A stretch of DNA of 64,000 nucleotides from Anaeromyxobacter dehalogenans 2CP-C (lineage in GTDB: Bacteria > Myxococcota > Myxococcia > Myxococcales > Anaeromyxobacteraceae): assembly GCF_000013385.1 (NCBI RefSeq), contig NC_007760.1:2791001-2855000 (forward strand), given 5' to 3'. The notes beneath the pieces are model-generated. The model worked only from the letters and a program-made list of their open reading frames with translations. It made no database searches and was not told where the DNA came from. Every line of letters starts with the position of its first letter. Position 1 is the stretch's first letter. Positions 1 to 64,000 of the stretch are shown here, piece after piece. The position numbers were made by a program, and so were the translations under genes.

Positions 1-524
1 TACACGCTCAGCGCCACCGGCACGCGCGCCTCGCCGGCGTCGGAGGAGATCACCACCGCGCCCTGGTAGATGCCCGAGCGCGCGCCGGCCGGCACGTGCA
101 CGTCCACCCAGACCGCGCGGCTCTCGCTCCCCACGTCGAACGGGAACGCGTTGCGCTTCTCGCCCACCACGTCGTCCACGTCGGGCACGAGCGCGTCGGG
201 CCAGCGGCCGGTGCCGCCGTCCACCGCGGACGGGCTGGTCACGTTCAGCGTCTCCACGCGGAACAGGCTGACGGAGAGCCCGTCGAGCCCCTCCACGCGC
301 GCGGTGACGCCCTTCGCCGGGCCGGTGACGACCACCTGGAACGCGGCGAACTCGTTGCGGGCCGCCGCGAGGTGCGCCTCGGTCTGGGGCCGCGCCTTCG
401 CGTCGGGCCGGATCTTCTCGGTGGCGCTCGCGACCCACGCCTCGGCGGCGGAGGCCGCCAGGGGCAGCAGGGAGAGCGCCAGCGCGACGGAGGCGGCGGT
501 GAAGGCTCGGCAGCGGGTCTTCAT
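1..524 (-). CDS. DUF4091-family exported protein, C-terminus cut by window edge
   Basis: Only the first 174 codons are in the window. The start is ATG at 524 with AAGGA eight bases upstream. Residues 1-27 form a Sec signal peptide (MKTRCR then a hydrophobic run, ending in ASAAEA). The mature N-terminus (WVASATEKIRPDAK, then AARNEFAAFQVVV) aligns by eye with the start of the complete DUF4091 protein at 34864-36558 (WAVASGLDKLRPADP, then AARGECESAQVAV), including the later WPDALVP / WPDPLVP and 'VWVDVHVP / IWVEVCVP' pieces. DUF4091 proteins have a beta-sandwich followed by a TIM-barrel resembling glycoside hydrolases; the catalytic barrel would lie outside the window. Function is unproven; periplasmic or secreted carbohydrate processing is an inference. 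Confidence 0.75.
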   Translation of the reverse strand, partial: MKTRCRAFTAASVALALSLLPLAASAAEAWVASATEKIRPDAKARPQTEAHLAAARNEFAAFQVVVTGPAKGVTARVEGLDGLSVSLFRVETLNVTSPSAVDGGTGRWPDALVPDVDDVVGEKRNAFPFDVGSESRAVWVDVHVPAGARSGIYQGAVVISSDAGEARVPVALSV

Positions 525-966
525 CGGGGTCGTCCTTTCCGGGTTCGTTGCAGCGCCCGGACAACGACAGGCCGACCGACCGAATTTCTCGCCCTCCGTG
601 GGGCAGGGGTGCGTGGAAGAGGGTGCAGGTCGGCCGCTCGCGCATGCCGTCCCACGTGCGTCGCCACTCCGACCGCACGCCCTCACCTGCGCCTACACCG
701 GGCTCGCTCGCTCGTCGTTTCGCTGCGGCCGAGCGGCGAGGCGCGCAGCGCCGGCCCCTCTCCCGCCGTGCGTGCGGGCGCCGCGCCGCCCGGCCTTGCC
801 CCGGGCGCAGCGCTGGACGTGGAGAAATTGGGGCGCGACGGCGTCGGGCACTGGCCGCCGCGCGCCGGAGGGCGCAGCGACCGCGCCCCGGAGGCGCGCT
901 CCCTCGACGCGCGGGATCGCGATCAGCGGCCGCGATCCCGCGGCCCGGTCCCACGCCCGTGCGCGA
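525..966. other. 442-bp gap without a recognisable gene
   Basis: The stretch separates the DUF4091 start (524, minus) from the stop of the minus-strand gene at 967-1536. It should hold the DUF4091 promoter; a short A+T-richer patch lies near 580-592 (GAATTTCTCG) but I cannot define convincing -35/-10 boxes. Open frames crossing it have arginine/alanine-rich translations typical of chance frames in very high G+C DNA. A strong hairpin at 910-942 is listed separately. Confidence 0.5.
910..942 (-). terminator. 12-bp-arm hairpin downstream of the 967-1536 gene
   Basis: Arms CGCGGGATCGCG (910-921) and CGCGATCCCGCG (931-942) are perfect inverted repeats around a 9-base loop, 24 bases past the stop at 967. 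There is no T-run, as is usual in this G+C range, so intrinsic termination is an inference from position and stem strength. Confidence 0.5.
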
Positions 967-1536
967 TCACTCGCCCTGCGGCCACGGGGCCGCCGCGGCG
1001 CCCGGCAGCGGCGGCGGGGTCGCGGCCGCACGCTGCGACGGCAGCGGCGGCGGGCGCAGCGCGCCGGGCCGCGGGGTCGCGGCGCCGGCCTCGCGCGCGG
1101 GCGCGATCACCGCCGGCCCGTGCTCCAGCAGGTCGATGCGCATGCGCACGCGCTCCAGGCGCTCGAGCGCGGCGGCGAGCGCCTCGTCGAGCCACTCGTC
1201 GGCGGCGCGCCGCTCGTCGATCGCCACGATGCGCCCGGCCCGCCGCAGCGTGTCCCAGAGCGCGCGGTGGAGCAGCTTGAACTCGCGCGCCACGCGCGCC
1301 GGCGGCGCCCCGGACCGGACCAGCACCCCGCAGCGCAGCAGGCCGTCCGCGCCGCGCGCGGCGCGACCCGGGGGAGCGTCCCCCCGGAGCGCGAGCGACA
1401 GCTCGCGGAGGAGCGGCCCGACCGCGAAGCCGATCGCCTCCTCGCCCCCCAGCTCCGCCGACACCGCGCGCCGCCACGCCTCGGCGATCTCGCCGCGCTG
1501 CTCCTCGACGAGGAGCCCCACCGCCACCGCACCCAA
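967..1536 (-). CDS. RsbRD_N-like helical signalling protein with proline-rich tail
   Basis: A 189-residue protein. I place the start at TTG 1536 because GGGAGG lies five bases upstream; longer in-frame extensions are arginine-rich and unlikely. Residues about 8-135 form a helical domain with WRRAV, an 'LLRELSLALRG' segment and REFKLLHRALWDTLRR, a layout like the four-helix RsbRD_N / histidine-kinase N-terminal input domain found in many myxobacterial regulators. The last 40 residues are low-complexity, with repeated PPPLP motifs. There is no kinase, STAS or receiver domain, so if it signals it must do so through partners. The family assignment rests on pattern recall only. Confidence 0.5.
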   Translation of the reverse strand: MGAVAVGLLVEEQRGEIAEAWRRAVSAELGGEEAIGFAVGPLLRELSLALRGDAPPGRAARGADGLLRCGVLVRSGAPPARVAREFKLLHRALWDTLRRAGRIVAIDERRAADEWLDEALAAALERLERVRMRIDLLEHGPAVIAPAREAGAATPRPGALRPPPLPSQRAAATPPPLPGAAAAPWPQGE

Positions 1537-1872
1537 AGCTGCCTCCCGGGAACGCGTCCTCGACCCGGAACCGGCCGGGTCCAGGGGGACGGTTAGCAAG
1601 CCGCCGGCCAGCGCCACCGCACCGCTGGCGCGCCGGCGCGCCGCCGCTCGCGCGGGCGGCCGTGGGAACGGCGCTTCCCATCCGGCGAACGGACCGCCAC
1701 CTCGGGAGGCGCCGCGCGCCTCGCCCACCTGCGCGCGCGCCTCCGGGGCGTGGCGCGGTGCGTGGCCGGGCCTTTGCTTTGCGGCACCGGGGACGGCGGG
1801 GCGGCACCGGGGTGGTCGCCCCGGCCCCCGGCCGCGCGGGCGGGGGGCCCGGAACGGAAGCACCGGGGCGGG
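1537..1872. other. 336-bp divergent intergenic region
   Basis: The region lies between the TTG start of the minus-strand signalling protein and the ATG of the heparinase-like gene, so it should carry both promoters. It is uniformly G+C-rich with GGCGCGCC-type self-complementary runs near 1628-1645. I see no convincing -35/-10 pair and no gene. Confidence 0.4.
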
Positions 1873-3981
1873 ATGGGCGCGATCGGCTACTACGGATACC
1901 TGGCGGCGCGCGTGCCGCCGCATCGGCTGCTCGCCACCGCGGCGCGCCGGGCGGTGCGGGGCGCCCGCAACCGCCTCGCGCCGCCGCTCGCGCCGTCGCC
2001 GAGGGGACTGCTCGAGGCGCTCGGCTGCGACGGGCCGGCGGGGCTCGCCGCCCTGCTGGCGCGGCCCCGTCCGGCGCGCCCGGCCTGGAGCCCGGAGGCG
2101 CTGCGGCGCGCGCTGGAGCGGCGGATCCCGGGCGAGGTCGAGCGGGCCCTGGGGCGGGCCGAGGCCGCCGCGGCCGGGCGCTTCGTGGTGTACGGGCGCG
2201 AGGTGGACGTGCGCCGCGCCGACGGCGGGACCGACTGGCAGCGCGATCCCGTCCACGGCGGCCGCTTCGACGGCCGCGCGCCCTCGGCGGCGCTGCCGCC
2301 CGCGCCGGGGCTCGATCCCAAGATGGCGTGGGCGCTCGGGCGCGGCGAGCACTGGGTCGCGCTCGCCTGCGGGGCGGTGCTCCACCCGCGCGCCGCCGGC
2401 GGGGACGCGCTGGCGGAGGCGCTCGCCGCCTCGGTGACCGACTTCGCCGCGCAGAACCCGGTCGGCCGCGGCGTCCACTGGACCTGCGCCATGGAGGCCG
2501 GGCTGCGCGCCTGGCACCTCGCCACCGCGCTGTGGGTGCTCGCCCTGCGCCGCGCGCCCGCGCCGGCGCTCGCGGCGGAGGCGGCGCGGCTGCTGGTCGC
2601 GAGCGGCCGCTTCGTGCTCGCGAACCTCGAGGACGGCGGCGCCGTCCCGAACAACCACCTGGTGTGCGACTGGCTCGGCCTGCTCGCCTGCGCCGAGGCG
2701 CTGCCGGAGTGGCCGGAGGCGCCGCGCTGGCGCGCGCTCGCGTCGGAGGGGCTGGCGCGGACGCTCGCGGAGCAGGTGCACGCGGAGGGCACCAGCTTCG
2801 AGGGCTCGGTGCCGTACCACCGCTTCTCGCTCGAGCTGTTCGCGGCGGGCTTCCTGCTGGCGCGCGCCGGCGGCCCGCCGCCCGCGCTGGCGTGGCGGCT
2901 CCACGCGATGTTCCGGGCCACCCGCGCGCTCGCCGCCGCCTCCGGCGACCTGCCGCAGCTCGGCGACAACGACTCCGGCCACGCGCTCGCGCTGCGCGCC
3001 CGCGGGCCCACCGAGGCGGGCTACCTCTGCGCGCTCGGCGCCGCGCTGTTCCGCGATCCGGCGCTGCTCCGCCCGGGCGCCCCGGCCGACGACGCCGTGG
3101 AGGCCGCGTGGCTGCTCGGGCCGGAGGCGCTCGACTGGCTCGGCCGCGCCCGGCCCGGCCCGCCGCCGGGCAGCGTCTCCTTCCCGGCGGCCGGCGTGCA
3201 CGTGCTCCGCCGCGGCGCGCTGGAGGCGTTCGTCTCCTGCGGCCCGCACGGCCAGCGCGGCGTCGGCGGGCACGACCACAACGACAAGCTCTCCTTCGAG
3301 CTGCGCGCCGCGGGCGCGCTGGCGGTGTGCGACCCGGGCATGCCGGTGTACGGCCGCGCGCCCGAGGTGCGGGACGCGTTCCGGTCCACCCGCGCGCACG
3401 CGACGGTGACGGTGGACGGCCTGGAGCAGTCGCCCATCCCGCCCGGCCGGCTGTTCGCGCTGCCCGACGCGGCCGGCGCGCGGCTGCTCGCGTTCGCGCC
3501 CGGCGGCGAGGCGGAGCGGCTGGCGGGCGAGCACCGCGGCTTCGTCGCGCGCGCGGGCGTGGTCCACCGGCGCGAGCTGGCGCTCGCCGGCGCGGGGCTG
3601 GTCGTGGTCGATCGCCTGGCGGGCCGCGGCACGCACGCGGTGGAGCTGCGCTGGCCGCTCGCGCACCCCGCGCCGCGCCTGCGCGAGGCGAGCGCCGCCG
3701 AGGCCGCCGCGCTCGCGCGCCTCGCCCGGCTGGCGCGCCTGCGCCGGCCCGCGGATCCGTCGCGCGTGGTGGAGGTGCCGCTCGGCCCGGCCGGCCACCT
3801 CCTCGTCGCCTTCTCGGCGCCGGCGGGCCTCGCGCCCGAGCTGGCGCCCTCGCTGCGCTCGCCGGGCTACGGCGAGCTCGTCCCCGCGTCCGTCGCGACG
3901 CTGGCCGGCCCGCTGGCCTGCCCCGCCGCGCTCGCCACGCTGTTCCTCCACGTCGCTGCCGAAGGGAGCCACCCCAGATGA
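1873..3981 (+). CDS. Heparinase II/III-like polysaccharide lyase family protein
   Basis: A 702-residue protein. The start is ATG at 1873, where the protein-like sequence MGAIGYYGYLAARVPPHRLL begins; upstream in-frame codons look non-coding. Residues about 1-370 form the alpha-toroid with the family pattern 'NPVGRGVHWTCAMEAGLRAW' near 195-215 and a GDNDSGHAL motif near 360. The C-terminal half is the beta-sandwich with GGHDHNDKLSFEL (about 470) and FRSTRAHATV, the Heparinase II/III C-terminal signature. No signal peptide is evident, as in relatives encoded in exopolysaccharide loci. The stop overlaps the next start (ATGA at 3978-3981), so it is translationally coupled to a UDP-sugar dehydrogenase. 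A role in making, trimming or turning over a uronate-containing polysaccharide is inferred from that pairing. Confidence 0.85.
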   Translation: MGAIGYYGYLAARVPPHRLLATAARRAVRGARNRLAPPLAPSPRGLLEALGCDGPAGLAALLARPRPARPAWSPEALRRALERRIPGEVERALGRAEAAAAGRFVVYGREVDVRRADGGTDWQRDPVHGGRFDGRAPSAALPPAPGLDPKMAWALGRGEHWVALACGAVLHPRAAGGDALAEALAASVTDFAAQNPVGRGVHWTCAMEAGLRAWHLATALWVLALRRAPAPALAAEAARLLVASGRFVLANLEDGGAVPNNHLVCDWLGLLACAEALPEWPEAPRWRALASEGLARTLAEQVHAEGTSFEGSVPYHRFSLELFAAGFLLARAGGPPPALAWRLHAMFRATRALAAASGDLPQLGDNDSGHALALRARGPTEAGYLCALGAALFRDPALLRPGAPADDAVEAAWLLGPEALDWLGRARPGPPPGSVSFPAAGVHVLRRGALEAFVSCGPHGQRGVGGHDHNDKLSFELRAAGALAVCDPGMPVYGRAPEVRDAFRSTRAHATVTVDGLEQSPIPPGRLFALPDAAGARLLAFAPGGEAERLAGEHRGFVARAGVVHRRELALAGAGLVVVDRLAGRGTHAVELRWPLAHPAPRLREASAAEAAALARLARLARLRRPADPSRVVEVPLGPAGHLLVAFSAPAGLAPELAPSLRSPGYGELVPASVATLAGPLACPAALATLFLHVAAEGSHPR

Positions 3982-5327
3982 TCGAGACCCACGCCGTCGA
4001 GCCCGACCACGCCACCGACCTGCTCTCCCGCCTCGCCGCCCGCACCGCGCGCGTGGCGGTGGTGGGGCTCGGCTACGTGGGCCTGCCGCTCGCCCTCACC
4101 TTCGCCCGCCGGGGCGGCCTCTCCGCGCTCGGCATCGACGTGGACCCGGAGAAGGCGCGCGCGGTCGGCGAGGGGCGCAGCTACCTGCGCACGGTGGAGG
4201 GCGCCGCGGTGCGCGAGGCGGTGGACGAGGGCAGGCTGGAGGCCACCACCGACTTCGCGCGCGTGACCGCCTGCGACGCGGTGGTGATCTGCGTGCCCAC
4301 GCCGCTCACGCGCGAGCGCGAGCCGGACCTGTCCTTCGTCGAGCGGACCGGCGAGGCCATCGCGCCGCACCTGCGCGCCGGCCAGGCGGTGGTGCTCGAG
4401 TCCACCTCGTACCCGGGCACCACCGAGGAGGTGCTGCTCCCCATCCTGGAGCGCGGCAGCGGGCTGCGCGCCGGGCACGACTTCTTCCTGGCGTTCTCGC
4501 CCGAGCGCGAGAACCCCGGCTCCGGCGTCGCCACCCACGCCATCCCCAAGATCGTCGGCGGCTACACGCCCTCGTGCCTCGAGGCGGCGCTGGCGCTGTA
4601 CGCCTCGGCGTTCGACCGGGTGGTGCCGGTCTCGTCCACGCGGGTCGCCGAGATGACGAAGCTGCTCGAGAACGTGTTCCGCAGCGTGAACATCGCGCTC
4701 GTGAACGAGCTGAAGATCCTCTGCCACCGGATGGACCTGGACGTGAACGAGATCATCGACGCCGCGTCCACCAAGCCGTTCGGCTTCATGCCGTTCCAGC
4801 CGGGCCCGGGGCTGGGCGGCCACTGCATCCCCATCGACCCGTTCTACCTGACCTGGAAGGCGCGGCAGTTCGAGTTCCAGACGCGCTTCATCGAGCTGGC
4901 CGGCGAGGTGAACACCGAGATGCCGCGCTACGTGGTGCACCGGACCATGGAGGCGCTCGACGCCCGCGGCCGCACGCTCAAGGGCGCGCGCGTGCTGGTG
5001 CTGGGCATCGCCTACAAGAAGGACGTGGACGACATGCGCGAGAGCCCTGCCGTCCGCATCATCGAGCTCCTGCAGGAGCGCGGCGCCCAGGTCGTCTACC
5101 ACGACCCGTACGTCCCCCGGGTGCCGCGGATGCGCCAGCACCGGCTCGACATGGTGAGCGTGCCGCTCACCGACGACGCGCTCGAGACCGCCGACGCGGT
5201 GCTGATCGCCACCGACCACGGCGGCGTGGACTACGCGCGCGTGGTGGAGCGGGCCCGCCTGGTGGTGGACACGCGCAACGCCTGCCGCGCGGTGCGCGTC
5301 GGGCGCGAGAAGATCGTGAAGGCGTGA
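3978..5327 (+). CDS. UDP-N-acetylhexosamine / UDP-glucose-type 6-dehydrogenase
   Basis: A 449-residue nucleotide-sugar dehydrogenase that should oxidise C6 of a UDP-sugar to the uronate with two NAD+. The N-terminal Rossmann motif GLGYVGLP is at residues 30-37; the catalytic region GGHCIPIDP has its nucleophilic cysteine at 283; the C-terminal domain carries LGIAYKKDVDDMRESPA and a final VVDTRNA. 'ESTSYPGTTEE' and 'KLLENVFRSVNIALVNE' resemble the WbpA/WecC (UDP-GlcNAc or UDP-ManNAc) branch more than UDP-glucose dehydrogenases, but substrate cannot be fixed by eye. Coupled by an ATGA overlap to the heparinase-like gene. A strong hairpin follows the stop. Confidence 0.93.
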   Translation: MIETHAVEPDHATDLLSRLAARTARVAVVGLGYVGLPLALTFARRGGLSALGIDVDPEKARAVGEGRSYLRTVEGAAVREAVDEGRLEATTDFARVTACDAVVICVPTPLTREREPDLSFVERTGEAIAPHLRAGQAVVLESTSYPGTTEEVLLPILERGSGLRAGHDFFLAFSPERENPGSGVATHAIPKIVGGYTPSCLEAALALYASAFDRVVPVSSTRVAEMTKLLENVFRSVNIALVNELKILCHRMDLDVNEIIDAASTKPFGFMPFQPGPGLGGHCIPIDPFYLTWKARQFEFQTRFIELAGEVNTEMPRYVVHRTMEALDARGRTLKGARVLVLGIAYKKDVDDMRESPAVRIIELLQERGAQVVYHDPYVPRVPRMRQHRLDMVSVPLTDDALETADAVLIATDHGGVDYARVVERARLVVDTRNACRAVRVGREKIVKA

Positions 5328-5334
5328 GCGGGCG

Positions 5335-5371
5335 CGGCCCCGGCGGGCGCGCGGCGCGGGCGCCGGGGCCG
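5335..5371 (+). terminator. Hairpin after the UDP-sugar dehydrogenase
   Basis: Arms CGGCCCCGGCG (5335-5345) and CGCCGGGGCCG (5361-5371) are perfectly complementary across a 15-base loop, starting eight bases after the stop. No T-run. It would separate the polysaccharide pair from the TldD-type gene. Confidence 0.5.
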
Positions 5372-5405
5372 ACGCGGTGAAGCGCGGCCGCGGGGCCCGT
5401 GCTAC

Positions 5406-7271
5406 ATGGGCGGGATCAGGCTCCCGAGGTCCCGCTTGCGCACCGCCCGACTGCTCGCCCCCTTCCTGCTCCTCGCCGCCGCCCTCCCCGGCGCGGCCGC
5501 GCCGGACGCGCCCGCCGCGCCGGACGCGCGCCTCGGCACGCTCGAGGCCATGCGCGCCGAGCTGGCCCGCTCGATGGAGCGGCTGCGGCTGAAGGGCTAC
5601 GAGGCGCCGTACTTCGCGTCGTACCAGGTGACCGAGGTGGCGCGCGAGGAGGTGAGCGGCCGGTACGGCGCGATCTTCGACGACCGCTCGCGGCGCGACC
5701 GGAGCCTCGCGGTGGACCTGCGGGTGGGGACCTACGAGCTCGACTCGTCCGCCCCGGAGGAGAACACCATCGTGATCGGCGGCGGCGACGCCGGGCCGGG
5801 CTGGTACGCGCCCCGCGACGCGCCGCTCGACGGCGACGTCGGCGCGCTCCGCAACGCGCTCTGGCTCGCCACCGACGAGAAGTACAAGGAGGCGCTCTCC
5901 TCCTACTTCAAGAAGAAGTCGCGGGCGGTGTACCGGCAGGACGACGCCGACCGGCCGCCCAGCTTCTCCCGCGAGCCGCCGGCCCGCCACGTGGACGCGC
6001 CGCGCCCGTTCCCGTTCGACCGCGCGCGCTGGAAGGGCGTGGTGCGCGACGTCACCGCCCGCTTCCGCGAGCACCCCGACGTCTTCGACGCGCAGCTCCG
6101 GGTGTCCGCGGAGAAGCAGGTCCGCTGGTTCACCTCCAGCGAGGGCTCGGCGCTGCTCACCGAGCGGACCGTCTACTCGGTGCACCTGCAGGCCGTGGCG
6201 CGCGCGCCGGACGGCCAGCTCCTCGAGGACGGCCGCGACTTCTACGCGCGCAGCGAGGCCGAGCTGCCCTCGCCGGAGGCGCTCCGCGCCGCCGCGACCA
6301 CCGTCATCGCCGAGCTGGAGGCGCTGCGCCGCGCCCCCGCCATCGACCCCTACACCGGCCCGGCGGTGCTCGAGCCCGAGGCGGCGGGCGTCCTGTTCCA
6401 CGAGGCGGTGGGCCACCGCCTCGAGGGCGAGCGGATGGAGGACGAGCAGGACGGCCAGACGTTCAAGGGGCAGGTGGGGCGGCCGGTGCTGCCGCCGTTC
6501 CTCTCGGTGGTGGACGATCCCACCGCCGACCGCGTGGACGGGGTGGCGCTGAACGGCACCTACGGGTTCGACGAGCAGGGCGTCCCGGCGCGCCGCACCG
6601 TGCTCGTCCGCGACGGCCGGCTGGAGAGCTTCCTGCTCTCGCGCCGCCCGGTGAAGCCGTTCGACCGCTCCAACGGCCACGGCCGCGCCCAGGCCGGGCG
6701 CCAGCCGGTGGCGCGCATGGCCAACCTCGTGGTCGAGTCGCGCAAGCGCGTCGCGCCGGCCGAGCTGAAGCGCATGCTGATGGCCGAGGCGCGGCGGCAG
6801 GGCAAGCCGTACGGGCTCGTCATCCGCGACATCACCGGCGGCAACACGAACACCATGTCGATCGGGTACCAGGCGTTCAAGGGCACCCCGCGCCTCGTCT
6901 ACCGGGTGGACGCGCGCACCGGCGCCGAGGAGCTGGTCCGCGGCGTGGAGCTGGTCGGCACGCCGCTCACCGCCATCAACAAGGTCCTCGCCACCGGCGA
7001 GCGCCCCCGCGTGTTCAACGGCTACTGCGGCGCGGAGAGCGGGTACGTGCCGGTGTCCACCGTGGCGCCGGCGGTGCTGATCGCCGAGCTGGAGCTGCAG
7101 CGGGTGGCCCGCGCCACCGACCGCAGCCCCATCCTGCCGGCGCCCTGGAGCGAGCGCGGCGGCACCCCGCCCGCGGCCGCGCCGCCGGCCGCGCCCACGC
7201 CCCCGACGCCCGCGCCCGCCGCGCCGGCGCACCCCGCCGTCCCGCCGGAGCAGCCGGAGCACGCCCGATGA
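5406..7271 (+). CDS. Exported TldD/PmbA-family metallopeptidase
   Basis: A 621-residue protein with a Sec signal (basic RLPRSRLRTAR, hydrophobic LLAPFLLLAAALP, then GAAA) at residues 1-33. The catalytic HExxxH motif of TldD is present as HEAVGHRLEGER at 332-343, followed by 'VVDDPT' and 'GTYGFDEQGVPARRTVLVRDG'; the distal part has DITGGNT, as in TldD. E. coli TldD is about 480 residues and cytosolic and acts with TldE; this protein is longer, has extra N-terminal sequence and an export signal, and no TldE-like gene is adjacent. The C-terminal 40 residues are Pro/Ala-rich. The stop overlaps the next start. Zinc-dependent proteolysis is expected from the motif; substrate unknown. Confidence 0.88.
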   Translation: MGGIRLPRSRLRTARLLAPFLLLAAALPGAAAPDAPAAPDARLGTLEAMRAELARSMERLRLKGYEAPYFASYQVTEVAREEVSGRYGAIFDDRSRRDRSLAVDLRVGTYELDSSAPEENTIVIGGGDAGPGWYAPRDAPLDGDVGALRNALWLATDEKYKEALSSYFKKKSRAVYRQDDADRPPSFSREPPARHVDAPRPFPFDRARWKGVVRDVTARFREHPDVFDAQLRVSAEKQVRWFTSSEGSALLTERTVYSVHLQAVARAPDGQLLEDGRDFYARSEAELPSPEALRAAATTVIAELEALRRAPAIDPYTGPAVLEPEAAGVLFHEAVGHRLEGERMEDEQDGQTFKGQVGRPVLPPFLSVVDDPTADRVDGVALNGTYGFDEQGVPARRTVLVRDGRLESFLLSRRPVKPFDRSNGHGRAQAGRQPVARMANLVVESRKRVAPAELKRMLMAEARRQGKPYGLVIRDITGGNTNTMSIGYQAFKGTPRLVYRVDARTGAEELVRGVELVGTPLTAINKVLATGERPRVFNGYCGAESGYVPVSTVAPAVLIAELELQRVARATDRSPILPAPWSERGGTPPAAAPPAAPTPPTPAPAAPAHPAVPPEQPEHAR

Positions 7272-7756
7272 GCACGCCCACCTCGACGCCCCTCCCCGTC
7301 CCGCCCCTCGAGTCGATCCTCCTCCAGCCGCGCCGCGCCGCGCTCGAAGCGTTCGCGCGCTCCGGGTGGCGCCCCTACGCCACGCCCATCTCGCTCGACG
7401 CCGAGCGGCGCCGCCTGCTCAACATCGACCTCACCGATCCGGAGATGGCGTTCCACGACGCGGAGGGCGGGCTCGCCGCGGTCGCGAACGTGGAGACCGA
7501 TCGCGAGGGCCGGGTCACGCACGTCGAGGTGGTGGGCGCCGAGCCGGCCGATCCGGTGCGGGTGGCGCTGGCGCTGCTCGGCGAGGTGGGCCCGCCGCGC
7601 ACCGGCGGCGGCGGCGACGCGCGCGAGTGGATCTGGGGGCCGGAGTCCGGCGCCGCGCTCGAGGTCGCCGGCGAGCCGGTGCGCGTGTGGATGTGCGCGG
7701 AGCGGGCCTACGGCGACCGGCTCTGGCTGGTCGCGAGCGTGGTCCGGCGCGGCTGA
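7268..7756 (+). CDS. Hypothetical protein coupled to the TldD-type peptidase
   Basis: A 162-residue protein starting at the ATG inside the ATGA overlap with the preceding stop. I do not recognise the family. It lacks a signal peptide and membrane segments, is acidic in the middle, and has a conserved-looking core (LNIDLTDPEMAFHDAEGG, then REWIWGP and RVWMCAERAYGDRLWLV). The coupling suggests it works with, or is stoichiometric with, the TldD-type protein, although that one is predicted to be exported. Its last 49 bases overlap the 3' end of the opposing gene at 7708-8691. Confidence 0.7.
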   Translation: MSTPTSTPLPVPPLESILLQPRRAALEAFARSGWRPYATPISLDAERRRLLNIDLTDPEMAFHDAEGGLAAVANVETDREGRVTHVEVVGAEPADPVRVALALLGEVGPPRTGGGGDAREWIWGPESGAALEVAGEPVRVWMCAERAYGDRLWLVASVVRRG

Positions 7757-8691
7757 CCGCCGGCGGGCGCGGCCCCCCCCGCCAGCCGGAGCAGCAGCGG
7801 CGCCACGCCGGTGAGGTCCCGCACCTGCTCCACCTCGGCGGCGGCGCGCCCGAAGCCCAGCACCGGCACCGGGGCCCGGGTGTGGTTGCGCAGCGAGAGG
7901 TCCTCCAGGTTGCCGTGGTCGCTCGCGACCACCAGCGCGTCCTCCGGCCCGAGCCCGTCCACCAGCGCCCGCAGGAACGCGTCGAGCCGCCCGAGCGCGT
8001 CGAGCGCGCGCTCCATCGACCGGGCGTGGCCCGCCTCGTCGGTCTCGAAGAACTCGAACAGCGCGAGGTCGTGGCCGGCCGCGAGCCGCAGGAGGATCTC
8101 CGCCGCCTCCTCCGGCGCGCGCCGCGGCAGCGCGACGCCGAGCCCGCGGGCGCGCTCGCCGCTGAGATCGTGGGTGAGCCCCTCCCCGCGCCGCGCGTCC
8201 TCCAGGGTCCGGAACCGGCCGCCGCCCGCCGCGTACGCCACCGTGGTCGCGGCGGCGCGGGCCCGGCGCCGCGAGCCGGCCAGCGCGGGCTCGGGCGCGC
8301 CCTCCGCCGCGTGGCCGAGCGCGCAGAGGTAGGCGACGGGGTAGGCGTTCGCGAACACGCCGCGGCGCCCGGCGGCCGCGAGCGCGCGGAACAGCGACCG
8401 CTCCTCGATCAGCGCCCGGAGCGGCGCGTTGGGGAAGCCGAGGAGGTGGCGGCCGAGCCGGGCCGGCGCGTTCTCGCCGGTGAGCAGGGTGGCCTGGCCC
8501 GTCGCGGACTGCGGCCGGCCCGCCACGCCCAGGCAGGCGTCGGCCAGCGCCGCCCGGCCGCCGCGCGGCAGGGGCGCGCCGCCGCCGTCGGCGAAGCGCG
8601 AGAGCAGGAAGTCCCCGCGGGCGAGCGGGTTCCGCGCCGGGTCGCGGTCGCCCGCGCCCACCCCGTCCACGAACACGAAGAGCGCCGTCAC
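7708..8691 (-). CDS. Alkaline-phosphatase-superfamily metalloenzyme (phosphopentomutase/iPGM-like)
   Basis: A 327-residue protein with a GTG start at 8691, where the metal-binding opening TALFVFVDGVGAGDRD begins. QSATGQATLLTGENA supplies the probable nucleophile region, and SDHGNLEDLSLRNHT near residue 270 is the metal-binding signature of phosphopentomutases and cofactor-independent phosphoglycerate mutases. It is shorter than either enzyme and lacks the iPGM insertion domain, so it is probably a different phosphatase or phosphotransferase of the superfamily. The last 16 codons run antisense into the 7268-7756 gene (49-bp tail-to-tail overlap). Confidence 0.8.
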   Translation of the reverse strand: MTALFVFVDGVGAGDRDPARNPLARGDFLLSRFADGGGAPLPRGGRAALADACLGVAGRPQSATGQATLLTGENAPARLGRHLLGFPNAPLRALIEERSLFRALAAAGRRGVFANAYPVAYLCALGHAAEGAPEPALAGSRRRARAAATTVAYAAGGGRFRTLEDARRGEGLTHDLSGERARGLGVALPRRAPEEAAEILLRLAAGHDLALFEFFETDEAGHARSMERALDALGRLDAFLRALVDGLGPEDALVVASDHGNLEDLSLRNHTRAPVPVLGFGRAAAEVEQVRDLTGVAPLLLRLAGGAAPAGGQPRRTTLATSQSRSP

Positions 8692-8817
8692 CCCGGGATC
8701 ATAACGCGCCGCCCCGCGCCCCACCCGCCGCGCGCCGGACGCCCCGCCGCCCCCCGAGACTCCGGGTCGCCCCGGCGCTATCCTCCCGCCGCCTCCGGCC
8801 CCCCGAGCGCGCGCACC

Positions 8818-10107
8818 ATGCCCAGACTCCCGGACTTCCCCGCCGACTGCACCATCACCTTCGACGGCCGCGCCGTGCCGGCGCGCCGCGGCGAGTCGAT
8901 CGCCTCGGCGCTGCTCGCGGCGGGCCGGCCACTCCTGGCGCGGAGCGCCAAGTACCACCGCCCGCGCGGCCCGTTCTGCCTGGCGGGCTCCTGCGGCAGC
9001 TGCCTGGTGCGGGTGGACGGCCTCCCGGACCAGCGCGCCTGCCGGACCGCCTGCGCGGACGGCCTCTCGGTCGAGACGCAGAACGCGCTGCCCGACGCCG
9101 CGCACGACCTGCTCGGCGTCATCGACCGCGCGTTCCCGCACGGCCTCGACCACCACCACCTCGCCACCTGGAACCCGCTCGCGAACCGCGCCGCGGTGGC
9201 CTTCTCGCGCCAGCTCGCCGGCCTCGGGAAGCTCCCCGGGCCGGAGCGCGCCACGGGTCCGCTGCCGCCCGCGCCGCGCGAGGAGGCGTTCGACGCGCTG
9301 GTGGTGGGGGCCGGGCCGGCCGGGCTCGCCGCGGCCGAGGCGCTGGCCGGCGCCGGGCGGCGCGTGCTCCTCGCCGACGCGGAGCCGGCGCCGGGCGGGC
9401 GGCTGCGCTGCCGGCTCGAGCTCGCCGGCGATCCGCCGCTGGCGTGGGCCGGGGAGGTGGCCGCGCAGGTGGCGGCGTCCGGGGGCGAGGTGGCCTCCGG
9501 GACGACGGTGCTCGGCCTCTGGCGCGACGGCGGCGCCCCGCTGGCCGCGCTCGCCCCGGCGTCGGGCGCGCTGCGCCTGGTGCGGCCGCGGGCGATCCTC
9601 GTCTGCGCGGGCGGCCACCCGCAGCCGCCCGGCCTCGAGGACGACGATCGGCCCGGCGTCCTCGCCGGCCGCGGGGTGGCGCGCGCGCTCGCCGAGCACG
9701 GGGTGGTGCCGGGCCACCGCGCGGTGGTGCTGGGCGCCGGGCGCGAGCCGGAGGCGCTCGCGGCCCGGCTCGCGGCGGCGGGCGTGGAGGTGGAGCGGGT
9801 GGAGGCGGCGGAGGGGCGCGTGCTCGGGCGGGCCCGGGTGCGCGGCCTCGCGCTCGCGGACGGCCGGCGCGTGCGCTGCGACGTGCTCGCGGTGGCGACG
9901 CCGCCGGCGCCGGCGACCGAGCTGGCGCGGTCGCTGGGGGCGCCGGTGGCGCTCGACCCGGCGCTGGGCGCGTTCGCGCTCCAGGTGGACGCGCGGGGTC
10001 GGACCGGGGTGCCGGGGCTCCTCGCCGCGGGCGAGGTGACGGGGGCGATGGACGCGGCGCGCGCGGCCGAGGCCGGGCGGCGCGCGGGGGAGGCGGCCCG
10101 TGGGTAA
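8818..10107 (+). CDS. [2Fe-2S]-FAD subunit of a sarcosine-oxidase-alpha-like amino-acid dehydrogenase
   Basis: A 429-residue protein. Residues 1-95 are a plant-type ferredoxin domain with cysteines 54, 59, 62 and 75 (C-x4-C-x2-C-x12-C). An FAD-binding Rossmann motif GAGPAG follows at 164-169, then a pyridine-nucleotide-disulfide-oxidoreductase fold. This is the arrangement of the alpha subunits of dye-linked L-proline dehydrogenase, HcnA/HcnB-type and opine/hydroxyproline oxidases, and the N-terminal third of heterotetrameric sarcosine oxidase alpha. It lacks the large folate-binding aminomethyltransferase domain of true SoxA. The stop overlaps the next gene by eight bases, and proC follows, so an L-proline-type substrate is plausible but unproven. 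Confidence 0.85.
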   Translation: MPRLPDFPADCTITFDGRAVPARRGESIASALLAAGRPLLARSAKYHRPRGPFCLAGSCGSCLVRVDGLPDQRACRTACADGLSVETQNALPDAAHDLLGVIDRAFPHGLDHHHLATWNPLANRAAVAFSRQLAGLGKLPGPERATGPLPPAPREEAFDALVVGAGPAGLAAAEALAGAGRRVLLADAEPAPGGRLRCRLELAGDPPLAWAGEVAAQVAASGGEVASGTTVLGLWRDGGAPLAALAPASGALRLVRPRAILVCAGGHPQPPGLEDDDRPGVLAGRGVARALAEHGVVPGHRAVVLGAGREPEALAARLAAAGVEVERVEAAEGRVLGRARVRGLALADGRRVRCDVLAVATPPAPATELARSLGAPVALDPALGAFALQVDARGRTGVPGLLAAGEVTGAMDAARAAEAGRRAGEAARG

Positions 10108-11590
10108 GCGGCTGGTCTGCGCGTGCGAGGACGTGTCGCTGGACGAGGTGCGCCGCGCGTTCGCGGCGGGCCACCGCGACCTCGAGTCGGTGAAGCGGGT
10201 CACCGGGCTCGGCACCGGCCCGTGCCAGGGCAAGTCGTGCGTGGCGCGGGTCGCCCAGGAGCTGCTCCGGCTCGGCGCCACGCCGGCGGAGATCCAGCCG
10301 TTCACCGCCCGCACCCCGGTCCAGCCGGTGCCGCTCGCGGCGCTGGCCGCGCTCGATCCCGCCGGCCTGCCGCTCGACGACGGCGTGCCCCTCGCGCCGC
10401 CCGGCGCCGAGCCGCCCGGGCCGGCCGCGCACCCGCAGGCGGATCCGCTCCCGCCGCGCGCCGACGTGGTGATCGTGGGCGGCGGCATCCAGGGGCTGTC
10501 GATCGCGTACGAGCTGGCGCGGCGCGGCGTGCGCGACGTGCTGGTGCTGGAGCAGGGCTACCTGAACGCGGGCGCCTCCGGGCGCAACGGCGGCGGCGTC
10601 CGCGCCCAGTGGACCACCCCCACCATGATCCGCCTCGCTAGCCGCTCGCTCGAGCTGTGCGACCGGTTCGCGGTGGAGATGGGCATCAACGTCTGGTTCC
10701 GCCGCAGCGGCTACCTGTTCCTCGCGCCCACCGCCGAGCAGGTCTCGCGCATCGAGCGGAACGCCGAGCTGCACCGGCGCGAGGGGCTGCGCACCCGGGT
10801 CGTCGGGCCGGACGAGGCGCTGCAGGTGGTGCCGGAGCTGGACCCGCGCCGCTTCCGCGCGGCCGCCTGGAACCCGGACGACGGCGTGGTGTTCCCCTGG
10901 CCGTTCCTGTGGGGCTACGCGTCGCGCGCCGAGGCGCTCGGCGCCAAGGTCCGGACGTTCACGCGCGTGACCGGCTTCGACACCGCCGGCCCGCGGGTGA
11001 CCGCGGTGCGCACCGATCGCGGCCGGGTGGCCTGCGAGCTGGTGGTCGTGGCGGCCGGCGCCTGGTCGCGCGACGTGGCGGCGCTCGCCGGGGTCTCGCT
11101 CCCGAACCGCCCCACCCGCCACGAGATCCTGGTGACCGAGCCGCTCAAGCCCTGGCTCGGGCCGCTCGTGTCCGTGCTGGGGAACGGCCTCTACTTCTCG
11201 CAGTCGCAGCGCGGCGAGATCGTGGGCGGCATGGGGGATCCCGACGAGCCGGAGGGCGTGGTGCAGGGCTCGACGCTGCGCTTCCTGGCCCGGTTCGCGC
11301 GCGCGGCGGTGGAGACGGTGCCGCGGCTCGGCGAGGTGAAGGTGATCCGGCAGTGGGCGGGCTGCTACGACGTCACGCCCGACAACAACCCGGTGCTGGG
11401 TCCCGCCGGCTTCGAGAACTTCCACCAGTGCTCCGGCTTCGTCGGGCACGGGTTCATGATGGCGCCCGCGGTGGCCGAGCGGTACGCCGACTGGCTCGCC
11501 GGGCGGGGCAAGGACGAGATCTTCGAGCGCTTCACGCTGGGACGATTCGAGTCCGGCGCCGTCGCCCGGGAGGACTTCATCATCGGGTAG
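10100..11590 (+). CDS. BFD-domain / DAO-family FAD oxidoreductase fusion (catalytic subunit)
   Basis: A 496-residue protein with a GTG start overlapping the preceding stop. Residues 1-60 form a BFD-like [2Fe-2S] domain with C7-x-C9 and C42-x4-C47; a proline-rich linker follows; residues about 120-496 are a DAO-family oxidoreductase with GGGIQG at 127-132, ASGRNGGGVRAQW, and a C-terminal 'YDVTPDNNPVLGP' and GFVGHGFMMAP, as in sarcosine oxidase beta and proline dehydrogenase beta. In many relatives the BFD domain is on a separate small subunit or on the alpha chain; here it is fused to the catalytic chain. Together with the upstream gene it would oxidise an imino or amino acid and pass electrons through two or more Fe-S clusters to a membrane acceptor. 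Confidence 0.87.
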   Translation: MGKRLVCACEDVSLDEVRRAFAAGHRDLESVKRVTGLGTGPCQGKSCVARVAQELLRLGATPAEIQPFTARTPVQPVPLAALAALDPAGLPLDDGVPLAPPGAEPPGPAAHPQADPLPPRADVVIVGGGIQGLSIAYELARRGVRDVLVLEQGYLNAGASGRNGGGVRAQWTTPTMIRLASRSLELCDRFAVEMGINVWFRRSGYLFLAPTAEQVSRIERNAELHRREGLRTRVVGPDEALQVVPELDPRRFRAAAWNPDDGVVFPWPFLWGYASRAEALGAKVRTFTRVTGFDTAGPRVTAVRTDRGRVACELVVVAAGAWSRDVAALAGVSLPNRPTRHEILVTEPLKPWLGPLVSVLGNGLYFSQSQRGEIVGGMGDPDEPEGVVQGSTLRFLARFARAAVETVPRLGEVKVIRQWAGCYDVTPDNNPVLGPAGFENFHQCSGFVGHGFMMAPAVAERYADWLAGRGKDEIFERFTLGRFESGAVAREDFIIG

Positions 11591-11605
11591 CGGTAATCTG
11601 CCCGG

Positions 11606-12430
11606 ATGCCACTCGGGAAGAAGATCGCGTTCCTCGGGACGGGGAACATGGCCGAGGCCCTCGTGAAGGGCCTGCTGCGCGCCGGCACCGCCACCCGCGA
11701 GGAGATCCTCTGCTCGGAGCCGCGGGCCGAGCGCCGGGCGGAGATCCAGGCGCGCTACGGGGTGGAGACCTCCGGCGACAACCGCGCGCTGGCCGAGCGC
11801 GCCGACATCGTGGTCATCTCGGTGAAGCCGCAGACCATCGAGCACCTGCTGGTGGAGATCGCCCCGGCCATCGACCACCGGAAGCTCGTGGTCTCCATCG
11901 CGGCCGGCATCCCCATCCTCGCCATCGCCCGCAAGCTCGGCGCCGGCGTCCGCATCGTCCGCGTGATGCCCAACACGCCGGCGCTGGTGGGCGCGGGCGC
12001 GACCGCGCTCGCCCGCGGCGCCCACGCCACCGACGCCGACCTGGAGCAGGCGCGCGCGCTGTTCCAGTCGGTCGGCACCACCGAGGTGGTGGAGGAGCCG
12101 CTGCTCGACGCGGTGACCGGGCTCTCCGGGTCCGGCCCGGCCTTCGTGTTCCTCGCCATCGAGGCGCTGGCCGACGGCGGCGTGAAGGTCGGCCTGGCGC
12201 GGCCGGTGGCGATGGCGCTCGCGGCGCAGACGGTGCTCGGCTCGGCGAAGCTCGTGCTCGAGACCGGCGAGCACCCCGGGCGGCTCAAGGACCAGGTGAC
12301 CAGCCCGGGCGGCACCGCCATCGCCGGCGTCCACGCGCTGGAGATGGGCGGGCTCCGCGCCGCGCTCATCGCCGCGGTGGAGGCCGCCACCCGCCGCTCG
12401 CGCGAGCTGGGCGAGAAGGCGGCCAAGTGA
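11606..12430 (+). CDS. proC: Pyrroline-5-carboxylate reductase
   Basis: A 274-residue protein, the usual ProC length. It has the N-terminal NAD(P) motif FLGTGNMAEAL (9-19), VISVKPQ, RVMPNTPALVG and the C-terminal signature LLDAVTGLSGSGPAFVF followed by LKDQVTSPGGTAIAGVHALE. It makes L-proline from pyrroline-5-carboxylate. It starts 15 bases after the FAD dehydrogenase catalytic subunit and its stop overlaps the next start (GTGA), so all four genes from 8818 to 12867 look like one transcription unit. Confidence 0.96.
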   Translation: MPLGKKIAFLGTGNMAEALVKGLLRAGTATREEILCSEPRAERRAEIQARYGVETSGDNRALAERADIVVISVKPQTIEHLLVEIAPAIDHRKLVVSIAAGIPILAIARKLGAGVRIVRVMPNTPALVGAGATALARGAHATDADLEQARALFQSVGTTEVVEEPLLDAVTGLSGSGPAFVFLAIEALADGGVKVGLARPVAMALAAQTVLGSAKLVLETGEHPGRLKDQVTSPGGTAIAGVHALEMGGLRAALIAAVEAATRRSRELGEKAAK

Positions 12431-12867
12431 CGCGCGCCCGCCTCGCGGCGATCGCCGCCGCGCTCGCGCTCGCCGGCTGCCGCGCCACCGCGGGCGCGGT
12501 GCTGCGCGTGGATCCCCCGCCGTCCGAGCCGGGCGCGGTCGCCGACGCGCAGCAGTACCGGATCGCGCGCGCCATCCGCGACGTGGTCGCGACCGACCGC
12601 ATGGAGTGCCGCGACGGCTCCGGCCCGGTGCTGCTCTCCTGCTTCCCGGCCGACGTGGGCACGCGCACCGCGCAGGTGACGATCCAGCTCGAGCGCTCCG
12701 GCTCCGGCTACCAGGTGAGCCTGCTGGAGTCGTTCCTGGCGCTGGGCGGGCCGAAGGCGCTCTGCGCCATGCAGGATCGGCTGATCCGCGGCATCGACGC
12801 CGAGCTGGGCGTGCCCAGCGCGCGGCCGGATCCCAGGGGCCGCTGCGCCGGGCAAGCACCGCGGTAG
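12427..12867 (+). CDS. Small lipoprotein, function unknown
   Basis: A 146-residue protein with a GTG start within the proC stop (GTGA). Residues 1-18 form a lipoprotein signal ending in the lipobox LAGC. The mature part contains three further cysteines (MECRD, LSCFP, ALCAM, plus a late RCAG), perhaps disulfide-forming in the periplasm. I do not recognise a domain. Coupling to proC may be only economy of space. Confidence 0.75.
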   Translation: MTRARLAAIAAALALAGCRATAGAVLRVDPPPSEPGAVADAQQYRIARAIRDVVATDRMECRDGSGPVLLSCFPADVGTRTAQVTIQLERSGSGYQVSLLESFLALGGPKALCAMQDRLIRGIDAELGVPSARPDPRGRCAGQAPR

Positions 12868-12871
12868 CGCG

Positions 12872-13318
12872 TCAGCGCGCGCCGCCGAGCATCGCGTCCC
12901 AGCGCCGCTGCATCTCCTCGGGCGACACCTCCTCGATGGAGTGGCCGAGCAGCCACTCGTGGCCGAACGGATCGCGCACCGTGCCGCTCCGCTCGCCGTA
13001 GAACGCGTCGGCGGCGGGCCGCACCAGCGTCGCGCCGGCGGCCACCGCGCGGGCGATGGCGCGGTCGGCGTCGTCCACGTGCAGGTGGATGCAGAACGTG
13101 GTGCCGCCCACGCTCTCCGGCCCGCGCAGCCCGTGCTCCGGGTACTCGTCGGAGAGCATCACCGTGGCGGCGCCGAAGTCGAGCTCGACGTGCCCGACGC
13201 GCCCGCCGGGCTCGACGAGCCGGAACTTCTCCTTCGCGCCGAACGCCTCGGCGTAGAACGCGACCGCTCGCGCGGCCCCCCGCACGCGCAGGTACGGGAA
13301 CAGCTCCTTGATGTGCAT
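12872..13318 (-). CDS. VOC-superfamily (glyoxalase / PhnB-like) protein
   Basis: A 148-residue single-chain VOC protein with the opening PYLRVRGAARAVAFYAEAFGAKE, an 'IHLHVDDADRAIARAVAAGATL' second half and the closing DPFGHEWLLGHS. The metal ligands usual in the fold are partly recognisable (H in GHVEL, E near the end of the second half). It could be a bleomycin-resistance-like or methyltransferase-linked PhnB protein; the substrate is unknown. GGAGGA lies just upstream of the ATG. The stop abuts the stop of the converging lipoprotein gene (4 bases between). Confidence 0.85.
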   Translation of the reverse strand: MHIKELFPYLRVRGAARAVAFYAEAFGAKEKFRLVEPGGRVGHVELDFGAATVMLSDEYPEHGLRGPESVGGTTFCIHLHVDDADRAIARAVAAGATLVRPAADAFYGERSGTVRDPFGHEWLLGHSIEEVSPEEMQRRWDAMLGGAR

Positions 13319-13383
13319 GGTCGTCCTCCTCGCCCGGTGAACCTACGGGCGCGCGGGCAGACCGTCTTGAAGGAATCTGACCT

Positions 13384-14205
13384 TCAGCGCGGCCCTGAAG
13401 GGCCGAGCGGCAGGTGGTTCGGGAACGGCGTCGCGAGCCGGCGGAACCGGGCCGGGGGGACGCCGGCGAGCGCGAGGAACTCGCGCCCGAGGTGGGCCTG
13501 GTCGGCGTAGCCGCAGGCGAGCGCGATCTCGGCCACCGGCGCCGGCGAGCCGCGCAGGGCCGCCGCGGCCCGCTGGAACCGGAGCACCCGCGCGTACGCC
13601 TTCGGCGCGAGGCCGACCGCGTCGCGGAACAGCGCCACGAGGTGCCGGTGGCTGTGGCCGGTCCGGGCGACCACCGCCGCGACCTCCTCGGACGGCAGGC
13701 GCGCGAGCGCCTCCGCCACCGCCGGGTGGAGCGCCGTGACCCGCGGCAGCCGGGCGGCGAGCAGGACCTCGAGCAGGTCCAGCCGGCGCGCCGGATCGCG
13801 CGCGAGCGCGAGCCGCTCGGACAGCTCCGCGGCCGGGGCGTCGCCCCAAAGTACGGCGAGCGCGGTGTGGCGGCCGGCCAGCTCGCCCGCGCCGGCGCCG
13901 AAGAGCAGCCGGGCCGCGCCGGGGCGGAGCATCGCGCCCACCGAGCGCGCGCCCGGCGAGCGGTCGCGCAGGTAGGGCGCGGCCCGGGCGCCGCCCACCA
14001 CGGCGAGGCCGACCGCCTTGCCTGCCGCGTCGTCGGGGCCGTCGTAGACGCGCACCGGGGCGCCCGCGGCGCGGACGGCGAGGTGCATCGCGCCGGTGGG
14101 CAGCAGCCGCTCGCGGCCGGCGTCACCCGCCGCGTCGGCGTCCTCGGACGCCCAGAGCCGCGCCACGAACGGCCGCAGCGCGGGGATGGGGAGGCGCTGG
14201 ATCAT
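13384..14205 (-). CDS. AraC-family transcriptional regulator
   Basis: A 273-residue protein. Residues about 5-130 resemble the uncharacterised N-terminal sensor domain seen in one AraC subgroup (ERLLPTGAMHLAVR, then 'GAMLRPGAARLLFG'). The C-terminal 100 residues carry the HTH_18 pair with GHSHRHLVALFRDAVGLAPK and ALACGYADQAHLGREF. It starts only three bases after the nrdJ stop, so it is co-transcribed with the ribonucleotide reductase. It may control the VOC gene 65 bases downstream or its own operon; no direct evidence. Confidence 0.88.
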   Translation of the reverse strand: MIQRLPIPALRPFVARLWASEDADAAGDAGRERLLPTGAMHLAVRAAGAPVRVYDGPDDAAGKAVGLAVVGGARAAPYLRDRSPGARSVGAMLRPGAARLLFGAGAGELAGRHTALAVLWGDAPAAELSERLALARDPARRLDLLEVLLAARLPRVTALHPAVAEALARLPSEEVAAVVARTGHSHRHLVALFRDAVGLAPKAYARVLRFQRAAAALRGSPAPVAEIALACGYADQAHLGREFLALAGVPPARFRRLATPFPNHLPLGPSGPR

Positions 14206-14208
14206 CGG

Positions 14209-15996
<1,788 letters not shown>

Positions 15997-16157
15997 GAGG
16001 GGGAATGTAGCCGGGTGGCGGGCCCGCCGCCGGGGGCAGGCGCGCCGGGGGCCCGGCCGGTCCCGCGCCGGAAGGAGGCGCGCGCCCTTGCCGCACCTGC
16101 GGGGGGCTCCCAGATTCGCTCCGCGGCGAGGCCGCTTCACGCGTGCAGGAGGCACGG

Positions 16158-16343
16158 ATGGACGACAAGGACAGGGACCGGCGCCGGAACGGCGGGGGCA
16201 TGACGGTGCGCGAGGCGGGCCGCCTCGGCGGCGAGGCGCGCAAGGAGCAGCTGGGGTCGAAGGGCTACGCGGAGCTGGGCCACAAGGGCGGGCAGCGCGT
16301 GCGCGAGCTCATCGAGGAAGGCAAGCAGGCCGAGCGGAAGTGA
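16158..16343 (+). CDS. KGG-repeat / Em-like (LEA group 1) stress protein
   Basis: A 61-residue, highly hydrophilic protein. After a charged start ([13 protein letters not shown]) it has two glycine-containing repeats, [20 protein letters not shown] and [20 protein letters not shown]. This is the KGG motif of general stress proteins such as GsiB and of plant Em/LEA1 hydrophilins, which protect against desiccation. A near-perfect AGGAGG sits six bases before the ATG, suggesting strong translation. A long hairpin follows, so it is probably monocistronic. Confidence 0.85.
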
Positions 16344-16348
16344 CGGAG

Positions 16349-16375
16349 GGCCCGCGGAGCGCACGCTTGCGGGCC
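16349..16375 (+). terminator. Hairpin after the KGG-repeat gene
   Basis: Outer arms GGCCCGC (16349-16355) and GCGGGCC (16369-16375) enclose an inner AGCG/CGCT pair, giving an extended stem starting six bases after the stop. No T-run. Confidence 0.5.
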
Positions 16376-16401
16376 ATGCCGACCGGTGCGAGAAAGGGCG
16401 C

Positions 16402-17100
16402 ATGCGACGCGCCCTCTCCCTCGCCCTTGCCCTGCTCGCCCTCGCGGCGTGCGCCCCCCGAGCCACCATCCCCGACGCCGAGCGCGAGCGCATCTCGCGC
16501 GCGCTCGACGGCGCCCAGCGCTACCTGCGCGTGGCCGCCTACGCGGGGCCGCTCTGGGGCGACACCGGCAAGGTGTTCCTCTCCGACGCGCCGCCCGCCG
16601 AGGTGGACCTGGTGGAGACCCCCGGCGGCGAGCCCATCGCCCCGCCGGCCGCGGAGCGCGTGCTGCCGCCCGGCACGCCGGTGCGGGTGGACGAGATCGA
16701 GGTGCCGACCGGCTGGCTGATCTCCCAGCGCGTCGTCACCACGCCCCGGTATCACCCGTGGGCCTACGTGAAGGTCGCCGGCGATTCGCGCCCGCACGTC
16801 ATCGTGCTCTCGCAGACCGCCGCCAGCCTGGAGGACGTCCGCGGCGAGCTGGAGCGGCTGCTGACCGCCGACGACCCGAGCGCCGCGTTCGCGGCGCTGC
16901 CGCCCGAGCACCGGCAGGCGGTCATGCGCAAGGAGGCGCTCGAGGGCATGAGCGCGCGGGCGCTGGAGATGGCGTGGGGCGTGCCCGAGCGGAAGCGCAT
17001 CGACCGGCCCGCCGGCACCGAGGAGTGGTCCTGGGCCGAGGGCAAGCGCCGCGCGTTCCTGCGCGACGACCGGGTCGAGCGGCTGGTGAGGCAGCGGTAG
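16402..17100 (+). CDS. Lipoprotein of unknown function
   Basis: A 232-residue protein with a lipoprotein signal (MRRALSLALALLALAAC, lipobox LAAC at 14-17). The mature protein has PAGWLISQR-like and VLPPGTPVRVDEIEVPTGW segments suggestive of a small beta-rich (SH3-like) domain, and a C-terminal section with WGVPERKRIDRPAGTEEWSW resembling the SmpA/OmlA (BamE-like) motif. A BamE-like outer-membrane lipoprotein role is a tentative inference. No operon partner. Confidence 0.7.
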   Translation: MRRALSLALALLALAACAPRATIPDAERERISRALDGAQRYLRVAAYAGPLWGDTGKVFLSDAPPAEVDLVETPGGEPIAPPAAERVLPPGTPVRVDEIEVPTGWLISQRVVTTPRYHPWAYVKVAGDSRPHVIVLSQTAASLEDVRGELERLLTADDPSAAFAALPPEHRQAVMRKEALEGMSARALEMAWGVPERKRIDRPAGTEEWSWAEGKRRAFLRDDRVERLVRQR

Positions 17101-17136
17101 GGGGCGCGGCGTCGCCGCCTGCGGCCAGCGCCGGTC

Positions 17137-17904
17137 CTAGCGCCGGCGGCGCTCTCCGCCGTGGCCGCCGCCTTGCCCGCGGCCGCGCCCGTGCCCGCCG
17201 CGGTGGGCGCCCCGGTCTCCGCGGTCGCCCCGCTCGCCGCCTCGATCGCGCGGTGCGCGATCGGGCTCGGAGGGGGTCACGCCCACGGCGACGCAGTAGA
17301 CGGTCCCGGCGCGGAGCTGCCGGACCACGTCCGCCTCGCTCGCCACCGGGTCGCGGAACAGGGTCGCGGCCTTGCCGATCTCGGCGAGCTCGTGCGCGCC
17401 GGAGCCGCCGGTGCACGGCAGGCTCATGTGATCCGCGGCCTCGATGGCGAGGTCGTTGGCGGGGCCCTTGCGGCGCACGTTCAGCCCCTCGATGGCGGAC
17501 AGGCCGTCGAGCGTGAACACCACGTCGCCGCAGGGGCGCTCCACGGTCTTGTCGTAGGGATGGGCGGCCACGACGGCGCCGCCCAGCTGCCGCACGCGCG
17601 CGAGCACCTCGCGCACGGGCCAGGGCCGCGCCGCGCCGAACAGCTGGACGGGCGCGGGCACCGCGGCGGGATCGGGGAAGAAGCAGAGGAAGTGGCCGCG
17701 GTCGGTGGTCACCTCCACGCCGCACAGCGCGAGCAGCCCCTCCTCGCGCGCCGCTGCCCGGATCTCCTCCAGGCCCTCCAGCGTGTCGTGATCGGTGAAG
17801 GCCACGCCGTCCAGGCCGGCCTCGCGGGCCCGCCGCACCACCTCCCGGGGCGCGAGCGCGCAGCCGCGGGTGTGGTGGCTGTGGACGTGCAGATCGATGA
17901 GCAT
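17137..17904 (-). CDS. PHP-domain metal-dependent phosphoesterase with Arg/Gly-rich tail
   Basis: A 255-residue protein. Residues 1-205 form a PHP hydrolase: metal-binding DLHVHSHHT at 4-12, TDHDTLEGL near 36, GVEVTT, and VVAAHPYDK near 110. Such enzymes (YciV/RnaseAM-like) hydrolyse phosphoesters of nucleic acids or nucleotides. The last 40 residues are a run of Arg-Gly-Gly/Arg-Gly-Asp/His-Gly repeats, unlike the usual PHP C-terminus, and resemble an RGG-type RNA-binding tail. ATG start at 17904. Confidence 0.85.
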   Translation of the reverse strand: MLIDLHVHSHHTRGCALAPREVVRRAREAGLDGVAFTDHDTLEGLEEIRAAAREEGLLALCGVEVTTDRGHFLCFFPDPAAVPAPVQLFGAARPWPVREVLARVRQLGGAVVAAHPYDKTVERPCGDVVFTLDGLSAIEGLNVRRKGPANDLAIEAADHMSLPCTGGSGAHELAEIGKAATLFRDPVASEADVVRQLRAGTVYCVAVGVTPSEPDRAPRDRGGERGDRGDRGAHRGGHGRGRGQGGGHGGERRRR

Positions 17905-17992
17905 GCGGTCGCCCCGGGTGCGGATCGGTCCCGGTGCCTTAGCACGCGCGGCGCGGCTTTTGAAGGACGCGGCGCCCCGCGCCCACGCCCGT

Positions 17993-18253
17993 TCAGGCGA
18001 GCGCGGCCTCGCGTGGCGCGGGCGCGCGCCGCTCCTCGGCCGCGCGGATCAGGTATCCCATCAGCATCAGGCTCGAGGTGTTCTCGATGGCGCGCTCGGG
18101 GTCCCGCGAGATGAGGCTCGCGCTGTACGTGAGGAAGAACTGCGCCAGCTCCTCGCCCGCCTCGCGCACGATGAGCGCGTTGAGGTCCGCGGACTCCATC
18201 GTCCGGATCCGGTTGATGAAGTCCACCGCGTGGCCCTTCTTCACGCTCGCCAT
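17993..18253 (-). CDS. Small alpha-helical protein of unknown function
   Basis: An 86-residue protein that starts MASVKKGHAVDFINRIRTM. It is mostly amphipathic helix with a moderately hydrophobic middle (FFLTYSASLI) and ENTSSLMLMGYLIRAAEE. No signal, no cysteine, no known domain. It stands alone, 88 bases beyond the PHP gene start on the same strand. I believe it is real because composition and codon periodicity match neighbours. Confidence 0.6.
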   Translation of the reverse strand: MASVKKGHAVDFINRIRTMESADLNALIVREAGEELAQFFLTYSASLISRDPERAIENTSSLMLMGYLIRAAEERRAPAPREAALA

Positions 18254-18469
18254 GTCCGCCTCCGTCCCCGCGCCGCCGCGCGACGAAATCTAGGGACCCG
18301 CTGCGCGGGGGGAACCGCCCGCGCGCGGGCGGTCGAAAAAGCGCGAGGAACGCTCGCAGCTTGGAGCGGTCGCAGGTTTGACACCGGCATGGGCGTCTGG
18401 CACAACCTGACGGGGGATTACGCGCCGGCGGGGGCGAGGGTGTTGCGTGCCGGGGAACGGGAGAGCGCG

Positions 18470-18670
18470 ATGCACTTCACGGGCGTGAAGGTCTTCTCCG
18501 CCACCAAGGCCAAGGAGCGCGAGGAGCTCGGCGAGACCGTCACGCGCTGGCTGCGGTCCAACGACGTCGAGGTGGTGGACCGCGTGGTCAGCCAGTCGAG
18601 CGACGACGAGTTCCACTGCCTGAGCATCGTGATCTTCTACCGCCCGCGCGAGGCGCAGGCGCCGGCCTAG
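18470..18670 (+). CDS. Small conserved-looking protein of unknown function
   Basis: A 66-residue protein, MHFTGVKVFSATKAKEREEL at the start and DEFHCLSIVIFYRPRE near the end; it predicts as beta-alpha-beta. The ATG at 18470 is preceded by GGGAGA with seven bases between. Longer upstream frames look non-coding. The form (strand, long helix with 'VTRWLRSNDVEVVDRVVSQS', strand) suggests a small ligand-binding or adaptor fold. No function assigned. It converges on tatA, 21 bases between stops. Confidence 0.65.
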   Translation: MHFTGVKVFSATKAKEREELGETVTRWLRSNDVEVVDRVVSQSSDDEFHCLSIVIFYRPREAQAPA

Positions 18671-18691
18671 CGCGCCGCGGCGTCGCGGGGG

Positions 18692-18913
18692 CTACGCGGC
18701 GCCGCCCGCGGGCGGCTCGGGCGGGCGCGTGAGCTCCCTCGGCTGCGCGGAAGGCGGGCCGGCAGGCTTCTCCTCGCCGCCGCTCGCGGCGTCCTTGAAG
18801 TTCCGGATCGCCTTGCCGAGCCCTTCGCCGAGCTGGGGCAGCTTCTTCGTCCCGAAGAGCAGCACCACGACGACCAGGATGATCAGCAGCTCGCCCATTC
18901 CCAGCTCTCCCAT
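18692..18913 (-). CDS. tatA: Sec-independent protein translocase TatA/E
   Basis: A 73-residue protein: short periplasmic N-terminus (MGELGMGE), one transmembrane helix [13 protein letters not shown], the hinge [21 protein letters not shown], then a polar Pro-rich tail. This is the TatA pattern, including the FG dipeptide that starts the amphipathic helix. I use the ATG at 18913 because GGGAG lies six bases upstream; an internal ATG at 18898 is possible. tatB and tatC are not in the window. Confidence 0.92.
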
Positions 18914-19036
18914 CGCGCGCTCCCACCCGCTCCCGGCGCCTTCGATACACTCGTTCGGGCCGGCGCGCCAGCGCCACACCGCGCGCCCCTTCCGTTCGAC
19001 CCCCACGCCGCGGCCCGCGCGTGGTACGGAGCGCCC

Positions 19037-20410
19037 ATGAGGCTCAAGCAGCGACCGGAGGACTTCCAGGTGACGGAGTCCTGGAAGTTCGACGAGGACC
19101 CCCGCGGCGCCTGGTTCGTCTACCTGATGGACAAGCAGAAGCTGTCCACCTTCGAGGCGGTCGATCGCATCTGCACGCGCTTCAAGATCCCGCGGGCGTC
19201 GGTGAGCTACTGCGGCCTGAAGGACAAGCAGGGGCGCACCACCCAGCTCGTCGCCATCGAGCGCCGCGAGATCGAGCTGCAGGACACCGACCTGCGCCTC
19301 AAGCCGCTCGGCCGGACCCGCACCCCGCTCTCCGCCGCGAACACCACCTCCAACCGCTTCGCGGTGACGGTGCGCGACCTCGGCGAGGACGACGTGGCGC
19401 GCCTGCCCGCGTCGGTGGCCGAGGTGCGCCGGCTCGGCGTGGTGAACTACTTCGACTCCCAGCGCTTCGGCTCGCTGAAGCACGGCCAGGGCTTCATCGT
19501 GAAGGACCTGATGCGCGGCGACTTCGAGATCGCGCTGCGCAACGTCCTGGCGCGGCCGAGCGAGCTCGACCAGTCCGGCGACGCGAAGGTGAAGGCGTTC
19601 TGGAAGGAGCACTGGGGCGAGTGGGACCGGCGCAACCCGAACCCGGGCGCCGAGCGCTACCAGGCCGTCGTGAAGTGGCTGCGCGACCACCCGGAGGACT
19701 ACCGCGGCGCGCTGCTCCGCACCGAGCCGCGGTGGCGCGCGCTGCAGGTGTTCGCCTACCAGAGCTGGCTCTGGAACGAGGGCGTGAAGCAGTACCTCCG
19801 GGAGGTGGTGGGGATCGGGCGGCTCGTGTCCCTGCGCTACCAGGCCGGGTCGCTCCTGTTCCCGCGCGAGCTGGACGCGCGGCTCGTGCGGCTGCTCTCC
19901 TCGAAGACGTTCCCGCTGCTCGCGCCCTCCACCCGCTTCGACGACCCCGCGGTGGAGCGGGCCGCGCTGTCGGTGCTGGGCCGCGAGGACATGGGGCTCG
20001 CCGACCTGGCGGTGCCCGGGACGCCGGAGATCCACTTCGACCCCGAGGAGCGGCCGCTGTTCTCGTTCCCCGGCCGCCTCGCCGTCGGCGAGGCCCGCCC
20101 GGACGAGCTGAACCGCGACCGGTTCCGGGTGAACGTCGCGTTCACCCTTCCGCCGGGCGCCTACGCCACGCTGGTGGTGAAGCGGCTGTTCCACTGGACG
20201 CTCGAGCCCGGCCGCGCGCGCGAGGGCGTGCGCTCCCGGGCACAGGAGCCGCGGGGCGCGCGGGAGCAGGCGAAGCAGGCGGAGCAGGCCGTCGCGGCGC
20301 CGCCCGCGCCGGCTGCACCGAAGGGCTACCTCGCCCGGAAGCGCGCGGAGAAGGCCGCGCGCGCGGACCGTCGCGCGGCGGGCAAGGCGACGGCGAAGCC
20401 GCGGCGCTGA
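19037..20410 (+). CDS. truD: tRNA pseudouridine(13) synthase TruD
   Basis: A 457-residue protein that isomerises U13 of tRNA(Glu). It begins [14 protein letters not shown], has the catalytic aspartate 63 in [12 protein letters not shown], the TruD-specific '[14 protein letters not shown]' and '[16 protein letters not shown]' stretches, and [14 protein letters not shown] near residue 378. Typical TruD ends near there; this one has an extra tail of about 65 residues that is rich in Arg, Lys and Ala ([14 protein letters not shown], then [12 protein letters not shown]), probably adding non-specific RNA affinity. ATG start. Confidence 0.94.
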
Positions 20411-20425
20411 GCCGCCTGAGGCGGC
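20411..20425. terminator. Short hairpin between converging truD and DUF4265 genes
   Basis: GCCGCC-TGA-GGCGGC directly after the truD stop, followed by a GGGCGG/CCGCCC-type second pairing. The 32-bp gap between opposing stops makes a bidirectional terminator plausible. Confidence 0.3.
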
Positions 20426-20442
20426 GGGGCGGCCCCCCGCCC

Positions 20443-20919
20443 TCAGCAGGGCATCGGGTCCGCCCACTCCCACAGCAGCGTGCCCTCGCGCGCCCGCTCC
20501 TGCAGCAGCTCGGCGACGAGCGCCAGGTCGGCCTCGGGCGGCACGTCGATGGCGACGATCTTCGGGCGCAGCAGCTCGTGCGTGCAGCCCACCTCGAGCA
20601 GCCGCTCCAGCAGCCCCTGCACCGGGCGTGCGCCGAGCTCCGCCCCCGGGCCGAGCGCCAGGCGGAGCGTGCGGTGCCCGCCCTTCTCCACCACGTGCTC
20701 GAGGCGCGGGCTCTCCTCGCCCTCCGCCCCGGCGGCGCTCACCACGTCGTCGCGTGACACGCCGTAGGCGAAGAACGGGCAGCTCTCCACCCGGAACCGG
20801 CCGCTGCCGAGCGGCTCCGCCCAGATCCAGTCCTCCGCGGGACCGGGCTCACCGGGCGACCGGTCCAGCGGGACGCGGACGCGCACCAGCCCCTCGGCGG
20901 CCTCGAGCTCGACGGTCAT
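20443..20919 (-). CDS. DUF4265-like protein
   Basis: A 158-residue protein. The core, [19 protein letters not shown] followed by [13 protein letters not shown], matches what I recall of DUF4265 (an uncharacterised family frequent in myxobacteria and actinobacteria). The second half predicts as alternating strand and helix and ends [12 protein letters not shown]. The start is ATG at 20919. It follows hemD by 23 bases, so it is the last gene of the haem operon; its role there is unknown. Confidence 0.7.
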
Positions 20920-20942
20920 CGACGCGGCACCCCCGAGCGAAT

Positions 20943-21737
20943 CTACCCGGGCCCGAGCCGCGCGGCGATGGCCTCCGCGAGGTCTCGGCCGGTGTAGTGC
21001 GCCGGGACGGCGCCCACGGGGAGCCCGGCCTCGCGCAGGGCGTCCGCCGTCGTGGGGCCGATCGCCGCGATCAGCACCCCTCGGAGGAGGGCCGACCGGT
21101 CGCCGAGCGCCCCGACCACCGCCGCCACCGCCGAGGGCGACGCGAACGCCACCGCCGCCACCTCGCCCGCCGCGAGCCAGCCCGCCAGGCACCCGAGCGC
21201 CTCGGGCGGCGCCGGCATCGTCCGGTACGCCTCGACCGCGGTCAGCTCGGCGCCGGCGGCCAGCAGCCCCGCGACCGTCTCCGGCCGCCCCTCGGCCGGG
21301 CGCGGGAACAGCACCCGCCGGCCGCGCACCTGCTCGCCGAGCGTGCGCGCGAGCACGTCGCCCTTCGCCTCGACCGGCACCACGTCCGGCGCGCGCACGA
21401 GCGCCGCCAGCCGCTCGGCGGTGGCCGGCCCGACGGCGGCGAGGCGGAGCCGGCCCAGCGCGGCCGGAGCGAGGCCGAGCGCGCGCAGCCGCTCCACCGT
21501 CCGGTCCACCGCGTTCGCGCTCGTGAACACCGCCCAGTCGAAGCGCTCGAGCCCGCGCAGCGCGGCGTCGAGCGGGGCGGGGTCGGCCGGCGGCGCGAAC
21601 GCGATCGACGGCAGCGCGCGCACCTCCGCGCCCAGCTCCTCGAGCCGGACGGCGAGCGCGTCCTTGCCCTCGGAGCCCTTGCCCCGGGTCACCACCACGG
21701 TGCGGCCGGCCAGCGGCCGCGCGGGCGCGGCAGGCAC
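20943..21737 (-). CDS. hemD: Uroporphyrinogen-III synthase
   Basis: A 264-residue protein, typical length, with GTG start at 21737 just eight bases after the hemC stop. It opens PLAGRTVVVTRGKG (domain 1), then DWAVFTSANAVDRTVERL and LRLAAVGPATAERL; domain 2 has AFASPSAVAAVV and LIAAIGPTTADALREAGLP, the HemD C-terminal signature. It closes hydroxymethylbilane, the HemC product, into uroporphyrinogen III. Confidence 0.92.
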   Translation of the reverse strand: MPAAPARPLAGRTVVVTRGKGSEGKDALAVRLEELGAEVRALPSIAFAPPADPAPLDAALRGLERFDWAVFTSANAVDRTVERLRALGLAPAALGRLRLAAVGPATAERLAALVRAPDVVPVEAKGDVLARTLGEQVRGRRVLFPRPAEGRPETVAGLLAAGAELTAVEAYRTMPAPPEALGCLAGWLAAGEVAAVAFASPSAVAAVVGALGDRSALLRGVLIAAIGPTTADALREAGLPVGAVPAHYTGRDLAEAIAARLGPG

Positions 21738-21745
21738 CGCGCCCC

Positions 21746-22690
21746 CTACCCGCGCTTCGGCGCGGCGAGCCCGGGCGCCTTGCCCTCGGTCTCGCGCAGG
21801 ATCTGGTCGGCGCCGCGCGAGAGCAGCTCCTCGGCCAGCGACTCGCCGAGCGCGCGCGCCTCGGCGTACGCGCCGGTCCGCTCGCCGCGGATGACCCGGG
21901 TGCCGTCGAGCGAGGCGACCAGGGCGCGGATCGTGATCTTCCCGCCGGCGAGCGTGGCGTGGCCGGCGATGGGCACCTGGCAGCCGCCCTCGATGCGGGC
22001 GAGGAACCCGCGCTCCGCCTCGATGCGCACGCGCGTCTCCGGGTCCTCCAGCGCGGCGAGCCGCTTCAGCGTCGGCGCGTCGTCGGCGCGCGCCTCGAGC
22101 GCGAGCGCGCCCTGGGCCACCGCCGGCAGCATCTCCTCGGGCGGGAACACGTAGGTGGCGTGCTCGGCCAGGCCCAGCCGGCGCAGGCCGGCGTAGGCGA
22201 GCACCACCGCGTCGAGCCCCTCCGACGCCTTGCGCAGGCGCGTCTCCACGTTGCCGCGCACCACCTCCATCTGGAGATCGGGGCGGAGCGCCTTGAGCTG
22301 CGCCGAGCGGCGCAGGCTGGAGGTGCCCACCCGCGCGCCCTTCGGCAGCGCGGCGAGCGTCTTCCAGCGCGGCGAGCAGAGCGCGTCGCGCGGGTCCTCG
22401 CGCTGCGGCACCGACGCGAGCACCAGGCCCGGCGCGAGCACGGCGGGCAGGTCCTTCATCGAGTGGACCGCCACCTCGGCGTCGCGGTTGAGGAGCGCGT
22501 CCTCGATCTCCTTCACGAACAGCCCCTTCCCGCCGACGTCGGCGAGCGGGACCTCGAGGATCTTGTCACCCCGGGTGACCAGCTCGTGGAGCCGGACCTC
22601 GAGCCCCGGCTCGCGGTCGCGGAGGAGCTGGGACACGTGGTTCGCCTGCCACTTGGCGAGGGGGCTGCGGCGCGTCGCGATGCGGATCAT
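21746..22690 (-). CDS. hemC: Hydroxymethylbilane synthase (porphobilinogen deaminase)
   Basis: A 314-residue protein from the ATG at 22690 (MIRIATRRSPLAKWQANHV). An in-frame ATG at 22705 sits in an ATGA overlap with the hemA stop, but its Shine-Dalgarno spacing is too tight, while GGAG stands five bases before 22690. Motifs: DVGGKGLFVKEIE, VHSMKDLP, GTSSLRRSAQL, and GGCQVPIAG with cysteine 237, the dipyrromethane-cofactor attachment site. It lies between hemA and hemD. Confidence 0.95.
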   Translation of the reverse strand: MIRIATRRSPLAKWQANHVSQLLRDREPGLEVRLHELVTRGDKILEVPLADVGGKGLFVKEIEDALLNRDAEVAVHSMKDLPAVLAPGLVLASVPQREDPRDALCSPRWKTLAALPKGARVGTSSLRRSAQLKALRPDLQMEVVRGNVETRLRKASEGLDAVVLAYAGLRRLGLAEHATYVFPPEEMLPAVAQGALALEARADDAPTLKRLAALEDPETRVRIEAERGFLARIEGGCQVPIAGHATLAGGKITIRALVASLDGTRVIRGERTGAYAEARALGESLAEELLSRGADQILRETEGKAPGLAAPKRG

Positions 22691-22701
22691 CCTGTCTCCG
22701 T

Positions 22702-24042
22702 TCATGTTCCCTGGCTGCGGACCGGCCCGGCGCCCGGCGCGGCGGCGGCGCCCTCGGCCCCGCCCTCCCGCCGTTCCCCGCCGGCCGTCTCGTTCTCGAT
22801 CCCGAACAGCTCCGCGGCCGCGCCCGGGAGCGCGCTGTCGCCGGAGGAGGCCGCCTCCTTGAGGCGCGAGGTCGGCCCGTGGAGGAGCTTGTTCACGATG
22901 GCCTGGGCCATGGCCTCGACGCTCTTGCGGCCCTTGTCGTCCAGCTTCCCGCCGACCTGCGCGAGCGTGCGCTCCGCCTCGGCCCGGGCGATCCGCTCGG
23001 CGTGCCGCCGGAGCTGCGCCAGCACCGGCAGCGCGGCGCGCGCCTCGCGCTCCTTCGCGAAGGCCATCACCTCGGCCTCCACGATGGCCTCGGCGCGGAT
23101 CGCCTCCCCCTGCCGCGCCTGCTTGCTGGTCGCGACGACGCGCTCCATGTCGTCCACGTCGTAGGCGTAGACGTCGGAGAGCTCGGCGCAGGCGGGGTCC
23201 ACGTTGCGCGGCACCGCCAGGTCGATGAGGCAGATGGAGCGGCGGCGCCGGGCCTTCATGGCGGCGTGCATCGACTCGCGCGTCACCACGTAGGTGGGCG
23301 CGCCGGTCGAGACGATCACGACGTCCGCCTCGCCGAGGAGCCGCTGCAGCTCCTCCCAGCCGCGGTAGCTGCCGCTCACCTGGGCGGCGAGCGCGAGGCC
23401 GCGCTCCGGGGAGCGGTTCGTGACGAGGATGCGATCCGCGCCGAGCACCGCCAGCGCCTTGGCCGAGAGCGCGCCCATCTTCCCGGCGCCCACCAGCAGG
23501 ATGGCCCGGCCCTCCAGCCGCCCGAAGATCTTCTCGACCAGCTCCACCGCCACCTGCGACATGCTGGTGGCGCCGCGGCCGATCTCGGTCTCGGTCCGCA
23601 CCCGCTTCGCGGTCGCGAACGCGCGGTTGCACAGGCGCGAGAAGTAGGACCCGGCCGCCGACGCGGCGCTGGCGAGCCCGTACGCCTCCTTCACCTGGCC
23701 GAGGATCTGCTGCTCGCCGACCACCATCGAGTCGAGGCTGGAGGCGACGCGGAACAGGTGCCGGACCGCCTCCACCCCGTCCTTCGCGTACAGGTGGTCG
23801 GCCGCCGCGGGCGAGCGCTCGGTGAAGAACCGGCGGGCGGCGTCGGGCCGGTCGGAGTGGACGAACACCTCCACCCGGTTGCAGGTGGAGACCACCAGCG
23901 CCTCGGTGACGCCCTCCATCGCCTTCAGCTCGCACAGCGCCGCCTTGAGCGCGTCGCCGGTCAGCGCCACGCGCTCGCGGACGTCGATGGGCGCGCTCTT
24001 GTGCGAGAGCCCGACCAGGAAGAGGCGGCGGTCGCCGGTCAC
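22702..24042 (-). CDS. hemA: Glutamyl-tRNA reductase
   Basis: A 446-residue protein with GTG start at 24042, inside a GTGA overlap with the upstream cytochrome-assembly-like gene. The catalytic cysteine 54 lies in STCNRVEVF; '[14 protein letters not shown]' and the NADPH-binding [14 protein letters not shown] follow; the C-terminal dimerisation helix is present ([16 protein letters not shown]). It reduces glutamyl-tRNA to glutamate-1-semialdehyde, the first committed step of C5 haem synthesis. Confidence 0.95.
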
Positions 24043-24893
24043 TGCGCCCCTCCGGTGTGGGCCGACCCCGCGTAGTCCCCGGCGTGGCGCGTGACGCCCG
24101 GCACGGTCCTCAGGGTCACCATCGAGCCCAGCACCAGCACGAACCCGACCAGGGTGAGGAGCGCGTACCGGCGCCCGTGCCAGCCGGTGTGGCGGAGCTG
24201 CACCATGGCGCCGTACAGGATCCACACGCCCAGGGAGATGACCTGCTGCGGGTCCCAGGACCAGGGGCTCTTCCAGATCGCCGTGGCGGTGATCGTCCCG
24301 GCGACGAGCGCGATGGTGTACGAGACGAAGCCCGCGCGCACCAGCCGCTGGTTCAGCTTGTCCAGGGCGTCGAGCGAGGGCAGGCGGGAGAACAGGGCGC
24401 CGAAGCGCTTGCCCTTCACCTCGCGCTCCTGGAGCAGGTACATGAGCGCCACCGCGAACGCGAGGCCGAACAGCGCCACGCCCAGGCCGGCGGTGAGGAT
24501 GTGGATGGTCACCGACTTGTGCCGCAGCGTCTCGGGCGGCACGCCCGGGTGGCCCGGGTCGCCGAACATCGCCGGCAGGAGCACGATCAGGATGAGCGGC
24601 GTGATGAACGCGCCCACGGTCGGCAGGTGGTAGCGGCGCTGGAGCACGAGGTACGCGCCCGCCAGCAGCCAGACCATCAGCACCAGGCCGCCGCGCAGGC
24701 TGAAGAACTCGCGGCCGCCGAACTCCGCGCAGCCCACCCCGATGGCGGCGGCGTGGACGGCGAACGCGGCCGCGAGCAGCCAGTAGCCGGCGGTGGCCGC
24801 GCGGGCCAGGCGGGGGCGGGCGAAGTACACGATGTAGGACGTGGCGGCCGCCGCGTACATTGCGGCGGCGACGCGCAGGATGATGACGCTCAT
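24039..24893 (-). CDS. CcsA/HemX-like cytochrome c assembly membrane protein
   Basis: A 284-residue, eight-helix membrane protein. The conserved haem-handling WWD-like segment appears as [20 protein letters not shown] near residue 215, with histidines flanking it (HKSVTIHIL near 128, [10 protein letters not shown] near 240). In B. subtilis the equivalent HemX precedes hemA and modulates HemA level, whereas CcsA/ResC proteins ligate haem to apocytochrome c; the gene order here (this gene, hemA, hemC, hemD) favours a HemX-type role. The two cannot be separated by eye. Confidence 0.88.
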
Positions 24894-24954
24894 GGTCGCT
24901 TCCCCGCGGCGGACGGCCGGGCCGTCGTCGCGCGCGCTCCGACCGAGGCTCCGG

Positions 24955-25416
24955 TCAAGACAGGTTCTCCAGCAGGAAACGGGCGAGGGCCTCCGCCTCC
25001 TTCCGACGTTCCTCCAGTTCCCGCGGCAGCGGGGCCGGGCCCGCGCCCGCCGCCCCGCCCTGCGCGCCGGCGCGCGGCCGCCCGCCCGGCGCCGCGACGG
25101 CGGCCTGCAGCGCCGCCGCCTCCGCCAGGAACCCGGGCTGCACCTCGTAGGCCACGTCGCCCAGGATGCAGGAGTCGTTCACCGGCTCGGCGCCCAGCTC
25201 GCGCAGCTGCGCCGCCGTCTTCACCTTGTGGAGGAGCCCGTGCGGATCGCGCTCCGCCCCGAGCACCGCCATGAAGCGCAGCGCTGGCTCGAGCGCGTAG
25301 CTGCGCCCCTTTCCTTCTCCCGCCAGGAGGGTCATCACGTTGCCGACGAAGTCGATGCGCCCCTGTTCGGCCCAGCTGTCGAGCATCGACTGGGTGACGA
25401 AGAGGAGACCTGCCAT
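24955..25416 (-). CDS. Hypothetical protein upstream of the haem operon
   Basis: A 153-residue protein whose start I set at ATG 25416 ([19 protein letters not shown]); longer frames are arginine-rich. The N-terminal part has [12 protein letters not shown] and '[26 protein letters not shown]', the middle AYEVQPGF, and the C-terminus a charged helix ([18 protein letters not shown]). It looks like the small PilZ-neighbour type proteins of myxobacteria, but I cannot name a domain. It lies 61 bases before the CcsA/HemX gene on the same strand and is divergent from trxA. Confidence 0.65.
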
Positions 25417-25501
25417 GCGCCGTTCCGTTCCGCGGAATCCGCTCGCCGCGGCGCGGAGGCGCGCACGGCGGAGCCGGAAATTAGCACGCCCGCCTCGCCG
25501 C

Positions 25502-25530
25502 TTGCCAGCCTCGGACCGCGCGGATATGAC
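25502..25530 (+). promoter_or_regulatory. Promoter of trxA (sigma-70-like)
   Basis: TTGCCA (25502-25507), a 17-base spacer, TATGAC (25525-25530), 30 bases before the ATG of trxA. The same TTGCC-type -35 recurs before DUF507 and the aldolase in this window. Confidence 0.6.
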
Positions 25531-25560
25531 TCGCGCCAACTTCGGACATCAGGAGATTCC

Positions 25561-25890
25561 ATGGCCTCGAACGACGTCGTAGTGCTGCAGGACTCCACCT
25601 TCGAGCAGGAGGTGCTGAAGAGCGACACCCCGGTGCTCGTGGACTTCTGGGCGGTGTGGTGCGGGCCCTGCAAGGCGATCGCGCCCGTCGTGGACGATCT
25701 CGCCGCCCGCTACAAGGGCAAGCTGAAGGTCGCGAAGATGGACGTGGACCAGCACCAGGGCGTGCCGCAGCAGTACGGCATCCGCTCGATCCCCACGCTG
25801 CTCGTGTTCAAGGGCGGGCGCGTGGTGGACACCGTCATCGGCGCCGACAAGACGCGCCTCGAGGACAGCGTCAAGAAGGCGATCGGCTAG
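25561..25890 (+). CDS. trxA: Thioredoxin
   Basis: A 109-residue thioredoxin with the active-site WCGPC at residues 33-37 (redox cysteines 34 and 37), the preceding [10 protein letters not shown] strand, cis-proline [12 protein letters not shown] at about 77-88, and full length. It reduces disulfides in cytosolic proteins; NrdJ in this window is one plausible client. AGGAG lies six bases before the ATG. Promoter and 3' hairpin are listed. Confidence 0.97.
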
Positions 25891-25951
25891 CCGGCCGTCC
25901 CCGCTCGCGGCCGCCGCCACGGCGGGCCGCGGGCGGTGCGCCGGGCGGAGG

Positions 25952-25972
25952 GTGCGGCAACGTGCCGCGCCG
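25952..25972. terminator. Hairpin between converging trxA and rodA
   Basis: GGTGCGGCA (25952-25960), loop ACG, TGCCGCGCC (25964-25972): nine pairs including one G-T. It sits in the 105-bp gap between opposing stops and could serve both directions. Confidence 0.45.
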
Positions 25973-25995
25973 GCCGCTCGAGGCGCGCGCCGGCG

Positions 25996-27117
25996 TCAGT
26001 TCACGAAGCGCCGCATCCCGACGTTCGCGAGCAGGCCGATCCCGCTGTAGATGACGATCACGCTCGACCCGCCGTAGCTCATCAGCGGGAGCGTCACCCC
26101 CACCACCGGCAGCAGGCCGATCACCATCCCGATGTTGATGGCGACGTGCCAGAACAGCATCCCGGTGAGCCCCACCGCCAGGAAGTGGCCGAACCGGTCG
26201 CGCGCGTTCCCCGCGACGTCCATCGCGCTCGTCACCAGCGCGAAGTAGAGCGCGAGCAGGAGCAGGCAGCCCACGAACCCGTGCTCCTCGGCCCAGACCG
26301 AGAAGATGAAGTCGGTGTGCTGCTCCGGGAGGAACGACAGGTACGTCTGCGTGCCCTGCCCCCAGCCCTTCCCCAGCCCCTGCCCCGAGCCCACCGCGAT
26401 CATCGACTGCGTGGCGTGGTAGCCCGCGCCGAGCGCGTCCGCCTCCGGGTTGATGAAGGTCTCGACGCGCTTCTTCTGGTACGGCTTCAGGTGCGGGTAG
26501 ACGAGCACCGACCCGACCACCGCCACGCCCGCAAGCAGCGCCAGCGTCTTCCAGCGCACCTTCGCGAACAGGATCTGGGTGAACCCGACCGACAGCACGA
26601 TGAGCGCGGTGCCCAGGTCCGGCTGCTTCAGGATGAGCACCGCCGGGACGAGCGCGATCAGCATCGGCGCGACCAGCCGCAGCAGCCCGTAGCCGTCCTT
26701 CCGCTTCTCCGCGTCCGACGCGAAGAAGCTCGCCAGCGCGAGCGCCACCGACAGCTTCGCCAGCTCCGAGGGCTGGAAGTTCACCGGGCCGATGGTCAGC
26801 CAGCGCCGGGCGCCCATCACGTAGCGCCCCTTCACCATCACCAGCACGAGCAGCACCAGCACGACCGCGTAGAACACCCAGGCCATGCGGTGGAACGCGC
26901 GGTGGTCCACCAGCGTGATGGCGAGCGCCAGCACCGCGCCCGCGCCCATCCACCAGGTCTGCGAGATCCAGACCGGCGCGTGCGCGCTGCGCGACGCGGA
27001 GGAGAGGTTCCAGATCCCGATCGCCGAGATGGACAGGACGATCAGCGCGAGGTGCCAGGGGAAGTGCGCGAACACGCGCCGGTGCGGCGTGGCCGCGAGC
27101 GAGACGTCAGGCGCCAC
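25996..27117 (-). CDS. rodA: Rod-shape SEDS glycosyltransferase RodA
   Basis: A 373-residue polytopic membrane protein polymerising lipid II during elongation. SEDS features: GARRWLTIGPVNFQPSELAK near residue 105, 'LILKQPDLGTALIVL' near 160, the long extracytoplasmic loop with GSGQGLGKGWGQGTQ and LPEQHTDFIFSVWAEE, and the final GVTLPLMSYGGSS. GTG start at 27117, overlapping mrdA by 11 bases, consistent with the obligate RodA-PBP2 pair. Last gene of mreC-mreD-mrdA-rodA. Confidence 0.96.
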   Translation of the reverse strand: MAPDVSLAATPHRRVFAHFPWHLALIVLSISAIGIWNLSSASRSAHAPVWISQTWWMGAGAVLALAITLVDHRAFHRMAWVFYAVVLVLLVLVMVKGRYVMGARRWLTIGPVNFQPSELAKLSVALALASFFASDAEKRKDGYGLLRLVAPMLIALVPAVLILKQPDLGTALIVLSVGFTQILFAKVRWKTLALLAGVAVVGSVLVYPHLKPYQKKRVETFINPEADALGAGYHATQSMIAVGSGQGLGKGWGQGTQTYLSFLPEQHTDFIFSVWAEEHGFVGCLLLLALYFALVTSAMDVAGNARDRFGHFLAVGLTGMLFWHVAINIGMVIGLLPVVGVTLPLMSYGGSSVIVIYSGIGLLANVGMRRFVN

Positions 27118-29155
27118 GGTCCACCCCCGGCACGGCGGCGGACGCGCCGCGCGCGCCCAGCCTGGCCGGCTCGATCGTCCCCGGCGGCGGCGCCGCCGGC
27201 GGCGCGGCGGGCGGCGCCGCCTCGGGCGCCGGCCCCTGCGCCGGCCCGGCCCGCTCGGCCGCGTCCTCCGCCTTCAGCTCCATGTACCTCTTCACCAGCG
27301 CCGACGCGGTCGGCGCCGCGTTGGACGAGCCGAAGCCCGAGTGCTCGTTCAGGACCACCACCACGATCTCCGGATCCTCCGCCGGCGCGAACGCCGCGAA
27401 CCAGGCGTGGTCGCGCTCGAAGTACGACACCTGCGACGCCTTGAGCCGCCGCGCGCCCAGCTTCACCACCTGCGCCGTCCCGGTCTTGCCCGCCATGACG
27501 TAGTCGGCGGAGCGCTGCGAGTAGGCGGTGCCGAACGGCTGGTTCACCGCCGCGAGCAGCCCCTTCAGCACCGTGTCGCGCGTGGACGGCTTGATGGGCA
27601 GCGTGCCGCGCGTCTCCGGCGCGAACGCCTGCACCACCTTGCCGTCCGGGTCCTCGACCCGCAGCACCACCTGCGGCTTCCAGAGCTTCCCGGTGGCGAG
27701 CGCGCCGTAGAACACGAGCTGCTGCATGGGCGTGACGTTCACGTCGCCCTGCCCGATGGACAGGTTCACCGCCATGCCGCGCTGGTAGCCGCCGGCCTGG
27801 TGCTTGTCGTGCCAGGCCGCGTCGGGCACCACGCCGGGGACCTCGCCGGCGATGTCGAAGCCGGTGGGCACGCCCAGGCCGGAGAGGTGGCCCCACTTCG
27901 CGATCGCGTCGGCGCCGAGCAGCGCGCCCGCCTGGTAGAAGAACACGTCGCAGCTCGCGCCCAGCGCGTGCTCGAAGTCCACGTAGCCGTGGCCGCTGTC
28001 CTTGTCGCAGCGCCACCGCGCCCGCCCCATGCTGAAGTGGCCGGGGCAGTACACCGAGGTGTTCGGCTTGTAGATCCCCTCCTCCAGCGCCGCGATGCTG
28101 GTGAGCGCCTTGAAGGTGGAGCCGGGGTGGTAGTGCTGCTGGATCGCGCGGAACAGCTCGGGCTGCAGCGGGTCGGAGTGGATCGCGGCCAGCTCCGCCG
28201 AGGTGATGCGCCCGGACATCTTGTTCGGGTCCGGCGCCGGGCGGTCCACCAGCGCCAGCAGGAAGCCGGTCTTCGCGTCCATCGCCAGCACCACGCCGGC
28301 GGTGGCGGGGAAGGTCTTCTCGGCGAACTCCTGGAGCCGCCAGTCGATGGAGAGCACCAGGTTGCGCCCGGGCACGCTCGGCACGACGCGCTGGTCGGGC
28401 GGGATGAGGTCGTCCGCGTCCTCCTTGCGGCGCCCCTTCGCGTCCACCGGCACGCGCTCCTTGCCGTCCACGCCGCGCAGGTCGCGCTCGAAGCGGCGCT
28501 CCAGCCCGCGGCGGCCGACGTAGTCGCCCATGTAGTACTGGCCCTGCGGCGACGCGGTGCGCTGCAGCTCCTCGTTGAGCCGCTTCAGCTCCTCGCCCCC
28601 GACCTCGTTCATGTAGCCGATGAGGTGCCCGCCCAGGCCGCCGAAGCGGTAGTTGCGGTGCGGGATGGGCTGGACGTCCACGCCGGGCAGGTCCATCTGG
28701 CGCGCCAGGTAGCGGTCCAGCTCCTCGCGCGTGATGTCCACCTTCACCGTGAACGGGCGGAAGCGCTCGAGCTTGCGCGCCGAGCGGAGCTGCCCCTGCG
28801 CCCGGGCCACCTCCTCGGGCGACATCTGGAGCAGCGCCGCCACCCGCGCCAGGATCTCGTCGCACTGCTTCCCGCAGAAGTACGGCGTGAGCGTCACGTC
28901 GTACGAGGGCCGCGAGTCCACCAGCACGCGCCGGTTGCGGTCGAGCATCAGCCCGCGGTCGGCGGGGATGCGCAGCTCCTTCACGAAGTTCTCGTCGGCG
29001 CGCTCCTTGTACTCGTCGCCGCGGAGGATCTGGAGCTGGTACAGGCGCCCGAGCAGCGTGAGGAACACGAGCACCACCAGGCCGGTGGCCCAGGCCAGCC
29101 GCGGCCGGAACTCCTTCTGCGCCGCACCGGGCGCGCTGGGCGGGATGAGCGACAT
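27107..29155 (-). CDS. mrdA: Penicillin-binding protein 2 (elongation transpeptidase)
   Basis: A 682-residue bitopic protein: one helix at about 21-43, a pedestal domain, then the transpeptidase. The nucleophile serine 346 is in HPGSTFK; the second motif is ASCD (PBP2 also has S-x-D in E. coli); KTGTA is at 557-561. VYCPGHFS ... RWRC ... GHG is the cysteine/histidine patch typical of PBP2. The C-terminal 50 residues are Pro/Ala-rich. Cross-links lateral-wall peptidoglycan made by RodA. ATG at 29155, one base after the mreD stop. Confidence 0.96.
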   Translation of the reverse strand: MSLIPPSAPGAAQKEFRPRLAWATGLVVLVFLTLLGRLYQLQILRGDEYKERADENFVKELRIPADRGLMLDRNRRVLVDSRPSYDVTLTPYFCGKQCDEILARVAALLQMSPEEVARAQGQLRSARKLERFRPFTVKVDITREELDRYLARQMDLPGVDVQPIPHRNYRFGGLGGHLIGYMNEVGGEELKRLNEELQRTASPQGQYYMGDYVGRRGLERRFERDLRGVDGKERVPVDAKGRRKEDADDLIPPDQRVVPSVPGRNLVLSIDWRLQEFAEKTFPATAGVVLAMDAKTGFLLALVDRPAPDPNKMSGRITSAELAAIHSDPLQPELFRAIQQHYHPGSTFKALTSIAALEEGIYKPNTSVYCPGHFSMGRARWRCDKDSGHGYVDFEHALGASCDVFFYQAGALLGADAIAKWGHLSGLGVPTGFDIAGEVPGVVPDAAWHDKHQAGGYQRGMAVNLSIGQGDVNVTPMQQLVFYGALATGKLWKPQVVLRVEDPDGKVVQAFAPETRGTLPIKPSTRDTVLKGLLAAVNQPFGTAYSQRSADYVMAGKTGTAQVVKLGARRLKASQVSYFERDHAWFAAFAPAEDPEIVVVVLNEHSGFGSSNAAPTASALVKRYMELKAEDAAERAGPAQGPAPEAAPPAAPPAAPPPGTIEPARLGARGASAAVPGVDRGA

Positions 29156-29156
29156 G

Positions 29157-29666
29157 TCAGCGCAGGAGCCCCGGCTCCTCGCGGTGGAACAGGCCGTCGA
29201 TGCGGCGCATGCCCGCCGCCACCAGCGGGGCCGCCGCGGCGGTGAGGAGCGCCTCGAGGAGCATGCGCGGCAGGAGCGCCGCGCCGGGCTGCACCTCCGG
29301 GGCCGAGGTCAGCCGGGTGAGCAGCAGGGCGCCGAGCGACAGCGTCAGCGCGCCCAGCCCGGAGAGCGCGGCGAAGCCGGCGCGCCCGCGCACGTCCACC
29401 GCGGCGCCGGCGCCGCGGGCGAGCACGAACACCGCCACCGCCAGGAACGTCATGAGCCCCTTGGGCGAGCCGGTCATGAGATCGAGCACGTAGCCGACCC
29501 CGGCCGAGGCCACCGAGCCGTCCACGTTGCCGCCCTGCAGGCCGAGGTAGACGATGCAGGCGGCGAGCAGCGACACCGAGAACGCGCCGCCGCCCACCCA
29601 GCGGAGCACCGCCGCCTGGAGCCCGGCCAGCAGCAGGGCGAACACGACGTGCGCGAGCGGCTTCAC
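29157..29666 (-). CDS. mreD: Rod-shape protein MreD
   Basis: A 169-residue membrane protein with five predicted helices, small and variable as MreD is. GTG start at 29666 inside a GTGA overlap with the mreC stop. Recognisable pieces: VVFALLLAGLQAAVLRWVGGG at the start and GYVLDLMTGSPKGLMTF in the middle, the most conserved part of the family. Position between mreC and mrdA confirms it. Confidence 0.9.
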   Translation of the reverse strand: MKPLAHVVFALLLAGLQAAVLRWVGGGAFSVSLLAACIVYLGLQGGNVDGSVASAGVGYVLDLMTGSPKGLMTFLAVAVFVLARGAGAAVDVRGRAGFAALSGLGALTLSLGALLLTRLTSAPEVQPGAALLPRMLLEALLTAAAAPLVAAGMRRIDGLFHREEPGLLR

Positions 29667-30538
29667 CGCTGGCTTCCCGGCGCGTACGCGGAGGGCTGCG
29701 CCTCGACGGCGCGCTCCGCCGAGGTGATCACCAGCACCTCCTCCACGCGGGTGACGTCCACCGCGGGGATCACCTGCGCCTCCTGGAACAGGCCGTTCGC
29801 GCTGCGCTGCAGGTGCGTGACGCGGCCGACCGGCAGGCCGGGCGGGAACACGCCGTCGGTGCCGGAGGTGACGAGCTGGTCGCCCTCGATCATGTCCTCG
29901 GTGCGCAGCGCGTAGTCGAGCTTGCAGCCGTCGGGCTTGCCGGTGCCGCGCACGTTGGCGCGCGCGCGGGTGCGGTCCACGCGCACCGCGATGGAGCTGT
30001 TGCGATCGGTGAGCAGCAGCACGTCGGCGGTGTGGTCGGTGACCGAGTGCACCCGCCCGACCACGCCCTCCGCCACCACCGCGGGCATGGCGCGGTCCAC
30101 GCCGTCGGCGGCGCCGCGGTCGAGCGTGACGATCTGCAGGCCGGCCGTGCCGAGGCGCACGCCGATCACCCGCCCGCCCACGTAGGTGCGCTCGGGGGTC
30201 GCCTGCGCGAACGCGAGCAGCTTGCGGATGCGCTCCGCCTCGGCGCGCTCGCTGACCAGCTGCTGCTTCTCCATCTGGAGCAGGTTCACCTGCCGTGACA
30301 GGTCCACCGCGCGCTCCTGCGCGTGACGCAAGGCGACGTACCCGCGCCACCCGTCGAGCACGCCGGTGACCCCCCACGCGACCACCCGCTGCACCGGGTA
30401 GGTGATCCAGAGCACCACCCGATCCAGGCGGGTGCGCTCGCTGGGCTGCTTTGCGTGGGCGAAGAAGACCCCGAGGGGCACGAGGAGCAGGACCGCGACC
30501 AGGATCAGCTCGCGGTACCGCTTGAGCAAGGCGAACAC
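29663..30538 (-). CDS. mreC: Rod-shape protein MreC
   Basis: A 291-residue bitopic periplasmic scaffold. Transmembrane helix at about 11-28 (LILVAVLLLVPLGVFFAH), then a coiled coil (VDLSRQVNLLQMEKQQLVSE) and the beta domain with GRVIGV, VTLDRGAADGV, VVAEGVVGRVHSV, VLLLTDRNSSIAVRV and TSGTDGVFPPGLPVGRV. GTG start at 30538. A strong promoter lies 40-70 bases upstream. mreB, which often precedes mreC, is not here; the neighbouring gene is the divergent ppiD. Confidence 0.95.
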   Translation of the reverse strand: MFALLKRYRELILVAVLLLVPLGVFFAHAKQPSERTRLDRVVLWITYPVQRVVAWGVTGVLDGWRGYVALRHAQERAVDLSRQVNLLQMEKQQLVSERAEAERIRKLLAFAQATPERTYVGGRVIGVRLGTAGLQIVTLDRGAADGVDRAMPAVVAEGVVGRVHSVTDHTADVLLLTDRNSSIAVRVDRTRARANVRGTGKPDGCKLDYALRTEDMIEGDQLVTSGTDGVFPPGLPVGRVTHLQRSANGLFQEAQVIPAVDVTRVEEVLVITSAERAVEAQPSAYAPGSQR

Positions 30539-30577
30539 GGGGACTCCGGAGACTCCAGCAGGGCCAAAAACCCTTGC

Positions 30578-30607
30578 ATTTTAGCCCTTGTTGACTAGGG
30601 TGTTCAA
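30578..30607 (-). promoter_or_regulatory. Promoter of mreC-mreD-mrdA-rodA
   Basis: Read on the minus strand: TTGAAC (30607-30602), 18-base spacer, TAAAAT (30583-30578), in the most A+T-rich patch of the neighbourhood, 40 bases before the mreC start. A TTGACT also lies on the plus strand at 30591-30596 but without a good -10. Confidence 0.65.
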
Positions 30608-30667
30608 CTTCGCGGCGCCCACCCCTTTCCAGGGCGTTCGTCTTACAACAACTCGGAGCATCGCTTC

Positions 30668-32242
30668 ATGCTCGATATCGTCCGGGCCAACAAGAAGGGC
30701 ATCCTCTCCTGGCTCATCGTCCTCGGGATCGTGGTGGTGTTCGCCATCAACTTCGGTCCCGGTTCGCTGTCCAAGGGGGGCGCCGGCTGCGGCGGCGCCC
30801 CGGCCTACGCCGCCCGGGTCAACGGGAAGAGCATCTCGGCCGCCGACTTCGAGCGGCAGTACGAGAACCTGCTCCGCTTCTACCAGCAACAGGCGGGTGA
30901 GGGCTTCACCCGCGAGCTCGCCGCGCAGCTCGGCCTCGGCCGGCAGGCGATGGGCGTGCTGGTGGACCGCGAGCTGGCGCTGCAGGAGGCGCGGCGCCGC
31001 GGCGTCGTGGTCACCGACCGCGAGGTGTCCGAAGCGGTCCACCAGATGCCGGCGTTCCAGGAGAACGGGCAGTTCCGCTACGAGACCTACCTCGAGGCGG
31101 TCCGCGCGAACTACGGCTCGCCGGGCAACTTCGAGGCGGCGGTCCGCGACGACCTGCTCTACCAGAAGATCCTGGGCGCGCTGGTCGAGACGGTGAAGGT
31201 CCCCGCCACCGAGGTGCGCGCGCAGTGGGCCGCCTCGGCCGACCGCGCCGCGCTCAAGTTCGTGCGGTTCCCGATCTCCGCGGCGCAGGCCGAGGTGAAG
31301 GTGTCCGACGCGGACGCGAAGGCCTTCGCGGACAGGGAGGGCGCGCGCGTCGAGGCGTTCTACAAGGAGAACGCCGACCGCTACGACCAGAAGGCCAAGG
31401 TCCACGTGCGCCACGTGCTCGCGCGCGTCGCGCCGGGCGCGTCCGCCGACGAGGAGGCGGCCGCGCGCAAGAAGATCGACGAGGCGGCGGCGCGGGTGAA
31501 GAAGGGCGAGGACTTCGCCAAGGTGGCCGCGGCGCTCTCCGACGACCCGAACACCAAGGACCGGGGCGGCGACCTCGGCTTCGTCTCCGAGGGGCTCGCC
31601 GACGCCGCGTTCGCGAAGGCCGCGCTCGCGCTGAAGGCGGGCCAGGTCTCCGAGCCGGTGCGCACCCCCGCCGGCTGGCACCTCATCCGCGCGGAGGAGG
31701 TCGTCCCGGCGCGCCAGGTGACGCTCGAGGCCGCGCGCCTCGACATCGCCCGCGAGCTCGTGGCCCGCGACCGCGCGCAGGCGCTGGCCCGCGAGAAGGC
31801 GCAGGCCGCGCTGGACGCCGCGCGCAAGGGGAAGGCGCTCGACGAGCAGTTCCCGCCCGCCGGCAAGGGCAAGCAGGTCACGCTCGGCGGCACCGTCCTC
31901 GCCGCCGAGCAGACCGGTCCGTTCGGCGCCGGCTCGCCGGTGGTGCCGCGCATCGGCGCGGCCCCCGAGCTGGCGCAGGCCGCGCTCACCGCGAAGGCGG
32001 GCGAGGTGCTGCCGAAGGTCTTCGACACGCCGAGCGGCCCGGTGGTCGCCGTCGTCGAGCTGCGCGAGTCGCCGGATCCGGCCAGGTTCGAGGCGGAGCG
32101 GGCCGGCATCGAGGCCCGCCTCCAGGGCATGAAGGCGGAGCAGGTGCGCCGCGCCTGGCTCGAGGACCTGCGCGGCAAGGCGAAGATCGAGGAGAACGTG
32201 GCGCTGCTCGGCGCGACCGAGCCCGCCGCGCCGCAGCCGTAG
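30668..32242 (+). CDS. ppiD: PpiD/SurA-type periplasmic peptidyl-prolyl isomerase chaperone
   Basis: A 524-residue protein anchored by one N-terminal helix (GILSWLIVLGIVVVFAINFG, residues 11-30). A SurA_N/PpiD_N helical region follows (ARVNGKSISAADFERQYENL), then a parvulin domain at about 240-335 with KVHVRHVLARV, RGGDLGFVSEGL and 'PVRTPAGWHLIRAEE', and a helical C-terminal lobe. It should fold proteins leaving the Sec translocon. The ppiD versus surA choice rests on the non-cleaved anchor and start MLDIVRANKKG. Confidence 0.88.
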   Translation: MLDIVRANKKGILSWLIVLGIVVVFAINFGPGSLSKGGAGCGGAPAYAARVNGKSISAADFERQYENLLRFYQQQAGEGFTRELAAQLGLGRQAMGVLVDRELALQEARRRGVVVTDREVSEAVHQMPAFQENGQFRYETYLEAVRANYGSPGNFEAAVRDDLLYQKILGALVETVKVPATEVRAQWAASADRAALKFVRFPISAAQAEVKVSDADAKAFADREGARVEAFYKENADRYDQKAKVHVRHVLARVAPGASADEEAAARKKIDEAAARVKKGEDFAKVAAALSDDPNTKDRGGDLGFVSEGLADAAFAKAALALKAGQVSEPVRTPAGWHLIRAEEVVPARQVTLEAARLDIARELVARDRAQALAREKAQAALDAARKGKALDEQFPPAGKGKQVTLGGTVLAAEQTGPFGAGSPVVPRIGAAPELAQAALTAKAGEVLPKVFDTPSGPVVAVVELRESPDPARFEAERAGIEARLQGMKAEQVRRAWLEDLRGKAKIEENVALLGATEPAAPQP

Positions 32243-32257
32243 CGGCGGAGGCCGCGC

Positions 32258-32842
32258 TTGGCGCCACGGCTCGTCCTCGCCTCCCAGAGCCCCCGGCGGC
32301 GCGAGCTGCTGGGGCAGCTCGGCCTCGCGCTGGACGTCCGTCCGGCGGACACCGACGAGCGCGTGCTGCCGGGCGAGCCGCCCAGGGACTACGTGCTCCG
32401 CGTGGCGCGCGAGAAGGCGCGCGCGGTGCCCGGCGAGGTGGTGCTCGCGGCCGACACCGCGGTGGTCCTCGGCGGCGAGGTGCTCGGGAAGCCGCGCGAC
32501 GCGGAGGACGCCCGGCGGATGCTCCGCGCGCTCTCCGGCACGCGCCACGAGGTCCTCACCGGCGTGTGCGTCCGGCGCAACGCGAGCGCGCTCGGCGTCG
32601 AGCTCGACGCGGTGGTCGCGACCGAGGTCGCCTTCGCGCGCCTCGGCGACGCGGAGATCGACTGGTACGTCGGCACGGGCGAGCCGCTCGACAAGGCGGG
32701 CGCCTACGCCATCCAGGGCTCGGGCGGCGCGTTCGTGCAGGAGGTGCGCGGCAGCGTGTCCAACGTGGTGGGCCTGCCGCTCGCCGAGACCGCCGCGCTG
32801 CTCCGCCGCGCCGGCTTCCCGCTGCCGTGGGAGCAGCCGTGA
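32258..32842 (+). CDS. maf: Maf-family nucleoside triphosphate pyrophosphatase
   Basis: A 194-residue protein. The TTG at 32258 is the best start: GGAG lies upstream and the conserved [14 protein letters not shown] begins at residue 5. Also present are [20 protein letters not shown] with the catalytic aspartate, [26 protein letters not shown] and the closing [17 protein letters not shown] followed by [11 protein letters not shown]. It hydrolyses dTTP/UTP or modified nucleotides. The stop overlaps yggS (GTGA). Confidence 0.94.
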
Positions 32843-33510
32843 GCATCGCCGACCGGCTCGCCGCGATCCGCGCCGAGCTGCCGGCCGGCGTGACCCTGGT
32901 CGCGGTCTCGAAGACGCAGCCGCCGGAGGCCATCCGCGAGGCCTACGCCGCCGGCCAGCGCGACTTCGGCGAGAACTACGCGCAGGAGTGGCGCGCGAAG
33001 GCCGACGCGCTCGCCGACCTCCCCGGCCTGCGCTGGCACTTCATCGGCGGCCTGCAGACGAACAAGGCGAAGTACCTCGCCGGCCGGGTGGCGCTCGTCC
33101 ACGCGGTGGACCGGGAGGAGCTGGCGGCCGAGCTGTCGCGCCGCTTCGGGCAGAAGGGCGCCACCGCGCGCGTGCTGCTCGAGGTGAACGTCGGCGGCGA
33201 GGCGTCGAAGGAGGGCTGCCCGCCGGACCGCGTCGAGGCGCTCGCGGCCGCGGTGCGCGCGCTGCCGTCGGTGGAGCTGGCGGGGCTCATGTGCATCCCG
33301 CCGCCCGCCGACGACCCGCGCCCGCACTTCCGGGCGCTCCGGGCGCTGCGCGACCGGCTCGGCCTGCGCGAGCTGTCGATGGGCATGAGCGCCGACTGGC
33401 GGATCGCCGTCGAGGAGGGCGCGACGCTGGTCCGCGTGGGCAGCGCCATCTTCGGCGCGCGGCCGCCGCACGGCGCGCGCGGCGGCGCCGGGCCGGCTAC
33501 AGCGACTTGA
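32839..33510 (+). CDS. yggS: YggS/PROSC-family pyridoxal-phosphate homeostasis protein
   Basis: A 223-residue TIM-barrel PLP carrier with GTG start coupled to maf. The PLP lysine 25 is in LVAVSKTQP; '[18 protein letters not shown]', [35 protein letters not shown] and the phosphate-binding [20 protein letters not shown] with GSAIFGAR follow. The last 14 bases overlap the 3' end of the opposing zinc-ribbon gene. Confidence 0.94.
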
Positions 33511-33709
33511 GCCGCAGGCGGCCGGCCTCGGTCACCACCACCGAGAAGTCCTGCCCGCAGTAGAAGCAGCGGACCTCGTCGCCGTCGCCGAAGCCGTCGT
33601 CGTACGGGTTGTTCGCGGCGCAGTCCGGGCAGTCGAAGTCCTGGAACCGCCGTCCGCTGCCCTCGTCCGACTCGACGTCGTCGTCCTCGTACCCGCGATC
33701 GATCGGCAC
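33497..33709 (-). CDS. Small acidic zinc-ribbon protein
   Basis: A 70-residue protein; GTG start at 33709 preceded by GGGAG seven bases away. An acidic N-terminus (YEDDDVESDEG) precedes two CxxC knuckles, FDCPDCAANNPYDD and RCFYCGQDF, a clear four-cysteine zinc ribbon, and a short strand ending in RLRLKSL. Such ribbons recur in myxobacterial genomes with no known role; transcription- or translation-associated scaffolding is a guess. Confidence 0.7.
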   Translation of the reverse strand: MPIDRGYEDDDVESDEGSGRRFQDFDCPDCAANNPYDDGFGDGDEVRCFYCGQDFSVVVTEAGRLRLKSL

Positions 33710-33884
33710 CGCGCTGCTCCCTCGGCCGCGCGCCGGCTGCGGCCCGGGCGCGAGCCTAGTCCACTTCGGGGTGGGGCGCGAGCGAGCGGGCGCCCGGCCG
33801 CGTCCCTCGCGCGAGGGGGTGGGAATGCAGGAGCCCCTCCCGTCCATTCTGGTCGGAGGGACCACCCCCGAAGGCCGGGCGACC

Positions 33885-33910
33885 GTGTCGGCCGCGCGAC
33901 ACGCCTGTCG
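33885..33910 (+). promoter_or_regulatory. Candidate enhancer-binding-protein sites (TGTCG array)
   Basis: GTGTCG (33885-33890), six bases, CGACAC (33897-33902), four bases, TGTCG (33906-33910): three half-sites in alternating orientation, forming two overlapping inverted repeats about 75 bases upstream of the -24 element. Distance and symmetry fit an upstream activating sequence for a sigma-54 activator. Confidence 0.5.
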
Positions 33911-33975
33911 CGCTCCCGCATCAGTCGTTGCGCGGCGGCCTTCGAATCCCGAACAATGTCCGGCCGGCGCGGAGG

Positions 33976-33991
33976 TGGCACCGGCCTTGCT
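33976..33991 (+). promoter_or_regulatory. Sigma-54 promoter for the DUF3108-DUF4091-DUF3108 cluster
   Basis: TGGCAC (33976-33981), five bases, TTGCT (33987-33991): an exact match to the RpoN -24/-12 consensus TGGCAC-N5-TTGCW, with transcription expected near 34003, 60 bases before the DUF3108 start. Confidence 0.75.
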
Positions 33992-34062
33992 CTATCTCGG
34001 GGTGACCGCGCACCGCTTCGCGCGCGGCGTGGCTCGGAAGAAGCGACTGGAGATCCGCCGCA

Positions 34063-34812
34063 ATGACCAAGACCTGGACCCTCGCCCTCGCCGCCCTCCT
34101 CGCCGCCGTCCCCGCCTCGCGCGCCGACGCCTTCGCGCCGGGCGAGGAGACGGTGTTCAGCGTGCGGTACCTGAACCTCCCCACGGGTGAGGGGCGCATC
34201 GTGGTCGGTCAGCCGGAGGGCGACGTGTGGCCGGTGATCTTCCAGGCCAAGACCGAGGGCGTGGCGGGGTTCATCGACATCCGCGAGCACCTGGTCTCGT
34301 ACTGGGACTCCTCGGCCCGGATGAGCCGCGGCTCCGATCTGAAGGCCTACGAGGTCGGCGACTACCACGTGGACTCGGCGCGCTTCGACCGGGCGAACGG
34401 GCAGGCGACGGTGGTCGTGCAGCGGAAGGGGAAGCGCAAGGAGAAGACCTTCCCGATCGCGGCCGACGCGCACGACCTGACCAGCGCGTTCATGTGGATC
34501 CGGCTGCAGCCGCTGACCATGGGGCACCGGTACGAGCTGCCGGTCGTCTCCGGGTCGAAGCAGTTCACCCTCGTGGCCGAGGTGGTGGGCCAGGAGCGCA
34601 TCGAGACGCCGGCCGGGACGTTCCCCACGCTGAAGGTGAAGGTCCGCACCGCGCTCGAGGGGAAGTTCTCGACCAGCCGCGACTCGTACATGTGGCTCTC
34701 CGACGACCCGCGCCACATCCTGGTCCGCGCCTCCGCCGACTTCGCGGTGGGCAGCATCGTCGCGACGCTGAAGAGCTACCGGCCCGGCGGCGAGGTGGCG
34801 GCGGTCCGCTGA
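34063..34812 (+). CDS. DUF3108-domain exported protein (first copy)
   Basis: A 249-residue protein with a signal peptide (MTKTWTLALAALLAAVPASRADA, residues 1-23). The rest is a beta-rich DUF3108 domain: PGEETVFSVRYLNLPTGEG at the start, HLVSYWDSSARMSRGSDLKAY, then ETPAGTFPTLKVKVRTALEG and LSDDPRHILVRASADFAVGSI. The family is predicted periplasmic and of unknown function. First gene after the sigma-54 promoter; 51 bases separate it from the DUF4091 gene. It is only distantly similar to the second DUF3108 copy at 36587. Confidence 0.85.
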   Translation: MTKTWTLALAALLAAVPASRADAFAPGEETVFSVRYLNLPTGEGRIVVGQPEGDVWPVIFQAKTEGVAGFIDIREHLVSYWDSSARMSRGSDLKAYEVGDYHVDSARFDRANGQATVVVQRKGKRKEKTFPIAADAHDLTSAFMWIRLQPLTMGHRYELPVVSGSKQFTLVAEVVGQERIETPAGTFPTLKVKVRTALEGKFSTSRDSYMWLSDDPRHILVRASADFAVGSIVATLKSYRPGGEVAAVR

Positions 34813-34863
34813 GGACCGCCCTGCCGGGCGGCGCACGCGCGGGGTGAGCCCGCGCGCTCGCTT

Positions 34864-36558
34864 GTGCGGGCGGACCCGGGCGACCACCTTCGCGGCGTGA
34901 CCGCCCCCGCGCTCCTGCTCGCCCTCCTCGCGCTCGCCCGCCCCGGCCCGGTCCCCCGGGCCCCGGCGGAGCCGGCGCTCGAGTGGGCCGTGGCGAGCGG
35001 CCTCGACAAGCTCCGGCCCGCCGATCCGCTCCCCGCCGCCCGCGCGGTGGACCTGGTGGCGGCGCGCGGGGAGTGCGAGTCGGCGCAGGTGGCGGTGCGT
35101 CCCCGCGGCGCCGCGCTCGCGCTCGGCGCCGAGGCCGCGCCGCTCTCCCCCGAGGCGCGCCGCCGCGGGCGGCGGATCCCGGTCGCGCTGTACCGGGTGG
35201 CGACGGTGCGCCTGGCGCGCCCGAGCGGACCGGACGGCGCCGCCGGCGAGTGGCCGGACCCGCTCGTGCCGGTGCGCGACGCCTGGTTCCGCGAGGCGCG
35301 CCGCGCGTTCCCGGTGGAGGTCGCGGCGGGCCGCCTCCAGGCGATCTGGGTGGAGGTGTGCGTCCCCCACGACGCCGCGCCCGGCGCGTACGCGGGCGTG
35401 GTGCGGCTCTCGGCGGGCGGCCGGCGCCTCGCCGAGGTCCCGGTGCGGCTGCGGGTGTGGCCGTTCGCGATCCCGCGCACCGGCACCTTCGCCGCGCCGT
35501 TCGGCCTCTCCACGCGGCTCGGCACCCGCGCGCTGGGCGTGCCGGACGATCCCGAGGTGGCGCGCGCGCTCGCCGCGGCCGCGCTGCGGCACCGCGTGAC
35601 GCCGTTCACGCTCTCGGCCGACCCGCCCGACGGCACGTGCACGGCGGGGCGCTGCGCGCTCGACTGGTCGCGCTACGACGCGGAGGTCGGGCCGGTGCTG
35701 GACGGGACGCTGGTGCCCGGCGTGCGCGGCGCGTTCGCCGAGGTGCGCATCGCCGGGCGGGTCTGGGACGGCCCGGAGGCGGACCTCGCCGCCACGCTCC
35801 GCGCGTGGCGGGCGCACTTCGAGGCGCGCGGCTGGGCGGACCGGCTCTGGCTCTACACGCTCGACGAGCCGCGGCCGGAGCAGCTTCCCGAGCTGGCGCG
35901 CCGGGCGCGGCTCGCCCGCGCCGCCGGCATCCGCGTGTTCGCCACCACGCTGCCCCAGCCGGCGCTGGACGGGCTGGTGGACGCCTACGCGCCGGTGCTG
36001 AACGCGCTGCCGGAGGGGCGCGCGCCGCCGCGCGTGGCGTTCTCCTACGCGTCCTGCATGTCGCACGGGTGCGCGGAGCTGCCCGGGGGCGGCCCGCTCC
36101 GCGCGGAGATGCTCCGCACGTTCGCCGGCTGGCCGGGCTACGAGATCGACCGGCCCGGCGCGGCCGCGCGCGCGGTGGCGTGGCTCGGCTGGCGGCGCGG
36201 CCTCTCCGGCGAGCTCTACTACGATATGCTCCAGGCCTGGCGAGGCGACCCTTGGACCGACGTGCGCGCGTTCGCGGGGAATGGCGACGGGACGCTGCTC
36301 TACCCGGGGAGGCCGGCCGAGCTCGGCGGGACGCGGCCGTTCCCGGTGGAGTCGATCCGGCTCAAGATCGTGCGCGACGCCCTGGAGGACGTGGAGCTCC
36401 TGCGGCTCGCCGCCGCCGCGGGCCTCGGCGGCCTGGCCGCCGCGACGGCGGAGGGGCTGGTGCCGGCGCCGCGCGGGTGGGAGCGCGACCCTGCCCGCTG
36501 GCTCGCGGCCCGGCGCCGGCTGGGGGACGCGCTCGCCCGGCGCCTCGCGACCCGCTGA
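34864..36558 (+). CDS. DUF4091-family exported glycoside-hydrolase-like protein
   Basis: A 564-residue protein from GTG 34864; GTG 34897 is an alternative, nearer the hydrophobic segment (APALLLALLALARPGP). Neither has a clear ribosome-binding site. Residues about 40-210 form an N-terminal beta-sandwich; the second half resembles a TIM barrel, with LWLYTLDEPRPEQ (about 330; the D-E-P is family-typical), then GLSGELYYDMLQAW and the DUF4091 signature GDGTLLYPG ... PVESIRLKIVRDALEDVELL. A paralogue is cut by the left window edge. Flanked by two DUF3108 genes (51 and 28 bp). Likely acts on a carbohydrate polymer in the envelope; substrate unknown. Confidence 0.82.
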   Translation: MRADPGDHLRGVTAPALLLALLALARPGPVPRAPAEPALEWAVASGLDKLRPADPLPAARAVDLVAARGECESAQVAVRPRGAALALGAEAAPLSPEARRRGRRIPVALYRVATVRLARPSGPDGAAGEWPDPLVPVRDAWFREARRAFPVEVAAGRLQAIWVEVCVPHDAAPGAYAGVVRLSAGGRRLAEVPVRLRVWPFAIPRTGTFAAPFGLSTRLGTRALGVPDDPEVARALAAAALRHRVTPFTLSADPPDGTCTAGRCALDWSRYDAEVGPVLDGTLVPGVRGAFAEVRIAGRVWDGPEADLAATLRAWRAHFEARGWADRLWLYTLDEPRPEQLPELARRARLARAAGIRVFATTLPQPALDGLVDAYAPVLNALPEGRAPPRVAFSYASCMSHGCAELPGGGPLRAEMLRTFAGWPGYEIDRPGAAARAVAWLGWRRGLSGELYYDMLQAWRGDPWTDVRAFAGNGDGTLLYPGRPAELGGTRPFPVESIRLKIVRDALEDVELLRLAAAAGLGGLAAATAEGLVPAPRGWERDPARWLAARRRLGDALARRLATR

Positions 36559-36586
36559 GCCCCGGCCCGCGCGCGGGGCGGCGCAG

Positions 36587-37375
36587 ATGACCTCCGCCGC
36601 GCTGCTCGCGCTCGCCCTGCTCGCCCCCTCCGCCACGCCGGCCGCCCCGGCCTGTGGCCCGCCGCCGCTCGCCGCGGGGGCGCGCCCCTGGGCGCCGGGC
36701 GAGACGCTCACGTTCGACCTCGACCTGCTCGGCATGGTGCGCGCCGGCACGCTCCAGCTCTCGGTGGAGCGCCCCATGTCCGGCGGGCGCGTCGTCCCGC
36801 TGCGCGCCCGCGCGCGCACCGACGCCTCGCTCGCCGCGCTCAAGAACGTCACCGCGGTGGGGCTCTCGTGGGTGGACGCGGACACGCTCCTGCCCGAGCG
36901 GTACCGCGACGAGGCGCTGGAGAACGGCGTCCGCAAGGTGAGCGACACCCGGCTCGCGCCGCCGGGCGGCGAGGTGGTGGTCGCGTACCGCTACGGCGAC
37001 CGCGAAGGGAAGACCGCGTACGCGCGCCAGGGCCACGTGCTCGACGCGCTGTCGGCGGTGTACCTGCTGCGCGCGGCGCGCCTCGCGCCCGGGGAGGCGT
37101 TCTGCTTCGACCTGGTCGCGAACCGGCGCTTCTGGCGCCTGGAGGGGACGGTCGCGCGGAAGATCGAGCCGGTGGACACGCCCGCCGGCCGGTTCCAGAC
37201 GCTGCGCGTGGACGCGGTGGCGCGCCGCGCGGACGACCCGGACGCGCGGGCGCGCCCGCTGCACCTGTGGTTCACGAACGACCGGCGCCGCCTGCTGGTG
37301 GCGGCGGTGAGCGAGATCGACCTCGGGCCGGTGCGCGCGATGCTGGCGAGCGTCCACGGCGCGCGCGCGCCCTGA
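36587..37375 (+). CDS. DUF3108-domain exported protein (second copy)
   Basis: A 262-residue protein with a signal peptide (MTSAALLALALLAPSATPAAP). DUF3108 features: PGETLTFDLDLLGMVRAGTL at the start of the mature part, the 'ERYRDEALENGVRKVSDTRL' middle, DTPAGRFQTLRVDAVARR and FTNDRRRLLVAAVSEIDLGPV near the end. It shares with the first copy the TPAG.F.TL.V strand and the (N/D)D.R..LV motif, so the two are paralogues that diverged long ago. 28 bases after the DUF4091 stop; converges on the 37392 gene 16 bases away. Confidence 0.83.
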   Translation: MTSAALLALALLAPSATPAAPACGPPPLAAGARPWAPGETLTFDLDLLGMVRAGTLQLSVERPMSGGRVVPLRARARTDASLAALKNVTAVGLSWVDADTLLPERYRDEALENGVRKVSDTRLAPPGGEVVVAYRYGDREGKTAYARQGHVLDALSAVYLLRAARLAPGEAFCFDLVANRRFWRLEGTVARKIEPVDTPAGRFQTLRVDAVARRADDPDARARPLHLWFTNDRRRLLVAAVSEIDLGPVRAMLASVHGARAP

Positions 37376-37391
37376 CGGGAGGCGCCATGCC

Positions 37392-37748
37392 TCACATGCG
37401 CGCGGCGACCTGCGCCAGCCGGCGGCGCACGCTCCCGAGCACGCCGGACAGGTAGTCGAGCCGCTCGGTGGGCGCCCCGCCCAGCGCGAGCGACAGCAGG
37501 CGCTGCTGGCTCGGCTCGCCGTCGGAGAGCGCCGCCTCGACGTTCGCCACGTACGCCGCCACCGCGGAGAGCGCCGCGCGCGCCTCGCGCAGGTCGTCCT
37601 CGAGGAAGTCGAGCACCACGTGCTCGCGCGCGGTGGAGCCGGCCAGGCGCCGGCGGAGCGCGTCCACGGCGCCCGGCGCGTCGGGGGAGACCTCGACGGC
37701 CTCGGGCTCCAGCGACTCGGCGAGGGCGACGGCGGGCAGGCGGCTCAT
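37392..37748 (-). CDS. Small helical protein coupled to a winged-helix protein
   Basis: A 118-residue protein, almost all helix, acidic in the first half (SLEPEAVEVSPDAPGAVDAL), with HVVLDFLEDDLREARAALSA and RLDYLSGVLGSVRRRLAQVA. No recognised domain. It begins in an ATGA overlap (37745-37748) with the upstream winged-helix gene, so the two products are probably partners. Confidence 0.6.
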   Translation of the reverse strand: MSRLPAVALAESLEPEAVEVSPDAPGAVDALRRRLAGSTAREHVVLDFLEDDLREARAALSAVAAYVANVEAALSDGEPSQQRLLSLALGGAPTERLDYLSGVLGSVRRRLAQVAARM

Positions 37749-38503
37749 GGCGGGCCTTTCTGCGCCGCGCGCGCGGCGCGGCGTCGGACGGTGTCGATCG
37801 CGGCCGCGATGCGCGAGGCGCTCTGCCCCTCGGCGAGCAGGTCCCGGACGTCGCGCAGGGCGCGGCCCAGCGCGTCCGGCCCCTCCTCGCCCCGGGCGTC
37901 GCGGAGCGCGCGGGCGAGCGCGGCCTCGGGGCCGGCCGCGGCCGGCGGCGGCGCGGCCGGCGCGCGGGGCACGGGCGCGTGGGGCGCGGGGACGTCGGGC
38001 GCCCGGATCGGGAGCGCGGCGGGCACGGCGCGGCCCAGCAGCACCTCGTCGCCCGGCGCCTGGCCGGCCGCCTCGCGCGGCAGGTAGACGCGCCAGAGCG
38101 TGCCGCGGTTGTCGCGGTGCAGGGGGCGCGCGAAGCGCTTCTCGACGAGCGCGTCGAGGACGCGCAGCAGCCGGCGCTCGGACAGGCGGAGCCGCGCCAT
38201 GAGGTCGCGCTTGGCGGCGCGGCACCAGTTCCGCCCCTCGCCGAACGAGAGCCGCAGCAGGTGCAGGTACGCGGCCTGCTCCTCGGCCTCCAGCGCGGTG
38301 GCCGCGGCGTCGAACGCGTCGAGCGGGATGGCGACGAAGGCGGCGCGCACCCGGGCGGCGCCGAGCAGCTCGCCCTCGAACGGCAGGCGGCGCATCTCGC
38401 CGGGCTCGAGCGCCTCGGCGGCGATCGCGCCTGCCGCGAGCGGGCGCGTGGCGAGCGCCGCGCTCCCGCGGACCCCACGGTAGAACCGATCCGCCCGCGC
38501 CAT
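37745..38503 (-). CDS. Winged-helix DNA-binding protein, replication-initiator-like fold
   Basis: A 252-residue protein. I choose ATG 38503, with GGAGGG eight bases upstream, over GTG 38521. The middle (AAFVAIPLDAFDAAAT, AAYLHLLRLSFGEGRNWC, KRDLMARLRLSERRLLRVLDAL, 'GTLWRVYLPRE') reads as a winged helix of the kind seen in plasmid/phage replication initiators and conserved-chromosomal regulators. A long Pro/Ala linker and a C-terminal helical segment follow. Function not assigned; DNA binding is an inference from the fold. Confidence 0.6.
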   Translation of the reverse strand: MARADRFYRGVRGSAALATRPLAAGAIAAEALEPGEMRRLPFEGELLGAARVRAAFVAIPLDAFDAAATALEAEEQAAYLHLLRLSFGEGRNWCRAAKRDLMARLRLSERRLLRVLDALVEKRFARPLHRDNRGTLWRVYLPREAAGQAPGDEVLLGRAVPAALPIRAPDVPAPHAPVPRAPAAPPPAAAGPEAALARALRDARGEEGPDALGRALRDVRDLLAEGQSASRIAAAIDTVRRRAARAAQKGPP

Positions 38504-38595
38504 CGCCGCCACCCTCCGCACCGAGGGTCCACGGTAATCGGGCGATATCGAAGGTCAACTTTCCGGCGGCGCCGCCGCGGGGCGCCGGAGACGCG

Positions 38596-38620
38596 ACGGC
38601 CCGCCGAGAGGGCGGGCCGT
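38596..38620 (-). terminator. Hairpin downstream of the DUF507 gene
   Basis: ACGGCCCGCC (38596-38605), loop GAGAG, GGCGGGCCGT (38611-38620): ten perfect pairs, 27 bases beyond the DUF507 stop on the minus strand. Confidence 0.55.
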
Positions 38621-38646
38621 GGGTGACGCGGGGTGGAGCCGGCGGG

Positions 38647-39165
38647 CTAGATGAGCCCGCGCGAGCGGCGGAGCAGCTCGACCGTCTTCTGGTACTCGAT
38701 GTCCCAGGCGGCCGTGCCCTCCTGCAGGTGCTTCAGCCGGGCGCGCGCCTCGCGGTCGATCTCCTCGTCCACGTCGAGGTGCTTCTTGAAGATGTTGAAG
38801 ACCTTCTTGCGGAGGACGTGGTCCTCGGAGAAGACCTCCTCCACGTTCCGGGAGATGAGCAGGAACTCGATCATCTGGCCGATGACGTACTCGATCCCCT
38901 CGTCCCCCATCTTGAAGCCGCGGACGTCCGCCATCTCGCGCTTCACCTGGTTGAACCGGGAGTGATCGTAGCCGCGGCGCTCCAGCGCCTCGCGCGTGGC
39001 GGCGTTCACCCGCTCCTCCGCGGCGAGGTACTCCTTCATGATCGCCGCCATGTCCATCTCGGCGTCGGCGATGCGCAGGGTCTCCACCTCCACGTCGCCG
39101 TCCTGCATGAGGGTCTGTACGACCTCGCGGGCGATCGTCGGGATGACCTTCGGGTAAAGCCGCAT
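38647..39165 (-). CDS. DUF507-family protein
   Basis: A 172-residue soluble protein starting at ATG 39165 (MRLYPKVIPTIAREVVQTLM). It shows two similar halves: an N-terminal DUF507 unit with EEYLAAEERVNAATREALERRG and a C-terminal one with FKKHLDVDEEIDREARARLKHL preceded by 'EDHVLRKKVFNIF'. The family occurs in delta-proteobacteria, Aquificae and Acidobacteria and has no assigned role. Its own promoter and a downstream hairpin suggest a single-gene unit. Confidence 0.82.
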   Translation of the reverse strand: MRLYPKVIPTIAREVVQTLMQDGDVEVETLRIADAEMDMAAIMKEYLAAEERVNAATREALERRGYDHSRFNQVKREMADVRGFKMGDEGIEYVIGQMIEFLLISRNVEEVFSEDHVLRKKVFNIFKKHLDVDEEIDREARARLKHLQEGTAAWDIEYQKTVELLRRSRGLI

Positions 39166-39246
39166 GGAGTGTGTCCTTGCCTCGACGCCGCGGTCCGCGC
39201 CGCGGGCCGGATGCCGGTGCGAAGACCGCGAAACAAAAGGTAAAGC

Positions 39247-39276
39247 CGTATAAACCCCGCCTGCCTTCATAGGCAA
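39247..39276 (-). promoter_or_regulatory. Promoter of the DUF507 gene
   Basis: On the minus strand: TTGCCT (39276-39271), 18 bases, TATACG (39252-39247). It lies in a local A+T island about 80 bases before the start codon. A palindrome GGCATG-TTC-CATGCC sits 20 bases upstream of the -35. Confidence 0.5.
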
Positions 39277-39467
39277 GAGAAAACAGCGGCTTCTGGCATG
39301 TTCCATGCCGCGGGACGGGCGCGCATCGGCCCCCGTGGGCCCGGCCCCGCGCGGGCCCGAGGAGTTCACGGTGCGTACGGCAGGCGGGCGATCGGCGAGC
39401 GCCCCGGCGTCGCGGCGGAGGCGGCCCTCGGGCGGAACGCCGCGCGGCGCCTCCCCGGAAACGGCGA

Positions 39468-39491
39468 GGGCGGCGCCCGGCGGCGCCGCCC
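39468..39491 (-). terminator. Hairpin downstream of the aldolase gene
   Basis: GGGCGGCGCC (39468-39477), loop CGGC, GGCGCCGCCC (39482-39491): ten perfect pairs, 28 bases past the stop. Confidence 0.5.
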
Positions 39492-39519
39492 CCTGGAACC
39501 CGCGCCGGCGCGTGCGGCG

Positions 39520-40449
39520 CTAGCTGGCGTAGATCTTCATGACCTCGGCGAGCAGCTTCAGCGCCTCGGCCTTCGGGCGCTGGAACGCGTTGCGGCCCAT
39601 GATCGAGCCGAACGCGCCGCCCTCCTTGAGGCCGCGGATCTCCTCGAGCACCGCGTCGGTGCCCTTCGCCTCGCCGCCGGAGAAGATCACGATGCGCTTG
39701 CCGTTGAACGCGCTCTGCACCACGTGGCGCACGCGCTCGGCCAGCGTCTTCGTCGGGATCTTCTGCTCCTCGTAGACCTTCTTCGCCGCGTCCAGCTCCA
39801 CCAGGTCCTTGGGCGGCTTCACCTTGATGACGTGGGCGCCCATCTGCGCGGCGATCTGCGCGGCGTACGCGCTGATGTCCACCGCGGTCTCGCCGTCCTT
39901 GGAGACGCCGGAGCCGCGCGGGTAGCTCCACACCACCACCGCGAGGCCCATCGACTTCGCCTCCTGGGTGATCTCGCGGAGCTCCTCGAGCTGCGTGTTC
40001 CGGGCGTCGGAGGCCGGGTAGATGGTGAAGCCGACCGCGGAGCAGCCCAGGCGCACGGCCTCCTTCACGGAGGCGGTCACCGCCGAGCAGGGCGCGCCGC
40101 CCATCTTCGAGAGCGAGTCGGAGTTGTTGAGCTTCAGGATGAGCGGGATCTGCCCCGCGAACTTCGCCGCGCCCGCCTCGATGAAGCCGAGCGGGGCCGC
40201 GTAGGCGTTGCAGCCCGCGTCGATGGCGAGCTGGAAGTGGTAGTCGGGATCGTAGCCGTCGGGGTTCTTCGCGAACGACCGCGCCGGCCCGTGCTCGAAG
40301 CCCTGGTCCACCGGCAGGATCACCATCTTGCCGGTGCCGCCCAGCTTGCCGTGCATGAGCATGCGGTGCAGGTTCGCCAGCGTCCCGGGGTTGTCCGATC
40401 CGTACCAGGACAGGATCTGCTTCACGCGCTCGGTCGTGTGCTCGGGCAT
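39520..40449 (-). CDS. fbaB: Class I fructose-bisphosphate aldolase, archaeal/FbaB (DhnA) type
   Basis: A 309-residue protein of the DeoC/LacD aldolase superfamily. I start at ATG 40449 because GGAG lies six bases upstream; a TTG 15 bases earlier is less likely. Features: ILPVDQGFEHGPARSF, 'AGCNAYAAPLGFIEAGAA', VVVWSYPRGSG, GAHVIKVKPPKD with the Schiff-base lysine, VIFSGGEAKG and GSIMGRNAFQRP for phosphate binding. It interconverts fructose 1,6-bisphosphate and triose phosphates without metal. Single-gene unit with its own promoter. Confidence 0.93.
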   Translation of the reverse strand: MPEHTTERVKQILSWYGSDNPGTLANLHRMLMHGKLGGTGKMVILPVDQGFEHGPARSFAKNPDGYDPDYHFQLAIDAGCNAYAAPLGFIEAGAAKFAGQIPLILKLNNSDSLSKMGGAPCSAVTASVKEAVRLGCSAVGFTIYPASDARNTQLEELREITQEAKSMGLAVVVWSYPRGSGVSKDGETAVDISAYAAQIAAQMGAHVIKVKPPKDLVELDAAKKVYEEQKIPTKTLAERVRHVVQSAFNGKRIVIFSGGEAKGTDAVLEEIRGLKEGGAFGSIMGRNAFQRPKAEALKLLAEVMKIYAS

Positions 40450-40514
40450 CTCTCTCTCCAGCAATTCGGTTGGCGGTGTCGGTGGCTCGGGGGCGGTGCC
40501 TGAATTTCGCCCGC

Positions 40515-40544
40515 AATCTACGGACCCGTGCCCGAACGAGGCAA
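40515..40544 (-). promoter_or_regulatory. Promoter of the aldolase gene
   Basis: On the minus strand: TTGCCT (40544-40539), 18 bases, TAGATT (40520-40515), 66 bases before the start. Confidence 0.5.
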
Positions 40545-40634
40545 GGGGAAAAGCCGGCGGCCGCCGGGCCGCGCCTCGCCCTCTCCCCGCGGGCTGCGCA
40601 GGTTTTCCTGGTCCACCCGAAAGGAAGGCAACGC

Positions 40635-40934
40635 ATGGCCCGTGGAATGGGAGAGCGTCCGGAGCGCAGCCCCTCGGCGATCCTGTCGGAGGTCGAGTAT
40701 CCGATCACGCGCGACGAGCTGTCGTCGGCGGCGGCCGAGGCCGGCGCGCCGGCGGACGCCATCAACTTCCTGAGGTCGCTGCCCGACCGGACGTACACGA
40801 GCCCGTCGGACGTGCTCCGGGAGTTCGGCGAGGGGAGCGCGCGCTTCGGGATGCACCGGACGGACGTGCGGCACCGGGAGGACCTGGGGAAGGAAGCGGT
40901 GGAGACGGGGGCGAATCCGACGAGGCATCCGTAG
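40635..40934 (+). CDS. DUF2795-family small protein
   Basis: A 99-residue protein. The middle, EYPITRDELSSAAAEAGAP followed by INFLRSLPDRTYTSPSDVLREFG, is the DUF2795 pattern (small helical domain, role unknown, frequent in actinobacteria and myxobacteria). AAGGA lies ten bases before the ATG. Divergent from the aldolase; immediately followed by an HNH-endonuclease remnant. Confidence 0.75.
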   Translation: MARGMGERPERSPSAILSEVEYPITRDELSSAAAEAGAPADAINFLRSLPDRTYTSPSDVLREFGEGSARFGMHRTDVRHREDLGKEAVETGANPTRHP

Positions 40935-40941
40935 CTCGGGC

Positions 40942-41395
40942 TTGGACGGTTCGGTCGGGGTTGGGGCACGCGTCGGCTTTGAGGGCGCGGCGGCGTGTTC
41001 CGAGCGGCACGCCATGGCGGAGTTCCTCGTCGCGCTGGCGGAGTTCGACAAGCGTGCCGCGACCCAGGTTCCATTCCGGGCGCCCGAACCAAATCCACCC
41101 AACGGGGTCGAGCCCGCGGAGCATTCAGATGCCGCTCGCAGTGAGCCTGTCGAACTGCGAGCTGCGATCCCTGCCGCCAAGCCCAGCTCCATCGACTGGC
41201 TCGGATCGGACCAGGCGCGGATGCACCTCACCGTGTCCAAGGCATTCCTGAAGAAGCTCGACGCCGCCCGGGACGCGCTCTCGCACTCCATGCCGGGTTC
41301 CACCCGCGAGGACGTCCTCGAGGCGGCGCTCCGACGCCCTGATGGACGCTTACGCGGGTCGGAGCCGCGGCGGGCCGCCATCGCCCTGATGCGCT
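40942..41395 (+). pseudogene. Degraded HNH-endonuclease-family (DUF222-like) gene
   Basis: The conserved pieces MAEFLVALAEFDKR and, later, MHLTVSKAFLKKLDAARDAL and LSHSMPGSTREDVLEAAL match what I recall of the many HNH endonuclease paralogues of Anaeromyxobacter and Myxococcus. The central part of the usual protein is missing, replaced by unrelated sequence that includes a REP-like hairpin. After EAAL the frame is lost: skipping one C near 41332 restores DALMDAYAGRSR, the expected continuation. The C-terminal HNH catalytic domain is absent and the sequence runs into the tail of addA. A broken, decaying copy. Confidence 0.65.
41134..41162. repeat. REP-like hairpin inside the HNH remnant
   Basis: GCTCGCAGT (41134-41142), an 11-base loop, ACTGCGAGC (41154-41162). 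The loop GAGCCTGTCGA resembles the GTGAGC / GTCGA words of the longer palindromic repeat at 50841. Confidence 0.5.
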
Positions 41396-41437
41396 CGCGC
41401 GTTCCTTCCGGCTCAGCGGATCAGCGTGAACGTTCCT

Positions 41438-44400
41438 TCACTCTCCGTGCCGGCGCGGGAAGCACCGGGGGACGTAGCCGCAGCCCTCGGCGCGGCAGCG
41501 GGCCTCGTCGCGGCCGAGCTCCGCGGGCGAGGGCTCGGCGCCGCGGCGGGCCTCCGCGGCGAGCCGCGGCGCGTCCTGCTCGAAGCGCTCCAGCTCCCTC
41601 GCGCTGGGGGTCACGTCCACGGTGCGGTGGTCGCCGCGCAGGAACTGGAGCCGCGCGCGGACGCGGGCGCCGGGGTGGGCGCGGGCGGCGGCGAGCACGT
41701 AGGCGAGGAGCTGGAGGCGGTAGCGCTCCGCGGCGCCGGGCCTCGGCGTGGCGTACTTGTAGTCCACCACGGTGAGGCCGCCGCCGCGCCGCTCCTGCAC
41801 CAGCGCGTCGAGCGCGCCGACGAGGTACACCGGGGGCGCGCCGTCGCCGGGTCCGAGGCGGAGCAGGAACGGGACCTCGCGCGAGAGCCGGCCGTCGCGC
41901 GCGGCGAGCGCCAGCTCGCGGCCGCCGGGCGACTCGGCGAACCGCGCCACCTCGAGCAGGATCCGGCGCACGCCGGGGCTGGCGGGGTCGTAGCCGCGGC
42001 GCGCGGCGGCGGCGGCGAGCTGGGCCCGGCGCTCGAGCGGCGGCGCGCCGAGATCGGTCTCGGCGAGCATGGCGTGCGCGAGCGTGCCGCGCGCGGTGGC
42101 GCGGCCGGGGTCGTCGCCGGGCGGCACGCCGGGGGCGCCGCGCGGCTCGGGGATCCCGAGCACGCGGCCGAGCAGGTGGCGCCGCGGGCAGCGGGCGTAC
42201 TCGGCCAGCTCGGTGACGGCGGCGCGGACGGGCGAGGGCGGCGCGGGGGGCGCGAGCGGCGGCGGCGCGAGCGGCGCTGCGGGCGATCCGTCCGCGGGCG
42301 CGAGCTGCGCCGGCGCAGGGCCGGGCGCGGTCACCTCGGCCATGGGGATCCGGCGGGCGAGGTCGGGCCGCTCGGCCAGCCCGGCCTCCACCAGCCCGCG
42401 CCAGGTCTCCGCGCCGGAGCCCTCGCCGGAGAGCACCAGCAGGTCGCGGGCGCGGGTGAGCGCCACGTACAGCAGCCGCCGGGACTCGGCGGCGGCGGAG
42501 CGCCGGTCGTCCGCTCTCGCGCTGGCGAGCGCGGCGGTCTCCACGAACGCCTCGCGGGCGGGGTCGAACAGCGCCACGCACAGCCGGCCCTCGCGGTCGA
42601 GCAGCGCGCGCCGCAGGTCGGCCCGGGCCCGCGCGCCGAGGTCCGGAACGAACGCGACCGGCCACTCCAGCCCCTTCGCCTGGTGCACCGACAGGAGCGC
42701 CACGGCGTCGGCGGCCTCCAGCTCGGCCTCGGGCTCGCGCGGCGGCCTCGCGGCCTGCGCGCGCAGGTGCGCGGCCAGCTCGGCGGGCGTCCCGCCGTCC
42801 TCGCCGAAGCGGGCGGCGAGCGCGAGCGCCTTCTCGAGGTTCACCGCCCGCCGCTCGCCGTCGGGGCCGGCGAGCAGCGCGGCGTCGAGGTCGAGCGCCT
42901 CCACCGCGCGCGCGCACAGCTCGCCGACGGGCACCCGGTCGCGGAGCGCGTGGAGCGTGCGGTACGCGGCGAGCAGCCGGAGCAGGCGGGCCCATTCGTC
43001 CGCCGGGATGGCGCGCGGCGCGGCGTCCCGCAGCGGGCTCGCGCCGGGCCCCGAGTCGGCGGCGGGGGCCGCGTCGGCGCCCGCCGCGACGCGATCGACC
43101 TCGGCGGCCAGCTCCCCCGGCGCGAGCCAGGGCAGGCGCGCGAGGCCGGCGCGGGCGAGCAGGAGCAGGGCCCCGTCGGACACGGCGCACGCGGGGGAGC
43201 GGAGCAGCGCCGCCCACGCCACCGCGTCGGACGGGTCGGCGACGGCGGCGAGCAGCTCCCCGAGATCCCGCACCTCGGGCGCCTGGTAGAAGCCGCCGCC
43301 GCGCGCCAGCCGGTACGGGACGCCGGCGGCGCGCAGCGCCCGCTCGTACGGCGCGATCTGCGTGAGCCGCCGGAACAGGATGGCGACGTCGCCGAAGCGC
43401 GGGCGGCGCGCGGTGACGCCGTCGCGCTCGCGGATCTCCGCGCCCGCCGCGCCGGACACGAGCGCCCCGATCCGCGCCGCGATGGCCTCGGCCTCGCGCT
43501 CGCGCCGCTCGGCGGCGTTCCCCTCGGCGCCGTCCTCCAGCACCTCGCAGGCGGGCCGGAGCGCGTCGGGGCGGGTGGGGACGAGCCGGTCGTGCTCGCC
43601 GAACGCGAGCTCGTCGTCGCGCGGCGGCGCGCCGGGTGGCGGGCGGAACGCGCGGGCCGAGACCTCGTTCACGAGGTCGAGCACCGCCGGCGCGGAGCGG
43701 TGGTTCTCGGAGAGGTGCAGCACCCGCCCCTCCCCGGCGTCCAGGCGGCGGATGAGGCGCGCGAACACCGCCACGTCGGCGCCGCGGAACCGGTAGATCG
43801 ACTGCTTGAGGTCGCCCACCGCCACCAGCACCGGCCCCGGCCCGCCGCCGGGGCCGGCGACGAGCTCGAACACCTCCTGCTGCACCGGGTTCACGTCCTG
43901 GTACTCGTCCACGAGGAGCGCGCGCAGCCGCCCGCGCAGCTCGGCCCGAACCCCGGGGTCGGCGCGCAGGAGATCGCGCGCGCGGAGCAGCAGGTCGTCG
44001 AAGTCCACCGCCCGCGCCGAGGCCTTCCGCGCGGCGTAGCGCGCCTCCGCGTCCTCCACCAGGCGCGCCAGCTCGGCCTGCTGCGGCCCCGCCAGTACCC
44101 CCGCCGCGAGCGGCTCCAGCGCCTCCCACGCGGCCGCGAGCGCCTCCCGCGCCTCCCGCAGCGCGGGCCCGTCGGCCTTGAGCACGCGCTTGCCGCGCAG
44201 GGCGTCCGCGAGCCCGCCCAGCCGCGCCAGCGCGTCGGCGGAGAGCGCGCCGTCGAGGTCCCCGGGCCGGAGCGCCTCGCGCGCCCGCCCCACCGCCTCG
44301 ACCAGCGCGCGCGCCCCGGCGGTCGCGGCCTCGGCGCCGGCGCCGAGCAGCGCGAGCGCGGCCGCGTCGAGCCGCGCGCGGGCGGCGAGCGCGGCCTCCT

Positions 44401-45016
44401 CGTCGGCGGGCGCGAGCGCGACCGGCCCGCCGTCGCCGCGGGTGGCGCGCTCGCGCAGGAGCCCGCCCACCAGCGCGGGGAGGCCGCCGCGCGCCGCGCC
44501 GAGCCCGGCCGCGAGCGCGCGCGCCGCGGGGCGGCCGGCGTCGAGCGCCGCCACCACCGCCGCCTGCGCCGACGCCGCGATCCAGCCGGAGGCGCGGTCC
44601 TCCTCGAGCACCGCGGCCTCGGGATCGAGCCCGGCCTCGGGCGCGTGCTCGCGCAGGAGGCGGCCGCAGAACCCGTGGATGGTGCCCACCGCCATCGCGT
44701 CGAGCCCGTGCAGCCGCTCGAGCCAGGCGCGGGCCTCCGGCGACTCCGGGTCGGCCTCGCGCGCGGCGCGCGCGCGCGCCGCGACCGCCCCGCGGAGCCG
44801 CTCCTCCAGCTCCTGGGCCGCCTTCTCGGTGAACGTGATCGCGGCGAGCTCGCGCGGCTCGCAGGGCGAGCCCAGCGCCGAGCCCTCCAGGAGCCGCACG
44901 CACAGCTCGACCAGCGCGGTGGTCTTGCCCGAGCCGGCGCCGGCCGACACCGCGGTCGGCGCCTCCAGGCGGAACAGCGCCTGCGCCGCCGGGCCGAACG
45001 TCACCTTCCCGCTCAC
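41438..45016 (-). CDS. addA: AddA-type UvrD/Rep helicase-nuclease
   Basis: A 1192-residue protein with GTG start coupled to addB (GTGA). Walker A AGAGSGKT is at 25-32, then TFTEKAAQELEERL, GTIHGFCGRLLREH, LLVDEYQDVNPVQQEVF (motif II), GDLKQSIYRFRGAD, VALLSVHQAKGLEWPVAF (motif V) and 'LLYVALTRARDLLVL' (motif VI): a complete superfamily 1A helicase. The C-terminus is a RecB-type PD-(D/E)xK nuclease with GTLAHAMLAE and VVDYKYATP (D1085, K1087). Cysteines 943, 1174, 1179 and 1185 bracket the nuclease like an Fe-S cluster. Processes double-strand breaks for recombination and degrades foreign linear DNA. Confidence 0.92.
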   Translation of the reverse strand: MSGKVTFGPAAQALFRLEAPTAVSAGAGSGKTTALVELCVRLLEGSALGSPCEPRELAAITFTEKAAQELEERLRGAVAARARAAREADPESPEARAWLERLHGLDAMAVGTIHGFCGRLLREHAPEAGLDPEAAVLEEDRASGWIAASAQAAVVAALDAGRPAARALAAGLGAARGGLPALVGGLLRERATRGDGGPVALAPADEEAALAARARLDAAALALLGAGAEAATAGARALVEAVGRAREALRPGDLDGALSADALARLGGLADALRGKRVLKADGPALREAREALAAAWEALEPLAAGVLAGPQQAELARLVEDAEARYAARKASARAVDFDDLLLRARDLLRADPGVRAELRGRLRALLVDEYQDVNPVQQEVFELVAGPGGGPGPVLVAVGDLKQSIYRFRGADVAVFARLIRRLDAGEGRVLHLSENHRSAPAVLDLVNEVSARAFRPPPGAPPRDDELAFGEHDRLVPTRPDALRPACEVLEDGAEGNAAERREREAEAIAARIGALVSGAAGAEIRERDGVTARRPRFGDVAILFRRLTQIAPYERALRAAGVPYRLARGGGFYQAPEVRDLGELLAAVADPSDAVAWAALLRSPACAVSDGALLLLARAGLARLPWLAPGELAAEVDRVAAGADAAPAADSGPGASPLRDAAPRAIPADEWARLLRLLAAYRTLHALRDRVPVGELCARAVEALDLDAALLAGPDGERRAVNLEKALALAARFGEDGGTPAELAAHLRAQAARPPREPEAELEAADAVALLSVHQAKGLEWPVAFVPDLGARARADLRRALLDREGRLCVALFDPAREAFVETAALASARADDRRSAAAESRRLLYVALTRARDLLVLSGEGSGAETWRGLVEAGLAERPDLARRIPMAEVTAPGPAPAQLAPADGSPAAPLAPPPLAPPAPPSPVRAAVTELAEYARCPRRHLLGRVLGIPEPRGAPGVPPGDDPGRATARGTLAHAMLAETDLGAPPLERRAQLAAAAARRGYDPASPGVRRILLEVARFAESPGGRELALAARDGRLSREVPFLLRLGPGDGAPPVYLVGALDALVQERRGGGLTVVDYKYATPRPGAAERYRLQLLAYVLAAARAHPGARVRARLQFLRGDHRTVDVTPSARELERFEQDAPRLAAEARRGAEPSPAELGRDEARCRAEGCGYVPRCFPRRHGE

Positions 45017-48000
45017 GGCGCGGCGTCCTTGCCGGCATCGCCGGCGGCGCGGCTCGCGAGCGCGGCGGTGCCCTGGAACCGGCACACCGCGCCGAACGGG
45101 CAGCCGTCGCACCCGCGCGAGGCGATGGGGAACGCGCCGGCGCGGACCTGCCGGACCCGCTCCACCACCGCCGCCGCGAACGGCCGCGGCCCGTCCGGCG
45201 CGCCCGGCGGCGGCGCCGGAGGCTCGGCCGCGAGCAGCGGATCGCCCGCGTCGAGCGCGACCGGGTCCAGCCGCTCGGCGCGGCGGAGCAGCGCGTAGGT
45301 GGCCTCGAGCCGCGGCCGCCCGGGGAACGCGCGCGCCGCCGCCATCAGGTAGGCGGGGATCTGGAACGCGGCGTCGCCGAACGCCTCCGGATCGAGCCCG
45401 TCCGCGTACGCGTCGCCGCTCCGCGCGTTCTTGTAGTCCACGACGAGCAGGCGCCCCGGGCCGGCGTCGATCCGGTCCACCCGCCCCTCCAGCCGGACGC
45501 GCTCGCCGTCCCAGGCGAGCTCGAGCGCCGGCAGCGGGCCGCCGCGCCCGAAGCGCAGCTCCACCGCCGCGGGCGCGAGGCCGCCGTGGTCGCGCGCCTC
45601 GGCGCGCACGACGCGGTCGAGCCGCGCCAGCACCGCCTCCCGGCGCGCCGCCCAGGCGGCGGGATCGCCGGTCCGGCCCTCGCGCTCGAACCGCGCGAAC
45701 ACCTCCGCCGCCGCGGCCCGCATCTCCGCCAGGTCGGCCTCGCCGCCGTCGGGCGGCCAGGCGTGCCGCTCCATCCGGCCGCGCACGAAGCGCTCCAGCG
45801 CCGCGTGCAGCAGGCTGCCCTCGTCGCGCGGGTCGATGTCGAGGTCGGCGGCGGCGCGGTCCGGGAGCCGGAGCACCTGGGCCAGGAAGCCGCGGAACGG
45901 GCAGCGCGCGTAGCCCTCGAGCCGCGTGGGCGCCCACTCCTCCGGGAGCGCGGCCGCGAGCGCGGCGAGCGCGGGCGGGTCCACCTGCCCGGCATACGGG
46001 GCCGGCCGGCGCGCCAGCACCGCGGCGCGCCGGGCCGACTCGATGGCGCCGCGCCGGAGCGCGTCCGCGGCGCGCGGCCCCAGCGCGGTGCCGGCCAGCG
46101 CCGCCGCGCCCGCGTCGCCGGCGCGGACCGCGGCCCGCAGCGCCGCGCGGACGGTGCGCGCCCGCGCGAGCGGCGGCTCGGGCGCGGCCGCCGGGCCGGC
46201 GAGCTCGACGCCGGCGGCGGCCAGCGCCTCGGCCGCGAGCGGCGCGAGCGGGCCGCCGTCGCCGGCCGGCCCGGGCGCCGCCCACGTGATCGCGACGGCC
46301 TCGCGGCCGGCCGCGAGCGCCGCGAACGCGCGGTAGGTCGCCTCCGCCCGCCGCGCGCCCGCCGGCGCCACCGCGGCGCGGCGCAGCCGCCGGTTCAGCG
46401 CGAGCCGCTCGGGATCGCGCAGGAGCGGCTCGGGCGGCGGCGCGGCGGGGAAGGCGCCGTGGCCGGCGCCGGTGACCACCACCGCCCGCGCCGAGAGGCC
46501 GGGCGCCTCGTCGAGGCCGGACAGCTCCACCGCGCCGGCCGCCGGCTCCGGGCCGGGCGGCAGCGCCGCCTGCTCGAGCGCGAGCCCCAGCCGCTCGAGG
46601 AACGCCGCCGGCGCGAGCGCCGCGCCGCCCTCGCCGAGCAGCGCGGACGCGCGCACCACCGCCTCCGCCGCCTCCTCGAGCCCGGCCAGGGCGGCGAGGT
46701 CGCGCGCCACCTCGGCCGACGGCCCGCGCGCGGCGCGCCGGCGGAGACCGGACGCGTCGAGGAACGCGGACAGGCGCGCGGCGTGGGCGCGGGCCGTGCC
46801 GGGCGCGGCGAGCGGGCGCAGCGCGGCCTCCAGCGCCTCGACCGCCCCGGCGGCGCGCGCCACCGCGGCGCGCTCGCGACCGGCGGCGCCCCCGAGCGCG
46901 GCCAGGCGCCGCCGCAGCGCCGCGGCCGGCGGCCCGCGCCCGTCGAGCGCGCCGGCGCGGTCCAGGACCGGTCCCACCGCGCCGCCGCCGGGCGCCGCGA
47001 GCCAGCCGCTCGAGAGCAGGCGCTCCGCGGCCGCGCGGCCCAGGTCCCCGGCCGCCGCCAGCGCCTCGCGGACCCAGCGGACCAGCGGCACCTCGGCGAG
47101 CGCGGGGCCGCGCCCGGACGCGAACGGGATGCCGCGCGCGCCGAGCGCCCGCGCGAGCGCGGGGCCGGCCCGGCGCGGCGCCGGCGACACCAGGGCCACG
47201 TCCTCCGGCGCGAGCCCGCCGGCCAGGAGCCGCTCCACCGCCTCGGCCACCGCCTCCGCCTCGCCCGCCTCGCCGGCGCCCGGGAGCGCCAGCACCTGGC
47301 CCTCCGGCCCGGCCGCGCGGCCGGCGGCCCGCCCGCCGGCGAACGCGGCCAGCAGCGCGGAGGGCCGGACGGCGCGGTCGGCGCCGTCCACGTGCGGCAG
47401 GACCACCTCCACGTCGCGGCGGGAGGCCACCTCGTGGAGCGCCTCGAACCGCCGGAGCAGCGGCTCGGCGGGCGCGCACAGGTCGGGCCGCTCCGGGAAG
47501 TACGGGAGGTGGACGCGGCTCCGCCGGGCGCGCGCCATGAGCGCGGCGACGAGGTCCCACTCCGCCGGGGCGAGCGCGACGTGCCCGTCGAGCAGGAGCA
47601 GGTCGAGGCCGGCGGTCTCGGGCGAGGCGGCCCCGCGCGCGGCGGCCGCGGCGGCGGTGCGGGCCGCCCCGGCCCGGTCGAGCGCGCCGAGCGCGCCGAG
47701 CCGCGCCTCGTACGCGGCCAGCGCGTCCGCGAGCGCCCCGAGCCGGCCCGCGGCGGCGCCGGTGAGGCCGCCCTCCTCCGCCGTGGCGCGCGCGTCGGAC
47801 GCGGTCACCTCTGCGCGGCGCAGCTCGGCGAGGGCCGCCGCGAGCGCGGCAGCGAGGCCGCTCGACGCGTGCAGCCCGGCGAACGGACCGCCCGCCTCCG
47901 CCCCCGCGCCGGCCGCCAGCAGCCGCTCGGCGAGCGGCGGCAGCACCGCGCGCCGGTCGCCGGAGGCGGCGAGCAGGCCGGGCACGAGCCGCTCGAGCGT

Positions 48001-48102
48001 GGACACCGAGGGCCCGAACAGGAGCCCGCCCTGCGCGTCGCACAGCCGGCGTGCGGCACGGACCGCCGCGAGCGGCGTGGGGACCAGGCAGAGGACGGGC
48101 AC
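45013..48102 (-). CDS. addB: AddB-type nuclease subunit, PD-(D/E)xK with Fe-S cysteines
   Basis: A 1029-residue protein from GTG 48102. The N-terminal 750 residues are Ala/Arg/Leu-rich and keep only a skeleton of a helicase fold: the start VLCLVPTPLAAVRAARRLCD shows no Walker A GxxxxGK(T/S), although LLLLDGHVALAPAEW and 'VVVTGAGHGAFPAAPPPEPLL' resemble AddB landmarks. The nuclease has DEGSLLHAALERF and VVDYKNARSGDAY (D889, K891). Cysteine 734 in YARCPFRGFL and C998-x2-C1001-x5-C1007 match the four Fe-S ligands of AddB. It pairs with AddA by the GTGA overlap. Confidence 0.85.
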   Translation of the reverse strand: MPVLCLVPTPLAAVRAARRLCDAQGGLLFGPSVSTLERLVPGLLAASGDRRAVLPPLAERLLAAGAGAEAGGPFAGLHASSGLAAALAAALAELRRAEVTASDARATAEEGGLTGAAAGRLGALADALAAYEARLGALGALDRAGAARTAAAAAARGAASPETAGLDLLLLDGHVALAPAEWDLVAALMARARRSRVHLPYFPERPDLCAPAEPLLRRFEALHEVASRRDVEVVLPHVDGADRAVRPSALLAAFAGGRAAGRAAGPEGQVLALPGAGEAGEAEAVAEAVERLLAGGLAPEDVALVSPAPRRAGPALARALGARGIPFASGRGPALAEVPLVRWVREALAAAGDLGRAAAERLLSSGWLAAPGGGAVGPVLDRAGALDGRGPPAAALRRRLAALGGAAGRERAAVARAAGAVEALEAALRPLAAPGTARAHAARLSAFLDASGLRRRAARGPSAEVARDLAALAGLEEAAEAVVRASALLGEGGAALAPAAFLERLGLALEQAALPPGPEPAAGAVELSGLDEAPGLSARAVVVTGAGHGAFPAAPPPEPLLRDPERLALNRRLRRAAVAPAGARRAEATYRAFAALAAGREAVAITWAAPGPAGDGGPLAPLAAEALAAAGVELAGPAAAPEPPLARARTVRAALRAAVRAGDAGAAALAGTALGPRAADALRRGAIESARRAAVLARRPAPYAGQVDPPALAALAAALPEEWAPTRLEGYARCPFRGFLAQVLRLPDRAAADLDIDPRDEGSLLHAALERFVRGRMERHAWPPDGGEADLAEMRAAAAEVFARFEREGRTGDPAAWAARREAVLARLDRVVRAEARDHGGLAPAAVELRFGRGGPLPALELAWDGERVRLEGRVDRIDAGPGRLLVVDYKNARSGDAYADGLDPEAFGDAAFQIPAYLMAAARAFPGRPRLEATYALLRRAERLDPVALDAGDPLLAAEPPAPPPGAPDGPRPFAAAVVERVRQVRAGAFPIASRGCDGCPFGAVCRFQGTAALASRAAGDAGKDAAP

Positions 48103-48148
48103 GCCCGACCCTACCGCGCGCGGCTGACGCCCGACGGCGCCGCCGCCG

Positions 48149-48541
48149 TCACTCCTCGCGGTAGATCGCCAGCGAGCCCTCGTTCTCCCAGACGTCCACG
48201 CGGGCCACCGTCACGCGCCCCCCCTCCAGCTCGGCGAGGCGCCGCGACATCTCCCGGTAGAAGAACCGGGCGATGAGCTCGGCGGTGGTGTTCTCCTGGT
48301 CGAACGGAGCCACCTCGTTGACGTTCTGGTGATCGAAGCGGGACCCGACCTCCGCGACCAGCTTCTGCAGGTCGGCGAAGTCGATCACCATCCCGATCCG
48401 GTTCAGCGTCGAGGCGCGCGCGTGCACGCGGACGCGCCAGTTGTGGCCGTGCAGCCGCTCGCACTTGCCGCCGTGGAAGCGGATCTGGTGCGCGGCGCTG
48501 AAGACGAAGTCCTTCGAGATCTCGTAGACGGGACTGCCCAT
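48149..48541 (-). CDS. queD: 6-carboxy-tetrahydropterin synthase / PTPS family
   Basis: A 130-residue protein beginning at ATG 48541 (MGSPVYEISKDFVFSAAHQ). Zinc-binding histidines 18, 31 and 33 are in place (AAHQIRF, LHGHNW), with catalytic cysteine 27 in GGKCERL, then VIDFADLQKLV, FDHQNVNEV and the E of VWENEGSLAIY. In queuosine synthesis it makes 6-carboxy-5,6,7,8-tetrahydropterin from dihydroneopterin triphosphate; the eukaryote-like PTPS activity cannot be excluded. No other queuosine genes are near. Confidence 0.92.
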   Translation of the reverse strand: MGSPVYEISKDFVFSAAHQIRFHGGKCERLHGHNWRVRVHARASTLNRIGMVIDFADLQKLVAEVGSRFDHQNVNEVAPFDQENTTAELIARFFYREMSRRLAELEGGRVTVARVDVWENEGSLAIYREE

Positions 48542-48641
48542 GCGCGCGGCAATATACCCGGGCACCGGCCGGCGCGCACCCCGGTTCGGCCACGGCGCCG
48601 CCGGCGCGAACCGCCCCGGCGGGAAAGGGCTCCCAGGGACC

Positions 48642-49310
48642 ATGAGCGGACACGGACCTCACGGCGGCGGGCACGGGCACCACGGGCACCAGCACGGGCA
48701 CGGCGATCACGCGCCGGGCCGGGACCGGCACGGGAACCCCGAGGACCTCGCCGCGTACCTCGCCAAGCTGGAGGGCGCGGACCGCGCCGGGTGGCAGAAG
48801 CCGGACGCGGTGGTGGAGGCGCTCCGGCTGCCCGAGGGCGGCGTGGCGTGCGACGCGGGCGCCGGCCCCGGCTACTTCTCGCTGCGGATGGCGCGCGCGG
48901 TGGGGCCGCGCGGCCGCGTGTACGCCATCGACGTCGAGCCCCGGATGATCGAGCTCCTGCGCGAGCGGACCCGCGCCGCCGGCGTCGAGAACGTCCACCC
49001 GCTCCTCTCCACCGACGGCGCGCCGGCCCTGCCGCCGGAGCCCTGCGACGCGATCCTCGTCGTCAACACGTTCCACCACTTCCACGACGGCGCCGCCGAC
49101 CTGCGCCGGCTCGCCTCGCGCCTCAAGCCGGACGGACGGCTCGTGAACGTGGACTTCCAGGCGGGCGAGCTCCCGGTCGGCCCGCCGCCCGAGCACAAGG
49201 TGTCGCGCGAGGGCTTCCTCGCCGCGGCGCGCGAGGCCGGGCTGGAGCTGGCGGAGGAGCACGCGTTCCTGCCGTACCAGTACTTCCTGTCGCTGCGGCG
49301 CGCGGGCTGA
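48642..49310 (+). CDS. SAM-dependent methyltransferase with His-rich N-terminus
   Basis: A 222-residue class I methyltransferase. Residues 4-30 are a His/Gly run (HGHHGHQHGHGDH), probably metal-binding. The Rossmann core has VACDAGAGPGYFSLRMA (motif I), VYAIDVEPRMIELL (post I) and CDAILVVNTFHHFHDGAADL (motif II), then 'LKPDGRLVNVDFQAGELPVGPPPEHK'. The fold with FHH and a late 'PYQYFLSLRR' resembles small methyltransferases often annotated as type 11 or arsenite-like, but the cysteines of ArsM are missing. Start at ATG 48642; divergent from queD. Confidence 0.87.
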   Translation: MSGHGPHGGGHGHHGHQHGHGDHAPGRDRHGNPEDLAAYLAKLEGADRAGWQKPDAVVEALRLPEGGVACDAGAGPGYFSLRMARAVGPRGRVYAIDVEPRMIELLRERTRAAGVENVHPLLSTDGAPALPPEPCDAILVVNTFHHFHDGAADLRRLASRLKPDGRLVNVDFQAGELPVGPPPEHKVSREGFLAAAREAGLELAEEHAFLPYQYFLSLRRAG

Positions 49311-49319
49311 GCGCGCGCG

Positions 49320-49931
49320 TCAGGGGCCGAGGAGCGCGCGCACCGCGCCGGCGGGATCGTCCCCGATCAGCCACGCGCGGATCGCCGCGACGCCGTGCGC
49401 GCCCGCGGCGCGGAGCTCGGGGACGCGCGACGGGTCCACCCCGCCGAGCGCGACCAGCGGGAGCCCGAGCCGCGCCGCCGCGCGCAGCGCGCCGACGCCC
49501 ACCGGCGCGCCGTAGGGACGCTTCGAGGGCGTGTCGTAGACGGGCCCGAACGTGGCGAAGCCCGCGCCGCCCTCGCGGGCGCGGAGCACGTCCGCCTCCG
49601 AGTGGCACGAGACGCCCAGCAGGGCCGCGGGGCCGAGCAGGCGGCGCGCGTCCGCCGGCGACACGCCCGCCGACGGGAGGTGGGCGCCGTCGGCCCCGGC
49701 CGCGAGCGCGACGTCCAGCCGATCGTTCACGATCAGGCGCTGGCCCGCGTCGCGGCAGACGGCGGCGAGCGCGCGCGCGAGCCGGAGCAAATCCAGACCG
49801 CAAAGGTCCTTCTCTCGCAGGTGGATCGCGGCGATCCCGGGGGGCAGCCCGCGGAGGGCCGCCGCCGCGCGGGCCGGCAGCGAGGAAGCGAGCCGCCGGT
49901 CCGTGATCAGGTGGACAACGGGGACCTCCAT
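49320..49931 (-). CDS. thiE: Thiamine-phosphate synthase
   Basis: A 203-residue TIM barrel, slightly short for ThiE. ATG 49931 has GGAGA six bases upstream. Motifs: VVHLITDRRLA, AIHLREKDLCG, GQRLIVNDRLDVALAAGADGAHL (pyrimidine-binding), LLGVSCHSEADVL, FATFGPVYDTPSKRPYGAPVG (pyrophosphate loop) and LVALGGVDPSRVPEL. It joins the pyrimidine and thiazole moieties. The thiazole genes thiS and thiG are 1-2 kb away. Confidence 0.92.
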   Translation of the reverse strand: MEVPVVHLITDRRLASSLPARAAAALRGLPPGIAAIHLREKDLCGLDLLRLARALAAVCRDAGQRLIVNDRLDVALAAGADGAHLPSAGVSPADARRLLGPAALLGVSCHSEADVLRAREGGAGFATFGPVYDTPSKRPYGAPVGVGALRAAARLGLPLVALGGVDPSRVPELRAAGAHGVAAIRAWLIGDDPAGAVRALLGP

Positions 49932-49976
49932 CCGTAATCTCCGCCTCCGGCAGCATCCTGCGCGAGGAGAGCATCC

Positions 49977-50783
49977 GTGTCGAGCGATCTCCAGAGCTTC
50001 CTCGCCTTCCTGGAAGCGCAGAAGGCGAAGCAGGCCCCCCGTTTCCCCTCGGTGAAGTTCGACAAGGTGCTGTCCTTCATGGGCACCACCAGCCTCGGCG
50101 GCACCTACAACGCGGTCTCGGTCAACCGCGTGCTCGGGATCGAGCCCGGCCCCACCGGCCGCGAGCTGCGCCTGCGCCTCGCCGGGCCGCTGGCGCGCAC
50201 GCCGGCCCGCGGCGAGTGCATCACCGTCCACCTCACCCGCGTCGAGCAGTACCAGGGCTTCCAGGTGAAGACCCGCGCGCTGTCGGTGAACTCGGTGGCG
50301 GCCGACCTCCTGGAGGAGGACGAGGACGGGCTGGTGGTGAAGGGCGCGTCGATCTTCACCGTCCACCACAGCCCGTACACGCTCAAGTTCTTCGAGAACG
50401 TGCCGTTCGAGGAGTTGGTGCAGATCGTGGGGAGCGTCCGCTACGCGCTGGTCGGCGTGGGCGAGACGGCGAACCTCTCGCCGCGGTTCATCTTCCACCA
50501 CGAGGTCCGCGACGGGCGCCTCACCCTGTTCCACGGCGACGGGCTCGCGCTGAAGACCTACATGAACCTGAAGTCGAACCGGCTCGAGACGCGGGCCGTG
50601 ATCGACCTCGACACGTACCGCGGCTACGCGCTGCGCGGCACGGTGGAGGAGTTCGCGCCGCACCAGCACCCCGAGGCGTACGACCGGATCTGCCGCGGGT
50701 ACACCGCGGGTGGATGGGGCAAGCCCTCGCGCGTGTTCCGGTCCGTCATCGACGACGTCGCGCCGCTCGAGCCGGCCGGCTAG
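49977..50783 (+). CDS. Conserved-looking protein, possible FMN-binding split-barrel
   Basis: A 268-residue soluble protein with GTG start and AGGAGA six bases upstream. The C-terminal half (FIFHHEVRDGRLTLFHGDGLAL, LKSNRLETRAVIDLDTYRGYALRG, EAYDRICRGYTAGGWGKP) reads like a pyridoxamine-phosphate-oxidase-like split barrel; the N-terminal half (KFDKVLSFMGTTSLGGTYNAV, then 'TRVEQYQGFQVKTRAL') may be a second, degenerate barrel. No cofactor motif is certain. Stands alone and divergent from thiE. Confidence 0.6.
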   Translation: MSSDLQSFLAFLEAQKAKQAPRFPSVKFDKVLSFMGTTSLGGTYNAVSVNRVLGIEPGPTGRELRLRLAGPLARTPARGECITVHLTRVEQYQGFQVKTRALSVNSVAADLLEEDEDGLVVKGASIFTVHHSPYTLKFFENVPFEELVQIVGSVRYALVGVGETANLSPRFIFHHEVRDGRLTLFHGDGLALKTYMNLKSNRLETRAVIDLDTYRGYALRGTVEEFAPHQHPEAYDRICRGYTAGGWGKPSRVFRSVIDDVAPLEPAG

Positions 50784-50840
50784 GCGCGGCGCGCGCCCAG
50801 GCGCATCGTCGGCCCGCCCCTGGACGGGCTCGAGGGGTGA

Positions 50841-50943
50841 CCCTTCGACTCCGGCAGGCCTGCGGCCTGCCCACGCTCAGGGTGAGCGGTTGGAGCGCTC
50901 ATCCCGAGCGTAGCGCGGCCGCAGGCCGCGCGGAGTCGAGGGA
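50841..50943. repeat. 103-bp imperfect palindromic repeat (REP/MITE-like)
   Basis: The ends CCCTTCGACTCCG and CGGAGTCGAGGGA are inverted repeats with one mismatch; inner arms GCAGGCCTGCGGCC / GGCCGCAGGCCGC and GCTCAGGGTGAGCG / CGCTCATCCCGAGC continue the pairing almost to the centre. It fills the gap between two converging genes (50783 and 50960) and may act as a bidirectional terminator. The GTCGA/GTGAGC words recur in the hairpin at 41134. Confidence 0.7.
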
Positions 50944-50959
50944 GCGGAGCCGAGGAGGC

Positions 50960-51733
50960 TCAGGTCCCGATGAGCCCGCTCATCGGCGAGGAAGCCGCGG
51001 CGTGCAGCTTCATCGGGATCCGGCCGGCCAGGAACGCCTTGCGGCCGCCCTCCACGCCGGCGCGCATGGCCTCGGCCATGAGCACCGGGTCCTTCGCCTC
51101 GGCGATGGCTGTGTTCATGAGCACCGCGACCGCGCCCAGCTCCATCGCGAGCGCCGCGTCGCTGGCCGTGCCGACGCCCGCGTCCACCAGCACCGGCACC
51201 TGCACCGTCTCCATGATGATGCGGAGGTTGTACGGGTTGCGGAGGCCGAGGCCCGAGCCGATGGGCGCGCCGAGCGGCATCACCGCGGCGCAGCCGGCGT
51301 CCTCGAGCTTCTTCGCCGTGACCGGGTCGTCGTTCGTGTACGGCAGGACGGTGAAGCCCTCCTTCACCAGCACCTTCGCCGCCTGGATCAGCCCCTCCAC
51401 GTCGGGGAACAGCGTCCGGCGGTCGCCGATGACCTCGAGCTTCACGAGGTCGCCCATCTCGAGCTCGCGGCCGAGGCGCGCGGTGCGGATGGCCTCCTCG
51501 GCGGTGAAGCAGGCGGCCGTGTTGGGCAGCAGCTTCATGCCCTTCGGGATCCAGGCGAGCAGCGACTCCTCGCCCTTCTTCGACAGGTCGAGCCGCCGCA
51601 CCGCGACCGTCACCACCTCGGCGCCCGAGGCGGCGAGCGCCCGCTGCATGGTGGGGAAGTCGGGGTACTTGCCCGTGCCCACCAGCAGGCGGCTGGTGAA
51701 CGCGTGCGCGCCGATGCTCCAGGTGTCCGCCAT
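50960..51733 (-). CDS. thiG: Thiazole synthase
   Basis: A 257-residue TIM barrel. It opens [20 protein letters not shown], has [32 protein letters not shown], the Schiff-base lysine 98 in [40 protein letters not shown] and [19 protein letters not shown]. It builds the thiazole phosphate from deoxyxylulose phosphate, dehydroglycine and ThiS-thiocarboxylate. It follows thiS by three bases. Confidence 0.96.
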
Positions 51734-51736
51734 GGC

Positions 51737-51937
51737 CTACCCTCCTCCGACGAAGGCGACGATCTCCACCGAGTCGCCCGGACCGATGCGGTGGGCCTCG
51801 TAGCGGTCCTTGGTGACGACCGCCTCGTTGACCTCGACCGCCACCCGCGGCGCCTTCACGCCGAGGTGCGCGAGGAGGCCGGCGACCGTCAGTCCGTCGG
51901 GGATCTCCCGGAGCTCTCCGTTCAGCCTCACCTGCAT
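51737..51937 (-). CDS. thiS: Sulfur-carrier protein ThiS
   Basis: A 66-residue ubiquitin-like protein ending in the conserved ...AFVGGG; family members usually end in GG, so here there is a GGG end with the terminal glycine adenylated. MQVRLNGELREIPDGLTVAG and PRVAVEVNEAVVTK match the family. First gene of thiS-thiG; I found no TPP riboswitch upstream. Confidence 0.93.
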   Translation of the reverse strand: MQVRLNGELREIPDGLTVAGLLAHLGVKAPRVAVEVNEAVVTKDRYEAHRIGPGDSVEIVAFVGGG

Positions 51938-52036
51938 GGTGCGGGGGATCTAGCAACGGCGGCGCCGCCGCGTCAAACGCCGCGGGCGCGGCGACCCGCG
52001 GGCGCGGCGGGCGACTGACAGCCAATCCCTATCAGC

Positions 52037-52053
52037 GACATCGCGACGATGTC
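52037..52053 (+). promoter_or_regulatory. Palindromic operator candidate upstream of dps
   Basis: GACATCG-CGA-CGATGTC is a perfect 7-3-7 inverted repeat, flanked on both sides by TATCAGC direct repeats (52030-52036 and 52061-52067). It ends 58 bases before the dps start. The regulator is unknown; an oxidative-stress or iron regulator would fit the gene. Confidence 0.5.
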
Positions 52054-52111
52054 TTGGAGTTATCAGCCTGGGCGCGGCATCCTCCTTCGCGTCCGAGAGG
52101 AGGACCTGAAC

Positions 52112-52651
52112 ATGACGACCACGACCCGTACCCAGCCCCCCGCCACCCAGCCCACCCGCGCGGCCCGCCGCGACCTGTTCCGCAGCCCGAGCGCGCTCCC
52201 CGAGGCCGACCGCCGCCGCATCGCGGACGCGCTCGTCGCGACGCTCGCCGACGGCATCGACCTGCAGACGCAGGCGAAGGTCGCGCACTGGAACGTGAAG
52301 GGGCCGCACTTCTCGCAGCTCCACGCGCTGTTCGAGGAGCTCGCCACCGCGCTCGCCGGCCACGGCGACGACGTCGCCGAGCGCGCCGTCACCCTGGGCG
52401 GCCGCGCCGCCGGGACCGCCCGCGAGGTGGCCGCGGCGAGCCGCGTGCCCGAGCTGCCCGCGGGCACGGTCCGCGACCTCGAGCTGGTCGCGCTGCTCGC
52501 CGACCGGGTCGAGGCGTACCTCGGCGGCCTCCGCGCCGCGCAGGCGCTCGCCGAGGAGCACGGCGACCCGGAGACGGTGGACCTGCTCACCGGCGTCGCC
52601 GCCGACGTGGAGAAGCACGGGTGGTTCCTGCGCGCCACCCTCGGGGAGTGA
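52112..52651 (+). CDS. dps: Dps-family ferritin-like DNA-protection protein
   Basis: A 179-residue protein, start ATG 52112 with a strong AGGAGG. A Thr/Arg/Pro-rich N-terminal tail of about 28 residues (possible DNA contact) precedes the four-helix ferritin fold with the ferroxidase residues in KVAHWNVKGPHFSQLHALFEEL and HGDDVAERAVTLGG. The C-terminal helix has VEKHGWFLRATL, Dps-typical. It would store iron using H2O2 and coat DNA in stress. A palindrome in its leader suggests regulation. Confidence 0.92.
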   Translation: MTTTTRTQPPATQPTRAARRDLFRSPSALPEADRRRIADALVATLADGIDLQTQAKVAHWNVKGPHFSQLHALFEELATALAGHGDDVAERAVTLGGRAAGTAREVAAASRVPELPAGTVRDLELVALLADRVEAYLGGLRAAQALAEEHGDPETVDLLTGVAADVEKHGWFLRATLGE

Positions 52652-52693
52652 GCGGGCGGGGCGCGGCGGGGCGAGGCGCGCTACACTGCGCGC

Positions 52694-53419
52694 GTGACGC
52701 CCCTCCCCCCTCGCCCCGGCCCGGGCGCGCGCCTGGCCCGGCCGGCGGCCGCCGTGCTGCTGGTCGCGGCCATCGGCGCGCTCGCCGCGTTCGCGCCCGG
52801 CCCGGCCACCCGCGCGCTGGAGTCGCTCCGCCAGAGCGCGCCCGCCGCGGCGGCGGCGCTCGCCGCGGCCTACGTGGCGAGCGGCCCGCTCATGATCCCC
52901 GCGCCGCTGCTGCACCTCGCGGCCGGGTTCGCGCTCGGGCCGGTGTCCGGCTCGCTGGTGGCGATCCCCGCCAGCACGCTGGGGGCCTGCGCGGCGTTCG
53001 CGGCGGGGCGCTGGCTGGTGCGCGAGCGCGCCGCCCGGCTCGCCGCCCGCTCGCCGGCGCTGGCCGGCGTGGACGCGGCGCTGGCCGCGTCGGGCTTCCG
53101 GGTGGTGCTGCTGCTCCGCCTCGCCCCGCTCGCCCCGTTCACCGTGCTCAACTACCTGCTCGGCGCGACGCCGGTGCCGCTCCGCGCGTTCGCGCTCGCG
53201 TCGCTCCTCGGGAGCGTCCCGGGCCTGATCCTGTCGGTGTACGTCGGCTCGCTCGCGGCCGACGCCGCGGCGCTGCGCGCGACCGTGGACGCCGGCCGCG
53301 GCGGCCCCGGCGCGCTGATCCTGCCCGCGATCGGCACCGGCGCGATCCTGCTCGCCATCTCCTGGGTCCTGCGCCGCGCGCTCGCTGCCTCGGCCGGCGC
53401 GCGGCCGCCGCCGGCCTGA
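52694..53419 (+). CDS. VTT-domain (TVP38/TMEM64/DedA-like) membrane protein
   Basis: A 241-residue membrane protein with about six helices and GTG start. The VTT core has 'AAGFALGPVSGSLVAIPASTLGACAAFAAGRWLVR', split here by family-typical glycines, then FRVVLLLRLAPLAPFTVLNYLLG, the R..P.(P).N signature of TVP38/DedA-type scramblases or transporters. Role unknown in bacteria beyond membrane-lipid or ion homeostasis. Confidence 0.85.
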   Translation: MTPLPPRPGPGARLARPAAAVLLVAAIGALAAFAPGPATRALESLRQSAPAAAAALAAAYVASGPLMIPAPLLHLAAGFALGPVSGSLVAIPASTLGACAAFAAGRWLVRERAARLAARSPALAGVDAALAASGFRVVLLLRLAPLAPFTVLNYLLGATPVPLRAFALASLLGSVPGLILSVYVGSLAADAAALRATVDAGRGGPGALILPAIGTGAILLAISWVLRRALAASAGARPPPA

Positions 53420-53434
53420 CCCGGGCCCGCGCGA

Positions 53435-54034
53435 TCAGGGACCGTGCGCCGGGAGCACGCCGCGCGCCTCCAGCGCCGCCCGGAGCGCCGCGCTCGCGGC
53501 GGCGTGCGCCGCCTTCCACTCCGCGTGCGCGTCCGGCCCGACCCGGTTCGCCACCGCCAGGGCCGCGGCCGCCGGCACGCCCGCCGCGTGGCAGGCGGCG
53601 AAGACGCCGGTCAGCTCGAGGTGCTCCGCCGCCCCCACGGCGGCGAGCGCGCGGGCGCCCGCCGCGGTGCGGGTGATGGCGGGCGGCACCGCCACCGCGT
53701 GCGCCGGGAGCGGCAGCGCCCAGCCCGCCGGCCAGCGCACCCGCTCGATCGCGGGCCGGTACGCCCGGCCCTCCACCTCGTCGAGCGAGGTCGCGACGGC
53801 CTCGGACGCGGAGAGCAGGTCGCCGGGCGCGAGCCGCGCGTCGTAGGCGCCGCAGGTCCCGACGAACAGGACGCGCGCCGGCGCGTGCTGGGCGACGAGG
53901 CGCGCCGTCTCGATCGCGGCGGAGACGGCGCCCACCCCGGTGACGCCCGCGATCCAGCCGGGCGGTGGCGCCGCGTCGAGGCCCGCCAGCTCGGGCGGGA
54001 AGGCGGCGAGGAGCAGGCTCGGGCGTTCGGCCAT
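53435..54034 (-). CDS. Nucleoside phosphorylase-like protein (MTAN/futalosine hydrolase family)
   Basis: A 199-residue protein, shorter than usual (about 230). Recognisable parts: AGVTGVGAVSAAIETAR, ARVLFVGTCGAYDARLAPGDLL, and the second-half EHLELTGVFAACHAAGVPAAAALAVANRVGPDAH. The family cleaves N-ribosidic bonds (adenosylhomocysteine, futalosine) or phosphorolyses purine nucleosides; the E-M-E purine site of MTAN is not obvious. In Myxococcota a futalosine-pathway role is possible. Confidence 0.78.
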   Translation of the reverse strand: MAERPSLLLAAFPPELAGLDAAPPPGWIAGVTGVGAVSAAIETARLVAQHAPARVLFVGTCGAYDARLAPGDLLSASEAVATSLDEVEGRAYRPAIERVRWPAGWALPLPAHAVAVPPAITRTAAGARALAAVGAAEHLELTGVFAACHAAGVPAAAALAVANRVGPDAHAEWKAAHAAASAALRAALEARGVLPAHGP

Positions 54035-54071
54035 GCCGCATCGTAGTCCACCGCGGGGTGCCGCGTGCGGG

Positions 54072-54230
54072 CTACGAGCGGGCCGGGACCGGCGCCGGGG
54101 CGTGCGCCAGCTCGACCTGGGCGCCGCGGGCGTCGCGGGCGGCGGCAGCGGAGCCGGCGGGGACCGCGAGCGTGAAGAGGAAGCCTGCTTCGAGGGCGAT
54201 GGCGAGGGCGACGATTGCGAGGGCCTTCAT
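54072..54230 (-). CDS. Small exported or membrane peptide (52 residues)
   Basis: The ATG at 54230 has a textbook GGAGG six bases upstream, and the product MKALAIVALAIALEAGFLFT has a signal-like or anchor helix, ending AGSAAAARDARGA followed by a short Pro/Ala tail. No known family. It is transcribed divergently from the M16 peptidase 204 bases away. It may be a secreted peptide or a small membrane regulator. Confidence 0.6.
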   Translation of the reverse strand: MKALAIVALAIALEAGFLFTLAVPAGSAAAARDARGAQVELAHAPAPVPARS

Positions 54231-54434
54231 GTTCAACCTCCGTTGGCCTTTCCTACGGAGGGAGGCCGGGCCTATTTCGGCGCGACGGCGCGCGCCCCTC
54301 CTGGCCGCGGGCGTCACGGACCGGCCCTTCGCGCCTCCGGGGAGGGACGGCGTGGCGCCGGGGGAGGCGCCGCTTGCCGGTCGCCCCACCCCGTGCTTTC
54401 GTCCCTTCCCGTTCACCCGAGGGAGATCCGCCGC

Positions 54435-57287
<2,853 letters not shown>

Positions 57288-57405
57288 CCGGCCCGACCCG
57301 CGGCGCGCCGCCCGGCGCGGCCGCCGCGGCCCGCGCCATCCCCGCCACGCGCGTGGGGTCGGCGCGCACACGCCAGAGCGGCTGCCGCCGGGATCCGGAT
57401 GCTGG

Positions 57406-57438
57406 TACAGTGGCCGCTCCGGTATCGCGGGATACCGG
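57406..57438 (+). promoter_or_regulatory. Promoter -10 and overlapping palindrome of the SNF2-helicase gene
   Basis: TACAGT (57406-57411) with CTGCCG 18 bases upstream (57382-57387) forms a weak sigma-70-like pair. Just downstream, at the expected start point, is a perfect palindrome CCGGTATC-GCGG-GATACCGG (57419-57438), placed like a repressor operator. The leader to the ATG is about 75 bases. Confidence 0.45.
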
Positions 57439-57514
57439 GCGGCGCGGCGGGAACCTCCGCGCGCCGCGGCGTGGGCGGGCGCGTGGGCGCCCCGGGTGGT
57501 GGGAGGCGGTGCGG

Positions 57515-60262
57515 ATGGGCGGGGTGTCTCAGGTTGCGTCGCGCGCGGGCTCGGCCCGGCCGCAGCTGACGCGGTTCCACCAGCGGGTTGCGGCGGAGGC
57601 GCTGACCGCGCGCGGCGGGGGCGGCACGTCCCGGCTCGCCCCGGCGCTGGCCCACTCCGCGGTGGACCTGAACCCCCACCAGATCGAGGCGGCCGCGTTC
57701 GCGCTGGCCGCGCTCCCCACCGGCGGCGCGGTGCTGGCCGACGAGGTGGGCCTCGGCAAGACGGTCGAGGCGGGCCTGGTGCTCGCGCAGCTCGCGGCCG
57801 AGGGGAAGCCGCGCGCCGTCATCCTGGTGCCGGCCTCGCTGCGCGCGCAGTGGCGCGAGGAGCTGCGCTCCAAGTTCGGCCTCGAGGCGGACGTGGTGGA
57901 CGGCGACACCTGCCGCGAGCGCGAGCGCCAGGGGCTGAAGACGAACCCGTTCGACACCGGCGGGATCGTGATCTGCTCGCACCCGTTCGCCGCGCTGCGC
58001 GCCGCCGAGGTGGAGCGCGTCCACTGGGACGTGGCGGTGATCGACGAGGCGCACCGGCTGCGCAACGCCTACCGCAAGGACCACCGCACCGGCCAGGCGC
58101 TCCGCCGCGCGCTGCGCCGCTCGCCCAAGCTCCTGCTGACGGCCACCCCGCTCCAGAACGACCTCATGGAGCTGCTCGGGCTGGCGGCGTTCATCGACGA
58201 CGCGCTGCTCGGCAACGAGGAGACGTTCCGGCTCCAGTACGCCTCCGGCGAGCTCACCGAGGACAAGGCCGCCGACCTGAAGGCGCGGCTGGCGCCGGTG
58301 GTGGTGCGCACCCTGCGCCGGCAGGTGAAGGAGTACGTCAAGTACACCGCCCGCCGCTCCATCGTGGAGGACTTCGCGCCCACCGCGCAGGAGCAGGAGC
58401 TGTACGACCGCGTCTCCGAGTACCTGCGGCGCGAGGACGCCTACGCCATCCCCATGGCCCGGCGCGCGCTGTTCGTGCTGGTGTACCGGAAGATCCTGGC
58501 GTCCTCCTCGTTCGCGCTCGCGGCCACGCTGGACCGGCTCGCCGACACGCTCGACCAGAAGATCGCCGGCGTCGAGTGCACCGCCCAGGCCGACCTCCTG
58601 CTGGAGATGGACGGCTTCGCCGAGGAGGTGGAGGAGCTCTTCGACGACGAGGGCGCCCCGCAGAAGCCGAAGGGCCAGCTCGCGCTGCGCCGCATGAACG
58701 ACGAGCTCGACGAGCTGCGCGCCTGCGCCCGGCTGGCGCGCGAGATCAAGGTGAACGCGAAGGGCGACGCGCTGGTGCGCGGGCTCGACCGCTGCTTCAC
58801 CGTGGCGAAGGCGTGCGGGTGGCCGGAGAAGGCGGTGGTGTTCACCGAGTTCCGGCGCACGCAGGACTACCTGCGGCGGCTGCTCGAGGCGAAGGGCTAC
58901 ACCGTCACCTGCCTCTCCGGCGACGTGAGCGGCACCGAGAAGCGCGCCGCGCTGGTGGAGGAGTTCCGCGACCGCACCCAGATCCTGCTGATGACCGAGG
59001 CGGGCGCGGAGGGCCTGAACCTCCAGTTCTGCAACCTGGTGGTCAACTACGACCTGCCCTGGAACCCGCAGCGCGTCGAGCAGCGCATCGGCCGCTGCCA
59101 CCGCTACGGCCAGCAGCGCGACGTGCTGGTGCTGAACTTCCTCAATCGCTCCAACGCCGCCGACGCCCGCCTGTTCGACCTGCTCTCGCAGAAGCTGGCG
59201 CTGTTCGACGGGGTGTTCGGCTCGTCCGACGAGATCCTGGGCGCGCTCGGCACCGGCATCGACTTCGAGAAGCGGGTGCTGGACATCTACCAGGCCTGCC
59301 GCTCCGGCGAGGAGATCGACCGCGCGTTCTCGAAGCTGCGCGGCGAGCTGGACGACCGCATCTCGGCCCGCTACGCGGCGGCCCGCGCGCTCCTGTTCGA
59401 GCGGTTCGACGGCGAGGTGCGCGGCCGGCTGCGGGTGGCGGAGAAGAACGCCAAGGAGGCGGTGGCCCGGCGCGAGGCCGACGAGGAGGCGCTGGTCGCG
59501 GCCGCGTTCGAGGAGGAGGCGGCGCCGCCGCCGGAGGAGCCGGCCCGCGGCCGCACCCGCCGCGCGAAGCTGATCCAGGCCGCGGCGGAGCGGATCCGCG
59601 CCCGGCCGCAGGACGCGGTCTCGTTCCTGGAGCTCCCGAATCGCCTGCTGCCGGCCTCGCTGGGCAAGCTGGCCGGGCGCGAGGGCTGGTGGTTCGCCTA
59701 CAAGTACGCGTTCGACGCGCTCGTGTCGGAGGAGCGCGTGGTGCACCTCGTGCTCTGGTTCGACGGCGAGCGGTTCCACGCGCTCTCCCCCGAGGACGCC
59801 GACGCGTTCGCGGCGCTGCCGGCGGAGGAGACGCAGGCGGGCCCGCGGGGCGCCACGGTCTCGATCGGCGAGGCGCAGGAGCAGGCTCTGGAGGCGTTCC
59901 ACGCGACGCTGGTCGCCGACCTGCAGGAGCGGATCGGCGCCGCGTACGACGCCTCCCGCGATCGCTGGGATCGCGCCGTCGAGGACGCGCTCGCCGCGCC
60001 GCGCAAGGCGGTCGAGGACGCGCGCGCCGCCTGGGGCCGGGCGCGCGGCGCGCTGGGCGATCGCTCCGACCTGCCGCTGCGGGATCGGCGCGCGCTGCTG
60101 GAGCGGGCCGAGCGCGAGTACCGGCGCAAGCTGGACGACCTGCGCGCGGTCGAGGCGCAGCGCTACGCCGAGAAGGACCGCGCCGTCGCGGATCTCAAGA
60201 AGCGCTCCGAGGTGAAGGAGCGCCGGACCCTGGTCGCGACCGCGTACTGGCGCTGCGTGTGA
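57515..60262 (+). CDS. SNF2/RapA-like ATPase, stand-alone
   Basis: A 915-residue superfamily 2 ATPase. ATG 57515 has GGGAGG eight bases upstream. DEVGLGKT (motif I, 76-83), DEAH (motif II, 177-180) with VIDEAHRLRNAYRKD, TATPLQN (motif III), KAVVFTEFRRTQDYLRRLL (motif IV), TEAGAEGLNLQFCNLVVNYDLPWNP (split by family glycines) and QRIGRCHRYGQ (motif VI, near 525). The C-terminal 350 residues are coiled-coil-rich and charged. It resembles HepA/RapA but lacks its N-terminal Tudor-like domains; the closest use would be RNA-polymerase recycling, chromatin-like remodelling, or a phage-defence helicase. No other defence genes adjoin. Confidence 0.85.
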   Translation: MGGVSQVASRAGSARPQLTRFHQRVAAEALTARGGGGTSRLAPALAHSAVDLNPHQIEAAAFALAALPTGGAVLADEVGLGKTVEAGLVLAQLAAEGKPRAVILVPASLRAQWREELRSKFGLEADVVDGDTCRERERQGLKTNPFDTGGIVICSHPFAALRAAEVERVHWDVAVIDEAHRLRNAYRKDHRTGQALRRALRRSPKLLLTATPLQNDLMELLGLAAFIDDALLGNEETFRLQYASGELTEDKAADLKARLAPVVVRTLRRQVKEYVKYTARRSIVEDFAPTAQEQELYDRVSEYLRREDAYAIPMARRALFVLVYRKILASSSFALAATLDRLADTLDQKIAGVECTAQADLLLEMDGFAEEVEELFDDEGAPQKPKGQLALRRMNDELDELRACARLAREIKVNAKGDALVRGLDRCFTVAKACGWPEKAVVFTEFRRTQDYLRRLLEAKGYTVTCLSGDVSGTEKRAALVEEFRDRTQILLMTEAGAEGLNLQFCNLVVNYDLPWNPQRVEQRIGRCHRYGQQRDVLVLNFLNRSNAADARLFDLLSQKLALFDGVFGSSDEILGALGTGIDFEKRVLDIYQACRSGEEIDRAFSKLRGELDDRISARYAAARALLFERFDGEVRGRLRVAEKNAKEAVARREADEEALVAAAFEEEAAPPPEEPARGRTRRAKLIQAAAERIRARPQDAVSFLELPNRLLPASLGKLAGREGWWFAYKYAFDALVSEERVVHLVLWFDGERFHALSPEDADAFAALPAEETQAGPRGATVSIGEAQEQALEAFHATLVADLQERIGAAYDASRDRWDRAVEDALAAPRKAVEDARAAWGRARGALGDRSDLPLRDRRALLERAEREYRRKLDDLRAVEAQRYAEKDRAVADLKKRSEVKERRTLVATAYWRCV

Positions 60263-60266
60263 GATT

Positions 60267-60290
60267 GCCGCCGGCGCCCTGGACGGCGGC
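60267..60290 (+). terminator. Hairpin after the SNF2-like gene
   Basis: GCCGCCG (60267-60273), 10-base loop, CGGCGGC (60284-60290), beginning four bases after the stop. Confidence 0.45.
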
Positions 60291-60450
60291 GGTCCTCTCC
60301 CCAGAGCCGGACGCTTCTCTGGGCTACCGCTGCACTGCCTTGGGCGCGTAGCCCACCCCGCCGCACAGCATCGCGTCACCCGTTCGCGCGACTGGCGGCG
60401 CTCCGGTCGGCGCTGGCCCGCGCGAGAAGACGCGCCGCTCCGGATATCGG

Positions 60451-60663
60451 GTGTGTGGCCCGTTCGTTGCGGCCCGCGGTACCAGCGCATTCTCCTGCGC
60501 GTTGCCCGATGGTGCGGTAGGACCGTTCCGCCTCCTGGTCCGAAACGGCGACGAGGCGGGCGGCGCCCGCGCATCGAGCGCGCTGGTCCGCGTGAACGGC
60601 GTGGACGTCCTCGCACCGCGAAGCTTCTCAGTGCAGTGGCCCATATCAGCACCCGTCTGGTAG
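60451..60663 (+). pseudogene. Fragment of a secreted-protein repeat domain
   Basis: The translation GPFRLLVRNGDEAGG followed by ARASSALVRVNGVDVLAP matches a beta-domain common in myxobacterial secreted proteins, in which 'LRVVNGD...RVSSA.V.LNG..V.GP..F' recurs. Only this one stretch (about 45 residues) remains, with no signal peptide, so I read it as a remnant of a larger gene. It could instead be the tail of a very short real ORF with GTG start. Confidence 0.35.
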
Positions 60664-60672
60664 GAGGGTCGC

Positions 60673-61143
60673 GTGAAGGTCAACGACCGACTGCGGGCGC
60701 AGAGAACGAAGCTCGGACTCACCGACGCCGAGGTGGCTTCCGGCGCTCAGCTCAGCCGCGACGAGTTCCGCGATCTGGAGCAACACGAGGATGAAGCCGT
60801 CCACGTGTTGCATCTCCGGAACCTGCGGCTACTCTGCGAAGTGCTTGGGGTGGACGCACTCGACCTGCTCGGCATCCCGTGTGCGTCCTGCGCGGGATCG
60901 GACGTCGGTCGGTCAAGGGGCGGCCGCCATGATGTCGTCCGGGAGCGCAGGGTGGCCCTCGGGCTCTCGCAGGCCGACCTTGCCGACCGGATCGGCTTCG
61001 AGGCTGGCGTGGTGGATGACATCGAGCGAGACCCGGACTACCTCGAACGCTGGTCAGCCGGGTTGGTCCTGTCGCTCGCCGAGGTGCTCGCCGTCCCGCC
61101 GCAGGTCCTCCTGGACGTCAGGTGCCCGAAGTGCGGACGGTAA
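60673..61143 (+). CDS. Tandem HTH_XRE protein with two CxxC knuckles
   Basis: A 156-residue protein, GTG start with GGAGGG seven bases upstream and a TAA stop, rare in this window. It is built of two repeats, each a Cro/C1-type HTH (RAQRTKLGLTDAEVASGAQL in the first; RERRVALGLSQADLADRIGF in the second) followed by a short helix and a hydrophobic strand that ends in CxxC (GIPCASCAG at about 68-76; DVRCPKCGR at the C-terminus). The four cysteines could bind one zinc ion between the repeats or one each. DNA-binding repressor is the likely role; it may act on the palindrome upstream of the SNF2-like gene. Lower G+C than its surroundings suggests recent arrival. Confidence 0.78.
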   Translation: MKVNDRLRAQRTKLGLTDAEVASGAQLSRDEFRDLEQHEDEAVHVLHLRNLRLLCEVLGVDALDLLGIPCASCAGSDVGRSRGGRHDVVRERRVALGLSQADLADRIGFEAGVVDDIERDPDYLERWSAGLVLSLAEVLAVPPQVLLDVRCPKCGR

Positions 61144-61350
61144 GGACGAAGCGTCCGGCTAGCTCGGTACTGGACCACCGGCGCCCACGCCGGGGTTGGC
61201 GAACGACTCCGCTTCCGCCCTCACGGCGGCGTCGGCCAGTGGCGCGGACTCATTGCGTCGATGCTCCTGGGCGGCGACCGTCCTCATGCCGTTCGGGGTG
61301 CATGGCGACGCTCTCTCCGTGGAGGCCGCACTTCGGCGACGCGCCGGGCA

Positions 61351-62319
61351 TCACCGCCCGCTGGCGCCGGTGCCGGCCGCGGCCGTCGCCGGCGCCACCA
61401 GCTCGAAGCGGATGGGCACCGCCACGCGCCCGCCACCGGGCGACGCCAGCGTCGCGAGCGCCCGCTGCACGCAGGTGGACAGCTCGGGCGTGCCGGTGGA
61501 GTCGGCGGCCACGCCGATGCGGCCGCCGCCCAGCTCGACCACCAGCACCCCGTCCACCGCCGGATCCCGGCGCAGCGCCTCCGCGTAGCACGCCTGCAGG
61601 TCGCCGGCGCGGGTCAGCACCGCGCGCTTCGCCTCCGACGGGCCGGCGATGGGCTCGCCCACGTCCACCCTGGGCGTGGCGCCCTGCGCCGCGGACGCGA
61701 GCGGGCGATCCGCGCCGGCCCCGCCGCGCGCCAGCGCCGCGCCGCCGTCGGTCCAGGCCCAGTCCACCGGCTCGACCGGCAGCGTGAACGTCTTGCCGCG
61801 CGGATCGGCGCCGCAAGTCGCGTCGTCGGGGAGGTCGAAGGTCAGCTCCAGCGCGAGCCGGCCGGCGCGCTGCGCCTCGAGCACGCGCCGCGCAGCGCCG
61901 GCGTCGGCCTCCACCGGCAGCCCGCGCTCCTCGCTCGGCCACAGCCGCGACCCGCCCTCCGCCACCGGCAGCACGCCGGGCTCGGCCAGCGCCAGCCGCC
62001 GCTCGCTCGCGTCGTACGGCGCGAACGCCAGCCGCGCGGCCGGGAGCGTGATGGCGTAGCGCGCCACGATGGCGGCGTCGCGATCGGCGTCGTGGCGGGC
62101 CTCGGCCTCGCCCCGCTCCACCGCGTCGCCGCGCGGGCGGAGCCGCTCCGGCGGGGTGAGCGCCCGGCACAGCGCGGCCAGGTCCTCCGCCGAGCGGATG
62201 GCGCGCGGCGCGGGCCCGGGCGTGCCGGCGTGCCGGACGGCGGGGACGGCGGACGCGGGGGCCTTGCCGCCCGCAGGGGTTGCGGCGGTGAGCAGGGCGG
62301 CGACGAGGGCGAGCGTCAT
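61351..62319 (-). CDS. Secreted protein with AgmX/PglI-type C-terminal domain
   Basis: A 322-residue protein with ATG at 62319 followed by a short hydrophobic signal (MTLALVAALLTAATPAGG). The C-terminal 85 residues (LTRAGDLQACYAEALRRDP, then VDGVLVVELGGGRIGVA and LSTCVQRALATLA) match the AgmX/PglI-type C-terminal domain that is widespread in myxobacteria and resembles a TonB C-terminal fold, with two conserved cysteines (QACY, STCV) typical of it. The N-terminal 230 residues are not recognised. Proteins of this type belong to gliding/adventurous-motility or envelope-energy complexes; the specific role is unknown. Confidence 0.75.
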   Translation of the reverse strand: MTLALVAALLTAATPAGGKAPASAVPAVRHAGTPGPAPRAIRSAEDLAALCRALTPPERLRPRGDAVERGEAEARHDADRDAAIVARYAITLPAARLAFAPYDASERRLALAEPGVLPVAEGGSRLWPSEERGLPVEADAGAARRVLEAQRAGRLALELTFDLPDDATCGADPRGKTFTLPVEPVDWAWTDGGAALARGGAGADRPLASAAQGATPRVDVGEPIAGPSEAKRAVLTRAGDLQACYAEALRRDPAVDGVLVVELGGGRIGVAADSTGTPELSTCVQRALATLASPGGGRVAVPIRFELVAPATAAAGTGASGR

Positions 62320-62359
62320 GATGCTGCAGGGTAAGGACCGTGGAGCGCCCGCGGCGAGG

Positions 62360-63289
62360 TCAACGCCCCACGCGGATCCGGAGCGCACCCGGGAGGATCG
62401 TGAACCGCGCCGGCAGGCGGCCCGGCGACTCGCCGTCGGAGTCGATGCGCACGCGCGCTCCCTCCAGCGGCTCGGCCTCCACCGTGCGCGCGCGCAGCAC
62501 CCGGGTGTTCTCGAGGCGCACGTGGGTGCCGTCGTAGAGCATGGGGCGCTTGGCGATGAAGTCGCCCATCCCGAACGCCTTCCACACCACCACGTCGAAC
62601 ACGCCGTCGTCCATGCGCGCGTCCGGCGCCACCTTCATGCCGCCCCCGAAGTAGCGCCCGTTGCAGACCGAGATGGCGGTGATCCGCTCCTCGTGCCACA
62701 CCCCGCCGTCCACGCGCCACCGCACCGGCTGGTCCGACCAGCTCATCAGCGCGCGCGCGGACGCGAGCATGTAGGACAGCTTGCCGCTGGGGAGCTTCAG
62801 CCCGCGGTTCACCAGCGCGCTCACCTCGCCCGAGACGCCGAAGCCGGCCACGTTCGCGAAGTGGCGCGTGACCGGCGCGCCGTCCAGGCCCACCAGCTCC
62901 AGCCGCCCCAGGTCGAGCACCGCCACGTCGCGCGAGGCGAGCGTGCGCGCCGCCGAGTCCACGTCGGGGTCGATGCCGAGCGTGCGGCACAGGTCGCCGC
63001 CGGTGCCGCGGGGGATGAACCCGAAGTGCGCCTCGGGGTCGCGCGGACCGGTCTCGCCGGTGAGCCCGTCGATGACCTCGCTGGCGGTGCCGTCGCCGCC
63101 CACCGCCACCACCAGCTTGCCGCCGGACGCGAGCGCCTCGCGGGCCAGCCGGACGCCGTCGCCGCGGGCCTTGGTGAAGGCGCACTCGAAGTCGCCGATG
63201 GAGGCGCGCACCGCGCGGGCGATCCGGTCGAAGTGGCGGCCGGTGCGGCCGGAGGCGCTGGCTGGATTGACGATGAGGAAGGGCTTCAC
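62360..63289 (-). CDS. Diacylglycerol kinase-like lipid kinase (DagK/YegS family)
   Basis: A 309-residue protein. N-terminal DAGK catalytic domain: FLIVNPASASGRTGRHFDRI, the ATP-binding GGDGT at 64-68 (VVAVGGDGTASEVIDGL), FIPRGTGGDLCRTLGI and AVLDLGRLELV; C-terminal YegS-like lobe with FANVAGFGVSGEVSALVNRG and GRYFGGGMKVAPDARMDDGVFDVVV. The acting substrate could be diacylglycerol, ceramide-like lipid or phosphatidylglycerol. ATG at 63289. Confidence 0.92.
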   Translation of the reverse strand: MKPFLIVNPASASGRTGRHFDRIARAVRASIGDFECAFTKARGDGVRLAREALASGGKLVVAVGGDGTASEVIDGLTGETGPRDPEAHFGFIPRGTGGDLCRTLGIDPDVDSAARTLASRDVAVLDLGRLELVGLDGAPVTRHFANVAGFGVSGEVSALVNRGLKLPSGKLSYMLASARALMSWSDQPVRWRVDGGVWHEERITAISVCNGRYFGGGMKVAPDARMDDGVFDVVVWKAFGMGDFIAKRPMLYDGTHVRLENTRVLRARTVEAEPLEGARVRIDSDGESPGRLPARFTILPGALRIRVGR

Positions 63290-63439
63290 CGATCGGGATC
63301 ATATCCCGGGACGGGGGCGCCGCGGCGGGCGGCGCGTCACGAACCTGTCGCGGGGCCGCCACGGCCCCCGGCGCCCCACCTGGCACGCGCCGCGCAAAGG
63401 CTCCGGCCGCGCCATGCACGCGGCGCGACCGGAGGCCGG

Positions 63440-64000
63440 ATGAGGATCGGCGTCGTCTTCAGCACCCTTCCCCGGGAGGACACCACCGGGGTGCACGTGC
63501 TCCGCGCGCTGCGCGAGATCGGGTGCGATGCGTTCCACCACGAGCCGCTGCGGCGCACGCCCGCCGGCGGGATCGAGCAGGCCGGCTACGAGACCCTGCC
63601 GCCGGCGGACCTGTACCTGCAGGTGGACGACGACCTCGCCTACCCCGGCCCGGTGGGCCTCGGCGTGCCGTCGGCGTACTACTGCATCGACACGCACCGG
63701 CTGGGCGCGCCGCTCGCCGGCGGGAGCCTGCTTCGCCCGGACAAGGCGCGCGGCTTCGACCACGTGTTCAGCGCCCAGCGCGACGGCGTGGACCTGCTCG
63801 CGCGCCACGGGATCGCGGCGCGCTGGCTCCCGCTCGCGTACGACCCCGCCCGCCAGGCGCCGGACCCCGCCCAGGCGAAGCAGATCGACTGGTGCTTCCT
63901 GGGCACGCCCCTCGGCGACCGGCCGCGGATCTGCCGCGACCTCGCGCGCCGGTTCCCGAGCTGCGTGTTCGGCCAGGCCTACGGCGAGGCCGCGCTGCGC
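63440..64000 (+). CDS. CgeB-like glycosyltransferase, cut by window edge
   Basis: The first 187 codons only. Start ATG 63440 with GGAGG five bases upstream. It begins MRIGVVFSTLPREDTTGVHV and has PADLYLQVDDDLAYPGP, SAYYCIDTHRLG, FDHVFSAQRDGVDLLARHG and ARWLPLAYDPARQ, a pattern of GT-B (CgeB/spore-maturation-type or family 1-like) glycosyltransferases, which scan for a partner residue by name. The C-terminal catalytic half is outside the window. Function in polysaccharide or glycan synthesis is inferred. Confidence 0.65.
   Translation, partial: MRIGVVFSTLPREDTTGVHVLRALREIGCDAFHHEPLRRTPAGGIEQAGYETLPPADLYLQVDDDLAYPGPVGLGVPSAYYCIDTHRLGAPLAGGSLLRPDKARGFDHVFSAQRDGVDLLARHGIAARWLPLAYDPARQAPDPAQAKQIDWCFLGTPLGDRPRICRDLARRFPSCVFGQAYGEAALR

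Follow-up and report, generated by a model that had tools for sequence, protein, structure and literature searches.

A conserved myxobacterial operon of two DUF3108 proteins with a predicted EipB-like fold and a GH123-type glycoside hydrolase

Three adjacent genes of Anaeromyxobacter dehalogenans 2CP-C, designated here A, B and C, appear to make up a previously undescribed envelope module, in which two paralogous genes for DUF3108 proteins flank a gene for a GH123-type glycoside hydrolase. The genes lie in a 64,000-nucleotide stretch of the genome (the window), and comparison with relatives indicates that the A-B-C order is ancient, fixed and vertically kept in myxobacteria. We tentatively propose an activator-induced envelope module, with A and C as binders or carriers of a glycan or glycolipid of the envelope and B as the enzyme that trims its beta-HexNAc linkages. 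DUF3108 is a widespread exported family; the operon supplies it with a fold relative whose effect on the envelope is known, a partner gene that is fixed and has a predictable activity, and a conserved, putatively inducible promoter. Since genetically tractable organisms such as Myxococcus xanthus carry the unit, it can be tested directly what DUF3108 proteins do and on which substrate oligosaccharide-releasing GH123 enzymes act in nature.

The three genes and their products

Gene A (34063..34812) encodes a protein of 249 aa, gene B (34864..36558, GTG start) one of 564 aa and gene C (36587..37375) one of 262 aa; a second GTG at 34897 may be the true start of B. All three are on the + strand with gaps of 51 bp (A/B) and 28 bp (B/C), and no terminator-like site was found in the region. 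The ORF coordinates and an exact -24/-12 site thus bear out an earlier note on this DNA, which had described three same-strand genes behind a consensus RpoN promoter. The products are judged to be exported from signal peptides recognized by eye, with the N-termini compared for C, in support of the export claimed there. The operon neighbors mreC and genes for PpiD/SurA-like, Maf, YggS and DUF507 proteins, none of which is a polysaccharide gene. A search of NCBIfam gave no match.

Proteins A and C match PF11306 (DUF3108) with 148 bits (E 5.8e-43) and 102 bits (E 7.3e-29), respectively, against a cut-off of 26, and are about 28% identical to each other, so that their description as DUF3108 paralogues is confirmed. 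They are the only DUF3108 proteins in the whole genome. The AlphaFold2 models of A (pLDDT 86.6, pTM 0.83) and C (pLDDT 89.5, pTM 0.85) have as their top solved structure EipB of Brucella abortus (6ntr; Z 16.4 for A and 16.6 for C, rmsd 3.4 A, 210 residues), which ties with a single eukaryotic chain, all other structures scoring far lower; LolA is also among the nearest folds. From these models A and C are predicted to be cup-shaped beta-spiral proteins of the EipB/LolA/YmcC class, a common fold being no demonstration of function. EipB is a periplasmic protein of envelope integrity, and its loss weakens the Brucella envelope (PMC10787603). EipB resembles A and C in export and in a beta-spiral that spans nearly the whole protein, but it shares about 10% identity with them and belongs to another Pfam family, DUF1849, to which neither A nor C has a match in Pfam up to E 1. 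On this modeling we consider that A and C may work like EipB, the likeness being one of fold and not of family sequence. EipB is moreover encoded by a single gene near bamA/lpx in Rhizobiales, whereas A and C are two paralogues flanking a hydrolase gene.

In relatives of gene C the cysteines C23 and C173 are invariant. Anchoring of C as a lipoprotein via C23 is unlikely, because in Myxococcaceae a clear signal-peptidase I site precedes this Cys by about 25 residues, and because C173 is just as invariant; no lipobox was seen by eye on A or C. A PDB sequence match between A and LppX of Mycobacterium (E 0.015) was not upheld, the profile giving only E 1.2. No relatives of A were found in the plasmid collection.

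Gene B scores 28.4 bits against PF13320 (cut-off 23.1), a family whose current Pfam name is GH123_cat, formerly DUF4091. The earlier view that these families all lack an assigned role no longer holds, as DUF4091 belongs to the GH123-type beta-N-acetylgalactosaminidases (beta-NGAs), which hydrolyze beta-GalNAc/HexNAc linkages (PMC11087588). The nearest solved relative of B is NgaCa, a GH123 Group 1 oligosaccharide-releasing beta-N-acetylgalactosaminidase (8k2f; E 3.3e-21 by sequence and 7.5e-44 by profile; PMC11087588), which shares with B the sequence family over both end regions and the DE motif. The catalytic pair of B, D334-E335, aligns with the DE of 8k2j and is invariant in 111 of 111 aligned relatives; the glycoside-hydrolase-like character given to the middle gene in the earlier note therefore holds. 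By its sequence, B is a GH123-superfamily hydrolase with an intact catalytic pair. Of the nine residues that are invariant across the characterized beta-NGAs it carries eight, and for this reason we place it in the GH123 sequence family and not as a proven beta-NGA. Residue W431 of NgaLy, conserved in all characterized beta-NGAs, corresponds to Y453 in B, and almost every operonic B protein has Tyr or Phe there, so that specificity may differ; W162 (W115), another of the nine, varies in Myxococcaceae. B further differs from NgaCa in a YxSCxSHGC motif beside the active-site tyrosine, in the operonic cysteines C71 and C166 and in its DUF3108 operon, and its activity is a predicted one.

The operonic B proteins form one clade with an SH-aLRT of 99 (49 operonic and four other rows), and 48 of the 49 operonic proteins carry both C71 and C166, vs. 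4 of 41 others. A second DUF4091 copy, noted previously as cut at the left edge of the window, is real and occupies genome positions 2789899-2791464 on the minus strand; this copy, which was not part of the clade tree, carries Phe and His in place of C71 and C166. A third copy at 4.69 Mb sits in a stand-alone clade, and equivalence of all DUF4091 copies of the genome was rejected.

A sigma-54 promoter with an upstream palindrome

The sigma-54 (RpoN) -24/-12 promoter TGGCACCGGCCTTGCT is located at 33976..33991 on the + strand and has the exact consensus (match TGGCACCGGCCTTGC at 33976-33990), which would place the transcription start near 34001. Exact matches to TGGCAC-N5-TTGC number nine in the 5.0-Mb genome and one in the reversed control. 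The site is kept in seven Anaeromyxobacter genomes and, in relaxed form, in other Anaeromyxobacteraceae genera. Upstream of it, a palindrome GCGACACGCCTGTCGC (33896..33911, + strand), centered about 97 bp before the predicted start, is a putative enhancer (activator-binding) element, and its position and roughly helical spacing are those expected of a sigma-54 activator site. The sequence GCGACANNNNTGTCGC is present as a single copy in the genome; about 0.5 copies are expected from base composition by estimate, so uniqueness alone says little. When CGACA-N4-TGTCG was combined with the -24/-12 site, the element was found once per genome in nine Anaeromyxobacteraceae, in each case ahead of A; the reversed control contained none. 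The combined motif measures 82, 83, 94 (four genomes), 104, 106 and 106 bp, i.e., roughly whole helical turns. Within the promoter footprint, the motif is invariant at 21 of its 23 positions and the surrounding sequence at 26 of 151, and the flanks of the palindrome diverge while the palindrome itself is kept. A chance RpoN site is rejected by this phylogenetic footprint. Single, unsupported occurrences of the combined motif were also observed in two genomes (G030 and G024), before a TolC-like gene and an unrelated gene.

The sigma-54 element is absent in Myxococcaceae and several sister genera, the genomes that lack it including G010, G011, G015 and G016. Sigma-54 control is therefore rejected as a trait of the module at large: the part of the earlier claim that stands is a conserved footprint with a putative enhancer in part of the Anaeromyxobacteraceae, and because the site is confined to that part, it does not define the module. 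No activator gene motif for sigma-54 was found within the 64-kb window, and the literature search found no sigma-54 study of Anaeromyxobacter.

Conservation of the gene order

The earlier note had suggested a search for the same gene order in other Myxococcota. Among 60 sampled relatives we found A-B-C in 20, B-C in 13 and A-C in nine, with A always leading and C always ending the conserved units, and an order unique to the present genome is thereby rejected. Named carriers are Myxococcus xanthus, Corallococcus, Pyxidicoccus, Archangium and Hyalangium. The enzyme gene is separable. In three genomes (G006, G021 and G023) an A-C pair without B is still preceded by the combined palindrome and -24/-12 element, and B-C units without A exist. 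The middle slot is also taken by other genes, rarely by one for a 524-aa protein without a Pfam match (G034) and in another genome (G105) by one for a TPR-like protein. It looks like the A-C pair is the core and B a lineage-stable enzyme placed between. The DUF3108 proteins, previously taken as binding or delivery partners of the DUF4091 enzyme, are probably more than that, since A-C and the sigma-54/palindrome element persist without the enzyme gene.

The same A-C pairs under the same promoter, and the middle slot open to other genes, would suit a different explanation, in which A and C are LolA/LolB/EipB-like carriers of lipoproteins or outer-membrane proteins and B is an unrelated housekeeping glycosidase, co-transcribed by position only. 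EipB and LolA among the nearest folds and the PpiD/SurA-like chaperone gene close to the operon are consistent with it. However, B has remained next to C in most of this bacterial order, the operonic B proteins are one clade with their own cysteine pair, and B-C units survive the loss of A. We regard this explanation as rather unlikely.

Proposed role in the cell envelope

In the glycan-handling module that we favor, a sigma-54 activator would bind the palindrome and induce the operon, perhaps as its sole such target, in response to a signal that may be envelope-related. The site of action of A and C would be the periplasm or the outer membrane, where they could bind or pass on a glycolipid, a glycan or an acylated envelope component, like LolA, LprG and GfcB-like folds. 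B would use substrate-assisted catalysis to cut linkages of beta-N-acetylhexosamine, probably GalNAc; its substrate may be the cell's own surface polysaccharide, with the chains handled by A and C being trimmed or cleared. It has been proposed by the authors of 8k2f that exopolysaccharides are substrates of oligosaccharide-releasing beta-GalNAcases (PMC11087588), and GalNAc accounts for two thirds of the spore-coat carbohydrate in M. xanthus (PMC2875238). The earlier idea of an inducible system acting on an envelope or extracellular polysaccharide is supported in part: the unit is real and widely conserved, and action on a surface polysaccharide is plausible; sigma-54 control does not extend to the module in general. 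A more specific version is doubtful: a new myxobacterial system in which two EipB-like carriers move a glycoconjugate past a GH123-type hydrolase, which trims it, and in Anaeromyxobacter a sigma-54 activator with no other target of this kind turns the operon on.

Many myxobacteria are predators, and the operon might instead serve degradation, with secreted B digesting foreign GalNAc-rich glycans as food and A and C binding glycans at the surface. Against this, Anaeromyxobacter, which respires anaerobically and is not known to be a predator, has retained the operon too. GH123 enzymes elsewhere do serve glycan degradation and use (PMC11087588), but the operon and the genes beside it include no transporter, no sugar catabolism gene and no TonB-dependent gene, and A and C look like periplasmic carriers, unlike carbohydrate-binding modules, which makes a predatory role improbable. 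Least probable is that A or C is a GfcB/YjbF-type protein helping capsular polysaccharide across the outer membrane. In its favor, the YmcC fold has been described for DUF3108 proteins (3FZX; PMC4364669), 3fzx itself is matched by both models at a Z of about 11, and the two share the broad fold class of GfcB from the group 4 capsule operon (2in5, Z about 8-9), with its link to surface polysaccharide; GfcB works with the outer-membrane barrel GfcD (PMC8592465). Against it, the lipoprotein GfcB has GfcC and GfcD as partners, whereas no lipobox is seen by eye on A or C and the operon and its conserved neighborhood encode neither partner; EipB is also a far better fold match.

The three-gene unit and its conservation

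The window (2,791,001-2,855,000 within a single contig of 5,013,479 bases) carries three genes on the plus strand: gene A (DUF3108, 34063-34812), gene B (GH123_cat, formerly DUF4091, 34864-36558) and gene C (DUF3108, 36587-37375), separated by gaps of 51 bp (A/B) and 28 bp (B/C), with the same starts and spacing as an earlier note had given. The start codon of B is ambiguous, GTG 34897 being equally likely as GTG 34864. The downstream neighbor of C is a convergent ORF that ends at 37392, therefore the unit consists of three genes; a scan of the region gave no terminator-like site (0 vs 0.4 expected from shuffled sequence). We concluded that A-B-C is a real operon with parts of known kinds. It is apparently undescribed: the arrangement was not found in the open full-text literature mentioning DUF3108 or DUF4091.

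When co-location of DUF3108 and DUF4091 matches was mapped in 60 relatives, the same three-gene order, which the earlier note had proposed to look for in other Myxococcota, was found in 20 of them, while 13 contain DUF4091-DUF3108, nine DUF3108-DUF3108, and one a DUF3108-DUF4091 case interrupted by a contig end. Separate searches with A, B, and C place A first and C last. Carriers include Myxococcus xanthus, other Myxococcus, Corallococcus, Pyxidicoccus, Archangium, Hyalangium, and Citreicoccus. A wider draw of 97 genomes from the whole phylum added further Myxococcaceae with A-B-C and three genomes with A-C only (G109, G111, and G125), and no triad was detected beyond the order. Anaeromyxobacter and M. 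xanthus also share the surroundings (mreC/mreD, a PpiD/SurA-like gene, Maf, YggS, A-B-C, and DUF507). The kept order and surroundings indicate that the unit is ancient and vertically inherited.

The middle place is variable. A-C pairs without B occur in several Anaeromyxobacteraceae genera and in Myxococcaceae. In genome G034 (locus L085, G034:C100, about 78930-80500, minus strand) B is replaced by a 524-aa protein without a Pfam match, and the TPR-like protein between A and C in G105, from another order of the same class (L195, G105:C5 44000-56000), likewise shows that the place between the DUF3108 genes can vary. B-C units exist in genomes without A. Judged from these arrangements, A and C appear to form the core of the module, and C is the member they have in common. 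A search of 40 genomes of the order for relatives of the 524-aa protein returned a single weak one (G027:C14, adjoining a B fragment).

The GH123-type enzyme and its relatives

B matches PF13320, currently named GH123_cat in Pfam. With structures, mutants, and assays, Sumida and colleagues showed beta-N-acetylgalactosaminidase or beta-hexosaminidase activity for proteins that contain it (PMC11087588). In view of these activities, the earlier statement that no family here has an assigned role is outdated for the middle gene; it still holds for DUF3108. The nearest solved relative of B is 8k2f (E 3e-21 by sequence alone, 7.5e-44 by profile), a Group 1, oligosaccharide-releasing beta-GalNAcase (PMC11087588). 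B was aligned to solved chains and the nine residues named in that paper were checked. Eight are kept (D132, W162, D334, E335, Y395, G449, Y480, and R499), whereas the ninth, W431 of the characterized enzyme NgaLy, which makes contact with the substrate (PMC11087588), is Y453 in B of the window. Among 111 aligned relatives D334 and E335 do not vary, and every operonic B except one has Phe or Tyr at the ninth position. With this residue pattern B very likely hydrolyzes HexNAc linkages, and its substrate pocket may differ. A YxSCxSHGC motif (B residues 395-403) lies beside the active-site tyrosine; both of its cysteines are invariant in 111/111 aligned B-like proteins, operonic or otherwise, whereas the corresponding stretch of solved 8k2j lacks the second one.

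A tree of 90 B-like proteins, built by a quick method and with SH-aLRT as its only support measure, places the 49 operonic B and four others on one branch with a support of 99. These four share its cysteine signature; one (L160) is located at a contig end, and the remaining three (L113, L123, and L138) have an A-like gene close by on the other strand. Outside the branch fall stand-alone proteins from Anaeromyxobacter, among them this genome's own 4.69-Mb DUF4091 copy, and from Acidobacteria and Nitrospirota. C71 and C166 are found together in 48/49 operonic proteins vs 4/41 others, a distribution that marks the pair, which is probably a disulfide, as a signature of the operonic enzyme. The second DUF4091/GH123-type copy, correctly described earlier as cut by the left edge, has its start within 1-686 of the window on the minus strand (end at genome position 2789899) and has Phe and His where operonic B has the two cysteines. 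Close to it lie a heparinase II/III-like gene at 1750-3978 and an ORF resembling a nucleotide-sugar dehydrogenase, which suggests that it belongs to a separate polysaccharide locus.

DUF3108 folds and the proposed working

A and C score 148 and 102 bits for DUF3108 (cut-off 26) and are the only such proteins in the whole genome. AlphaFold2 models made from window and named-genome sequences are both good (pLDDT 86.6 for A, 89.5 for C). Their top structural match, level with one eukaryotic axonemal chain, is Brucella EipB (6ntr; Z 16.4 for A and 16.6 for C, ~212 residues), followed by DUF1089 and YmcC-like 3fzx/4fvs (Z 10-11) and by LolA, RseB, and relatives (Z about 7-9). LolA, LprG, and LppX, well-known members of the fold class, bind lipids or acylated molecules. 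A common fold by itself is no proof of function. Brucella lacking EipB, which is periplasmic, becomes sensitive to envelope-disrupting compounds (PMC10787603). The YmcC fold has already been ascribed to DUF3108 (PMC4364669), and GfcB/YmcC, which resembles LolA, is part of a capsule-linked outer-membrane complex (PMC8592465). C23 and C173 of the C product are invariant cysteines, and the N-termini argue against a lipoprotein.

We propose that A-B-C would be induced by an activator, that A and C may act as binding proteins or carriers for a glycoconjugate or an acylated component of the envelope, and that B would cleave beta-HexNAc linkages within the cell's own polysaccharide. The sequence itself shows a conserved three-gene unit with signal peptides, an intact hydrolase motif, predicted EipB-class folds, and a sigma-54-type promoter that is conserved together with an element upstream of it. 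In M. xanthus, GalNAc ranks among the major sugars of the spore coat (PMC2875238) and is also present in vesicles (PMC4880591), which means that there, at least, a substrate made by the cell itself is available. The operon offers a testable setting for DUF3108.

Promoter and upstream palindrome

An exact -24/-12 (sigma-54, RpoN) site, TGGCACCGGCCTTGC, is located 88 bases before A, in agreement with the consensus promoter noted earlier. It is kept in 7/7 Anaeromyxobacter genomes having A beside B or C and is found in relaxed form in other Anaeromyxobacteraceae genera. A palindrome, GCGACACGCCTGTCGC (33896-33911), lies ~65 bp further upstream. We searched 24 family genomes with the combined pattern (CGACA-N4-TGTCK, 50-80 bases, TGGCNY-N5-TTGC): nine gave exactly one match each, always before A, and the reversed control gave none. 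In seven genomes 21/23 motif positions are invariant vs 26/151 in the surroundings (Fisher p about 4e-12, indicative only as the genomes are related). The full motifs measure 82, 83, 94, 94, 94, 94, 104, 106, and 106 bp; these steps are close to whole helical turns and would fit an activator having to face the polymerase, which is suggestive without amounting to a test. G006, G021, and G023, all without B beside A and C, keep the element too; it is missing before A in G010, G011, G015, G016, and Myxococcaceae. The full palindrome occurs once in the window's genome; as chance alone would give about half a copy, this leaves a private activator as no more than a possibility. Genome-wide, exact TGGCAC-N5-TTGC occurs nine times vs once for the reversed control. 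In a single case from another family of the order (L192, G030:C20), the palindrome and the -24/-12 pattern precede a TolC-like outer membrane efflux gene.

Follow-up and report, generated by a model that had tools for sequence, protein, structure and literature searches.

The DNA between positions 33897 and 33991 of the window is best read as a sigma-54 promoter driving a gene of the DUF3108 family, with an upstream site for an enhancer-binding protein (EBP) that is common to this promoter and that of lpxC, the gene for commitment to lipid A synthesis. We put the probability of this reading, which comes from sequence comparison, at roughly 0.85. The window is the whole stretch of 64,000 nucleotides analysed (Anaeromyxobacter dehalogenans 2CP-C, NC_007760.1, positions 2,791,001 to 2,855,000). 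The promoter is very probably real and conserved, and ordinary in kind. Its operator appears to link it to lpxC, which would reveal a small conserved envelope regulon.

The DUF3108 promoter and its operator

The features in the window are as follows.

33886..33890, + strand: outer TGTCG half-site, only in three of seven same-genus loci (the three closest), outside the conserved operator
33894-33913: full inverted repeat with 8-bp arms
33897..33910, no strand: conserved operator CGACA-N4-TGTCG, the inner inverted repeat, kept in same-genus orthologs
33898-33909: operator core GACACGCCTGTC, the core being found at six places in the genome
33976..33991, + strand: predicted -24/-12 (sigma-54) element TGGCAC-CGGCC-TTGCT, exact match, with 0-1 mismatch in 7/7 same-genus orthologs
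34063..34812, + strand: DUF3108 protein of 249 aa, signal-peptide-like start (by eye), Pfam PF11306 E=5.8e-43
34864..36558, + strand: GH123-like protein, 51 bp downstream of the first DUF3108 gene, weak Pfam matches
36584..37375, + strand: second DUF3108 protein, PF11306 E=7.4e-29

The initial annotation reported an exact TGGCAC-N5-TTGCT element at 33976-33991, and TGGCACCGGCCTTGCT was read there. The GG and GC dinucleotides have the standard spacing of TGGCAC-N5-TTGC(A/T). PMC9765219 quotes a longer consensus, TGGCACG-N4-TTGC(T/A), from which the element departs at one position (C for G). Allowing one mismatch added no further match in the window; at this level, 23 of 100 shuffles of the window gave at least one match. 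The annotation had called an exact element improbable by chance. Eight exact TGGCACN5TTGCW elements were present in the genome (one contig, 5,013,479 bp), where 0.9 would be expected under a first-order Markov model based on the window. With up to one mismatch, the genome total was 55 versus 82 for the reversed control pattern. The relaxed motif was not enriched, so only exactness and conservation are informative. Three other exact elements (L001 at G000:C1:489408, L003 at 799530 and L008 at 4278302) lie about 1.2 kb or less from EBP genes and are possibly targets of these adjoining EBPs.

The DUF3108 open reading frame starts with the ATG at 34063, 71 bases past the element. By the usual convention, sigma-54 transcripts start 12 bases after the C of the -12 box; counting from the C at 33990, +1 is predicted near 34002. 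By its DUF3108 protein, the nearest named relative is Anaeromyxobacter sp. PSR-1 (99% identity). A likeness to LppX (2byo) was discarded, with E=0.015 for one sequence but 0.21 for a 24-sequence profile; no significant match to the DUF3108 profile was obtained in the PDB, and the AlphaFold model was poor (mean pLDDT 39.5). Between 34063 and 37375, the GH123-like gene is flanked by the two DUF3108 genes, a possible single operon. Judged from spacing, the GH123-like gene may be co-transcribed with the first DUF3108 gene, and the second DUF3108 gene may stand last in that operon.

Upstream regions of 18 DUF3108 loci of the same family were compared; second DUF3108 copies without loci were left out. 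All seven same-genus orthologs kept TGGCA(C/T)-N5-TTGCT (five exact, two with one mismatch), so the element is conserved upstream of the same gene. They all kept CGACA-N4-TGTCG further upstream as well, and the remaining intergenic sequence had diverged. Both orthologs in genus g6 carried GACA-N4-TGTC together with a one-mismatch -24/-12 element. In the family, the pair was present at nine of the 18 loci; a -24/-12 element without the operator was found in genera g2 and g5 (L045, one mismatch; L038, L040 and L042, two mismatches), and neither was found at 5/18. Outside the family, the operator was absent from the 11 other-family DUF3108 loci of the order. The outgroup comparison consisted of these 11 loci plus L058 (G022), which belongs to the same family and was kept out of the other-family count. 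The operator was missing from all 12, whose three best -24/-12 candidates had two mismatches and no GG.

The half-sites TGTCG at 33886, CGACA at 33897 and TGTCG at 33906 were where the annotation had placed them, and this cluster is the window's only spot with three TGTCG/CGACA starts inside 20 bases. An activator site upstream of the sigma-54 promoter was supported, but its proposed grouping as TGTCG-N6-CGACA was wrong. The half-site at 33886 is confined to the three closest loci and reads TGACG, TGCCG, TGCCG and TGCGG in the other four same-genus orthologs, so TGTCG-N6-CGACA is not the conserved site; CGACA-N4-TGTCG is. Sites for sigma-54 activators are as a rule some 80-200 bp before the transcription start. 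The centre of the conserved inverted repeat precedes the -24 GG by 62-86 bp, a position expected for an activator site.

The outer half-site also allows a reading as NifA-type control. The NifA consensus is TGT-N10-ACA, and an exact copy can be read in A. dehalogenans at window positions 33886-33901 (TGTCGGCCGCGCGACA). We consider this extremely unlikely, as the left TGT is missing in 4/7 same-genus orthologs and is thus not conserved, and the other promoter that carries the conserved operator is that of lpxC, not of a nif gene.

Alternatively, the inverted repeats might not be a protein site at all but an RNA element or the remnant of a repeat. They form a perfect 8-bp hairpin at 33894-33913, and an identical hairpin occurs inside a REP-like repeat of the g6 genome G021. 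The hairpin, however, lies upstream of the promoter. Its fold z-score was only -1.5, 16 of 200 shuffles folding equally well, and Rfam gave no credible family. The flanking sequence of the repeat is absent, by eye, both here and at lpxC. A repeat or RNA origin is therefore very unlikely. A tRNA or RNA element in the window was also rejected, with none found by ARAGORN, nothing credible in Rfam and the same fold z-score.

The repeat in G021 is dispersed (L235, L278-L282, L284, L285); in it, GCGACA-N4-TGTCGC comes after a AAGGAGGGGTTCACATGG-type stem and often precedes a GTTTCGTCCGGGCGAAAC stem. A regulon built on the many extra CGACA-N4-TGTCGC copies in this genome was rejected: they lie mostly in the REP-like repeat without a -24/-12 element and were therefore not counted as targets.

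The same operator upstream of lpxC

When contexts of the bare operator were collected, a second kind of promoter appeared in two other genera, with a downstream gene that reads as LpxC. The A. dehalogenans lpxC gene (Pfam LpxC, 1.4e-107) has the operator GACATCCGTGTC at G000:C1:1104020 and an exact element, TGGCACGTCGATTGCT, at 1104180. In this genome, the GACA-N4-TGTC core occurs at six places, and two of the six are followed within 250 bp by an exact -24/-12 element, one at DUF3108 and one at lpxC. Against the eight exact elements, two coincidences were observed versus 0.0024 expected (Poisson P ~3e-6). The motif choice was partly post hoc, but the lpxC promoter had been noticed in other genomes before it was located in A. 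dehalogenans. The other four core sites, read on either strand, are not followed within 300 bp by a -24/-12 element, even with up to 3 mismatches allowed. The initial annotation had expected the half-site to be enriched near other RpoN elements. With the corrected motif, a second site emerged at lpxC and there was no general association with RpoN elements: the DUF3108 and lpxC promoters are the only ones that GACA-N4-TGTC marks in the A. dehalogenans genome. One palindrome without a -24/-12 element (L371, G000:C1:259738-259749, GACAGATCTGTC) adjoins a TetR-like reading frame (by eye) and is probably an unrelated repressor operator.

The pair of operator and -24/-12 element was then counted in 24 family genomes. 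At a distance of 45-75 bp, one match each was found in seven genomes, always at the DUF3108 promoter. When the 8-base core was used, the near-spacing class gave one match per genome in 9/24 genomes, again always DUF3108, and the reversed control gave 0/24. The far-spacing class with the same core was present in 22 of the 24 genomes, compared with one control match in all. Of its 26 matches, 21 were lpxC by translation and one (G016) by coordinates; four single matches had no LpxC frame. The same operator with a -24/-12 element thus precedes lpxC in A. dehalogenans itself and in 22/24 family genomes.

The two promoters differ in detail. The distance from operator core to -24 element was 66-90 bp at DUF3108 and 112-173 bp at lpxC. 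Helical phasing between operator and promoter was no more than suggestive (19 spacing classes; Rayleigh p=0.011 with a 10.5-bp period) and was not taken as support, as a 12-bp period fitted better. Two different EBPs with similar sites might act at lpxC and DUF3108. The same-genus DUF3108 sites extend to CGACA-N4-TGTCG (7/7) versus TGACA at the same-genus lpxC sites, and in the A. dehalogenans genome the spacing is 78 bp versus 160 bp. GlrR, moreover, is described as using TGTC/GACA half-sites in a different arrangement (PMC4987338). On the other side, the 8-base core is identical at both promoters and has only six copies in the genome. We give two EBPs a small but appreciable chance.

A further explanation accepts the sigma-54 promoter and assigns the palindrome to a non-EBP regulator, such as a TetR-type repressor, with the activator bound elsewhere or acting from solution. 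GACA-N4-TGTC is plausible as a repressor operator, as the L371 copy next to its TetR-like frame illustrates. Yet the operator always lies far upstream of the -24/-12 element, which is usual for activators and unusual for repressors, and the two are conserved jointly across families. A non-EBP regulator is accordingly an unlikely owner of the site.

To see how far the lpxC arrangement extends, LpxC loci were fetched by protein alone from 28 chosen genomes. Other families contributed 25 of these, and 24 of the 25 were usable (a truncated gene in G057 was excluded). The upstream comparison left out L360, a weak second LpxC match of G039, and L316 (G016) was counted by coordinates. An exact operator with a -24/-12 element (up to 2 mismatches) preceded lpxC in 14 of the 24 other-family genomes of the order: 8/9 in family f4, 4/4 in f7, and 1/2 each in f9 and f6. 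The pair with an exact operator was absent from f3 (0/4) and from f2, f5 and f8 (each 0/1); the f2 genome had an exact -24/-12 element with a one-mismatch operator. Only 0.02% of 4,700 Markov-resampled upstream regions contained the pair. The lpxC arrangement thus occurs widely across the order. As none of the DUF3108 loci compared from other families has the pair, it is probably older than the DUF3108 arrangement.

Candidate activators and the proposed circuit

As the initial annotation had noted, the window contains no activator gene: none of the genome's 45 Sigma54_activat (PF00158) matches falls there. The genome encodes 40 strong Sigma54_activat proteins, none of them in the window. For fifteen of the 40, every one of the four family genomes compared gave a reciprocal best hit, and seven of these 15 (L080, L085, L096, L097, L100, L102 and L141) had no reciprocal best hit in three operator-less genomes (G042, G041 and G027), a comparison that is a weak filter. 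The highly conserved EBPs L075 and L078 had a reciprocal best hit in at least one operator-less genome. G003, G013 and G018 have no DUF3108 ortholog, but selecting EBPs by their absence there was abandoned: lpxC is still preceded by the operator in all three, so this profile is unsuitable for finding the activator.

The exact core was found beside only one of 162 EBP loci in five genomes, and that one was a G021 repeat copy. For nine EBPs searched against NCBIfam, no equivalog was above cut-off among the matches listed. L096 matched the GlrR model to position 444/445, below the model cut-off, which makes it a lead only. In G003, an EBP gene is found about 500 bp from the diverged DUF3108 gene (L151, G003:C143:22836-24513, 43% identity); the A. 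dehalogenans ortholog of this EBP gene is at G000:C1:2410638.

From the computed elements, their conservation, their coincidence and the rarity of the core, we infer the following course. An NtrC-type EBP would bind the inverted repeat GACA-N4-TGTC and loop to sigma-54 RNA polymerase at 33976-33991. Transcription would begin near 34002 and express the DUF3108 gene (34063-34812). One EBP would serve both the DUF3108 and the lpxC promoter. As operator and strict -24/-12 element coincide in the A. dehalogenans genome only at these two promoters, the regulon is proposed to have two promoters, an ancestral one at lpxC and one at the DUF3108 gene, which may have been recruited in Anaeromyxobacteraceae. 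The upstream site matches that before lpxC, so the DUF3108 gene is probably expressed in step with the building of the outer membrane, and the regulon probably tunes outer-membrane and LPS supply.

If this is true, a conserved sigma-54 circuit governs lpxC transcription across myxobacteria, and co-regulation ties DUF3108, a family of unknown function, to the outer membrane. It would also offer a specific and testable explanation of why Myxococcus needs rpoN; in M. xanthus, rpoN is reported as essential for reasons "yet to be elucidated" (PMC2725144). A broader proposal, which we hold tentatively and at somewhat less than even odds, is that in much of the order a dedicated sigma-54 activator on lpxC acts as a lipid A switch. 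Sigma-54 would then be essential in these bacteria, which would account for the essentiality of rpoN in M. xanthus, and Anaeromyxobacteraceae would have added the DUF3108 operon, pointing to an unrecognised outer-membrane role for DUF3108 proteins.

Comparison with known systems

We found no report of sigma-54 control of lpxC in myxobacteria, in literature mostly outside subscription journals. LPS and envelope genes under sigma-54 are a theme common to our case and the proposal of sigma-54 as a controller of the bacterial exterior (PMC3162934), the main text of which mentions neither lpxC, DUF proteins nor Anaeromyxobacter.

Similar to our case, GlrR/QseF at glmY in Enterobacteriaceae is a sigma-54 EBP with TGTC/GACA half-sites (PMC4987338, PMC8745638), and glmY is described as serving cell-envelope homeostasis (PMC6075780). 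The GlrR/QseF site is TGTC-N10-GACA, the inverse of GACA-N4-TGTC, and its target is an sRNA, not lpxC. No TGTC-N10-GACA was found here; the local TGTC and GACA pair is separated by N8 and is not conserved. Nla28 of Myxococcus xanthus is likewise a myxobacterial sigma-54 EBP with paired half-sites, but the half-site is CT(C/G)CG(C/G)AG, the regulon is a starvation regulon, and lpxC is absent from the paper's main text (PMC9765219).

Desulfovibrio already provides a published case of lpxC under sigma-54. In E. coli and Pseudomonas, LpxC is described as regulated mainly at the protein level (PMC3333781). In D. vulgaris, lpxC (DVU2917) is given as the single target of the EBP response regulator DVU2934 (PMC3333781), which is also listed in the sigma-54 regulome (PMC4641369). 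Its host is a sulfate reducer, not a myxobacterium, and the motif before lpxC is reported only in two other Desulfovibrio genomes (PMC3333781). DVU2917 is the only target given for that regulon, whereas the one proposed here has two promoters. What the two cases share is an lpxC gene controlled by an EBP and sigma-54, as reported for D. vulgaris (PMC3333781) and proposed here.
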